Below the pieces are notes generated by a model. The model had not been told where the DNA came from, searched no databases, and saw nothing but the letters and a program-made list of their open reading frames with translations. 42,056 nucleotides of DNA from Candidatus Accumulibacter contiguus. GTDB lineage: Bacteria > Pseudomonadota > Gammaproteobacteria > Burkholderiales > Rhodocyclaceae. Shown here piece by piece: positions 1 through 42,056 of this stretch (the stretch's first letter is position 1; every line of letters starts with the position of its first letter). The translations under genes were made by a program, and so were the position numbers. Location of the stretch: assembly GCF_012940005.1 (NCBI RefSeq), contig NZ_SPMX01000030.1, forward strand, positions 1-42,056. The letters are read 5' to 3'.

Positions 1-306
1 ACAACAAGACTTCGGCGCAAAAATACCTCTGCGACAACCTCAATGCCCTGGCCGTCCATGCCGCCAGTGAATCCCTCGATCCCAATACCCGCGCCACGCT
101 ACTTCATCAACCGCGGCGACACCTTCTCTCGCATCAAGCGCACCCTCGGACGCTGGCTCCTCCAGGGCATCAATGCTCTCGACAATGTCGCCTCCGTCTT
201 CGACGAACTCATCAAGAACCTCGTCCAGATAAAACCAAACAGGTCATCTCCCAGAAATTTCACCAAAAAACCACATTTATCACATGCTTACAAAAACGGG
301 GTATGA
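1..306 (+). pseudogene. Possible broken coding fragment at window edge, unrecognised
   Basis: Two adjacent plus-strand frames look protein-like but do not join. The frame beginning at base 3 reads plausibly (KYLCDNLNALAVHAASESLD) to about base 105. The frame containing bases 103-306 then reads FINRGDTFSRIKRTLGRW and LDNVASVFDELIKNL. One extra base near 100-110 would link them into one acidic, helical segment of roughly 80 residues. The last 20 or so codons to the stop at 304-306 look non-coding. I do not recognise the family. The piece is cut by the window start, has no visible RBS, and overlaps a PIN-gene remnant on the other strand. It could be a decayed transposon or cassette gene, or chance. 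Confidence 0.22.
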
Positions 307-446
307 CTATGTTCTGATAGGTTGAGAGCATTGAGCTCCCACCAAGCCAGCGTTATTTGCTGATGGGCAGCGCCAATAATGGTCTTGCTGGGGCGTGCCG
401 TCAGATAGCTAATGACGGAGGTCTCAACGTAGACTTTGCGCTTCAT
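288..446 (-). pseudogene. Truncated PIN-domain toxin gene, N-terminal remnant
   Basis: From the ATG at 446 the minus strand reads MKRKVYVETSVISYLTARPS and continues to about residue 37 (LAWWE). It matches the intact PIN toxin gene at 2270-2752 almost residue for residue, with conservative changes. The similarity then stops, and a 52-codon frame ends in unrelated sequence at 288. Only the first PIN acidic residue (E in VETS) remains, so the product cannot be an active nuclease. The upstream DNA also resembles that of the intact gene, including a shared motif around GTCCCCTA. This looks like the broken end of a duplicated or recombined PIN cassette. Confidence 0.75.
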
Positions 447-465
447 GAATTCGGTCCTTTTTCGG

Positions 466-497
466 AAACCGTGGTCTGTCCCCTAAAACGTGTTGCT
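466..497. repeat. Repeat copy 1 upstream of PIN remnant
   Basis: The segment AAACCGTGGTCTGTCCCCTA followed by AAAACGTGTTGC closely matches 2773-2803 (AAACCGTGGTACGTCCCCTA, then TTTTCCGTTGC). Both copies lie just upstream of a PIN gene start, so the duplicated unit includes the 5' flank. Similar GTGGTCTGTCCCC strings are familiar from REP-associated or transposon-end sequences in proteobacteria, but I cannot assign a family here. Confidence 0.5.
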
Positions 498-502
498 CTA
501 CC

Positions 503-546
503 CAAGCTTTTTGACCCCCGCAGGTCCGGTTGACTGCTGGGTTGGG
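503..546 (-). other. Degenerate or truncated attC-like sequence
   Basis: Left of the 555-941 gene, the plus strand carries GGTCCGGTTGACTGC then GTTGGGG (540-546). Read on the minus strand this gives CCCCAAC, an inverse-core-like R'' element, followed by GTCAACCGGACC, typical attC arm sequence. No good GTTRRRY partner follows on the far side, where PIN-remnant flank begins. The expected partner for this cassette's opening core (GTTGGCG) would be CGCCAAC, so the match is imperfect. I read it as the damaged attC of the fifth cassette. Confidence 0.3.
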
Positions 547-554
547 GGGCGGCA

Positions 555-941
555 TCAATAGGCCCGACGACACTTGAATGACATGTACTCAATGTTCTCA
601 ATTTTCTCAAGGCCACTCGACGTTTTCGTGAGAAATGTTGGTGCCGTAAGTGCCTTAGCGACGGCCCCTGTCATTGACAAGCCTGTTGACCGAGAAACTC
701 TGACCGAGCACTTGTTCTTTTCCTCATCGTATGACGTGACTTCCTGAAAGTGGCGCCGCGGTTCATAGAGCTTTCCGTCGACCTCGACGGCGTCAACAGT
801 CACGGTCTTACACGAGCCGAAGAGAATGTAGTTTGAGCAAGAGCTAGACGTTATGGGACCAACGGCGACAAAATCGGCGTATGCGACGCCGGATATGGCC
901 ACCGATAACACACAGGCAATTACAGCGCGGACGCCTTGCAT
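555..941 (-). CDS. Small secreted hypothetical protein (integron cassette 5)
   Basis: This 128-residue protein starts with a clear type I signal peptide: a basic n-region (MQGVR), a hydrophobic core (AVIACVLSVAISGV) and an AYA-D cleavage site near residues 22-23. The mature part of about 105 residues has four cysteines (in SSSCSNYILFGSCKT, NKCSV and SFKC), consistent with disulfides in the periplasm or outside the cell. I recognise no family. The gene runs away from intI like the other cassette genes. It lies between the attC at 984-1063 and a degenerate attC at about 503-546, so it is very likely cassette cargo. Small exported proteins of unknown function are common in integron arrays. A longer frame on the opposite strand (853-1458) spans an attC and is rejected. 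Confidence 0.65.
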   Translation of the reverse strand: MQGVRAVIACVLSVAISGVAYADFVAVGPITSSSCSNYILFGSCKTVTVDAVEVDGKLYEPRRHFQEVTSYDEEKNKCSVRVSRSTGLSMTGAVAKALTAPTFLTKTSSGLEKIENIEYMSFKCRRAY

Positions 942-983
942 GATCTACTCTCCTTTGCGGGTGAGAACTGGTCGGAGTAAGCC

Positions 984-1063
984 CGCCAACGGTGCGCATG
1001 ACCGGCGCCAAACAGCGGCGAAAAGCCGCTGTTTGGGCGTCCGTGTCGATGCGCGGGTTAGCC
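984..1063 (-). other. attC recombination site of cassette 4
   Basis: Read on the minus strand the site opens with GGCTAAC (R'', 1063-1057) and closes with GTTGGCG (R', 990-984). Between them lies a strong imperfect palindrome: CCCAAACAGCGGC, a short TTTT loop, then GCCGCTGTTTGG. R'' exactly complements GTTAGCC, the core that opens this cassette at 2059-2065, as expected if the cassette arose from one circularised unit. Length is 80 bp. Confidence 0.85.
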
Positions 1064-2041
1064 GGCACCACTTCGGAGATGCTCGGGTTGAATGTCACTG
1101 GGTATCACAGTTCTGTACTGCTGAAGATCAATTCGTTGCTTCCATTCAGCCCCTTCGACTGCAAATAAGGCCCAGGGCAGAAGGTAGGCTTCAGCTACCT
1201 CACTGCCCCTCACCATCAGTATGCGCAAGTCAAAAGAACAGTCTTGGTCTACGTATCTCGCGGCGAGATCCTCACGTATGGTCATCGGATCGAACCGAAG
1301 CGGATCAGAGCTTGTCAAGTAAAGTCGGACGCACGTGTGGAAGGGTCGCTTCTGACCCAGAGGCGGGAGCGCATGAAGCATCGCTAGTTCGTCCAAGTCA
1401 TGCCGCAAGATCTTCTCGCGAACTTGATCGATCTCCCAAGTACCGTCGACGTATCTGAGAACGCTCACGATGGTAAGAGCAAGTTTCCTAAGGTGAGCAG
1501 GGTCAATCTCCACGACCGGGCCTACAACGCCGTTCTTCGACGCCGACACTCGGATGGCACCATCCGTCGCGGTAAAGTGCTTGCCATGAATGATCGTGCC
1601 GCGAAGCGGCTCTAGTGTGCTGTAAAGCCCGATGAGGCGCTCCTTTAGCCAAACCCGGGATTCGATCAATGGCGGGAAGATGGGTGAGCCCTTAACGCTT
1701 TTCAGCTTCTGTTGAAAGCGGAACGTCGAAGGAACGCCGTTCTCCTCCAGGATCCACTCGACGAGCATGTCGAGAAGTTTAAAGGTCGAGACGAAAACCA
1801 GAGGCGCTCCGGCGTTAAGGAAACCAGGTCTCCAATCGCCGATTACGATATTGCCGCGGGCATGTGCGAAGAACTGAGCTTTCGACCTATCTACCGGGTA
1901 GACAACGGCGTCGGGCCAAGACGGAAACAACTCCTGCTCCACAAGAACATAGACCGCCTCGAGAAGCCAAGCTTCGTATTCGACGCGCTCAGCAAGTTTG
2001 ATGAGCGCAGTCGCGTCAAAGGATGCATGCGAGTTCACCAT
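1058..2041 (-). CDS. Hypothetical protein with HEPN-like RX4H motif (cassette 4)
   Basis: This 327-residue soluble protein has no signal peptide or membrane segment. It is the sole gene of a 1.07-kb cassette, and its stop codon lies inside the cassette's attC. Around residues 128-155 there is a helical stretch (ESRVWLKERLIGLYSTLEPL) followed by RGTIIHGK. R147 and H152 form an R-X4-H motif, with the HG that often closes the second long helix of HEPN RNase or HEPN-like scaffolds. The rest (LFPSWPDAVVYPVDRS near 39-53, DLRILMVRGSEV near the C-terminus) matches nothing I know. HEPN proteins are frequent in toxin-antitoxin and anti-phage systems, so a defence role is a reasonable guess. No antitoxin partner lies in the cassette. 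Start chosen at the ATG 18 bases after the upstream attC. Confidence 0.7.
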   Translation of the reverse strand: MVNSHASFDATALIKLAERVEYEAWLLEAVYVLVEQELFPSWPDAVVYPVDRSKAQFFAHARGNIVIGDWRPGFLNAGAPLVFVSTFKLLDMLVEWILEENGVPSTFRFQQKLKSVKGSPIFPPLIESRVWLKERLIGLYSTLEPLRGTIIHGKHFTATDGAIRVSASKNGVVGPVVEIDPAHLRKLALTIVSVLRYVDGTWEIDQVREKILRHDLDELAMLHALPPLGQKRPFHTCVRLYLTSSDPLRFDPMTIREDLAARYVDQDCSFDLRILMVRGSEVAEAYLLPWALFAVEGAEWKQRIDLQQYRTVIPSDIQPEHLRSGAG

Positions 2042-2058
2042 CTAGGGCAGGCCTTGCC

Positions 2059-2116
2059 GGCTAACGTCCAAATTCAGCGGCGAGCGAAGCGAGTCCGCTG
2101 CAATGAAGAGTTGGGC
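2059..2116 (-). other. attC recombination site of cassette 3
   Basis: On the minus strand it reads GCCCAAC (R'', 2116-2110), then GCAGCGGACTCGCTTCG and CTCGCCGCTGAATTTGG, then GTTAGCC (R', 2065-2059). The arms GCAGCGGACTCG and CGCCGCTG make the usual folded hairpin with unpaired bases. At 58 bp it has the length and look of classic short attC sites. R'' would pair with GTTGGGC, but the core opening this cassette (5394-5400) is GTTAGGC: one mismatch, unlike the exact matches in cassettes 1, 2 and 4. Confidence 0.88.
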
Positions 2117-2280
2117 ACTGGGGGTACAGACGGTGGAGGCACAAATGGGTGCCCAGCCGCAATATGCTCAGCCTCTGATTTCTTCAGGTCTTCATAAATT
2201 GCACGCGGGTCGTAGCCAAACTTGGCGGCGTGGGTATCTCGAATGGCTCGTACTTCATCGACGATTTCGTCATTCAACAT
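2074..2280 (-). CDS. Small antitoxin-like partner of the PIN protein
   Basis: This 68-residue protein begins MLNDEIVDEVRAIRDTHAAK and continues with FGYDPRAIYEDLKKSEAEH. It is a short, acidic, mainly helical protein of the type encoded directly after this subgroup of PIN-domain genes. Its ATG at 2280 overlaps the end of the PIN gene by 11 bases, implying coupled translation and a toxin-antitoxin pair in toxin-first order. No DNA-binding motif is evident. The C-terminal tail (PNSSLQRTRFARR) is translated from the attC, because the stop codon lies inside the recombination site. An earlier in-frame ATG at 2355 would add 25 unlikely residues that overlap the PIN gene. The antitoxin role is inferred from position. 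Confidence 0.7.
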   Translation of the reverse strand: MLNDEIVDEVRAIRDTHAAKFGYDPRAIYEDLKKSEAEHIAAGHPFVPPPSVPPVPNSSLQRTRFARR

Positions 2281-2752
2281 TTTCTTCTCCAAGAAGTTCT
2301 TCCGGGGTGCAGATAAACGGAAGGAACAAACCAACCTGTTCCAAGTAAGCAGCAATGCCTCTTTGTATCTCTGGGTTTGCGATGTGCCGACAGTTCCATG
2401 TCAGCAAATAATCCACGCCATTGACTGTGGCGACCGCAATGTGGAGTGCATCTTCCACCGCTTTGGGTGGGAGGATTCCTTGCCTCACCAAAGACTCCGC
2501 AATATTGAGCGCCTGCTCGGTGATTAAGAGCAAAGGCACGTCATTTAACACTGCCAACCGCTTTTGGGCGGCATCTGGGTCGCCAGCGCCACACTCACGC
2601 AGGACCGACTCTGACACCAACAGTTCGTACTGGTTGCGTGTTTCCCACCACGCCAGAGTAATTTGCTGGTGGGCGGCGCCGAGGATGGTCTTGCTGGGGC
2701 GAGCCGTCAGGTAGCTGATGACGGATGTTTCAACGTAGATTTTGCGCTTCAT
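2270..2752 (-). CDS. PIN-domain protein, VapC-like toxin
   Basis: This 160-residue protein has PIN-fold features in order: an N-terminal strand with the first acidic position (IYVETSVISYLTARPS, residues 4-19); a conserved glutamate after a strand-helix (VSESVLRECG, about 46-55); and a late acidic segment (KAVEDALHIAVATVNGVDYLLTWNCRHI, about 98-125) with E101, D102 and D115. PIN proteins are metal-dependent RNases, and in VapBC-like pairs they cleave tRNA, rRNA or mRNA. The first acid is Glu rather than Asp, which is normal in this ETSVISYL subgroup. It overlaps the antitoxin-like gene by 11 bases. A truncated near-copy lies at 288-446. Both genes share the 3.3-kb third cassette with the NACHT gene, with no attC between them. 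Confidence 0.85.
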   Translation of the reverse strand: MKRKIYVETSVISYLTARPSKTILGAAHQQITLAWWETRNQYELLVSESVLRECGAGDPDAAQKRLAVLNDVPLLLITEQALNIAESLVRQGILPPKAVEDALHIAVATVNGVDYLLTWNCRHIANPEIQRGIAAYLEQVGLFLPFICTPEELLGEENVE

Positions 2753-2772
2753 GAATGCAATCCTGGCTCAGA

Positions 2773-2803
2773 AAACCGTGGTACGTCCCCTATTTTCCGT
2801 TGC
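2773..2803. repeat. Repeat copy 2 upstream of PIN toxin gene
   Basis: AAACCGTGGTACGTCCCCTA followed by TTTTCCGTTGC, matching the copy at 466-497 with a few substitutions. It lies between the PIN gene start (2752) and a second decayed PIN fragment (2790-3020), so it may mark the breakpoint where these pieces were joined. Confidence 0.5.
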
Positions 2804-3020
2804 TGGTTTCCAAGATCGCCCCAACCTCCTTGACGTGGGCTGGCGATACGACTGCACGATAAAGCCCGGTTTCGATGCGCCTCAGAATCAGGAACACCGC
2901 ATCCGTTTCAAGGCGTATGCGAAGCTGATTCTGGTCATCAAATGGGCGGCAAAGGACGCAGACTCGTGTGCTTGGCGGCTCATTGCTTGAAGTTTCCTGA
3001 TGGACTCCCTGATATGTCAA
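2790..3020 (-). pseudogene. Remnant of a second, different PIN-domain gene
   Basis: The 76-codon frame contains RVCVLCRPFDDQNQLRIRLE and then TDAVFLILRRIETGLYRAVV and SPAHVKEVGAILE. This is the N-terminal half of a PIN subfamily normally beginning like YLDTCVLCRPFDDQ, with RIRLE and a VSP-H--E segment. Here the opening strand with the first catalytic Asp is lost: residues before R19 (TSSNEPPST) look unrelated. The frame stops at 2790, before the C-terminal acidic residues. It therefore encodes only about 58 PIN-like residues between two breakpoints and is almost surely inactive. It is unrelated in detail to the ETSVISYL type beside it, so two PIN families have decayed here. Confidence 0.6.
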
Positions 3021-3065
3021 ACTTTTCCATTCTCCCGGCAGAGCCGGGGGATTTCCTATTTTTTG

Positions 3066-5357
3066 TTAATCGACCTTGGGTCGCGACTTCTCCATAGAAC
3101 CTTTGTAGAGCTCTGTCAGATAGGTTCTAAGTCCAGGGTTGTTCTGTCGCGCCTTCTTGATTCTCTTTGCAAGCCTCGTGACATGCTCCAACTCAATCTT
3201 GTCATCCTGAACCACATGCTGAACTCCAAGCTTCACGACCCACGGAAGAGCACCCAACTCCTGCGTAGTCAGGAACTTGAAGGTGTCCTTCTCGCTTAAG
3301 CCGGCCCGAACTGCGTCGATGAAGAAGCTTGCGATGGCGCGCTCTTCATCCTTTAGATCTAGATCGCATTGGCACTGTATCTGCGCAGTTTCCAGTGCCT
3401 TCTTAAAGTACTGATACTCAAGACTATCCCGCAAGCAATAACTAAGCGTGGCGAAGAATTGCAGTTCAGGTAGAACCGCAAGCTTAGACTCCACTTGCCC
3501 CGATCGCACCCCGAGAAAGTGCCTTGTCATCTCCAGTACAACTCTATAGACAGCCCGTTCGATGTGGGCGTATTCGGTTTGGTATGCGGAAAGCATCAGA
3601 TTTCCGAAATTGAGCAACCGAAGCATCTTTTCACGCTCAGTGCCGAGCATGAGATCAGAGAGCTTGTCGATTCTCGTTCCCGCGTCTTGAATCAGACCCA
3701 GATAGAAGTATTCTACCCCCAGCCAGTAGCCTTCGAATGGATTCGTGAACGGCGCACTTCTTCCGTGATTTTCCTTCTGGTGCAAGGCAAGCAGAAATTC
3801 CGCCAAACTTCTGTGACGGAAGGAAAAGATCTGCCTTTCGCGATTCACAATTACGACTTCCGAGCGCTGTTCAATTCGCTTAAAGATGTCAACAGGCGGG
3901 GGGAGACCCTCCCGTGTTCGTGTGTAATCCTCCAGCATCTGCATGACTTCATTAACATTTAGCTGCTGAAGCTCATTGTCAAGCATGTACTTGGCAACTC
4001 GAGAGAGCACAGTAACCACAACGGGATACTCTCGCTCTGTCATTAGTCCCTTGCTTATATCCCAGCGGCCAAGCGCAAGTTCAACATATTTCGAATACAA
4101 CTCCGGAAGCGTCTGCGGAATCTCCTTGGCATTTGCATTTAACACTCTTGCCAACAAAATTGCCGTCATTGGCGTTCTAGGTATTGCCCGCAACAGCGTG
4201 GATCTTCCAAGATCCAACCGAAGTTTTTCGCTAATGTCAAGTGAACTACAGTTGTGTTGCACAACCTTAACAAGCTGGTCAAACGACAACGGAAGTATGC
4301 GAAATCGCGGGCAGTGCCGCAGAATCTCCTCGCCCTCTTCAATTGTCCAAACCAGCCTAGATCCGATTGCTACGGTGAGATTGCTCGTAGCTCGGACCGC
4401 ACTCGCCACTGACTCAATCGCGCCAAGTAGAGAACCATCCGTCGCACTGCGAACTTCGTCTACCCCATCTAGGAAGATCAAGATCCGTCCGTCTGCGGCA
4501 CCTTCTAGGGCAGTTTGCAGATCGTTGACTAATCGCGTTAGCCCCGCCTGAACGTCATCTGCAATCTCCGAAAGATGCACGAGCTTGGGGATGGTTTTGC
4601 TCTTCTGAAATTCATCTGGCTCGCACAGCGCTTTCATGTGTTTGCGGAAGAGCGTGGTCTTTCCGGACCCCATACCGCCTTCTACCAATAGAATTCGATG
4701 CTGCTTGAGCGCACCAGCTAGAGTCGTTCGTAGTGACTTGTTATATCTTGCCACCTTCTGACCTGGGCGAGTAGGCTCGACTTCATAAAGTTCTTGGGCT
4801 ACGTCAAGGCTAATGCCTGGCGCCCCGAGGGTGCTATAGGATTCTGCCTTGACGATCTCCACCAACGTGGACTTCAAATAGGTGCCCAGCCCAGCCGGAA
4901 TCTCGTTCCAGAAGTGCGGGTAAATCTGCTCAACTATCTGAGCCAGGCGCTCGCCGCCGACGAACTTAATGTTTCGAGACTTGTATTCTTCAAAGATCTT
5001 TCGCTCGGCTCCACCAGAGATGCTACCGTTACATACAATCCAGGTTTCATTGAGGTAAATCTTCCGCTTTGCCCCGTCAAAGAACCTCTCAACTGCACAT
5101 TCTTCTATCTGCCGCTTGACATCAGCATGGTCTTGTCTGATGTTTCCGCACTTGACAATAACGCCAACATAGTTTTCATCCCCAAGTGTTGGGTCTGAGC
5201 GCGCCAATACAAAATCGGCACCCATTTCACCATTACCATGGGTGTACTCGAAGCGTGAAATAGTCTTGTCGTTCGTAAATACTGCCCTCAACAAGGGATG
5301 CAGGTCGCGAACCTCGTCGGTCAAAGACCGCAACTTTTCAAGCTTCCACTGTTCCAA
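3066..5357 (-). CDS. NACHT-type STAND NTPase with N-terminal nuclease-like domain (cassette 3)
   Basis: This 763-residue protein has three parts. Residues about 1-165 resemble a restriction-endonuclease fold: GADFVLARSDP (D48) followed by YVGVIVKCGNI (K69). The D...xxK spacing fits PD-(D/E)XK/Mrr-like nucleases, but the position two before the Lys is I67, not E or Q. Residues about 205-420 form a P-loop NTPase: Walker A GGMGSGKTT (227-235), Walker B RILIFLDGVDEV (291-302), then an IGSR sensor segment. This layout is typical of NACHT STAND ATPases. The helical remainder (FSFRHRSLAEFLLALH in the winged-helix region, then about 230 residues) would be the sensor. Bacterial NACHT and Avs-type STAND proteins are known anti-phage sensors, so abortive defence is the likely role. 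It is very large for integron cargo and lower in GC than the chromosomal genes. Confidence 0.82.
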   Translation of the reverse strand: MEQWKLEKLRSLTDEVRDLHPLLRAVFTNDKTISRFEYTHGNGEMGADFVLARSDPTLGDENYVGVIVKCGNIRQDHADVKRQIEECAVERFFDGAKRKIYLNETWIVCNGSISGGAERKIFEEYKSRNIKFVGGERLAQIVEQIYPHFWNEIPAGLGTYLKSTLVEIVKAESYSTLGAPGISLDVAQELYEVEPTRPGQKVARYNKSLRTTLAGALKQHRILLVEGGMGSGKTTLFRKHMKALCEPDEFQKSKTIPKLVHLSEIADDVQAGLTRLVNDLQTALEGAADGRILIFLDGVDEVRSATDGSLLGAIESVASAVRATSNLTVAIGSRLVWTIEEGEEILRHCPRFRILPLSFDQLVKVVQHNCSSLDISEKLRLDLGRSTLLRAIPRTPMTAILLARVLNANAKEIPQTLPELYSKYVELALGRWDISKGLMTEREYPVVVTVLSRVAKYMLDNELQQLNVNEVMQMLEDYTRTREGLPPPVDIFKRIEQRSEVVIVNRERQIFSFRHRSLAEFLLALHQKENHGRSAPFTNPFEGYWLGVEYFYLGLIQDAGTRIDKLSDLMLGTEREKMLRLLNFGNLMLSAYQTEYAHIERAVYRVVLEMTRHFLGVRSGQVESKLAVLPELQFFATLSYCLRDSLEYQYFKKALETAQIQCQCDLDLKDEERAIASFFIDAVRAGLSEKDTFKFLTTQELGALPWVVKLGVQHVVQDDKIELEHVTRLAKRIKKARQNNPGLRTYLTELYKGSMEKSRPKVD

Positions 5358-5393
5358 GCGAACCTCCTGCGTGGTCGGATGTCGGCGTGTGAC

Positions 5394-5473
5394 GCCTAAC
5401 GACCAAACTCAGCGGTCGGCAAACCCAGAGCGAAGCGGCGGGTTAGCCGATCCGCTGGAGTGCCGTGTTATGC
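5394..5473 (-). other. attC recombination site of cassette 2
   Basis: On the minus strand it opens GCATAAC (R'', 5473-5467) and closes GTTAGGC (R', 5400-5394), 80 bp in all. The interior has CCAGCGGATCGGC, a loop-region element CCGCCGCTTCGC, then GCCGACCGCTGAG, giving the expected imperfect hairpin. R'' exactly complements GTTATGC, the core that opens this cassette at 5841-5835. Confidence 0.88.
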
Positions 5474-5490
5474 GTTAATACTTTTTGCTT

Positions 5491-5814
5491 CTAGCCATTT
5501 CGTAGTCGCACATATTCATCTTTAATCTCATAGAAATGCTTCCTCAATATAGAAATATGTGACTCAATTTCTTTCGTTTGATGCTCAGTAAGCGTGTTTT
5601 TCGAGAACATGAAGTAATTCCTTTTCTCTAAGGTGCAATCTTTTCATTTCATCATCTAATTCATTTAATTTCGTCTGATCGACACTTCGTGTAGTGTTTC
5701 TGCTTGCCCTCAATTTTTTCCATCATTTTTTTCAAGACGCTTTTCTTCGGCAATAGCAGCAGCATTACCCTCCCATCTTGGCCCACCCGCATCAAATTCA
5801 CTTTGCCAACTCAT
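5491..5814 (-). pseudogene. Small AT-rich cassette gene with apparent frameshifts (cassette 2)
   Basis: A strong SD (AGGAGG, 10 bases upstream) precedes ATG 5814, which reads MSWQSEFDAGGPRWEGNAAA. The frame stops after 34 codons. If one A is removed from each of two sense A-tracts (T7 at 5726-5732 and T6 at 5714-5719 on the plus strand) and one from an AAAA further on, a single 106-residue frame results. It continues LRASRNTTRSVDQTKLNELD, then NYFMFSKNTLTEHQTKEIES and ends VRLRNG at 5491. The deduced protein is charged and helical, probably a short coiled coil, of no family I recognise. Total length equals 107 codons plus exactly three bases. GC content is far below the chromosome. It may be a real pseudogene or the same A-tract anomaly seen in thrS, rpmI, rplT and pheT. 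Confidence 0.6.
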
Positions 5815-5834
5815 TTTGCATCAACCTCCTTAAC

Positions 5835-5904
5835 GCATAACGTCTGAATTCACCGGCGTTGCGCGGCTCTATCGCGCAGCGTCCGGTGGAATGAGAAGTT
5901 AGAA
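5835..5904 (-). other. attC recombination site of cassette 1
   Basis: Minus-strand order: TTCTAAC (R'', 5904-5898), CATTCCACCGGACGC, a central GCGCGATAGAGCCGCGC stem-loop, GCCGGTGAATTCAGAC, and GTTATGC (R', 5841-5835). Length is 70 bp. R'' exactly complements GTTAGAA, the core at the attI junction (7408-7414), which confirms that the 5841-7413 segment is one cassette. Confidence 0.9.
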
Positions 5905-5913
5905 ATCGCAGGG

Positions 5914-7374
5914 TTACATGAGCGAATCATCGCTACGCCCAGTGGTCTTTTGATGAGCTAGAACTTCAAACTTCTCATCGACTACCGCGCCTACAACAAT
6001 TGAATCTATGGGGTACTTGGCAAGCAGTCGCGCTAACCTTTCATATAGCTCGGGTTTCCTTTGTGATTCAATAATTTCAAAGAAGTCGTCTTCAGGAATT
6101 GCAATAACCAAAGTAAATCCAGAGAGGCGCCCCTCGTTGATTTCTAGGTAACCGCGAAGGAGCCCATTTACTACAATGGGGGACATCAGCATTCGGTCGA
6201 AGCTACGTAGATACTTGACTTCGTATCCATGTACCTCTTCATCACTTCGAACCAGAAAGTCCGGGAAGCCGCGATGGTTTGCCTCAACCAATTCACCACG
6301 GCGAGATAGCCAAACTTCGACACATTGCTCAATAAGGCGCGTGTCAATGCGATCGCTAAGGAAGCGCGATGCGAGGTCGCCTGCGCTGGAGGTGGAAAAT
6401 TGCCGCGACTGACCTTGAAATTCACGCACATTGCGCGAGTTTTCCGGAGTGAATAGTGCAACTTGTTTGATTTCGGCGACCGACTCGTTTGATACAGAGG
6501 CAGTTGAGTATTTGTTTGCATGCTCCACAAACTGTACTGACGAGTACATCCAAAAAAGATCAACCCCGCCTTCCCTGCCAATTTCTCGAATCAGTTCTGG
6601 ATGGGGGCCAACGGTCTTTCCTTGCTCTCGCCACCACCAATCTTCTTTTCTGTCGGCAGTTATTAGCAGCACAGTCTTGATTTGTGAATTCTTCACATGC
6701 TGAATCAACTGACGCCAGAGAATTAGATCGCCAAATTTTCTCTGGTACTTGATGTGATCGAAAATAAATGTAGCTTCGTTTGGATTCTTTTCTTTATCGA
6801 CATCTGCAAATCCGGGAGGAATCTTTTCCTTAAATCGATCTTCTCCCCCAGAAATGAGTTCATCCAACTCTGCTTGGGAGGCGGGCCCAGTACCGACGCG
6901 ATTTTCTAAAAGTCCATCGAGACGCTGACGTACTGGGTCGGACGCTGATATGTCAAGTTGAGCGTTATGAGTAGTCTTAATCGCTTCAAGTAACTGGTCA
7001 TTCGCCTTTTCCAATTCGGACAATAGCGGCTGGGACTCAATGCCCAAGCCTCGCTTGTCGATCTGAAGTCCCTCTACCTTGGCTTTAATATCGTCAACTA
7101 GCTCACTGGTGGCCGAAAGCGCGTCTTCTGTAGCCTTGCGCTCACTTGCAATTACAGTCAGTCGCCGACGCTGAAACTCAAGCGCTACTTGGTGAGGAAT
7201 CCAAAGGCGCTCCTTAAGTAGTTCTAGCACCCCCAATAGCTCGTCTCCTGCTGTTGTCGGCAATCGATACAAATTCAACAAAACGTTTGTATCCAAAACA
7301 ATCACGGCCTCTTTCCAGAGTTGTTCGTATTGCTCTGCGCTTGGTGGGTAATAGCCAGAAAAGCTCGTCTTCAT
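5914..7374 (-). CDS. PIN_8-domain protein with C-terminal PD-(D/E)XK-like segment (cassette 1)
   Basis: This 486-residue protein is the first cassette gene, next to attI and so best placed for expression. Residues 1-280 match the PIN-like (PIN_8, formerly DUF4935) family: FSGYYPPSAEQYEQLW, then VIVLDTNVLLNLYR (D28) and WIPHQVALEFQRRR (E66). A charged helical insert (about 75-185) follows, then FGDLILW (D216) and LLITADRKEDWWW (D241, D245). These acids would bind the metals of an RNase site. After a linker (about 290-335), residues 340-480 contain FPDFLVRSDEEVHGYEVKYL. D372, E385 and K387 give a PD-X12-EXK pattern of restriction-like nucleases. Two nuclease-type modules in one chain suggest a toxic effector, plausibly anti-phage. 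The C-terminal domain call rests on this motif alone. The gene ends just before the attC. No partner gene is present. Confidence 0.8.
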   Translation of the reverse strand: MKTSFSGYYPPSAEQYEQLWKEAVIVLDTNVLLNLYRLPTTAGDELLGVLELLKERLWIPHQVALEFQRRRLTVIASERKATEDALSATSELVDDIKAKVEGLQIDKRGLGIESQPLLSELEKANDQLLEAIKTTHNAQLDISASDPVRQRLDGLLENRVGTGPASQAELDELISGGEDRFKEKIPPGFADVDKEKNPNEATFIFDHIKYQRKFGDLILWRQLIQHVKNSQIKTVLLITADRKEDWWWREQGKTVGPHPELIREIGREGGVDLFWMYSSVQFVEHANKYSTASVSNESVAEIKQVALFTPENSRNVREFQGQSRQFSTSSAGDLASRFLSDRIDTRLIEQCVEVWLSRRGELVEANHRGFPDFLVRSDEEVHGYEVKYLRSFDRMLMSPIVVNGLLRGYLEINEGRLSGFTLVIAIPEDDFFEIIESQRKPELYERLARLLAKYPIDSIVVGAVVDEKFEVLAHQKTTGRSDDSLM

Positions 7375-7407
7375 TTGATGGTATCCAAGAGTTCGAGGCG
7401 TTGTGAT

Positions 7408-7450
7408 TTCTAACGTGAAGTGGACATCCTACTTGACGATTTACTTTGCG
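7408..7450 (-). other. attI insertion point and flank
   Basis: The core GTTAGAA on the minus strand (plus-strand TTCTAAC, 7408-7414) marks the junction between attI and the first cassette. The recombination point lies between G and TT. The 34-base gap to the first cassette gene start is short and has no other core. The rest of attI, including any direct integrase-binding repeats, should extend toward intI; I cannot define its right edge from sequence. Confidence 0.65.
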
Positions 7451-7460
7451 TCATTATACT
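7433..7460 (+). promoter_or_regulatory. intI promoter
   Basis: TTGACG (7433-7438) and TATACT (7455-7460) are separated by 16 bases, a near-consensus sigma-70 promoter firing rightward into intI. It lies 52 bases upstream of the intI ATG. The -10 overlaps the LexA-type box at 7457-7476, the expected layout for SOS repression. Confidence 0.75.
7453..7458 (-). promoter_or_regulatory. Candidate cassette promoter -10 (Pc), divergent
   Basis: The minus strand reads TATAAT at 7458-7453, a perfect -10 hexamer facing the first cassette gene (start 7374). It overlaps the intI -10 on the other strand. The best -35 is TTGCCG at 7484-7479 with a 20-base spacer, longer than ideal. A shared divergent promoter would supply cassette transcription and put it next to the same LexA box. 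Confidence 0.4.
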
Positions 7461-7476
7461 GTACTCATGAACAGTT
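7457..7476. promoter_or_regulatory. LexA (SOS) box controlling intI
   Basis: TACTGT, eight bases, ACAGTT matches the CTGT-N8-ACAG LexA operator core perfectly, with good flanks. It covers the end of the -10 and the presumed start site of the intI promoter, so LexA would block integrase expression until DNA damage. SOS control of integrase is established for many integrons. Confidence 0.85.
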
Positions 7477-7512
7477 ATCGGCAAATTTCCAACCGAAACA
7501 AGGAGGTGCCCA

Positions 7513-8532
7513 ATGGACACGTTCACTAAAAGTTCGGGCAATTGCGTCAATGCCGGCGGCGCTTCTCGACCTCCCAGGCGGCTGCTGGAACAGCTCAGCG
7601 ACCGCATCCGTGTCAAGCACTATAGCATACGGACCGAGCAGGCTTATAGCGAGTGGGTGCGACGTTTCATTCTCTTCCACGGCAAACGTCATCCGCGGGA
7701 AATGGGAGCAAAAGAGGTGGAGGCATTTCTGACTCACCTTGCCGTGGCGGGGCGTGTTTCTGCATCCACCCAGAACCAGGCGAAAAGCGCTCTATTGTTC
7801 CTTTACCAGGAAGTGTTGGAGACTGAGCTGCCGTGGCTGGATGAGGTCGAGTCGGCGAAGGCTACGAAACGTCTGCCGGTCGTTCTGACCCCGGCAGAAG
7901 TTCAGCGCCTGCTGGCGCCGATCGAAGGAACCGTGGGTCTGATCCTCCGACTGCTCTACGGTACCGGGATGCGCATCATGGAGTGCCTGCGGTTGCGGGT
8001 GAAGGACGTGGACTTCGCTCGCGGGGAGATCCTGGTGCGGGAGGGAAAGGGGTTCAAGGATCGGGTGACGATGCTGCCCGAAAAGCTGCTTGTTCCACTC
8101 AGCGAGCATCTGGCGCGGGTAAAGACGCTGCACGAAGCGGACCTCGCTGACGGTTTTGGCGAAGTGTATTTGCCATGGGCGCTCGAACGAAAATACCCGA
8201 ACGCCGCGCGTGAATGGGCCTGGCAGTATGTGTTTGTCGCCGCCAAACGATCGGTCGATCCGCGCTCGGGGGCAGTGCGCCGACACCACGTGGGAGCGCA
8301 GAGCATCCAGCGTGCGATGCGCGATGCGCTGCGCCATGCCGGAATCAGCAAGCCAGCGACCCCACACACGCTTCGCCACTCGTTTGCCACTTCCCTGCTC
8401 GAAAGCGGCTACGACATTCGCACCGTGCAGGAACTCCTGGGCCATGCGGATGTGAGCACGACGATGATTTACACGCATGTGCTCAGGCGCGGCGGGCGAG
8501 GTGTTCGGAGCCCGTTCGACGCCCTGGTATAG
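7513..8532 (+). CDS. intI: Integron integrase IntI (tyrosine recombinase)
   Basis: This 339-residue protein recombines attI and attC sites to insert, excise and shuffle cassettes. An N-terminal SAM-like DNA-binding domain (about 22-115, with [20 protein letters not shown]) precedes the catalytic domain. Visible active-site residues are R154 (GTGMRI), K179 (EGKGFKDR), H285 and R288 ([10 protein letters not shown]), H311 (LLGHADV) and nucleophile Y320 (MIYTHV). Residues about 209-245 ([20 protein letters not shown], then [13 protein letters not shown]) form the extra patch III segment that separates IntI from XerCD. The protein looks intact. A strong SD (AGGAGGTG, 7501-7508) supports the ATG at 7513. 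The gene points away from the cassettes, the standard integron layout. The extended N-terminus (about 20 residues) has no evident motif. Confidence 0.95.
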
Positions 8533-8745
8533 ACTGGCGTACGTAGGCAGCCGGCAGAGAGCAGTTTGGCCGGTCAGGTTCCGACATGCTCAGGTCGCTG
8601 CGTTGAGCAGCGAGGGAGCGCGCACGTTTTTTTTCTTCGGCTGCAGAGATTTGCCCATACCGCCAATGCGCATCCAATGATCAAGGGAACCCGTTTGGGA
8701 CGGTACACCGTCGTGCCGTGTTTCCAGAGGCTCTGACTTCGCTTG

Positions 8746-9645
8746 CTACCTTTCCCCCCGCGCCGCCAGATAAATCCCGAGCAGCAGCATCACAAACCCG
8801 ACTCCCTGCCATAGCGCGAATGCTTCCCCGAAAAAGACCCACGCCAGCATCGCACTTCCCACCGGCTCCCCGAGCGTCACCACCGCAATGAAGGTCGGCG
8901 AAACATGTTTGAGCGACCAGTTGTACGAAGTGTGGCCGAGCAACTGCGGGCCGAGCGCCATGCCCAGGGCCACCAGATAAGCGGCGTCGCTGTATCCGGT
9001 CAAGGGCGTGCCGCTGCTCTGACAGGCAAGAACCAGCAGAATCGCGGCACTGCCGTAGGCGAGCCAGACATACGCCGGCAGCGGCAGGCTGGCGCGCAGG
9101 CGGCGACCGATCAGGAGATACGCCGAGAAGCACCAGCTTCCCACAATGGCGAGGAGGTTGCCGAGCAGTGGATTGCTGCCGGGGGCGCTTGCCCGGCTGT
9201 CGCTCCAGAAGATCAGTCCGCTGCCGGACAGGGAAATCACGATGCCGACGAGCATCAGGCGGCTCGGGCGGTCGCCAAAAAGCAGGAACGAAGCGATGCC
9301 GACCCACAACAGATTGGTCGTCACCAGCGCGGTACTGCTGGCCACCGAGGTGTATTCGAGCGAGGTGATCCAGGTGGCGAAATGCAGCGCCAGGAAGAAG
9401 CCCGCGCCGCAGGTCAGCAGGATCTGCCCGCGGCTCAGCGTACGCAGTGTCCGGCTCGACTGCCAGAGGGCGATCGGGGTGATGATCAGCGCCGCGAGGC
9501 CGAGGCGCAGCGTGGCGATGGTCAGGGACGGCAAGCCGTAGCCCTGGGCAAAGCGCGCCAGAATGGCGCCGAAGGAGATCGCCAGCAGGCCGACGCCGAG
9601 GATCAGAAAAGGGAGCCAGCGCGGCGGCGCCTTGCCGCTGTCCAT
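8746..9645 (-). CDS. EamA/DMT-family inner-membrane transporter
   Basis: This 299-residue membrane protein has about ten hydrophobic segments arranged as two EamA repeats. The first starts near FLILGVGLLAISFGAILARF and the second near LAIVGSWCFSAYLLIGRRLR. Typical repeat-end features include LVTTNLLWVGIASFLLFGDR and the second-repeat counterpart VTLGEPVGSAMLAWVFFGEA. Drug/metabolite transporters of this family usually export amino acids or other metabolites; the substrate cannot be read here. It starts five bases after livF stops, so it belongs to the livHMGF transcript and could relieve amino-acid overload or exchange a product. A longer frame on the same strand (8681-9751) is out of frame with these helices and was rejected. 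intI ends 213 bases away, convergently. Confidence 0.88.
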   Translation of the reverse strand: MDSGKAPPRWLPFLILGVGLLAISFGAILARFAQGYGLPSLTIATLRLGLAALIITPIALWQSSRTLRTLSRGQILLTCGAGFFLALHFATWITSLEYTSVASSTALVTTNLLWVGIASFLLFGDRPSRLMLVGIVISLSGSGLIFWSDSRASAPGSNPLLGNLLAIVGSWCFSAYLLIGRRLRASLPLPAYVWLAYGSAAILLVLACQSSGTPLTGYSDAAYLVALGMALGPQLLGHTSYNWSLKHVSPTFIAVVTLGEPVGSAMLAWVFFGEAFALWQGVGFVMLLLGIYLAARGER

Positions 9646-9650
9646 GAGGC

Positions 9651-10379
9651 TCAGGTCGCCGTCGCGGCGTGACCGCCTTCGAGATAGGCGGCGTGTACCT
9701 CCGGGTTGGCCAGCAGCTCCCGGCCGCTACCCGACAGGATGATCTGACCATGTTGCAGCACGTAGCCGCGGTGCGCGACGCGTAAGGCGTGGTGCGCGTT
9801 CTGTTCGACGAGCAGGAGGGTCATGCCGTGCTCGCGGTTGAGTTCGCGGACGATCTGGAAGATTTTCTTGATGTACAGCGGTGCCAGGCCGAGCGAGGGT
9901 TCGTCGAGCAGCAGGAGTTGCGGCCGGCTCATCAGCGCACGCGCGATCGACAGCATCTGCTGTTCGCCACCCGAGAGCGTGCCGGCGCGCTGCTGGCAGC
10001 GCTCCTCGAGAATCGGGAAGAGCGTGTACATGCGTTTCAAGTCGACCGCGAAGTTCATCTCCTCGCCGAGCACGGCGCCCATCTGCAGGTTCTCCATCAC
10101 CGTCATGCGTGAGAAGATGCGCCGGCCTTCGGGAACCAGCGCGATGCCGCGGCGGGCGATTTCATGCGTCGGCAGACTGGTGATGTCTTCGCCGTCGAAG
10201 ACGATGCGTCCGCCCGATGCGCGCGGCTGGCCGAAAATCGCCATCATCAGCGTCGACTTGCCGGCGCCGTTGGCCCCGATCAGGGTGACCACTTCGCCGA
10301 CCTGCACGTCGATGTCGACGCCGTGCAGCGCATGGATGTGTCCGTAGTGGGCATGCACGCCCGACAGTTGCAGCATCAT
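9651..10379 (-). CDS. livF: Branched-chain amino-acid ABC transporter ATPase LivF
   Basis: This 242-residue cytoplasmic ATPase is one of the two nucleotide-binding subunits powering a hydrophobic/branched-chain amino-acid importer. Walker A GANGAGKST is at 35-43, the ABC signature LSGGEQQ at 135-141 and Walker B LLLLDEP at 155-161, followed by the switch His region (LLVEQNAHHAL). Length and the short insert between Walker A and signature fit LivF rather than LivG. Its ATG overlaps the livG stop by four bases (ATGA). It is fourth in livH-livM-livG-livF. The solute-binding protein lies about 5 kb upstream, across putA and a toxin-antitoxin module. Confidence 0.95.
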   Translation of the reverse strand: MMLQLSGVHAHYGHIHALHGVDIDVQVGEVVTLIGANGAGKSTLMMAIFGQPRASGGRIVFDGEDITSLPTHEIARRGIALVPEGRRIFSRMTVMENLQMGAVLGEEMNFAVDLKRMYTLFPILEERCQQRAGTLSGGEQQMLSIARALMSRPQLLLLDEPSLGLAPLYIKKIFQIVRELNREHGMTLLLVEQNAHHALRVAHRGYVLQHGQIILSGSGRELLANPEVHAAYLEGGHAATAT

Positions 10380-11239
10380 CGCCGGGCCTCCGGAGGCAGG
10401 GCTTCCTTGGCATGCGACTCGTCGGCCTGCAGTTCGTCGGCATCTTCCTCGCCGAGATAGGCCTTGATCACGTTCGGATCGCGCTGGATCTGCAGCGGCG
10501 GGCCTTCGGCGATCTTGCGGCCGTAGTTGAGGACGCAGATGTGGTCCGAGACATTCATCACCACGCTCATGTCGTGCTCGATCAGCAGGATGGCGATGCC
10601 TTCGTCGCGCGCCAGGTGTTTGAGGAGTTCGTTGAGTTCGGCCGATTCGCGCGGGTTGAGGCCGGCCGCCGGTTCGTCGAGGCAGAGCAGGAGCGGGTCA
10701 ACACAGAGTGCGCGGGCGATCTCGATGCGCCGCTGCATGCCGTAGGGCAGGTCGCCGGCGGCGGTGTCTGCCTGGTCGATCAGATGGAGGTGTTTGAGCC
10801 AGCCGACCGCCTTGTCCATCGCTGCCGCTTCCGCGCGGCGATAGCCGGGCAAGCCGAAGAGGCCGGCCAGCGAGAAACGCGAGGCGTGCTGCAGGGCGTT
10901 GTGCTGCGCGACGATGAGGTTTTCGAGGACGGTCATCTTCGGGAACAGGCGGATGTTCTGGAAGGTGCGCACCACCTTGGCTGTGCGCGCGACCTGGTGG
11001 CTGGCGAGCTGTTCGAGGCGCATCACGCCGCGTTGCGGGTGGTTGAGGCGGACGCTGCCTTGGCTCGGCTTGTAGAAACCGGTCAGGCAGTTGAAGAAGG
11101 TGGTCTTGCCGGCGCCGTTCGGTCCGATGACGCCGGTGATCTGGCGGGCGGCGACGTCGAGCGACAGGTCGTCGATGGCCAGCAGGCCGCCGAAGCGCAT
11201 GCTCAGGCGCTCGACGCTCAGGAGCGGGGCGGCGCTCAT
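10376..11239 (-). CDS. livG: Branched-chain amino-acid ABC transporter ATPase LivG
   Basis: This 287-residue ATPase has Walker A GPNGAGKTT (39-47), signature region LPYGMQRRIEIARAL, Walker B LLCLDEPAAGLNP and switch IEHDMSVVM. The 'AAGLNP' after Walker B and the long segment between Walker A and the signature are LivG hallmarks. The start is set at 11239 (MSAAPLLSVERLSMRFGG), which overlaps the end of livM by four bases. A much longer upstream frame exists but is only the wrong-frame image of livM. The C-terminus has an extra acidic tail (EEDADELQADESHAKEALPP) absent from many LivG proteins. It pairs with LivF on the cytoplasmic face of LivHM. Confidence 0.95.
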   Translation of the reverse strand: MSAAPLLSVERLSMRFGGLLAIDDLSLDVAARQITGVIGPNGAGKTTFFNCLTGFYKPSQGSVRLNHPQRGVMRLEQLASHQVARTAKVVRTFQNIRLFPKMTVLENLIVAQHNALQHASRFSLAGLFGLPGYRRAEAAAMDKAVGWLKHLHLIDQADTAAGDLPYGMQRRIEIARALCVDPLLLCLDEPAAGLNPRESAELNELLKHLARDEGIAILLIEHDMSVVMNVSDHICVLNYGRKIAEGPPLQIQRDPNVIKAYLGEEDADELQADESHAKEALPPEARR

Positions 11240-12537
11240 CGGCGGCCGCCGTCGGCGAGGTAGCGCAGCGTCGGTTCGCGGTGCGAGAGGATGCCGCCGG
11301 GTTTCCAGACCATGATCAGGATCATCGCCGCGCCGAAGAGCAGCATCCGGTATTCGGCAAAGTCGCGCCCGAGTTCGGGCAGCAGCACCAGCACCAGGGA
11401 GGCGAGGACGACACCGAGCTGGCTGCCCATGCCGCCGAGAACGACGATCGCCAGGATGATCGCCGACTCGTTGAAGGTGAAGGATTCGGGCGAGATGAAT
11501 CCCTGCCGGGCCGCGAAAAAGACGCCGGCGAAACCGCCGAGCATGGCCCCGATGGCAAAGGCCGAGAGCTTGACGTTGCGCGCGTTGATGCCCATCGCCT
11601 TGCAGGCGATCTCGTCTTCGCGCATCGCTTCCCAGGCGCGGCCGATCGGTAGCCGGCGCATTCTTGAGACGAAGCCGTTGGTGAGCAGCGCCAGCGCGAG
11701 AATCAGGTAATAGAGGAAGATGATGCGGTGGTTGGGGGCATATTCGAGACCGAAGAACGAGGCGAAGGTCGGATCGTCGCCAGGCGGTTTGAAAGGCAGG
11801 CCGAAGAACGAGGGGCGCGGGATCGAGGGGATGCCGTTCGGGCCGCCCGAAAGCTCGGTCCAGTTGACCAGGATGACGCGGATGATCTCGCCGAAGCCGA
11901 GCGTCACGATTGCCAGGTAATCGCCGCGCAGGCGCAGCGTCGGCCAGCCGAGAAGGATCCCGAAGCTCGCCGCCATGGCGCCGGCGACCGGCAGCGCCTG
12001 CCAGAATCCCCAGCCGAATTGCGTGGACAAGAGGCCGTAGGTGTAGGCGCCGACCGCGTAGAAAGCGACATAGCCGAGATCGAGCAGGCCGGCCAGACCG
12101 ACGACGACGTTCAGGCCCCAGCCGAGCATCACGTAGATCAGCACCGTGGTCGCGGTATCGACGACGTAGCGGTTCTCGGAAAAAACGATCGGCAGCACCA
12201 GCGAGACGCCGAGTGCGATCCAGCCGACCCAGGTCAGCAGTGGGCTGCTCGCCAGGCTGCGCGCGCTGACCGCTTCCGCTGCCTGTTCGCGTGCCTGCCG
12301 GCGTGCCCGCAGGTGGTCGAGGGTATAGCGCAGCAACAGGCGGCCGGCGAAGCAAACGGCGACGAATGAAAATAGCGCCGGCCAGCGGGTGGTGATGCGC
12401 AGCGCGCCGCCCTGGTCGACGGTGCTCAGGCCGATCATCGGGATGCCGAGCAGCAGGGCGATCAGGGCCAGCGCCGCGGCGTCCTTGAGGCGCTCGGCCG
12501 GGGTGACGCCGGGATGGGCGAGAACGAGCGCGGACAT
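11236..12537 (-). CDS. livM: Branched-chain amino-acid ABC transporter permease LivM
   Basis: This 433-residue integral membrane protein has about ten hydrophobic segments. After an N-terminal extension of about 100 residues with an amphipathic, Arg-rich stretch (HLRARRQAREQAAEA), the conserved permease core begins near VLIYVMLGWGLNVVVGLAGL, then LGYVAFYAVGAYTYGLL. The LivM-type coupling segment follows (RRLPIGRAWEAMREDEIACK, then AMGINARNVKLSAFAIGA), which touches the ATPases. It forms the translocation channel with LivH. It overlaps livG by four bases, and its start shares one base with the livH stop (12537). The N-terminal extension is common in LivM. Confidence 0.94.
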   Translation of the reverse strand: MSALVLAHPGVTPAERLKDAAALALIALLLGIPMIGLSTVDQGGALRITTRWPALFSFVAVCFAGRLLLRYTLDHLRARRQAREQAAEAVSARSLASSPLLTWVGWIALGVSLVLPIVFSENRYVVDTATTVLIYVMLGWGLNVVVGLAGLLDLGYVAFYAVGAYTYGLLSTQFGWGFWQALPVAGAMAASFGILLGWPTLRLRGDYLAIVTLGFGEIIRVILVNWTELSGGPNGIPSIPRPSFFGLPFKPPGDDPTFASFFGLEYAPNHRIIFLYYLILALALLTNGFVSRMRRLPIGRAWEAMREDEIACKAMGINARNVKLSAFAIGAMLGGFAGVFFAARQGFISPESFTFNESAIILAIVVLGGMGSQLGVVLASLVLVLLPELGRDFAEYRMLLFGAAMILIMVWKPGGILSHREPTLRYLADGGRR

Positions 12538-13451
12538 CAGACTTTCTCCACTTCAGGACGGCCGAGCAGGCCGGAAGGGCGGAACATCAGCACCAGGATG
12601 AGGATGCTGAAGGTGGCCACGTCCTTGTACTCGGCCGACAGGTAAGCGGCCCAGAATGCTTCGATGAGGCCGATCAGGAGGCCGCCGAGCATCGCTCCCG
12701 GCAGCGAGCCGATACCGCCGAGGACGGCGGCGGTAAAGGCCTTGATGCCGGCGACGAAACCGATGAAGAAATCGACGACGCCGTAATAGACCGTGACCAT
12801 CACTCCGGCGACGGCGGCGAGCGCTGCGCCGAGCATGAAGGTCAGCGAGATCGTGCGGTCGACGTTGATCCCGAGCAGCGCGGTCATCGTCCGGTCCTGC
12901 TCGCACGAGCGTTGCTGGCGGCCGAAGGAAGTCTGGGTGATCAGGTAGGTGAAGCCGGCCATCAGCGCGACGGTGACGAAAACGATCAGGATCTGCGAGT
13001 AGGCGAGGCGGACGGTGAAGCCGTCGACCGTCAGCAGATCGATGCCACCGACGAGAACCGGCGCGATCGGCTTGACACGTGCCCCTTGCGTCAGTTGCAC
13101 CATGTTCTGCAGGAAGATCGACATGCCGATCGCCGAGATCAGCGGCGCCAGTCGCGTCGAACCGCGCAGCGGCCGGTAGGCGATGCGTTCGACCGTCCAG
13201 CCATAGACCGAGGTGAACAGCACGGCGACCAGCAGCACCAGCAGCAGCGAGAGCGGGATTGAACTGATCCCGAAGCCGGCCAGCATCGTGAACACGGTCA
13301 CGGCGATGAAGGCGCTGACCATGTAGATGTCGCCATGCGCGAAATTGATCATCCCGATGATGCCGTAGACCATCGTGTAGCCGATGGCGATCAGGCCATA
13401 GACGGCCCCCAGGGTCAGTCCGTTGATTAGTTGTTGAAGTGCGAGAGCCAT
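12537..13451 (-). CDS. livH: Branched-chain amino-acid ABC transporter permease LivH
   Basis: This 304-residue membrane permease has eight or so hydrophobic spans. It opens with the family signature ALALQQLINGLTLGAVYGLI and then YTMVYGIIGMINFAHGDIYM. The coupling region is FGRQQRSCEQDRTMTALLGI, and KAFTAAVLGGIGSLPGAMLG is near the C-terminus. It dimerises with LivM in the inner membrane. It is the first gene of livHMGF-eamA. A good SD (AAGGAGGAGG) lies just before the ATG at 13451. A 15-bp palindrome (13477-13491) sits in the leader. The operon lacks its own binding protein; the nearest is livK at 18234-19331, transcribed in the same direction. Confidence 0.95.
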   Translation of the reverse strand: MALALQQLINGLTLGAVYGLIAIGYTMVYGIIGMINFAHGDIYMVSAFIAVTVFTMLAGFGISSIPLSLLLVLLVAVLFTSVYGWTVERIAYRPLRGSTRLAPLISAIGMSIFLQNMVQLTQGARVKPIAPVLVGGIDLLTVDGFTVRLAYSQILIVFVTVALMAGFTYLITQTSFGRQQRSCEQDRTMTALLGINVDRTISLTFMLGAALAAVAGVMVTVYYGVVDFFIGFVAGIKAFTAAVLGGIGSLPGAMLGGLLIGLIEAFWAAYLSAEYKDVATFSILILVLMFRPSGLLGRPEVEKV

Positions 13452-13476
13452 GGTCCTCCTCCTTGTTGCGTGCGAT

Positions 13477-13491
13477 GTGACCGCAGGTCAC
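13477..13491. promoter_or_regulatory. Perfect palindrome in livH leader
   Basis: GTGACC-GCA-GGTCAC lies 26 bases upstream of the livH start. It could be a regulator operator or an mRNA hairpin just ahead of the SD. It does not match the GTATAC-type palindrome upstream of gntR, so control by that regulator is not supported here. Confidence 0.35.
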
Positions 13492-13662
13492 GGCTTTACT
13501 GGGCTATCGGTAACTCTTTGAAGCTTCTACGAGCCGTACCAAGTGCATCCTCTCGATTGAGATGAATGGTCTCAGTCGAGGCAGCTGTAGCGCGCATGAA
13601 GCGAATGTGGAATTCGGAGTGGCAACAAGAGTAGCTGTATGGCGATCCGGTTTACGGACCTG

Positions 13663-14298
13663 TTAGGTATTTGATTCATCGGTCCCACTCTCATTCGTTG
13701 CCTTGTGGGAGATCAGTTGAAGAACATCCTTCGTAAGGTAAATCGTGCTTCGTGCTTCATCCTGGCTTGGAAGCACGATATTTCCGTGGATTGCCATATT
13801 CCGATGTACAGCGATCACTTCCATGCGTTCTTTGATACCGGCCGGGAAGCGGTACCCTTCCTTCCGTAACTTGTTAATCATGGCGTTGAGTCCGGGAGGG
13901 TTCTGCTCTTCTGATGGATGCTTGCCGAATTGCTTTGCGTACAAGGACGCAAGGACTGTCTCAATCGTGCGGCCGCACATGCCAATGGCTGCCATGGAGC
14001 AATTCCGTTCAAAACACCTCAAAGCTTCCTCGTACGCGAAATTGACAAGCCGCGTGACGTCCTCGGGAAGCAGGCCACTCGGGAATTCATGCGCCATCTT
14101 GGCTCGTGTTTCGTCTCGCGAGCCGAGATGGTCCAGCCGGCAATCCTGCCCTGGGATTGAACGATCCAGACGAAAGGTTATGACGTAATCAGGAAAGGGA
14201 AAGTCAACCGTTCCGCATGGAACTGCTAGCAGTTGCGTATTCATCAACTGCATCGCTCCCGGAGAGAGGCTTACGAAGAGATGGGTTTTGTTTGTCAT
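13663..14298 (-). CDS. DUF4145-like (HEPN-fold) protein
   Basis: This 211-residue soluble protein's C-terminal half (about 80-195) has the DUF4145 pattern: FAYEEALRCFERNCSMAAIG then MCGRTIETVLASLYAKQFGK, LNAMINKLRKEG, and IKERMEVIAVHRNMAIHGNI. The RNMAIH string is an R-X4-H motif, the HEPN signature, and DUF4145 belongs to the HEPN clan. Such domains occur alone or fused to restriction and toxin proteins, and some are RNases. The N-terminal 75 residues (VPCGTVDFPFPDYVITFRLD) are unassigned. It stands alone, 74 bases downstream of the ParE-like toxin gene and 212 bases before livH, in the same direction. Its position inside an amino-acid metabolism locus suggests it arrived with the toxin-antitoxin genes. 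Function unknown. Confidence 0.72.
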   Translation of the reverse strand: MTNKTHLFVSLSPGAMQLMNTQLLAVPCGTVDFPFPDYVITFRLDRSIPGQDCRLDHLGSRDETRAKMAHEFPSGLLPEDVTRLVNFAYEEALRCFERNCSMAAIGMCGRTIETVLASLYAKQFGKHPSEEQNPPGLNAMINKLRKEGYRFPAGIKERMEVIAVHRNMAIHGNIVLPSQDEARSTIYLTKDVLQLISHKATNESGTDESNT

Positions 14299-14371
14299 GA
14301 TCGCACCTCAGAATCGAGTTCAAACATGGGGGTCCAGTAATGAGATAGTTCAGCGTCCGAACTTCACCTGT

Positions 14372-14680
14372 TTAAGGGTTTGGCTGCGACTTTCGCTTCC
14401 GCCAATAGCCGGGGGATCGGCTATGGTGGGCGACAGCCAGTACACGAATTTCTTCTGTGGCGATCATATAGACGATGGCGTAGGGGAAGTGCCTCATATT
14501 CAATCGCCGCTTCCCGTAGAGCCACAGTGCTCCAAGCAGCGGACGCTGCATCAGCAGTTGAACCGCGCGCTCAAACTCGGCAAGAAGTGATTGCGAAAGA
14601 GCAGGTCCGGCTCGCTCCCTGTAATATTCAGCCGCTTCCCGAAGGTCCGATTCCGCCTCAGGGTGCAGCGAATACTTCAT
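14372..14680 (-). CDS. RelE/ParE-family toxin
   Basis: This 102-residue protein opens with MKYSLHPEAESDLREAAEYY, the typical first strand and helices of ParE/RelE-fold toxins. A central helix (LAEFERAVQLLMQRP) follows, then strands RRLNMRHFPYAIVYMIATEE and IRVLAVAHHSRSPGYWRKR. The Arg in RRLNMRHFPY and the C-terminal HHSRSPGYW segment are conserved family positions. ParE members poison gyrase and RelE members cleave ribosome-bound mRNA; sequence alone does not decide which. The gene overlaps the upstream antitoxin gene by four bases, the usual translational coupling. Confidence 0.88.
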   Translation of the reverse strand: MKYSLHPEAESDLREAAEYYRERAGPALSQSLLAEFERAVQLLMQRPLLGALWLYGKRRLNMRHFPYAIVYMIATEEIRVLAVAHHSRSPGYWRKRKSQPNP

Positions 14681-14901
14681 TGAAATTCGGCCCGCAAGCG
14701 GGAGAGAGTTTCAGCGCCGGGGAGCAGCGGCACCGTTCCACGCTCTATCTCTCCCTGGCGTCTTTCAACTTCTTCCGCCCAAGCGTTTTCAACATCTGGT
14801 TCAACGTCAAGACTGGCGATGAGCTTCTCCACCAGGCGAGCTCGTTGGACAGCAGGCAGGCCAAGCACTTCGGCCTCAAGTTCTTCAACGGTGGCGGACA
14901 T
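14677..14901 (-). CDS. Addiction-module antitoxin (TIGR02574 type)
   Basis: This 74-residue acidic protein reads MSATVEELEAEVLGLPAVQR then ARLVEKLIASLDVEPDVENA, followed by WAEEVERRQGEIERG. This is the standard putative addiction-module component family that partners RelE/ParE toxins: an N-terminal helical segment with LP--RA-L---L--SL, then E--W--E---R. It is encoded first and overlaps the toxin start by four bases. It would neutralise the toxin by direct binding. It probably also represses its own promoter in the 86 bases between it and putA, though no operator is evident. Confidence 0.88.
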   Translation of the reverse strand: MSATVEELEAEVLGLPAVQRARLVEKLIASLDVEPDVENAWAEEVERRQGEIERGTVPLLPGAETLSRLRAEFQ

Positions 14902-14986
14902 GTCTTTCTCCCGATAGAGTCGTCATATGGTCGCAGGGTGCCATAAGATAACGCGCGCAGGCAACTTGCCAATGCCGGAGGGTGGT

Positions 14987-17900
14987 TCACTCGCCTTCGT
15001 CGAGCGCCATCAGCCCGGCGTTGCCGCCGGCGGCGGTGGTATCGACACTGAGCGTGCGCTCGCTGGCAAAGCGATAGAGATAATGCGGGCCGCCGGCCTT
15101 CGGACCGGTGCCCGAGAGTCCCTCACCGCCGAAGGGCTGCACGCCGACGACGGCGCCGATGATGTTGCGGTTCACATAGGTGTTGCCGACGTGCAGGCGG
15201 TCGGTGATGCGCTTGATGGTTTCGTCGATGCGGCTGTGGATGCCCAGCGTCAGGCCGTAGCCGGTATTGGCGATGGCCACGCAGACCTGGTCGAGGTCTT
15301 CGGCACGCCAGCGCACGACATGCAGGATCGGCCCGAAGACTTCCCGTTCGAGGCGGGCGATACTGTCGATCTCGTAGGCACGCGGTGCGAAGAAGGTGCC
15401 GTGCCGGGTGGCTTCCTCGTCGAGTGGGCAGGTGAAAATCGGCGTCGCAAAGCTGTCGAGCCAGCGTGCGTGTGCCACCAGGAGCGCACGCGCCGCTTCG
15501 TCGATCACCGGGCCGACATCGGTGGCGATGTCGGCCGGGTTGCCGATGCACAATTCCTGCATGGCGCCGGCGAGCAATTCGCAGACGCGGTCGGCGATGT
15601 CGGCCTGGATATACAGGACGCGCAGCGCCGAGCAGCGCTGCCCGGCCGAGTTGAAAGCCGAGGCGACGACGTCGCGGACGATCTGTTCAGGCAATGCCGA
15701 CGAATCGGCGATCAGCGTGTTCTGGCCGCCGGTTTCGGCGATCAGCGGCACCAGCGGGCCGTCCTTGCCGGCCAGCGTCTGGGCGATCAGGCGCGCGACC
15801 TCGGTCGATCCGGTAAAAGCGACGCCGGCGCATGCGCGGTCGGCGACCAGCGCGGCGCCGATGCGTCCGTCACCGGGCAGGAAGTTGAGCGCGCCAGCCG
15901 GGATGCCGGCGATATGCAGCAGTTCGACGGCCAGTGCGGCGACCAGCGGTGTCTGCTCGGCCGGTTTGGCGACGACGGTGTTGCCGGCGGCCAGCGCCGC
16001 GGCGATCTGGCCGACGAAAATCGCCAGCGGGAAATTCCACGGGCTGATGCAGACGAAGACGCCGCGGCCGTGCAAGGAGAGGCTGTTCTGCTCGCCCGTC
16101 GGGCCGGGCAGCGGGATCGGCCCGGAAAACTTCTCGCGGGCCTGTGCCGCGTAGTAGCGGCAGAAATCGATCGCTTCACGCACTTCCGAGACGGCGTCGG
16201 CCTGCGTGCGGCCGCCTTCGCGAACGATCAGGGCGACCAGTTCCGGCAGGCGTCCCTGCAGCAGATCGGCGGCGCGGTCGAGGAGTGACGCGCGCGCGCT
16301 GGCGGGCGTGCCTTCCCAGGCCGGAAAAGCCGCCTGCGCGGCAGCAAAGGCTTCACCGACGTCGGCGACGCTGGCCTCGATCACGCGCCCGACGCCGTCG
16401 CGCTGGTCGGCCGGCGAATGCACGACCTTGCTGTCGCCGCTGCGCTGCCGGCCATCGATCAGCGGCGCGGCGGTGTAGCTGACGCGCAGGCTCTGTTCGA
16501 TGCTGCTGCGCAGGTCTTCGAGAGTGGCTTTGTCGTTCATGTCCAGTCCTTCACTATTGATGCGTTCAGCGCCGAAGAGGTCGCGCGGCAAGGGAATGCG
16601 TGTCTGGCGCTTGACGGCCAGGGCGGCGGTCCTTTCAACGGGGTCATTGAGCAGCGCGTCGATCGGCAGGCTGGCGTCGGCGATGCGGTTCACAAAAGAC
16701 GAGTTGGCGCCGTTCTCGAGCAGGCGGCGCACCAGGTACGCCAGCAGGTCTTCGTGGCTGCCGACCGGGGCATAGACGCGACAGGCGCGTCCCAGCTGGT
16801 CCCCGCCGACGATCTGGTCGTAGAGTTCTTCGCCCATGCCGTGCAGGCGCTGGTATTCCCATTCGTCGCTGCCGCCGGCACTGATCGCAATCTCGGCGAC
16901 GGCCGCCAGGGTGTGTGCGTTGTGCGTGGCGAAGGCCGGGTAGAAGGCCTCCGGGTGGGCGAACAGGCGTCGGGCACAGGCCAGATACGAGAGGTCGCTC
17001 GACGCCTTGCGGGTGAATACCGGGTAATCGCGCAAGCCACGCTCCTGCGCGAGCTTGATCTCGGCGTCCCAGTAAGCACCCTTGCACAGGCGAACCATCA
17101 GACGTCGGTCGGCGCGGTGGGCCAGGTCGGTGAGCCAGTCGATGAGCGGCAGCGCACGCTTCTGGTAGGCCTGGACGGCCAGCCCGAGGCCATTCCAGCC
17201 GGCCAGTTCGGCGTCGGTGGCGAGTGCTTCGATCAGGTCGAGCGACATTTCCAGACGATCGACTTCTTCGGCGTCGATCGTGAAGCCGATGTTGCGCGCC
17301 TTGGCACGGAGCGCGAGTTCCTTGACGACCGGCCACAATTCGTGGCGAACGCGACCCTCGTTGGCGACTTCGTAACGCGGATGCAGCGCCGAGAGCTTGA
17401 TCGAGATCGACGGCGCTTCGTATGCCGGGCGGCCGGCGGCGGCGTCGCCAATCGCCCGGATCGCCGCGCGGTAGGACTCGAAGTAACGCAGCGCGTCGGC
17501 GCTGCTGCGCGCCGATTCTCCGAGCATGTCGTAGGAGTGGCGGTAGCCGGCTTTTTCGGCGTTGCGGGCGCGCTCCAGCGCTTCATGAATGTTGCGGCCC
17601 ATCACGAACTGCTTGCCGAGAATGCGCATGGCGGTAATCACCGCCTGCCGGATCACCGGTTCGCCGGTGCGCGCGACGAGGCGCTTGAGGGTGCCGCGCA
17701 GATTGCGGTCCTCGTTGTCGAGATTGACGATGCGGCCAGTGAGCATCAGCGCCCAGGTGCCGGCATTGACGAAAGTACTGTGCGAGGTGCCGAGCCGCTT
17801 CTCCCACTCGGTACTGCCGATCTTGTCGCGAATCAGACGATCGACGGTCGCCGCATCGGGGATGCGCAGCAGCGCTTCGGCGAGGCACATCAGCACCACG

Positions 17901-18127
17901 CCTTCGCGCGACGAGAGGTCGTAGGTGGTCAGGAAGGCATCGATGCCTCCGCTTTTGAGGCGACTGTCGCGCACCGTCTGCACCAGTGGCGTTGCCCGTT
18001 CACGAATGCCCTGCTGTTCGGAAGGGGTGAAGCGCGCCAGAGGGATCAGTTGCTCGATGACCTGGGCTTCGTCGATACGGTGATATTCGCGCAGACGCTG
18101 GCGGAGTAGGTGGGTAGTGGCGCGCAT
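14987..18127 (-). CDS. putA: Bifunctional proline dehydrogenase / glutamate semialdehyde dehydrogenase PutA
   Basis: This roughly 1046-residue enzyme oxidises proline to glutamate in two steps. Residues about 40-460 hold the helical arm and the FAD-binding TIM barrel: SIKLSALHPRYE, LMVRLCKGAYWDAEIKLAQE, FATHNAHTLA and EYQRLHGMGEELYD. After a linker, residues about 500-1035 are the NAD-dependent aldehyde dehydrogenase: CISPWNFPLAIFVGQIAAAL, VAFTGSTEVARLI, LIAETGGQNTLI and catalytic Cys in FNSAGQRCSALRVLYIQ. It lacks the N-terminal ribbon-helix-helix domain of E. coli PutA, so it cannot self-repress; the nearby GntR regulator may do that. Start placed at ATG 18127, preceded by GGAAG. A GTG at 18157 would add ten residues without a clear SD. 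It follows livK by about 100 bases, implying use of imported amino acids. Confidence 0.94.
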   Translation of the reverse strand: MRATTHLLRQRLREYHRIDEAQVIEQLIPLARFTPSEQQGIRERATPLVQTVRDSRLKSGGIDAFLTTYDLSSREGVVLMCLAEALLRIPDAATVDRLIRDKIGSTEWEKRLGTSHSTFVNAGTWALMLTGRIVNLDNEDRNLRGTLKRLVARTGEPVIRQAVITAMRILGKQFVMGRNIHEALERARNAEKAGYRHSYDMLGESARSSADALRYFESYRAAIRAIGDAAAGRPAYEAPSISIKLSALHPRYEVANEGRVRHELWPVVKELALRAKARNIGFTIDAEEVDRLEMSLDLIEALATDAELAGWNGLGLAVQAYQKRALPLIDWLTDLAHRADRRLMVRLCKGAYWDAEIKLAQERGLRDYPVFTRKASSDLSYLACARRLFAHPEAFYPAFATHNAHTLAAVAEIAISAGGSDEWEYQRLHGMGEELYDQIVGGDQLGRACRVYAPVGSHEDLLAYLVRRLLENGANSSFVNRIADASLPIDALLNDPVERTAALAVKRQTRIPLPRDLFGAERINSEGLDMNDKATLEDLRSSIEQSLRVSYTAAPLIDGRQRSGDSKVVHSPADQRDGVGRVIEASVADVGEAFAAAQAAFPAWEGTPASARASLLDRAADLLQGRLPELVALIVREGGRTQADAVSEVREAIDFCRYYAAQAREKFSGPIPLPGPTGEQNSLSLHGRGVFVCISPWNFPLAIFVGQIAAALAAGNTVVAKPAEQTPLVAALAVELLHIAGIPAGALNFLPGDGRIGAALVADRACAGVAFTGSTEVARLIAQTLAGKDGPLVPLIAETGGQNTLIADSSALPEQIVRDVVASAFNSAGQRCSALRVLYIQADIADRVCELLAGAMQELCIGNPADIATDVGPVIDEAARALLVAHARWLDSFATPIFTCPLDEEATRHGTFFAPRAYEIDSIARLEREVFGPILHVVRWRAEDLDQVCVAIANTGYGLTLGIHSRIDETIKRITDRLHVGNTYVNRNIIGAVVGVQPFGGEGLSGTGPKAGGPHYLYRFASERTLSVDTTAAGGNAGLMALDEGE

Positions 18128-18152
18128 GCTGTCTTCCGGTCGGTTTGGCGTC

Positions 18153-18165
18153 GACACCAGGTGTC
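18153..18165. promoter_or_regulatory. Palindrome upstream of putA
   Basis: GACACC-A-GGTGTC is a perfect 13-bp palindrome 25 bases upstream of the preferred putA ATG and overlapping the alternative GTG. It may be an operator or RNA hairpin in the livK-putA gap. It is not the same as the gntR or livH palindromes. Confidence 0.3.
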
Positions 18166-18233
18166 GCGCGGGGTTGTCGAAACGTCCGCCGACGGGGGCG
18201 GACGCTTGCCGGTGGCCTGCCGGTGCTGCAGGA

Positions 18234-19331
18234 TTACTTCTTCACGTAGTCGTACTTGCCATCCTTCCACTGGTAGACGACAAAGGCCGGCGCCGAACTG
18301 TTTCCCTTGGCGTCGAACGACAGCTTGCCAATGACGGTGTCGAAGCTGCCGCTGCGCAGCGTTTTCTCGATGTCGGCATACTTGGTGCTCTTGGCCCTGG
18401 TCGCGGCCTGGTCGAAGAGCTGGAAAGCGGCGTAGGCGTAGAGGACGTAGCCTTCCGGTTCGATCTTGGCGTCGTGGAACTTCTTGACCACGGCGGCGGC
18501 GCTCGGGTTCTTGCGCGCGTCCGGACCGAAGGTAAACAGGACGTTGTTGGCCTCGGGGCCGGCGGCGGTCGCGAGTTCGGTGTTGGACATGGTGTCACCG
18601 CCCATCACCGTCAGTTTCAGGCCGGCCTGTTGCGCCTGCCGCAGAATCAGCGCCACTTCGGTGTGATAACCGCCGTAGGAGATGACTTCGACGCCGGCGG
18701 ATTTGAGCTTGCTGACCAGCCCGGAATAGTCCTTTTCACCGGCGGTGATCGATTCGCGCAGGGCCGGCTTGACGCCCTTGGCTTCCATCGCCTTGGCGAC
18801 TTCGTCGGCGAGGCCCTTGCCGTAGGCACTCTTGTCGTCAACCACGGCGATCTTCTTGCCCTTGAACTTCTCGGCGAGGTAGGCCCCGGCCACCTGGCCC
18901 TGCTGGTCGTCCCGACCCGCAATGGCGAAAATGTTCTTGAGGCCGCGGTCGGTGACCTTGGGGTTGGTCGACACGGTGACCACCGGGATGTTGGCCTCGA
19001 CGTACACTTCGGACGCCGGGATCGTCGATGACGAGCACCAGTGGCCATGCATGAAGATGATCTTCTTGTTCACCATCTGGTTGGCGACGGCGACGGCCTG
19101 TTTCGGATCACAGGCGTCGTCGCCGATTTCCAGCTTCAGTTTCTCACCGACGACGCCGCCCTTGGCGTTGATGTCGGTGATCGCCATCTCGGCGCCCTTC
19201 CGGATCTGGTCACCCGCCGAGGCGTACTGACCGGTCATCGGTCCGGCGATGGCCACCAGGTGATCGGCGTAGACATTGCTGACCGCGAGGGAGAGCAGGC
19301 TGCAGCCGGCCGCCAGGATCTGTTTGTTCAT
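18234..19331 (-). CDS. livK: Periplasmic branched-chain amino-acid binding protein
   Basis: This 365-residue class I periplasmic binding protein has a signal peptide (MNKQILAAGCSLLSLAVSNV then YA, cleaved before DHLVAIAG). The mature protein shows AGPMTGQYASAGDQIRKGAE, GDDACDPKQAVAVANQMV, GHWCSSSTIPASEVYVEANI, SYGGYHTEVALILRQAQQAG and the usual C-terminal YAAFQLFDQAA segment. The Cys in DDACDP and in HWCSS are a conserved disulfide pair of LivJ/LivK. It delivers ligand to LivHMGF. Its ATG overlaps the gntR stop by four bases. Since putA is next, the preferred ligand may include proline, which is inference. Permease and ATPase genes are separated from it by putA, a toxin-antitoxin pair and a DUF4145 gene. 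Confidence 0.93.
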   Translation of the reverse strand: MNKQILAAGCSLLSLAVSNVYADHLVAIAGPMTGQYASAGDQIRKGAEMAITDINAKGGVVGEKLKLEIGDDACDPKQAVAVANQMVNKKIIFMHGHWCSSSTIPASEVYVEANIPVVTVSTNPKVTDRGLKNIFAIAGRDDQQGQVAGAYLAEKFKGKKIAVVDDKSAYGKGLADEVAKAMEAKGVKPALRESITAGEKDYSGLVSKLKSAGVEVISYGGYHTEVALILRQAQQAGLKLTVMGGDTMSNTELATAAGPEANNVLFTFGPDARKNPSAAAVVKKFHDAKIEPEGYVLYAYAAFQLFDQAATRAKSTKYADIEKTLRSGSFDTVIGKLSFDAKGNSSAPAFVVYQWKDGKYDYVKK

Positions 19332-20020
19332 TTGTTTCCTCCTTTGCTACGTTGGTCTGTAAGGTAACTGACAAGTGACGCACCCGCATCGAGCACATGC
19401 GCCCGAGTGAGTTCTGCCGCCGCGTCGGGATCCCGGCGGACGAATGCGTCGAGGATTTCGGCGTGTTCGCGCAGGGTATTGGGCATTCCGGTGGTCATCG
19501 ACAAGAGCGCGCGCACGTAACGCTCGACCTTGTTGTACAGCGAACGGATTTCGGCGACCAGGATCGGTCTTCCGGCGGCCGTGTAGAGCGTCGAATGAAA
19601 CAGCCAGTTCAGCTCGCCCCAGCGAGCGGCGTCGCCGGCCTGGTCGAATTCGTCGAGATGCCGGCGTGCCTGTTCGATCGCCTGGTCGCTGATCAGCGGC
19701 GCCGAGAGGCGCGCCGCGCGTGCTTCGAGCATCGCCCGGATTTCCATGTACTCGTCGATCTCGGCCGACGACAGCGAGGCCACCACGGCGCCGCGGTTGC
19801 GCAGGAAGGTCACCAGGCCTTTGGCTTCGAGGTGCTTGAGTGCTTCGCGAACGGGGATCTTGCTGACGTGGAAATGCATCGCGATCTCGTCCTGGCGAAG
19901 CAACTCTCCAGCCGGCAGCAAGCCGTCGACAATCGCCTTCTTGAGCGTCTGCGCGACGTGATCCGACGCGCTGAGGCGTGGCATTTTCTGGGCAGCGACA
20001 AGTTCCAGGAGCGATGGCAT
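19328..20020 (-). CDS. GntR-family (FCD subgroup) transcriptional regulator
   Basis: This 230-residue regulator has an N-terminal winged helix (about 13-75: SASDHVAQTLKKAIVDGLLP, LLRQDEIAMHFHVSKIPVRE and ALKHLEAKGLVTFLRNRGAV). A C-terminal all-helical FCD ligand domain follows (about 85-220), with EIDEYMEIRAMLEARAARLS, the metal-site-like FHSTLYTAAGRP and LREHAEILDAFVRRD. Such regulators sense small organic acids or amino acids. Start set at 20020 (MPSLLELVAAQK). An in-frame ATG at 20116 would translate through the palindromic operator at 20043-20054. First gene of gntR-livK-putA, hence probably the local regulator of amino-acid uptake and proline breakdown, with autoregulation. Confidence 0.88.
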   Translation of the reverse strand: MPSLLELVAAQKMPRLSASDHVAQTLKKAIVDGLLPAGELLRQDEIAMHFHVSKIPVREALKHLEAKGLVTFLRNRGAVVASLSSAEIDEYMEIRAMLEARAARLSAPLISDQAIEQARRHLDEFDQAGDAARWGELNWLFHSTLYTAAGRPILVAEIRSLYNKVERYVRALLSMTTGMPNTLREHAEILDAFVRRDPDAAAELTRAHVLDAGASLVSYLTDQRSKGGNK

Positions 20021-20042
20021 GCGCGAGCGTGAAAACTCCGAA

Positions 20043-20054
20043 GATCGTATACGA
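20043..20054. promoter_or_regulatory. Candidate GntR operator
   Basis: The perfect 12-bp palindrome ATCGTATACGAT lies 22 bases upstream of the chosen gntR start. A GTATAC-centred palindrome is typical of FCD-type GntR sites, so this is a likely autoregulatory operator. TATATC next to it could serve as a -10 on the minus strand. Confidence 0.55.
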
Positions 20055-20209
20055 TATAACCTTGAGGCAGCGACCATACAGACAGATTTGGTGCATGGCA
20101 AGCTGCAGTGCAGCAATCCGTCACGGCCCTTGCAGAAGGCGGACCACGCTACTCGCCGAATTCTCTCCTCACCAGGGCGAGGAGCGGCCTGTTCCTGTAG
20201 AATCGTCCC

Positions 20210-22420
20210 ATGAATACTCTCAGCTGCCCCTCGCGCAGCAGCGCACCCCGGAATCTCTTTTCGTACCGCAAATACTGGGCCAGCCGCTTCGGCACCGCAC
20301 CCTATCTACCGATGTCGCGTGCCGAAATGGACCTCCTCGGCTGGGATTCCTGCGACATCATCCTCGTCACCGGCGACGCCTACATCGATCACCCGAGTTT
20401 CGGCATGGCGCTGATCGGGCGTCTGCTCGAGGCGCAGGGTTTTCGTGTCGGCATCATCAGTCAACCCGACTGGTTGTCGGCAAAGGCTTTCCGGGCGCTC
20501 GGCAAGCCGAATCTGTTCTTCGGCGTCACCGCCGGCAACATGGATTCGATGGTCAATCGCTACACCGCCGATCGCAAGCCACGCTCCGACGACGCTTATA
20601 CCCCGAACGGTGAAGCGAACAAGCGGCCCGATCATGCCGTCGTCGTCTATGCGCAGCGCTGTCGCGAAGCCTTTCCCGGCAGCAACGTAGTGATCGGCTC
20701 GATCGAAGCCAGCCTGCGCCGCATTGCCCATTATGATTACTGGTCGGACAAGGTGCGTCGCTCGGTGCTGCCGGATTCGAAAGCCGATCTGCTGATTTTC
20801 GGCAGCGCCGAGCGGGCGATCGTCGAACTCGCGCACCGTCTCGCGGCCGGCGAGCCCATCGCCACGATCCGCGATTTGCGTGGCACTGCGTTCATGGTCC
20901 CGCGCGGCTGGCTGCCCGCCGCCGGCTGGGCCGAGATCGATGCGAGCGAGGTCGATACACCGGGCCTGCTGGTTCGCCACGCCGACCCGTACGCAATGAC
21001 CCCGGAGGCTGGCAAGGAAGCCGCCTGTGCGTCCCGGCCGGCTTTGTCGGAGAGTCGCTCTGGAGCAGCCCGGACGCAGGTGATCCAGATGCAGTTCCAG
21101 TCGCACCTGCGCATGCCGAAGCTCGATCGGACGCGCACAGCGATTCGCCTGCCGTCTTACGAAGAGGTCGCCGCCGACCCGGTGCTCTACGCACATGCCT
21201 CGCGCACCTTCCATGTCGAATCGAACCCCGGCAATGCGCGCGCGCTGATCCAGGCGCATGGCGAGCGCGATGTCTGGCTCAACCCGCCGCCGATTCCGCT
21301 GTCGACAGCGGAAATGGACGGCGTCTTCGCCTCGCCATTCCAGCGCCGGCCGCATCCCTGCTATGGCGATGCGAAGATTCCGGCCTTCGAGATGATCCGC
21401 TTTTCGATCAACATCATGCGCGGCTGCTTCGGCGGCTGCACCTTCTGCTCGATCACCGAACACGAGGGCCGCATCATCCAGAGCCGCTCCGAGCAATCGA
21501 TCCTGCATGAGATCGAGGAAATTCGCGACAAGACGCCGGGTTTCACCGGCATCATCTCCGACCTCGGCGGGCCGACCGCCAACATGTACCGCCTGGCGTG
21601 CAAGGACCCGAAGATCGAATCGGCGTGCCGCCGCCTGTCGTGCGTCTACCCCGGCATCTGCGAGAACCTCGACACCGACCACACGCCGCTGCTGCAGCTC
21701 TACCGCAAGGCGCGGGCGCTGCCGGGGGTGAAGAAGGTGCTGATCAGCTCCGGCCTGCGCTACGACCTTGCGCTGCGCGACCCGCAGTATGTGAAGGAAC
21801 TGGTCAGCCACCATGTCGGCGGCTACCTCAAGATTGCCCCCGAGCACACCGAAGACGGGCCGCTGGCGCACATGATGAAGCCCGGAATGAGTTCCTACGA
21901 GCAGTTCAGAATCCTGTTCGAGAAGTTTTCGAAGGAGGCCGGCAAGGAGCAATATCTGATCCCGTATTTCATCGCCGCGCATCCGGGCACCACCGACCAG
22001 GACATGCTCAACCTGGCATTGTGGTTGAAGCGTAACCATTTCCGCCTCGATCAGGTACAGACCTTCCTGCCGACGCCGTTGGCGATTGCCACCGCCATGT
22101 ATCACAGCCGCAAGAACCCGCTGAAGAAGGTCGGCCGCGATTCCGATCTCGTCGAAACCGTCCGTGGTGCCCGACAGCGCCGCCTGCACAAGGCTTTCCT
22201 GCGCTATCACGACCCCGAAAACTGGCCACTGCTGCGCGAAGCCTTGAAGCAGATGGGACGCGCCGACCTGATCGGCAACGGCAGGAAGCAACTGATTCCG
22301 TTTTTTCAACCGGCGGGGACCGGGTTGCGGGGCGCACCGCCCGAACGCGTACAGACCGCTGGGCGTGCGGCCGTACCGGCAAGAGTCGTTGCGGCAAATG
22401 CAGCACGCACGAAGTGCTGA
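20210..22420 (+). CDS. ygiQ: YgiQ-family radical SAM protein
   Basis: This 736-residue cytoplasmic iron-sulfur protein closely resembles E. coli Ygi[41 protein letters not shown] and [12 protein letters not shown] at the N-terminus. The radical SAM cluster motif is C406-X3-C410-X2-C413 in [13 protein letters not shown]. Downstream are [39 protein letters not shown] and [20 protein letters not shown], all conserved. The precise reaction of YgiQ is not established. It is divergent from gntR. A TAGAAT box lies only seven bases before the ATG and no SD is present, so the mRNA may be leaderless. The match to YgiQ N-termini supports this start. The last 30 or so residues ([20 protein letters not shown]) are a variable tail. 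Confidence 0.93.
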
Positions 22421-22502
22421 TTGCTACGCTCGCGAAGCTGAACTGTTGATCATTGATGGCCGGTTGCCGTGATCGTCCGGCTCGCTCGCGACTGCCAAGT
22501 CC

Positions 22503-22531
22503 TGTACATGAGGATGCTTTTGCCGTAGAAT
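22503..22531 (+). promoter_or_regulatory. Candidate promoter of argD
   Basis: TGTACA (22503-22508), a 17-base spacer and TAGAAT (22526-22531) give a plausible sigma-70 promoter about 135 bases upstream of argD, after ygiQ ends at 22420. I see no ARG-box-like palindrome nearby. Confidence 0.4.
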
Positions 22532-22615
22532 CCAAGACTTGTTTTCCGGCGAGTCAGGCTTTGTGAAGTCTGCCGGGGCGTACAGGTCTGGGGTTCGAGT
22601 GCGTGTCTCGTTATC

Positions 22616-22633
22616 CGGCGGCGCAAGCCGCCG
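22616..22633 (+). terminator. Hairpin in argD leader
   Basis: CGGCGGC-GCAA-GCCGCCG is a perfect 7-bp GC stem with a GCAA tetraloop, followed by TTTCAGTTT. It resembles a weak intrinsic terminator but lies 34 bases before the argD ATG, downstream of the proposed promoter. It could act as an attenuator or leader-stabilising hairpin rather than terminating ygiQ. Confidence 0.4.
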
Positions 22634-22666
22634 TTTCAGTTTAACAGCCTCCGCAATGAGTGGTCC

Positions 22667-23842
22667 ATGTCGCACCTGATGAATACCTATTCCCGCTTGC
22701 CGGTCGCCTTCAGCCATGGCCAAGGCAGCTGGCTGACTGATGACGACGGCAAGGTCTACCTCGATGCCCTGTCTGGGATTGCCGTCAACACTCTGGGGCA
22801 CAATCATCCGGCGCTGGTTGCGGCGATCGCTGCGCAGGCCGGGCGTTTGCTGCACTCGTCGAATCTCTACCGTATTCCGCAGCAGGAGCAACTCGCCGAC
22901 AAGCTGGCTGCGCTGTCGGGGATGGACGAGATATTTTTCTGCAATTCGGGTTGTGAAGCCAACGAGGCGGCGATCAAGCTGGCGCGCCTGTATGGTCATC
23001 AGCAGGGCGTTGCCGATCCGGCGACGATCGTCATGGAGCGGGCTTTCCACGGCCGCACCATGGCAACCCTTTCGGCGACCGGCAACCGCAAGGCGCAGGC
23101 GGGTTTTGAGCCGCTGGTGTCGGGCTTCGTGCGGGTTCCCTACAACGATCTCGAAGCGATTCGGGCAATTGCCCGGTACAACAAGAACATCGTCGCGGTG
23201 ATGCTGGAAATCGTCCAGGGTGAGGGCGGCATCAACTCCGCCGACATCGATTTTCAGCGAGGTTTGCGGGCGCTCTGCGACGATCGGCAATGGCTGTTGA
23301 TCTGCGACGAGGTGCAGTGCGGCATGGGTCGTACCGGGCACTGGTTCGCGTTTCAGCACGCGGGCATTACTCCGGATGTGGTGACCCTGGCCAAGGGCCT
23401 CGGCGGCGGTGTGCCGATCGGTGCCTGTCTGGTCGCCGGGCGGGCGAGTGGTCTGTTCCAGCAGGGTAATCACGGTTCGACCTTCGGCGGCAATCAGTTG
23501 GCGACCACCGCCGCCTTGACGACCATCGAAGTCATCGAGCGAGAGGGGCTGATCGACCGTGCGCTTGCCGTCGGCACGGCCATCCGCGAAGATCTGGCGC
23601 AGGCGCTGGCCGGCTGCAAAGGTTTGGTGACGATCCGCGGCCAGGGGCTGATGATCGGTATCGAGCTTGATCGCCCCTGCGGCGAACTGGTGGTGCGTGG
23701 CCTGGACGCCGGCCTGTTGATCAACGTCACTGCCGACAAGGTGGTGCGTCTGTTGCCACCACTGAACTTCAGTATCGATGAAGCGCGTGAGCTGGTATCG
23801 CGTCTGGCAAGACTGATTCGCGATTTCCTCGAAACTCCCTAG
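22667..23842 (+). CDS. argD: Acetylornithine aminotransferase
   Basis: This 391-residue class III PLP aminotransferase converts N-acetylglutamate semialdehyde to acetylornithine in arginine synthesis. Motifs: YLDALSGIAVNTLGHNHPAL near the N-terminus, FFCNSGCEANEAAIKLAR for phosphate binding, MERAFHGRTMATLSATGN, LLICDEVQCGMGRTG with the cofactor Asp, and LAKGLGGGVPIGACL with the Schiff-base Lys at K243. HGSTFGGNQLA follows. Length is normal. It is first of argD-argF-argG, with argF starting nine bases after its stop, so the three are likely co-transcribed. It could also serve in lysine synthesis as succinyl-diaminopimelate aminotransferase, as in E. coli. Confidence 0.95.
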   Translation: MSHLMNTYSRLPVAFSHGQGSWLTDDDGKVYLDALSGIAVNTLGHNHPALVAAIAAQAGRLLHSSNLYRIPQQEQLADKLAALSGMDEIFFCNSGCEANEAAIKLARLYGHQQGVADPATIVMERAFHGRTMATLSATGNRKAQAGFEPLVSGFVRVPYNDLEAIRAIARYNKNIVAVMLEIVQGEGGINSADIDFQRGLRALCDDRQWLLICDEVQCGMGRTGHWFAFQHAGITPDVVTLAKGLGGGVPIGACLVAGRASGLFQQGNHGSTFGGNQLATTAALTTIEVIEREGLIDRALAVGTAIREDLAQALAGCKGLVTIRGQGLMIGIELDRPCGELVVRGLDAGLLINVTADKVVRLLPPLNFSIDEARELVSRLARLIRDFLETP

Positions 23843-23850
23843 AGACTTCC

Positions 23851-24795
23851 ATGCACAGCGTAAAACACTTTCTTCAGTTCAAGGACTTCACGCGTGCGGA
23901 GTTTGATCATCTCATGGAGCGCGCGCGCTGGATCAAGGCCGAGTTCAAGGCTTATCGCAAGTACTGGCCGCTCAGCGATCGCACCCTGGTGATGATTTTC
24001 GAGAAGGCCAGCACCCGCACCCGCCTGTCGTTCGAAGCCGGCATGCAGCAACTCGGCGGCTCGGCAATCTACCTCAATAGCCGCGACTCGCAGTTGCAGC
24101 GCGGCGAGTCGATCGAAGACGCGGCGCAGGTGATCTCGCGCATGAGCGACGTAGTGATGATCAGAACCTTCGAGCAGGCGATCATCCAGCGCTTTGCCGA
24201 CCACTCGCGGGTACCGGTGATCAATGGCCTGACCAACGAGTATCATCCTTGTCAGATTCTGGCCGACATTTTCACCTTCGTCGAGCATCGTGGTCCGATT
24301 CAGGGGAAAACCATCGCCTGGATCGGCGATTCGAACAATGTCTGCAATACCTGGCTGCAGGCCGCCGAGGTGCTCGATTTCAAGGTGCAGGTGTCTACTC
24401 CGCCGGGCTACGAAGTGGCTGCCGACCGGGCTGGCCTGCATGGCAACGATCACTTCGAACAGTTCGCCGATCCGATGGACGCCGCGCGCCTGGCCGATCT
24501 GGTGACCACCGATGTATGGACCTCGATGGGTTTCGAGGCCGAGAACGAAGCGCGTCGGCGTGCCTTCGCCGCCTGGCAGGTCGATACCGAGATGATGCGC
24601 GTCGCGCGTCCCGAGGCGCTGTTCATGCACTGTCTGCCGGTACATCGCGGTGAGGAGGTCGCGGCGGCAGTCATCGATGGGCCACGCAGCGTCGTCTGGG
24701 ACGAGGCCGAGAACCGCATGCATACGCAGAAGGCGTTGCTGGAGTATCTGGTGCTGGGCGGCGCTTCGCAAACCAATTCAAGCAGGGAGCAGTGA
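23851..24795 (+). CDS. argF: Ornithine carbamoyltransferase
   Basis: This 314-residue enzyme joins carbamoyl phosphate and ornithine to give citrulline. The carbamoyl-phosphate loop STRTR is at 54-58 in [20 protein letters not shown], followed by [12 protein letters not shown] and [20 protein letters not shown]. The ornithine-side motif appears as [20 protein letters not shown], and the [11 protein letters not shown] loop carries the catalytic Cys. Length is typical. The stop TGA overlaps the argG ATG by one base (TGATG), implying translational coupling. It sits between argD and argG in an arginine cluster. Confidence 0.96.
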
Positions 24796-26024
24796 TGAGC
24801 GACATCAGGAAAGCCGTTCTCGCCTATTCGGGCGGACTCGACACTTCAGTGATCCTGAAGTGGTTGCAGGATACCTATCGCTGCGAGGTGGTGACTTTCA
24901 CTGCCGACCTCGGTCAGGGCGAGGAACTGGAAGCGGCGCGTCCGAAAGCGCTGAAGTTCGGCATCGCACCGGAAAATATCTACATCGAGGACCTGCGCGA
25001 GGAGTTCGTTCGTGACTACGTCTTTCCGATGTTCCGCGCCAACACCGTGTACGAGGGCGAGTATCTGCTCGGCACCTCGATCGCACGACCGTTGATCGCC
25101 AAACGGATGATCGAAATTGCCAACCTGACCGGCGCCGAAGCGGTGGCGCACGGGGCGACCGGCAAGGGCAACGACCAGGTCCGCTTCGAACTGGGCGCCT
25201 ACGCGCTGCGCCCGGACATCCGGATCATCGCGCCGTGGCGCGAGTGGGATCTGCTGTCACGCGAGAAACTGCTGGCCTATGCCGAGCGCCATGACATACC
25301 GGTCGAAATGAAGCACCGGCAGGGCGGTTCGCCGTATTCGATGGACGCCAACCTGCTGCACATCAGCTACGAAGGCCGCCATCTCGAAGATCCGGCAGCC
25401 GAAGCCGAGGAATCGATGTGGCGCTGGACGGTGTCGCCAGAAGCGGCGCCCGACGCAGCCGAGTATCTCGATCTCGAATTCGAGAAGGGCGACCTGGTGG
25501 CGATCAACGGCCGGCGCATGCCGGCGGATGCGCTGCTGGCGCTACTCAACCAGCTCGGTGGCAAGCACGGCATCGGCCGCATCGACCTGGTCGAGAACCG
25601 TTACGTCGGCATGAAGTCGCGCGGCTGCTACGAAACTCCCGGTGGCACGATTCTGCTGCCGGCACACCGGGCGATCGAATCGATCACCCTCGACCGCGAA
25701 GTCGCACATCTCAAGGATGACCTGATGCCGCGCTACGCCAGCCTGATCTACAACGGCTACTGGTGGAGTCCGGAGCGGCTGGCGCTGCAGACGCTGATCG
25801 ATCATACGCAGCAGTCGGTGAATGGCTGGGTGCGGGTCAAGCTCTACAAGGGCAATGTCATCGTCGTCGGTCGCGATTCGAAGACCGATTCGCTGTTTGA
25901 TTCGACGATCGCCACCTTCGAGGACGACGCCGGTGCCTACGACCAGAAGGATGCGGGTGGTTTCATCAAGTTGAACGCATTGCGCATGCGCATTGCCGCC
26001 AATCTGGCGAGTCGCAAGAGATGA
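24795..26024 (+). CDS. argG: Argininosuccinate synthase
   Basis: This 409-residue enzyme condenses citrulline and aspartate with ATP cleavage. The N-terminal ATP-pyrophosphatase P-loop AYSGGLDTS is at residues 10-18. Later conserved stretches are [60 protein letters not shown] and [17 protein letters not shown]. The ATG at 24795 is preferred; a GTG three bases earlier would only add one Met-equivalent. It overlaps the argF stop by one base. It belongs to the argD-F-G group; argininosuccinate lyase (argH) is not in the window. Confidence 0.96.
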
Positions 26025-26041
26025 TCAGGAGATAAACCGTC

Positions 26042-26251
26042 ATGTTCGGGCTGACGGAAGAGCAGATTTCGGATTTTGGCATGACCTTCGGGGTCGGGGC
26101 ATTCATGCTCTTCATGCTCTTCATCATTGGCGAGATTGCCTGGAAAGCCAAGGCCGGCAGGACCGGAACGATCGTGTTGTTTTTCGTGCTGTCCTTCGGT
26201 ATGGTCGGCTTCATTGCCAAAACGATCCTGGAAAAACTCTGGAAAATGTGA
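26042..26251 (+). CDS. DUF2788 small membrane protein
   Basis: This 69-residue protein has two transmembrane helices: FGMTFGVGAFMLFMLFIIGE (about 12-31) and TIVLFFVLSFGMVGFIAKTI (about 42-61), joined by a basic loop (AWKAKAGRTG). The layout and opening MFGLTEEQISDFGM match the DUF2788 family, found mainly in betaproteobacteria and relatives. Function unknown. It follows argG by 17 bases with an SD (AGGAG), so it is probably on the arg transcript. I see no sign of a leader peptide or toxin. Confidence 0.85.
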   Translation: MFGLTEEQISDFGMTFGVGAFMLFMLFIIGEIAWKAKAGRTGTIVLFFVLSFGMVGFIAKTILEKLWKM

Positions 26252-26369
26252 ATGGACAGATTGACCGCGGCCTTGCCTTTCACCATGTTTGCCACTGCGG
26301 AACCTGGATGCGCCGCGGCTCGCGCCTGTTGCTACCGATCTTCCCGACAAACTCTCCACTGGATGCCCA

Positions 26370-26864
26370 ATGCCTTCATTCGATTTTTCTTCAGAAGCCG
26401 ACATGGCTGCACTGCACAATGCGATAGACGTGACCAAGCGGGCGATCGACAATCGTTACGACTTCAAGGGGACCAGTGCCCAGGTGGAGTTGAACGAGAA
26501 AGACAGGCTCATCACCCTCTACGGCGATTCCGATTTCCAGCTCGGCCAGATCAAGGACCTGCTCTTTCCGGCGATGGAGAAGAAGGAGAAGGAAAGTACC
26601 AAGCGCCTCGAAGATCAGCCGGTGCAGCGCGTCTCCGGCAACAAGGTCAAGCAGGAACTGAAGATCAGGATCGGCATCGAGTCGGAACTGGCGAAAAAGA
26701 TCGTCAAGTTGATCAAGGATTCCAGAATCAAGGTGCAGGCCTCGATCCAGGGCGACGCAGTGCGTGTCAGCGGCGCCAAGCGTGATGAGCTGCAAGCCTG
26801 CATCGCCATGGTCACCAAGGCGATCAGCGATTTTCCGATCAAGTACGGCAATTTTCGCGACTGA
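26370..26864 (+). CDS. yajQ: YajQ-family nucleotide-binding protein
   Basis: This 164-residue cytoplasmic protein begins MPSFDFSSEADMAALHNAID, then KRAIDNRYDFKGTSAQVELN, and ends AISDFPIKYGNFRD, all diagnostic of YajQ. The fold is two ferredoxin-like halves. Some members bind cyclic di-GMP and act with transcription factors, and others bind nucleotides or tRNA; which applies here is unknown. Start chosen at 26370 because homologues begin at MPSFD; an upstream in-frame ATG at 26289 adds an unconserved 27 residues. It stands between DUF2788 and a SNF2 helicase on the same strand. Confidence 0.94.
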   Translation: MPSFDFSSEADMAALHNAIDVTKRAIDNRYDFKGTSAQVELNEKDRLITLYGDSDFQLGQIKDLLFPAMEKKEKESTKRLEDQPVQRVSGNKVKQELKIRIGIESELAKKIVKLIKDSRIKVQASIQGDAVRVSGAKRDELQACIAMVTKAISDFPIKYGNFRD

Positions 26865-26942
26865 TCTTGAAAACATGTTTGACCAGTTCGCCTCACCTCC
26901 TGATGTGGCACCGCAGTAGCACTGGCTGCCGGCAGGGCGCGC

Positions 26943-29900
26943 ATGCTGAATAAGCCGGTCGACGACCCGGATACCCCGGACAAGACTGATCCCGGCGTGC
27001 TCTCGTGGACCGAAGAGTTGCGTCGGGTGGCCGTGGCGGTCAGCAAGAAGGATCGCAATCCCGCCAGCAGTCGCCAGCAGATCTTCTACGTTCTGCACTG
27101 GACGCCGGATGCGCGCGGCTTCGGGGTCACCGTACGCAAGGGCCGCGATCCCGAGGGTGCGGACGAACTGTGGAGCATCGATCGCGCACTCAGCAAGCCA
27201 CCGCGTTTCGTCAGTGACGACGATCGTCCGATTCTCCGCCTGTTGTGGGCCGATCGTTCCTTCGACACCGGTTTGCGGGCCTTCGGCCTGACGCCCCGGC
27301 ACGGCGGCGAGGCGCTGCAACTGATGGCAGAGACCGGTCGGTTGTGCCGCGAGGATGACTTTTCGCCCTTGCTGCTGGCGGCGGCGCGTCCGGCTACGGT
27401 TGGCTGGCGAGCGAGCGGCGATGGGCGCCAGCTGCCGGTGTTGATGCCCGAACCCGCAGCCAGCCTGGTCGTTCCCTTGCAGGCTCCGTGGTACGTCGAT
27501 CTCGAAAAGCACCAGCTCGGCCCGCTGCAGGTGCGTGGCAATCCGGCGGTCGTCGCGCGCCTGTTCTCGCTGCCGCCGCTGTCGGCGACGGCGGTGGCAC
27601 TGGTTGGCGAAGCGCTCGCCGAATCGTCGCTGGAGTTGCCGAGCGACCCCGAACAGGCCAGCGTCAGCATGCGCAGCATCGTTGCCGAGCCGCTGCCGGT
27701 GTTGCGTCTGCAGACCCTGAAGACGCATGGCAACCGCAGCTGGCGTGAATACCCTGCGAACTACGGGGGAGGGCTTTTCGATGTCGCCCTGCCGGTTTTT
27801 CGCTATGCCGATGTCGAGGTAATCCCCGATGACGCGCGCGATTTCACGATGCTGGCCAGCGGGGAAACGGTCCAGGTCGAGCGTCGGCGAGCTCTCGAAG
27901 AGCAGTGGATGGACGAGTTGGCCGACTCCGGCCTCGAGAAAGTCGCGGGCTACGTGCTGCACACCTTTGGACGGCCGCCGGAAAATGCCTATGGCCTCGC
28001 TGAGGAGGGTATGTGGCCTCTCTTCATGCGCGATGAACTGGCGGGTCTGCGCGCAGCCGGCTGGCAGGTCGAGTTCGCCGAGGATTTTCGCCATCGTCTG
28101 CTCGATGTCGAGGCCTGGGACGCGGATCTCGTCGAAGCGGAGGGCGGCTGGTTCGACCTCGACATGGGCATCATCGTCGAAGGCGAACGTCTGCCGCTGG
28201 CACCGCTGCTCGCCGCCCTGTTCCGGCGTGACGCACGCTGGCTCGACGCCGGTCTGCTGGCGCAAATCGCCGACCAGGAGATGATCGAACTGGTGACGCC
28301 GGGCAGCCTGCGCGTGTGTGCGCCGGCCTGGCGTCTGAAGCCGCTGGCAGCGACGCTGATCGATCTCTTCGACAACTTTCCCGGAGGCAACAGCCTGCGT
28401 CTGTCGCGCTTCGACGCGCCGCGCCTGGCGGAACTCAACGACAGCAGTCGTTGGCAGTTCAAGGGACAGGGTGATGTGCTGGCGCTCGCCGAGCAGTTGA
28501 CGGCCGCACAGGGAATCGGCCACATCGATCCGCCTGCCGGATTGGGGCTGGAACTGCGTCACTACCAGACCGAAGGTCTGGCCTGGTTGCAATTCCTGCG
28601 CGAACAGAATCTCGCGGGAATCCTCGCCGACGACATGGGTCTCGGCAAGACGGCCCAGACCTTGGCGCACCTGCTGCTCGAAAAGGAATCCGGACGGCTC
28701 GATCATCCGGCGCTGATCGTCCTGCCGACTTCGCTGATTTTCAACTGGAAGAACGAGGCGGCGCGTTTTGCACCGGGTCTGTCGATCCTGTCGCTGCACG
28801 GCCCCGAGCGCAAGAGCCGTTTTGCCGAAATCACGCGGCACGACGTGGTGCTGACCACCTACCCGCTGCTCTGGCGCGATGCCGCGGAGCTGACTCGGCA
28901 CCGCTATCATCTGCTGATTCTCGACGAGGCGCAGACGGTCAAGAACGCGCGCAGCCAGGGTGCCGAAGTGGTGCGCAAGATCGTCGCCCGGCATCGTCTG
29001 TGCCTGACCGGCACCCCCCTGGAAAATCACCTGGGTGAGCTGTGGAGTCAGTTCGACTTCCTGTTGCCCGGGTTTCTCGGTAACAACCAGACCTTTACCA
29101 AGTACTGGCGGACGCCGATCGAAAAACAGGGGGATACCCAGCGCCGTGACCTGCTCGCGCGCCGGGTTCGCCCATTCATCCTGCGTCGCAAGAAAGAAGA
29201 GGTGGCGCGCGAGTTGCCACTGAAAACGATCATCGTGCGCAAGGTCGAACTGGTCGGCAGCCAGCGCGATCTCTACGAGACCGTGCGCGTCGCGATGGAC
29301 GAGAAGGTTCGCGAGGAAATTGCCAGCAAGGGCTTCAACCGCAGCCAGATCGTCATCCTCGACGCGCTGCTGAAGCTGCGCCAGGTGTGCTGCGACCCGC
29401 GTCTGGTCAAGGCCAAGGCCGCCCAGAAAATCAAGGAGCGGGCCAAACTTGATCTGTTGATGACGATGTTGCCGGAGCAGGTCGAGGAAGGTCGGCGCAT
29501 CCTGCTGTTCTCGCAGTTCACCAGCATGCTGGCACTGATTGAAAAGGAATTGAAGCTGGTCGGCCTCGACTATGTGATTCTCACCGGCGATACCCGCGAC
29601 CGCGAGGAGCAGGTGCGCCGCTTCCAGGCCGGCGAAGTGCCGATCTTCCTGATCAGCCTGCGCGCGGGTGGTGTCGGACTGAATCTGACGGCGGCCGACA
29701 CGGTCATCCACTACGATCCCTGGTGGAACCCCGCAGCGGAAAACCAGGCCACCGATCGCGCGCATCGTCTGGGTCAGGACAAGCCGGTTTTCGTCTACAA
29801 GTTGATCGTTGCCGGCAGCATCGAGGAGAAGATCCTGGCCCTCCAGGAGCGCAAGGCTGAACTTGCCGAACGCATTCTCTCGGCAGACCGCGGGGTCGAT

Positions 29901-29954
29901 GCCAAGTTCGGTCGCGACGACATTGCTGCACTGTTCGCGCCGCTGCCGAACTGA
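26943..29954 (+). CDS. SNF2-family DEAD/DEAH-like helicase
   Basis: This 1003-residue Swi2/Snf2-type ATPase has an N-terminal 500 residues that match the bacterial SNF2-associated domain (DUF-type, e.g. SWTEELRRVAVAVSKK). The motor follows: motif I DDMGLGKTAQTLAHL, Ia LIVLPTSLIFNWKNE, II LLILDEAQTVKNARS, III RLCLTGTPLENHLGELWSQF, IV to VI in RILLFSQFTSMLALI, LISLRAGGVGLNLTAADTVI and YDPWWNPAAENQATDRAHRL. Such proteins move along double-stranded DNA or remodel DNA-protein complexes; the bacterial role is unclear. Many close relatives carry an N-terminal SWIM zinc finger of about 130 residues. None is present, and only 79 bases separate this start from yajQ. It may be a natural short form or N-terminally truncated. 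Confidence 0.92.
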   Translation: MLNKPVDDPDTPDKTDPGVLSWTEELRRVAVAVSKKDRNPASSRQQIFYVLHWTPDARGFGVTVRKGRDPEGADELWSIDRALSKPPRFVSDDDRPILRLLWADRSFDTGLRAFGLTPRHGGEALQLMAETGRLCREDDFSPLLLAAARPATVGWRASGDGRQLPVLMPEPAASLVVPLQAPWYVDLEKHQLGPLQVRGNPAVVARLFSLPPLSATAVALVGEALAESSLELPSDPEQASVSMRSIVAEPLPVLRLQTLKTHGNRSWREYPANYGGGLFDVALPVFRYADVEVIPDDARDFTMLASGETVQVERRRALEEQWMDELADSGLEKVAGYVLHTFGRPPENAYGLAEEGMWPLFMRDELAGLRAAGWQVEFAEDFRHRLLDVEAWDADLVEAEGGWFDLDMGIIVEGERLPLAPLLAALFRRDARWLDAGLLAQIADQEMIELVTPGSLRVCAPAWRLKPLAATLIDLFDNFPGGNSLRLSRFDAPRLAELNDSSRWQFKGQGDVLALAEQLTAAQGIGHIDPPAGLGLELRHYQTEGLAWLQFLREQNLAGILADDMGLGKTAQTLAHLLLEKESGRLDHPALIVLPTSLIFNWKNEAARFAPGLSILSLHGPERKSRFAEITRHDVVLTTYPLLWRDAAELTRHRYHLLILDEAQTVKNARSQGAEVVRKIVARHRLCLTGTPLENHLGELWSQFDFLLPGFLGNNQTFTKYWRTPIEKQGDTQRRDLLARRVRPFILRRKKEEVARELPLKTIIVRKVELVGSQRDLYETVRVAMDEKVREEIASKGFNRSQIVILDALLKLRQVCCDPRLVKAKAAQKIKERAKLDLLMTMLPEQVEEGRRILLFSQFTSMLALIEKELKLVGLDYVILTGDTRDREEQVRRFQAGEVPIFLISLRAGGVGLNLTAADTVIHYDPWWNPAAENQATDRAHRLGQDKPVFVYKLIVAGSIEEKILALQERKAELAERILSADRGVDAKFGRDDIAALFAPLPN

Positions 29955-30084
29955 ACTGCCGACGGGAGGGATGGACCATGATCGATTGCCAGAAAGGGCA
30001 GACTGGTTTCCGGACACACTGGCGGGCACGATCGACGATCACCCGGCGAGCACCCGGCATGGCAAGGCTGGACAAGGGGCAGCC

Positions 30085-31422
30085 ATGAACCGCGAGAGCG
30101 TTCTGCTGACCGATCTGTATCAACTCACCATGCTGCAGGCCTATTACGAGCGCGGCATGAACGAGGTGGCGGTATTCGAATTCTTTGTTCGCAAGCTGCC
30201 GGAGGAGCGCAATTTCCTGATTGCCGCAGGACTTGAGCAAGTTCTCGAGTATCTTGAGCAGGCTTGTTTTGCGGCCGATGAATTGCAGTGGCTACAGCAC
30301 TGCGGTCGTTTCCGGGGCGATTTCGTCGGTTCGCTGGCCGATTGGCGCTTCTCCGGCGATGTTGATGCCTTGCCCGAGGGTACGCTGGTATTTCCCGATG
30401 AACCCTTGTTGCGCATCATAGCGCCGATGCGCGAGGCGCAACTGGTCGAGACGCGGATCATCAACCTGCTGCAGTTCCAGAGCATGGTCGCAGCGAAGGC
30501 TGCCCGTTGCGTGCTCGCCGCCGCGGGCCGGACGCTGGTAGACTTCGGTTTGCGGCGCGCACATGGCGCCGAGGCCGGTCTGCTTTCGGCGCGTGCGAGT
30601 TATCTTGCCGGCTTCACTGGTACGGCGACGGTGCTCGCCGGCATGCGCTGGGGAATTCCGCTCTTCGGGACGATGGCGCATTCGTATATCCAGGCGCATG
30701 CCAGCGAAACGCAGGCCTTCGAAAATTTTGCCCGTTCGCAGCCCGGCGGCACGACGCTCTTGATCGACACCTATGACACGGAAGAGGCGGCACGCAAGCT
30801 GGTGGCGCTGATGCCAAAACTGGCTGCTCCGAGCATCCAGGCCGTGCGCCTCGACAGCGGTGATCTGGGTGAGCACGCAAGACGCGTGCGCGCGATCCTC
30901 GATGCTGGTGGGCTATCGGAGGTGCGAATTTTTGCCAGCGGCAATCTCGATGAATACCGGATTCGCGATCTCTTGCAAAGTGGCGCGCCGATCGACGGCT
31001 TTGGCGTCGGAACGCGCATGAATACCTCCGCCGACAAACCCTATCTCGATTGCGCCTACAAGCTGCAGGAATATGCCGGTTCGCCGCGTCGCAAACGCTC
31101 GGAAGGCAAGGCCACCTGGCCCGGGCGCAAACAGATCCGGCGAGCGTACGGGGCGGATGGCAGGATGTCCGGAGACCTGCTGACGGTCGCCAGCAACAGC
31201 CACGAGCAGGACGATCTGCTGATCCCGGCCATGCGGCAGGGGCGGAGAGTCAAGCAATCGCCTGCTCTTGCGGACATCCGCGCGCGCGTGTGCGACGGTC
31301 TCGCCCGTTTGCCCGATCCCTTGCGCAGTCTGGATCCGGCGCCGGCGTATCCGGTAACGGTTTCGCAGGCCTTGCACTCGCTCGCGCTGGCCGCAGACCG
31401 CTCCGCCAGCAGGCAGTCCTGA
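30085..31422 (+). CDS. pncB: Nicotinate phosphoribosyltransferase
   Basis: This 445-residue NAD-salvage enzyme makes nicotinate mononucleotide from nicotinate and PRPP. It opens LLTDLYQLTMLQAYYERGMN and contains EFFVRKLPEERNFLIAAGLE, the catalytic-domain stretch DFGLRRAHGAEAGLLSARAS and FGTMAHSYIQAH with the phosphorylated-His-type region. LIDTYDTEEAARK, VRLDSGDLGEHARRVR and IDGFGVGTRMNTSADKPYLD follow. This is the short bacterial NAPRTase form. Start set at 30085; longer upstream in-frame sequence overlaps the helicase end and is not conserved. The following phosphoribosyltransferase gene begins 16 bases later. Confidence 0.92.
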   Translation: MNRESVLLTDLYQLTMLQAYYERGMNEVAVFEFFVRKLPEERNFLIAAGLEQVLEYLEQACFAADELQWLQHCGRFRGDFVGSLADWRFSGDVDALPEGTLVFPDEPLLRIIAPMREAQLVETRIINLLQFQSMVAAKAARCVLAAAGRTLVDFGLRRAHGAEAGLLSARASYLAGFTGTATVLAGMRWGIPLFGTMAHSYIQAHASETQAFENFARSQPGGTTLLIDTYDTEEAARKLVALMPKLAAPSIQAVRLDSGDLGEHARRVRAILDAGGLSEVRIFASGNLDEYRIRDLLQSGAPIDGFGVGTRMNTSADKPYLDCAYKLQEYAGSPRRKRSEGKATWPGRKQIRRAYGADGRMSGDLLTVASNSHEQDDLLIPAMRQGRRVKQSPALADIRARVCDGLARLPDPLRSLDPAPAYPVTVSQALHSLALAADRSASRQS

Positions 31423-31437
31423 GCGCAGGCAATCAGG

Positions 31438-31995
31438 ATGAACGATCACACCTGTCTTTACGACCAGCAGCAACTGGCGAACGTGCTCGATGGCATGGCC
31501 GGTCGACTGCTGGGCTTGCTCGATGGACGCAGCGACGTGGTCCTGATCGGTATTCTCCGGCGTGGTGTGCCACTCGCCAGTTTGCTGGCCGAACGGCTGC
31601 TGCGGCTGGGAGTCCGGCCTGCCCAACGACTGCAACTGGAGGTGAAGCGTTACGGTGATGATCTCACGCTGCTCTACCCGCAAACCCTGCTCAGGGAAGA
31701 TCCTGCCGAGACCGCTGCCGACCTTTCGGGAAAAACCGTGGTGGTGGTGGACGACGTGCTGTACCGCGGCCATTCGCTGCTGCGGGTGGCGCAATTCCTG
31801 GCGCTGCGAGGCGCGGCCGAGATCCGCAGCATGGTCCTGGTCGACCGTGGGGTGAGCCTGCTGCCGGTCCATGCCGATGTTACTGGGGTGCGGCTGCAGG
31901 TGGCCCCGGGCTCGATCATCGAAGTGCATGTGCCTCCCTATGAGAGCGATTTCTGCATCGAACTGGTCAGGCCCGACGCTCCTCATGACCCTTAA
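31438..31995 (+). CDS. PyrR-like phosphoribosyltransferase
   Basis: This 185-residue type I phosphoribosyltransferase has the PRPP-binding motif VVVVDDVLYRGHS (101-113). A first-half motif LIGILRRGVPLASLLAERL (36-54) and a hood-like segment LEVKRYGDDLTLLYPQTLL also match PyrR/uracil-type enzymes. Many PyrR proteins bind pyr mRNA or have weak uracil phosphoribosyltransferase activity, but no pyr gene is nearby. Position 16 bases after pncB suggests co-transcription and perhaps a link to nucleotide or NAD salvage. Substrate not assignable from sequence. Confidence 0.82.
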   Translation: MNDHTCLYDQQQLANVLDGMAGRLLGLLDGRSDVVLIGILRRGVPLASLLAERLLRLGVRPAQRLQLEVKRYGDDLTLLYPQTLLREDPAETAADLSGKTVVVVDDVLYRGHSLLRVAQFLALRGAAEIRSMVLVDRGVSLLPVHADVTGVRLQVAPGSIIEVHVPPYESDFCIELVRPDAPHDP

Positions 31996-32026
31996 TGTGA
32001 AAGTCGCGTCAGCGACTCACGAAACT

Positions 32027-32051
32027 CCCCTCTCCACTTGCTGGAGAGGGG
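32027..32051. repeat. REP-like palindrome
   Basis: CCCCTCTCCA-CTTGC-TGGAGAGGGG is a perfect 10-bp stem with a 5-base loop, followed by TCGGGGGAGAGGG. Strings of this type are widespread extragenic palindromes in beta- and gammaproteobacteria, usually moved by REP-associated transposases. It lies 32 bases after the phosphoribosyltransferase stop and could also stabilise or end that mRNA. Confidence 0.65.
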
Positions 32052-32065
32052 TCGGGGGAGAGGGA

Positions 32066-32116
32066 AACGGTCATGACTTTCATGATCGGGGGTGCCTGGA
32101 AAAGTCATGACCGTTA
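32066..32116. repeat. 15-bp perfect inverted repeat
   Basis: AACGGTCATGACTTT (32066-32080) and its exact complement AAAGTCATGACCGTT (32102-32116) flank a 21-base centre. No run of T follows the second arm, so a classic terminator is unlikely. It adjoins the REP-like palindrome. It may be part of the same extragenic repeat, a small non-autonomous element, or an operator. The gap from 31995 to 32381 otherwise shows no gene. Confidence 0.55.
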
Positions 32117-32333
32117 GGCGCTCGCAGTCGGCGGGGACTCTGCCTGTTGCAATCGGTTCGCTCCTTTGGCAGGCACCTTTGGGGTATGTTAGACTGCTGC
32201 GCTCGCGGGCGGGGCCGTTGCGGCTTGCGGCAGCGCCGGCCGTCCTGATGCCTGCATCGATTGTCTGGCCAGCATTTGCGACATGCTGGCAGGATTGGCC
32301 GGAAAAGCCGGCTTTGCCGGTCGAAGACACGCA

Positions 32334-32358
32334 AGCCAGGCCGGGTCTCTGGCTTTTT
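32334..32358 (+). terminator. Terminator-like hairpin in thrS leader
   Basis: AGCCAG (32334-32339) and CTGGCT (32349-32354) form a 6-bp stem with a 9-base loop, followed directly by a run of T to 32358. It ends 22 bases before the thrS ATG, so it could attenuate the thrS cluster. The stem is short, so confidence is limited. A second stem (CCGGAAAAGCCGG region, about 32300-32320) lies just upstream. Confidence 0.4.
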
Positions 32359-32380
32359 CATTTCTTGCTGAGGTTATCAT

Positions 32381-34299
32381 ATGCCGGTTGTCACACTGCC
32401 TGACGGTTCACAAAGGGAGTTCGCAGAGTCTGTCACGGTTGCCGAGGTGGCGCAGAGCATCGGTGCCGGGCTGGCGCGCGCCGCCCTGGCGGGCAAGGTC
32501 GATGGTCGCCTGGTCGACACCTCATTCCAGATCACCACTGACGTGCAGCTTGGCATCATCACCGAGAAGGATCCCGAGGGCCTGGAGATCATCCGTCACT
32601 CGATGGCGCACCTGATGGCTTACGCGGTCAAGGAACTCTTTCCGGCGGCGCAAGTCACGATCGGTCCGGTCATCGAAGACGGTTTCTACTACGACTTCGC
32701 CTACGAGCGTCCGTTCACGCTTGACGACCTGGCGGCAATCGAGAAGCGCATGGCAGAACTCGCCAGGCGTGATCTGCCGGTGCAGCGCGAGGTCTGGCAG
32801 CGCGACGACGCCATCGCTTTCTTCCAGTCGATCGGCGAACACTACAAGGCGGAACTGATCAATGCCATTCCGCCCGGTCAGGAAGTCTCGCTCTATCGCG
32901 AGGGTGATTTTGTCGACCTCTGCCGCGGCCCGCACGTCCCTTCGACGGGCAGGTTGAAGGTGTTCAAGCTGATGAAACTGGCGGGCGCCTACTGGCGCGG
33001 TGACCATCGCAACGAGCAACTGCAGCGGATCTACGGGACGGCCTGGGCCAGGAAGGAAGATCAGGAGGCCTACCTGCACATGCTCGAGGAGGCCGAGAAA
33101 CGGGACCATCGCAGGCTCGGTCGGCAACTCGACCTGTTTCATCTTCAGGACGAAGCGCCGGGAATGGTGTTCTGGCATCCAAAGGGGTGGACGATCTGGC
33201 AGGAAGTCGAACAGTATATGCGTGGCGTCTATCGGGACAATGGCTACCAGGAAGTGAAGTGTCCGCAGATTCTCGACCGTACCCTTTGGGAAAAATCCGG
33301 GCACTGGGAGAACTTCAAGGACCACATGTTCTCCACCGAGTCGGAAAAGCGCGAGTACGCGATCAAGCCGATGAACTGTCCAGGACACATCCAGATTTTC
33401 AACACCGGGCTGCGCAGTTACCGCGACCTCCCCCTGCGTTATGGTGAATTTGGTTCCTGCCATCGCAACGAGCCCTCGGGTGCGCTGCACGGAATCATGC
33501 GCGTGCGCGGCTTCACCCAGGACGATGGCCATATTTTCTGCACCGAGGATCAGATACAGGACGAAGTCACTGTCTTCAATGATCTGGTGCGCAAAGTGTA
33601 TGCCGATTTCGGTTTTCACGAGGTGACGGTCAAGCTGGCATTGCGCCCGGAAAAGCGCGTCGGCTCGGATGCGGTATGGGACAAGGCTGAACTTGCCTTG
33701 CGCGCCGCACTCAAGGCCTCCGGTCTGGCGTGGGAGGAATTGCCGGGTGAGGGGGCTTTTTACGGTCCGAAGATCGAATTTCACATCAAGGACGCCATTG
33801 GGCGATCCTGGCAGTGCGGCACGATGCAGGTCGACTTCTCGATGCCGCAGCGTCTCGACGCCGAATTTGTCGGCGACGACAATTCACGCCACACGCCGGT
33901 GATGCTGCATCGCGCTATTCTGGGTTCGCTGGAGCGTTTTATCGGAATGCTCATCGAGAACTGCACGGGTGCGCTGCCTTTGTGGCTCTCACCGGTGCAG
34001 ATCGTGGTCCTGAATATCTCGGAAAAGCAGGCCGATTACGCTGCGCATGTTGCAAAAAACACTACGTCAGGCTGGTCTGCGTGTCGAGTGTGATTTGCGC
34101 AACGAAAAAAATTACCTATAAAATACGCGAACATAGCTTGAACAAGTTGCCCTATCAAATTGTCGTCGGCGACAAGGAAGTGGCAGCCAATCTGGTAGCC
34201 GTGCGAACACGCGGGGGTCGGGATCTCGGGCAAATGTCCATCGAGGCTCTGGCCAGACAACTTCTGGATGAAGTTGCGGCGCGAAGTGGCACGGCTTAA
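32381..34299 (+). CDS. thrS: Threonyl-tRNA synthetase, two apparent frameshifts near the 3' end
   Basis: ThrS charges tRNA-Thr. The 1919 bases encode 638 residues plus two extra bases. Residues 1-62 form the TGS domain, and the editing domain has HSMAH (73-77). The class II core shows [40 protein letters not shown] and [16 protein letters not shown]. The frame breaks after [21 protein letters not shown]6 at 34054-34059 and A7 at 34105-34111 each have one A too many. Correcting both restores [17 protein letters not shown] and the conserved anticodon-binding end ([20 protein letters not shown]). As written the protein ends early, at 34093, without the anticodon-binding domain. Because thrS is essential this is probably sequence error, or the tracts are repaired by slippage. 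Confidence 0.9.
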
Positions 34300-34325
34300 C
34301 TTTTGTCGAAACAAGGAGTGGACCC

Positions 34326-34847
34326 ATCGCACTGCAAAAGGCGCAACGCGTTAACGAAGAAATCAACGCACCGGAAGTTCGTCTCGTCGGGGTAGATGGC
34401 GAGCAGCTGGGAGTCATGAGTGTCAGGGCGGCATTGGCACTGGCCGAGGAAGCGGGAGTCGACCTGGTCGAGATTGCCCCGATGGCACAGCCGCCGGTTT
34501 GCCGCATCGTCGATTTCGGCAAGTTCAAGTACCAGGAACAGAAGCGTCAGCACGAGCAGAAGCTCAAGCAGAAGCAGGTACAGGTGAAGGAAGTCAAGTT
34601 TCGTCCCGGTACCGACGAGAACGACTACCAGATCAAGCTGCGCAACATGATTCGCTTCCTTGATGAAGAAGACAAGGTCAAGGTGACCTTGCGCTTTCGG
34701 GGCCGGGAAATGGCGCACCAGGATATTGGCATGCGTCAGATCGAACGGATCAAGACCGATCTGCAGGAACTGGCGTTGGTTGAGCAGATGCCGAAGATGG
34801 AAGGCCGCCAGATGGTCATGGTGCTCACCCCGAGCAAGAGAAAGTAG
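34326..34847 (+). CDS. infC: Translation initiation factor IF-3 with AUC start
   Basis: This 173-residue protein binds the 30S subunit and checks start-codon/initiator-tRNA pairing. Opening residues after the start are [20 protein letters not shown]; the core has [20 protein letters not shown], the Lys-rich linker [40 protein letters not shown] and a C-terminal [16 protein letters not shown]. No ATG or GTG lies near the conserved N-terminus. The only suitable start is ATC at 34326, ten bases after an AAGGAG SD. Rare AUU/AUC starts are the known basis of IF-3 autoregulation. The first in-frame ATG (34416) would remove 30 conserved residues. It lies 26 bases after thrS, in the usual thrS-infC-rpmI-rplT order. 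Confidence 0.93.
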
Positions 34848-34955
34848 CCACCGATTCAACCGCTTGTAGAGAAACGGTGAAACACAAGTGCTGCCGGGTC
34901 GAAAGTGCTCCCGTCGGGGGACACCCGCCAGCATGTTTATAAACAGGAGCATTCA

Positions 34956-35154
34956 ATGCCCAAGATGAAGACCAAGAGTGGAGCGAAAAAAGCGCTTCAC
35001 GATCAGTTCCAGCGGCCGCATCAAGCGTTCGCATGCGTACAAGCGACACATTCTGACCAAGAAGGACACCAAGACCAAGCGCCAGTTACGCGGCGTGACC
35101 GAGGTGCATCACGCTGACAAGGCCATGGTTCGTGCCATGCTGCCTTACGCTTAG
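34956..35154 (+). CDS. rpmI: 50S ribosomal protein L35, one apparent frameshift
   Basis: L35 opens [12 protein letters not shown], then the frame shifts. Sense tract A6 at 34986-34991 has one A too many. With five, the protein continues [20 protein letters not shown] then [20 protein letters not shown] and ends MVRAMLPYA at 35154, a full 65-residue L35. The 199-base span is 66 codons plus one. As written it encodes a nonsense 53-residue chain. A good SD (AGGAG) precedes the ATG. A functional L35 is expected in most bacteria, so sequencing error or transcript-level correction is likely. Confidence 0.88.
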
Positions 35155-35165
35155 GGAGATCAAAG

Positions 35166-35527
35166 ATGCCTCGCGTCAAACGTGGTGTAACGGCGCACGC
35201 GCGCCACAAAAAAAATTCTCGACCTGGCCAAGGGGTACCGCGGTCGCCGCAAAAAACGTCTACCGTGTCGCCAAACAGGCGGTCATGAAGGCCGGGCAGT
35301 ATGCCTACCGCGACCGCCGGCAAAGGAAGCGTCAGTTCCGCAGCCTCTGGATTGCGCGCATCAACGCAGCAGCCAGGGAACTCGGCATGAAGTACAGCAC
35401 TTTCATGAATGGTCTCAAGAAGGCGCAGATCGAGGTCGACCGCAAGGTACTGGCTGATCTGGCCGTTTTCGACAAGCCGGCTTTTGCTGCTCTGGCCGTG
35501 CAGGCCAAGGCCCAACTCGCCCCCTAG
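35166..35527 (+). CDS. rplT: 50S ribosomal protein L20, two apparent frameshifts
   Basis: L20 binds 23S rRNA early in 50S assembly. It opens [17 protein letters not shown]8 at 35208-35215 and A6 at 35251-35256 each carry one surplus A. Correcting both gives [20 protein letters not shown] then [20 protein letters not shown] and a normal end KAQLAP. The span is 120 codons plus two bases, i.e. a 119-residue L20. The remaining downstream frame is intact and well conserved ([20 protein letters not shown]). It follows rpmI by 11 bases. L20 can repress its own operon in some bacteria; no operator is identified here. Confidence 0.9.
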
Positions 35528-35544
35528 GCGGTACGAGCGTCAAG

Positions 35545-35570
35545 AAAGGAGGCGCAAGCCTCCTTTTTTT
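35545..35570 (+). terminator. Intrinsic terminator or attenuator between rplT and pheS
   Basis: AAAGGAGGC-GCAA-GCCTCCTTT followed by T to 35570 is a strong 9-bp stem, tetraloop and T-run. It ends only nine bases before the pheS ATG, so if it terminates rplT transcription, pheS needs read-through. It is therefore a candidate attenuator for pheST. The stem also holds an SD-like AAAGGAGG. No Phe-rich leader peptide is visible. Confidence 0.82.
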
Positions 35571-35576
35571 CGGTGA

Positions 35577-36626
<1,050 letters not shown>

Positions 36627-36650
36627 CCTTCCTCCGGACATTGAGCCGTC

Positions 36651-39027
36651 ATGAAATTCTCTGAATCCTGGCTTCGCAGTTTCGTCGATCCCGCTTGCAC
36701 GGGTCATGAATTCTCGCACCTGCTGACCATGGCTGGCCTCGAAGTGGAGGAGGAAGAGACGGTCGCACCGTTCTTCGACCAGGTCGTCGTTGGCCATCTG
36801 CTCGCTGTCGACAAGCATCCCGACGCCGACCGCCTCAATGTTTGCCGGGTCGATGTCGGTACCGGCGAGGTGCTGCAAATCGTCTGCGGAGCGCCCAACG
36901 CGGCTGCTGGCATCAAGGTGCCGTGCGCACTGCCCGGTGCCGAATTGCCGGGTGGCTTCAGGATCAAGGTCGCCAAGGTGCGCGGCGTCGAGTCGTTTGG
37001 CATGCTCTGCTCGGCCAGGGAACTGGGTATTGCGGAAGACGCCTCTGGCTTGCTGGTGCTAGGCGACGATGCGCCGCCAGGCGAGGATATCCGCCGCCAT
37101 CTTGATCTCGATGATCGTCTGCTGACCCTCAAGCTGACGCCGAACCGGGCAGACTGCCTGTCTCTCGAAGGGCTTGCTCGCGAGGTCGCGGCGCTGACCG
37201 GTACTCCGGCCCGCTTTATCGAAGTCACGGCAGTTGCAGCCACCATCGAGAGCACGCGCGCGCTCTTGCTGGACGCCCCCGAAGCTTGCCCGCGCTACTG
37301 CGGCCGGGTGATCGCCGGGGTCGATGCCAGAGCCGCGACGCCGGACTGGATGCGCCGTCGTCTCGAGCGCAGCGGTATCCGCCCGATTTCGGCACTGGTC
37401 GATATCACCAACTACGTGATGCTCGAAGTGGGACAGCCGCTGCATGCTTTTGACAATACCCGTCTGAGCGGGACCATTCACGCCAGGATGGCGCGCCCGG
37501 CAGAAACGATCCTGCTGCTCAACGAGCAGAAGCTGCAACTGCAGGCCGACGTCTTGTTGATTGCTGACGATCAACGTCCGCTGGCGATGGGGGGCATCAT
37601 GGGCGGCGAGGAAAGCGGCATTACTCTGGCGACTACCGAGGTGTTCCTCGAAGCCGCCTTCTTTGCGCCAGCCGCGATCGCCGGCCGTGCCCGTCGCTAC
37701 GGCTTCGTTTCGGACGCCTCACATCGTTTCGAACGTGGTGTCGATTTTGGCGGTACACGGCGTGCGTTGGAGCGCGCAAGCCAGTTGGTCATTGATATCT
37801 GCGGCGGCCAGGCCGGGCCAGTCAGTGAGGCACTGGCTACCTTGCCCGTGCGCCAGCCGGTTCGCCTGCGCCCGGCGCGGGTTGCCAAGGTGCTTGGGGT
37901 GCCGTTTACGAGCGAGCGCATAGCCGAGCTGTTTGCTCGTCTCGACCTGTCGTTTGCCCGCGACGGTGACGATTTCATCGTCACGCCGCCGAGCCATCGT
38001 TTCGATATCGAGATCGAGGAAGACCTGATCGAGGAGATCGCCCGCCTGCATGGCTACGAGAACATTCCGTCGCCGGCTCCGCAGGGTTTGCTGTCGATGT
38101 TGCCGCAGACCGAGCAGGCGCGGCCTCTGGCGCGTGTTCGACAGATGCTGGCTGACTGCGGCTATCAGGAAGTGGTCAACTTCGCCTTCGTCGAAGAAGC
38201 CTGGGAAGCCGATTTTGCCGGCAACGATCAGCTCATTCGACTGGCCAATCCGATCGCCAGCCAGTTGAGCGTCATGCGTTCGTCCTTGCTCGGGGGGCTG
38301 CTGGCCAATCTGGCAAGCAACCTCAAGCGCAGGCAGAGCCGTGTTCGCCTGTTCGAGACCGGACGCTGTTTCTTCCGCGATCCGCAGGGTGGTCCGGTCG
38401 CCGGTTTTCGTCAGCCCTGGAAGCTGACCGCACTGGCTTACGGCACTGCCTTTCCGGAGCAGTGGGGCTGTGCAGCGCGCAACGTCGATTTCTTTGACGT
38501 CAAGGCTGACCTGGAACTGCTGCTCGCGCCGATCGACGTCCGCTTCGACAAAGCGCTGCATCCCGCGCTGCATCCTGGCCGGAGTGCGCGGGTGATGGTC
38601 GTTGGCAAGGCCGTGGGTTTTATCGGGGAATTGCATCCACAGTGGCAGCAGAAATATGAGTTGCCGCTGCCGCCGGTGTTTTTCGAAATTGATCTCGATG
38701 CCGTGACGATGGCCCGGGTTCCGCAATACGCCGAGGTTTCCCGTCAGCCGCCGGTCATACGGGATATGGCGGTAGTCGTTGATCTGGCACTGGAACTTCA
38801 GCAACTGATCGCTGGATTGGCTGCCAATCGGCCAGCCATCGTGCGGGAAATCCGTCTGTTCGATGTCTATGTCGGGCGCGGGGTTGAGGTCGGCAAGAAA
38901 AGCCTTGCCTTCCGCATAATGATGCAAGATACTCAAAAAAACGTTGCTCGAAGCCGAAGTCGAGGCCGCCATGCAGCAACTGGTGACCTATCTGCAAGCG
39001 GCATTTGCAGCGCAGCTGCGCGTCTGA
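36651..39027 (+). CDS. pheT: Phenylalanyl-tRNA synthetase beta subunit, apparent 3' frameshift
   Basis: The 2377 bases equal 792 codons plus one. The protein starts MKFSESWLRSFVDPACTGHE. The EMAP-like tRNA-binding domain (about 39-150) has VVGHLLAVDKHPDADRLNVC and LQIVCGAPNAAAGIKVPCAL. B3/4 and B5 domains follow (SALVDITNYVMLEVGQPLHA, EEDLIEEIARLHGYENIPS), then a catalytic-like core and the C-terminal FDX-ACB anticodon domain. At codon 762 the sense tract A7 (38935-38941) is one A too long. With A6 the end reads TLLEAEVEAAMQQLVTYLQA then AFAAQLRV, stopping at 39027. As written the frame runs on to 39104 with a foreign tail that overlaps ihfA. Essential gene, so artefact or correction is expected. 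Confidence 0.92.
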
Positions 39028-39039
39028 GAAGGGAAAGGA

Positions 39040-39342
39040 ATGACGCTTACCAAGGCAGAACTCGCCGACCTGTTGTTCGAGAAGGTCGGCCTCAACAAGC
39101 GTGAGGCCAAGGACATGGTCGAGGCTTTTTTCGAAGAAATCCGGAATGCCCTGGAGCGTGGTGATGGGGTAAAGCTTTCGGGATTCGGAAACTTTCAGTT
39201 ACGCGACAAGCCGCAGCGACCAGGCCGCAATCCCAAGACCGGTGAAGAAATTCCGATCACCGCACGACGAGTGGTTACTTTTCATGCCAGTCAGAAACTG
39301 AAGGCCGAGGTGGAGCACGCTTATGATGGAAGTCAGTCATAA
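39040..39342 (+). CDS. ihfA: Integration host factor alpha subunit
   Basis: This 100-residue DNA-bending protein opens [20 protein letters not shown]. The DNA-arm motif [14 protein letters not shown] is at about 61-74, after the conserved [14 protein letters not shown]. It pairs with IhfB and bends DNA in recombination, replication and transcription. Position after pheT and before a MerR gene is the standard proteobacterial arrangement and marks it as IhfA rather than HU. The T6 tract within EAFFEEI is correct. The stop lies inside the next gene (20-base overlap), so the pair is translationally coupled. Confidence 0.96.
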
Positions 39343-39697
39343 AGAACCAGGGCAAGAGCCTTTGCCGGCTATTCCAGCCAAGCGATACTTCACGATTGGC
39401 GAGGTCAGCGAGCTGTGCGGCGTCAAACCGCACGTCCTGCGTTACTGGGAACAGGAATTCTCGCAGCTCAAGCCAGTGAAGCGCCGAGGCAACCGCCGTT
39501 ATTACCAGCATCATGAAGTTCTGCTGGTGCGTCGGATTCGGGAGCTTCTTTACAGCCAGGGCTTCACGATCAGCGGCGCGCGCAACCGGCTCGACGATGC
39601 CGGGACAGAGTCAGGTGCCAGTTCATCTCTCCTGGCACCTGAAGTGCTGCGCGCCGAGCTGTTGAGCATCGCAGAATTGCTGCGTCCATGCGAGTAG
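39323..39697 (+). CDS. MerR-family transcriptional regulator
   Basis: This 124-residue protein has a winged helix-turn-helix: [20 protein letters not shown] then [20 protein letters not shown] (about 22-61). Helices with [20 protein letters not shown] follow. The WEQEF and NRRYY strings identify the MerR subgroup routinely encoded after ihfA in proteobacteria. The short C-terminal part (about 35 residues) lacks metal-binding Cys, so it is not a classic mercury sensor. Ligand and targets are unknown. It overlaps ihfA by 20 bases; an ATG three bases later is an equal alternative start. tRNA-Pro follows 31 bases after the stop. Confidence 0.92.
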
Positions 39698-39728
39698 TGA
39701 AGCATTTTCGGTTATAATCAAAACTTGT

Positions 39729-39805
39729 CGGGGCGTGGCGCAGCCTGGTAGCGCACTTGCATGGGGTGCAAGGGGTCCCGAGTTCGAATCCCGGCGCCCC
39801 GACCA
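39729..39805 (+). tRNA. tRNA-Pro (anticodon GGG)
   Basis: A 77-base cloverleaf with acceptor CGGGGCG pairing CGCCCCG, encoded CCA at 39803-39805, D-arm GGCGCAGCCTGGTAGCGC, and anticodon stem CTTGC/GCAAG with loop ATGGGGT (anticodon GGG, reads CCC and CCU). The T-arm is GGGTCCCGAGTTCGAATCCC. Phage/ICE-type genes start immediately beyond its 3' end, so it may be an integration target. Confidence 0.97.
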
Positions 39806-39830
39806 ATCGAATCAAGAGCTTAGAGTAAGA

Positions 39831-39862
39831 AAGAAACCGGCCAAGTGCCGGTTTCTTGTTTT
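39831..39862. terminator. Intrinsic terminator after tRNA-Pro
   Basis: AAGAAACCGG-CCAAGTG-CCGGTTTCTT is a perfect 10-bp stem, followed by GTTTT on the plus strand. It lies 25 bases beyond the tRNA and can end its transcript. The leftward T-run is weaker (ACTCTAAG). Confidence 0.75.
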
Positions 39863-39906
39863 GCGGTACGGTTGGCGGTACGGTTTGCCAACTGCTACCG
39901 TACCGC
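39863..39906. repeat. Triple GCGGTACGGT repeat beside the tRNA
   Basis: The ten-base word GCGGTACGGT occurs at 39863-39872 and 39875-39884, and inverted (ACCGTACCGC) at 39897-39906. Two close direct copies plus one inverted copy, right after a tRNA and before phage-type genes, look like protein-binding sites such as integrase or excisionase arms at an attachment site. No integrase gene is in view. Confidence 0.55.
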
Positions 39907-39914
39907 TTCCCGAT

Positions 39915-40784
39915 TTACCGGCCGATTGATACGCGTGTCTCGAACCGTCCTTTCTGCCGATAGGCCTCAAGATTGACGCCCTGTAGCTCGGACACCCGCT
40001 TGTAATCGACGTTGCCCTGCTTCCAGAAGCGAGTCACGGAGACACCGAAACCGGCCTCGCTCGGATGGGTGCTCAGTTCGAGCAAACGATCCTTCGCTGA
40101 CTCAAGTCGTGCAACCAGTGCATCGGCGTCACGCTTCAAGCTCACGTACGCCTCTGCCGCCAGCCGCCAGTCTTCGTCCTTGCGGATCACCTTGTCCCGC
40201 TCGGTCAGTTCCGGTGGCGTGTCCGATTCCAGGCAGCGCATGAAGCCGTCCCAGCCCTGTTGTATCAGCTTCCAGCGAGCGGGGTCCGGCGCCACTTCGA
40301 ACAGGAGGCCCTCCTGCTGCTCACCGTCAAAGACGTACAGATGCGCCATTGTCGCCTTCGATACCATCAACTGGTGTTCGATCTGCCAGTCGTAGTGTGC
40401 GGGAATCTGGCCATCGGCAACGGCCTTCCAGAGGGTTGAAGCGCATCCTTTCACCGGGCACTTGATCTCCAGAATCAGATCGCCGTCGAAGGTCAGCCCG
40501 TCGAGACTCGCTGAGTACAAACCGTCAGCCAATACCAGCGGCTGCATGACATGGCCGGTGAGAGCCTCGTAGGCAGCGCGGGCCTGTGGCTCCAGCGCCG
40601 TACCGCGCGCCATGGCCGCATTGACCTCGGGCTGCCGGCGACCGGTGCGCAGTTCCCACAGTTGATAGGGCGTCTGCCACGGAGATGCCCCCATTACCAC
40701 CGCGGTTTCGGAGGCGTTGCGATACTTCGCCCGGTGCTCGTGCCATTCCGGGCTGCCCTGGACCAGTTTGACGATGGTGGTCAT
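39915..40784 (-). CDS. YqaJ-type viral recombinase (lambda-exonuclease-like)
   Basis: This 289-residue PD-(D/E)XK exonuclease resects double-strand ends for single-strand annealing. It opens with QGSPEWHEHRAKYRNASETA and WQTPYQLWELRTGR. The nuclease core has SASLDGLTFDGDLILEIKCP, with catalytic D in the SLDGL segment and EIK. A helix with HYDWQIEHQLMVSKATMAHL carries the Gln/His typical of YqaJ. The C-terminal third is helical and Lys/Glu-rich. Start set at ATG 40784, sharing one base with the stop of the annealing-protein gene (TGATG); a GTG at 40787 would add one residue. With that upstream gene it makes a phage-style two-component recombinase. Confidence 0.9.
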   Translation of the reverse strand: MTTIVKLVQGSPEWHEHRAKYRNASETAVVMGASPWQTPYQLWELRTGRRQPEVNAAMARGTALEPQARAAYEALTGHVMQPLVLADGLYSASLDGLTFDGDLILEIKCPVKGCASTLWKAVADGQIPAHYDWQIEHQLMVSKATMAHLYVFDGEQQEGLLFEVAPDPARWKLIQQGWDGFMRCLESDTPPELTERDKVIRKDEDWRLAAEAYVSLKRDADALVARLESAKDRLLELSTHPSEAGFGVSVTRFWKQGNVDYKRVSELQGVNLEAYRQKGRFETRVSIGR

Positions 40785-41500
40785 CACGCGGCCCTCCGCT
40801 TCTTCGTTTCAAGTGCCGCGATGACACGGGTCACCTCGCTCCTGGGAATGGTCTCCAGCGAGTCGAAGCCAAAGTACGCCAGCAACTGTGCGACCTGGGT
40901 GCCCGTCTCGGCGATCAGCCGCTCGATGAACTTCTTCTGGGCAGCGGTCAGGAAATGCTCGGATCCCGGCTGCGGGGTTTCACGATCCTCCTTGGTTGGC
41001 AGATTCGTGACCTTGGCCGCTGTAGCGGTGCGCCTGGGCTTGACCACAGGTACCGGAACCTCGGGGCTTCCCTCGCCGGTCTTGCTGGCGTTGCCTGCAT
41101 CCTCCAGGTCAGGCAGGTCCTCGCCAGCGTAGATCGAAAGCCCCAGCCCATGTAACGCGATGGCCTTGACCAGGCAGCGCTGGATCGAGGTATTGATGTC
41201 GAACGGCGTCGGCGCCAGGATCGGCCGGTTCTTGTTGTCCAGGACCGGATGAATCTGACTCAGTGTCACGCTTTGCACCGTCACCGCGACCTCGACGAAG
41301 AAGCCGAGATCGCTCGACAGGTACGGCAGCCCGTCGAAGCGGCGCACCTCCCAACTGGCGTCAGGATCGGCGAGCCGCAGTTGTGCCACGGCGAAGGGCC
41401 AGCTCAGGTACGAGAACAGGCCTTTCTTCTCGACGTGCTTCGACACATCGATCTGGAACAGGCGACGGAAGGGATTGGTTGAATGGGACGTGTTTTCCAT
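40784..41500 (-). CDS. DUF1071 single-strand annealing protein
   Basis: This 238-residue protein starts MENTSHSTNPFRRLFQIDVS. It shows the DUF1071 core: VEKKGLFSYLSWPFAVAQLR, a strand run with WEVRRFDGLPYLSSDLGFFV, VEVAVTVQSV, then ILAPTPFDINTSIQRCLVKA and IALHGLGLSIYAGEDLP. DUF1071 proteins are Sak/Rad52-like annealing proteins of phages and mobile elements. The C-terminal region (about 150-238) has a basic linker and a helical end (AQKKFIERLIAETGTQVAQL). Start set at 41500, with GGAG nine bases before; a longer frame to 41548 lacks an SD. It is translationally coupled to the YqaJ exonuclease gene. A 13-bp hairpin lies 31 bases upstream. Confidence 0.85.
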   Translation of the reverse strand: MENTSHSTNPFRRLFQIDVSKHVEKKGLFSYLSWPFAVAQLRLADPDASWEVRRFDGLPYLSSDLGFFVEVAVTVQSVTLSQIHPVLDNKNRPILAPTPFDINTSIQRCLVKAIALHGLGLSIYAGEDLPDLEDAGNASKTGEGSPEVPVPVVKPRRTATAAKVTNLPTKEDRETPQPGSEHFLTAAQKKFIERLIAETGTQVAQLLAYFGFDSLETIPRSEVTRVIAALETKKRRAA

Positions 41501-41530
41501 GATGAACTCCAAAAAGGAACGCGAGAAACG

Positions 41531-41568
41531 ACAACGCCCGACCGGCACAGGGCCAGGTCGGGCGTTGT
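41531..41568 (-). promoter_or_regulatory. 13-bp hairpin in recombinase leader
   Basis: ACAACGCCCGACC (41531-41543) and its exact complement GGTCGGGCGTTGT (41556-41568) enclose a 12-base loop, 31 bases upstream of the annealing-protein ATG. No good T-run follows on the minus strand (CGTTTCTCGCG), so it is more likely a leader regulatory hairpin or operator than a strong terminator for the ArdC-like gene. The rest of the gap (41569-41795) shows no gene I can support. Confidence 0.5.
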
Positions 41569-41795
41569 CAGGGAACCGCCGGAATGGCGGCGATCAGGGT
41601 TGCGACGTTGTCAGATTTATTGACCGCATCAATGTCGCCCAACAGTCTTGTGGTGATTGCGGGAAGCCATGCCGGTCACCGGCAGAGCCTGCCCAGCGCC
41701 CTGGGGTGCAGGGACAGATCGCGTATCGGTGAAGAGATTGCCCAATACGTCAGCAGCACCGACGGGAGATCAGCGCAGCCGGGAAATCCGGGAGG

Positions 41796-41891
41796 TTTCC
41801 ACAGGCTTTTTCGACGATCTATCCACAGAATTTGTGGATGAGCCGGCTCTCCACAGCCTGTCCTCAGCTTTGTCCACAGAATTGCCCACAG
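41796..41891. repeat. Cluster of CCACAG repeats resembling DnaA boxes
   Basis: Five same-direction copies of CCACAG occur in 96 bases: TTTCCACAG (41796-41804), TATCCACAG (41820-41828), TCTCCACAG (41848-41856), TTGTCCACAG (41870-41879) and ATTGCCCACAG (41881-41891). The second forms a palindrome with TGTGGAT (41821-41839). The best copies are one or two bases from the DnaA box TTATNCACA. The cluster lies directly downstream of the ArdC-like gene on its coding strand. It may be a replication or regulatory region of the mobile element. Confidence 0.5.
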
Positions 41892-41903
41892 CGTCTGTAC
41901 GCT

Positions 41904-42056
41904 TCAGGCAGCGAGCGGCATGGCGTCGGCCGGGGTGATCAGCCCGGCGTGTTCAAGCAGATAGTCGGCTGCCTTCTGGGCTTGCGCGGAAGCGGTGAAC
42001 ACCGCGCGCTTGTCGCGCTTGAGGACTTCCAGCCAACTGGCGATGTAGTTCGCGTG
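41904..42056 (-). CDS. ArdC-like antirestriction protein, C-terminal end (partial)
   Basis: Fifty residues run in from the window edge to a TGA at 41906: HANYIASWLEVLKRDKRAVF then TASAQAQKAADYLLEH. This matches the C-terminus of ArdC/DUF1738-type proteins (N-terminal ssDNA-binding domain, C-terminal zincin-like metallopeptidase), which typically end with HA-YIASWL-VL--DKRAIF-AA--AQ-AAD. ArdC protects incoming plasmid or ICE DNA from restriction. The catalytic HEXXH would lie outside the window. It precedes the recombinase genes on the same strand, consistent with one element. Confidence 0.72.
   Translation of the reverse strand, partial: HANYIASWLEVLKRDKRAVFTASAQAQKAADYLLEHAGLITPADAMPLAA

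Follow-up and report, generated by a model that had tools for sequence, protein, structure and literature searches.

A one-protein PIN defence has been described as DS-3 (DefensePredictor, PMC13092281). According to the accessible part of that paper, the PIN domain of DS-3 is split along the chain, catalytic mutants lose defence, there is no cognate antitoxin, and the authors suggest autoinhibition. The protein considered here is encoded in the window, a stretch of 42,056 nucleotides forming one contig of a 5.02-Mb, 167-contig genome. It resembles DS-3, as far as the published description permits a comparison, in being a one-protein PIN without an antitoxin and in the split layout of the PIN domain in its AlphaFold2 model, whereas the same part of the DS-3 description mentions no second nuclease fold. 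The first-pass annotation had called the protein an undescribed defence effector. A literature search, which covered few subscription journals, found no paper on PIN_8 joined to an endonuclease fold among those listed, but "undescribed" is too strong for one-protein PIN defence, already published as DS-3 (PMC13092281). Of two further papers, seen in part, one (PMC6102843) concerns a 41-aa PIN-like locus in Staphylococcus that is not relevant to the window protein, and the accessible part of the other (PMC10952713) contains nothing on PIN. Compared with VapC of the VapBC pairs, the window protein is much longer, has a large helical insertion and an extra C-terminal domain, and has no antitoxin partner in its cassette; a plain VapC toxin was rejected because the cassette (7413-5841) holds no partner gene. 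Like other PIN_8 proteins (PF18476), it has the whole domain and the four acids, but PIN_8 proteins examined outside its group have other C-termini, whereas its subgroup carries a domain of predicted PD-(D/E)XK fold.

The open reading frame at 5914-7374 (stop included), which had been reported with no strand, does exist and encodes 486 aa, but on the minus strand; read on the plus strand, the same interval is full of stops. All seven residues singled out earlier (D28, E66, D216, D241, D372, E385 and K387) are found at those numbers in the translation. PIN_8 matches aa 24-261 (6592-7305, minus strand; delimited by the Pfam profile, AlphaFold2 and alignment) with E = 2.8e-61 and 207.8 bits against a cut-off of 26.1; beyond it, Pfam lists just PIN_12 and PIN for the protein at E up to 10. 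D28, E66 and D216 are each identical in 31 of 31 aligned PIN_8 proteins; at position 241, 28 of them have D and three have E, hence an acid throughout. From what is known of the PIN superfamily, we take these four residues to be catalytic. In the AlphaFold2 model, long helices (aa 61-103 and 114-138) separate the part containing E66 from that containing D216. No NCBIfam or PADLOC model matched the window protein at E up to 10, and a sequence search against the PDB gave three matches (one coiled-coil-type protein, E = 0.27 or worse).

To collect homologs, we searched several sequence sets. One scan of the genome collection yielded five homologues over the full length (L001-L005, with 54-66% identity). 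In the plasmid collection 65 records matched, of which three (H1, H2 and H27) were examined; a single record, L008 (42% identical), covers 80% or more of the query. IMG/VR contributed 17 loci, including five full-length ones (L024-L028, 51-54% identical); an IMG/VR scan using the single window protein found none, nor did the search of phage records, and the C-domain profile offered no sufficiently conserved stretch for scanning IMG/VR. Whole-genome searches added L010 and L019, more distant PIN_8 proteins with a recognisable C-terminal domain (C-domain). We removed duplicates of the window gene (L006, L009, L016, L022), of the L010 gene (L012) and of the L020 gene (L023), as well as sequences identical to L035 (L036, L039) and L032 (L038). 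Kept outside the tree and the tallies were L021 (divergent, 252 aa), L007 (27% identical, with one stop) and L011 (a weak C-domain match with no PIN protein among the listed ORFs). The distribution is sparse. The full-length profile detected two of 399 genomes of the order, namely the window's own and G368 (PIN part only), and the C-domain profile three of 398 genomes across the phylum: that of the window, G447 (L010) and, by a weak match, one in which no PIN protein accompanies it. PIN_8 at E ≤ 1e-10 occurs in 10 of 398 genomes of the phylum and in 0 of 14 control genomes; the Escherichia coli PIN_8 gene L082 is present in one of 5,426 E. coli genomes, its own record.

The C-terminal region was predicted by AlphaFold2 to form a separate domain (about aa 343-480; 5935-6348, minus strand), preceded by a low-confidence linker (aa 309-342; 6349-6450, minus strand; pLDDT < 50) that is also fast-changing by rate comparison. 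Its secondary structure elements follow the order alpha-beta-beta-beta-alpha-beta, so that the predicted domain has the core topology of PD-(D/E)XK nucleases. The active-site acid, E and K are all present: D372 precedes strand 373-377, and E385 and K387 lie within strand 380-388, that is, at canonical places. The four best PDB matches of the C-domain model are presumably PD-(D/E)XK folds, a class that by fold includes XisH, AF1548, Hjc and LmuA; acetyl-CoA carboxylases make up 11 of the 23 PDB matches listed on the C-domain. Structure prediction and fold search thus agree with the earlier suggestion that the C-terminal region has a restriction-endonuclease fold, which we regard as predicted, and the model supports the two-domain architecture.

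The D/E/K motif by itself is weak evidence for a nuclease. When the 182 C-terminal residues are shuffled 20,000 times, the pattern PD-x(10-20)-[DE]xK arises in 1.7% of cases, and two of 60 neighbour proteins contain it; requiring hydrophobic flanks lowers these figures to 0.075% and one of 60, and the looser D-x(8-30)-[DE]xK appears in 48% of shuffles. Searching ten C-domains against Pfam, we found no family reaching its cut-off; VRR_NUC was listed for L003 only (11.8 bits versus a cut-off of 23.8), and up to E = 10 it did not match the C-domain of the window protein. In profile-profile comparison with hhalign against VRR_NUC, eight C-domains gave 57%, the D, E and K positions being in register, all 14 gave 28%, the window protein with L001-L004 gave 38.9%, and C-domains that have lost E and K gave, on their own, 1.6%. 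The VRR_NUC profile was made from 8 of 11 rows and that of Mrr_cat from 24 of 26 (L059 and L062, with incomplete loci, were skipped, and the weaker L067-L070 left out). Mrr_cat gave 0.9%, level with PIN-half controls (0.1-0.9%), a negative result that means little because Mrr_cat versus VRR_NUC failed too (0.2%). In a search of the C-domain profile against the PDB the best match was a designed helical protein (E = 0.0005), which we took as chance.

Invariance of D372, E385 and K387, set beforehand as a check on the nuclease assignment, fails. Of the 14 full-length proteins that have the C-domain, five keep the whole triad (the window protein, L002, L003, L008 and L019, the last scored by eye and pattern, as its MAFFT columns are off by two), and at least one residue is missing in the other nine; six lack both E and K. 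In L001, the closest relative (66% identical), K387 is replaced by A; L004 has S for D and R for K, and L010 has R for K. The three positions read E-I-S in L005 and L024, E-V-T in L026 and D-V-T in L025, L027 and L028. The triad was therefore rejected as a family signature. The C-domain shares with VRR_NUC and other PD-(D/E)XK nucleases the predicted core fold and, in these five members, the triad, yet unlike them it stays below Pfam cut-offs in the ten members scanned, has unconserved catalytic residues and is fused to PIN_8. The presence of K in the distant L008 and L019 suggests that it is ancestral; if so, inspection of the tree places triad losses on at least four separate branches.

The two halves of the protein also differ in their rates of change. 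On one topology, total tree length is 18.3 substitutions per site for the C-domain versus 5.35 for the PIN half, a 3.4-fold difference. Summed branches of the C-domain versus PIN are 0.82 versus 0.075 for L025/L026 (about 11 times), 0.27 versus 0.042 for L027/L028 (about 6.5 times) and 1.06 versus 0.17 for L005/L024 (about 6 times). Five of the seven pairs used for dN/dS were saturated. For L027/L028, which share 96% identity in the PIN half and 78% in the C-domain, dS is alike in the C-domain and PIN half (0.41 and 0.37), whereas dN is 0.113 versus 0.017 and omega 0.28 versus 0.05; for L025/L026 omega is 0.20 versus 0.03, less reliable because dS exceeds 1. As judged from these sequences, the C-domain is still under constraint, but less so than the PIN half. 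Near the window the C-domain excess is small (dN of 0.34 versus 0.15 with L001, and 0.38 versus 0.21 with L002), and this counts against a sensor role for the C-domain.

To place the fusion among PIN_8 proteins, we considered the PIN tree and the tails of other members. In the midpoint-rooted tree the 12 close members with the endonuclease fold form one group (ultrafast bootstrap 95); L010 and L019 belong to a neighbouring group with L029, which has no recognised endonuclease-fold domain. Because L010 and L019 group apart from the others and beside a protein without the domain, exchange or loss of the PIN_8 tail has probably happened repeatedly. Elsewhere in the family the tails appear by eye coiled-coil-like (L013) or winged-helix-like (L014, L033), and L015, L017 and L020 have in common a C-terminal domain that looks beta-rich, again by eye. 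The tails of L018 and L083 (PIN_8 gene of L083 at 2998-4719) are tandem repeats of the DSLRDREEAMRRAGIS type, one of the two proteins being encoded on a 5.2-kb Klebsiella plasmid, and further PIN_8 proteins have tails of unassigned sequence.

Integron-borne phage-defence cassettes were reportedly described by Kieffer et al. and Darracq et al., and the window likewise has a defence-like single gene in an integron cassette. An attC search with positions counted by hand delimits cassette 1 at 5841-7413 (minus strand), 1573 bp, 93% of which is the PIN_8 gene. The first-cassette position given by the annotation is confirmed, the gene is alone in this cassette, and the attC at 5904-5835 (minus strand; TTCTAAC...GTTATGC) closes it. 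On the minus strand, G|TTAGAAATC starts at 7414, and GTTAGAAATC at the cassette start (7414-7405) is a 10/10 complement, counted by hand, of GATTTCTAAC in the cassette's own attC (5907-5898). Such matching ends are as expected of one excisable circle. Divergent from the cassettes, at 7513-8532 on the plus strand, lies a 339-aa tyrosine recombinase, which is an integron-type integrase as judged from its place beside attC sites. The locus thus has the hallmarks of an integron cassette, an attC with matching ends beside attI and the integrase. Behind the L001 gene, an attC-like site aligns with the window attC with a score of 59 versus 46 for the best of 300 shuffles; behind the genes of L002, L003 and L004 (scores of 21, 29.5 and 28.5) no attC was found. 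From these alignments, a further genus, that of L001, probably also has the gene as a moving cassette.

Relatives occur next to other mobile elements too. On the viral contigs L024, L026, L027 and L028, an integrase-like ORF of 382 aa (a tyrosine recombinase by eye) precedes the gene, these ORFs being 79-95% identical to that of L026, and remnants of it are present in L005 and L025. The L005 locus is a tRNA-Thr island, in which the remnant and the gene are flanked on one side by the tRNA-Thr and on the other by a repeat of the 3′ end of this tRNA (53 of 54 bases identical). The viral contig L028 also encodes a 591-aa P-loop protein (9247-11019), KAP-like by eye. The first-pass annotation suggested that recurrence in defence islands be checked. 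Among L001-L005 it is clear only for L002, where a Lamassu operon (LmuA, LmuC and LmuB at 4358-866, opposite strand) lies 3.6 kb from the homologue; several of the others have neighbours of metabolic or transport type: peptidase S51 (L001), MFS (L003), a SelA-like protein (L004) and a short-chain dehydrogenase (L005). In PADLOC scans of 60 neighbour proteins of L001-L005, 46 families matched, and 25 were listed with one protein each. The matches placed are LmuA, LmuB and LmuC in L002 and, more weakly, PDC-M24B and PDC-M43B in L001 and PDC-M03A in L003; AbiEii (2.9e-106), mad3, mad8 and AriA, among others, matched neighbours of L001-L005 without being placed at a particular locus. Separate scans of neighbours matched 2 of 10 and 4 of 10 proteins. 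The homologue in L002 is preceded by a gene for an ImpB/MucB/SamB-type polymerase and followed by a DnaJ-type gene; in L003 a HipA_C gene lies upstream, and in L008 a DUF4297 "anti-phage-associated" gene is about 7 kb off. Genes for a Y-family polymerase stand upstream of two distant homologues (L002, 6222-7817; L008, 1830-2912), possibly by coincidence. Overall, the recurrence of this one-gene unit in mobile and in part defence-like contexts is supported.

Taken together, our best reading, to which we give a probability of about one half, is that of a self-contained one-gene effector against phages or other mobile elements, in which PIN would be the weapon and the C-domain would mainly sense. 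This division is suggested by a PIN active site that stays constant beside a C-domain that is variable yet constrained. The PIN_8 half would be a conserved nuclease, most likely a metal-dependent RNase, which would stop the infected cell by cleaving RNA of the host or the phage. As the cassette holds no antitoxin, the protein would have to keep itself inactive in cis before infection. The C-domain probably inherited its fold from an active nuclease; it has changed faster than the PIN half and has repeatedly lost catalytic residues, and its main task would now be recognition or triggering, through binding to a nucleic acid or protein of the phage. A defence role is plausible. We would go further only tentatively, at somewhat less than even odds: an ancestral PD-(D/E)XK endonuclease may have become fused to a PIN_8 RNase, kept its nucleic-acid-binding fold, repeatedly shed catalysis and turned into an arms-race recognition module that switches PIN on, the whole travelling as a complete immune unit of one gene, within integron cassettes and next to the integrases of prophages. 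If so, a DNA-cutting fold would have found a second use as detector in an immune protein that cuts RNA, in a small one-gene system whose sensor is open to study through natural variants differing mainly there (L027/L028), and integron cassettes would gain one more testable defence candidate.

The earlier proposal of two nuclease modules in one chain stands as far as the PIN_8 half and the predicted C-terminal fold are concerned, but two nucleases cannot be the general mechanism, because nine of the 14 proteins are without the full triad. A narrower form, with PIN cutting RNA and the C-domain cutting DNA at least in triad-complete members and the lost forms being derived exceptions, is a serious if rather unlikely alternative. 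It accords with the canonical places of D372, E385 and K387, with the in-register hhalign match of eight C-domains to VRR_NUC and with retention of the triad in the most distant members, so that it is probably ancestral, but has to accommodate the A at K387 in the closest relative, the substitutions in L004 and L010 and the six proteins without E and K. Since its own triad is complete, the window protein, like the four other such members, may still cut DNA through the C-domain.

PIN domains often act as toxins, and toxin-antitoxin pairs are among the cassettes of integrons. Together with the location of the gene in an integron cassette and, in relatives, on other mobile elements, this would fit a stability or addiction module that safeguards the integron or prophage and does not defend the cell against phage. 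We consider this improbable, since the cassette is a single gene with no further ORF of at least 40 aa outside it and since a protein of 486 aa is not a small VapC. Slightly less probable still is an ordinary RNA-processing or stress nuclease with no defence role, against which stand the mobile contexts and the patchy distribution of PIN_8 among the phylum and control genomes.

The remainder of the window adds several minor observations. A LexA-like box, CTGTACTCATGAACAG, lies at 7459-7474 upstream of the integron integrase, which may thus be SOS-controlled. A second attC was found at 5473-5394, and none closing a third cassette was detected in the attC search of the window. The second cassette (5840-5400) has no minus-strand ORF longer than 46 aa, and both its ends are attC-like. 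Behind the second attC, a gene at 3066-5357 (minus strand) encodes a 763-aa NACHT protein with an NCH1 C-terminus, the N-terminus of which (GADFV...VIVKCG) resembles, by eye, another endonuclease-type motif. Finally, a 132-bp repeat, 84% identical between its copies at 337-468 and 2643-2774, covers the starts of a 160-aa ORF (2270-2752, minus strand) and of its 52-aa truncated copy (288-446, minus strand).
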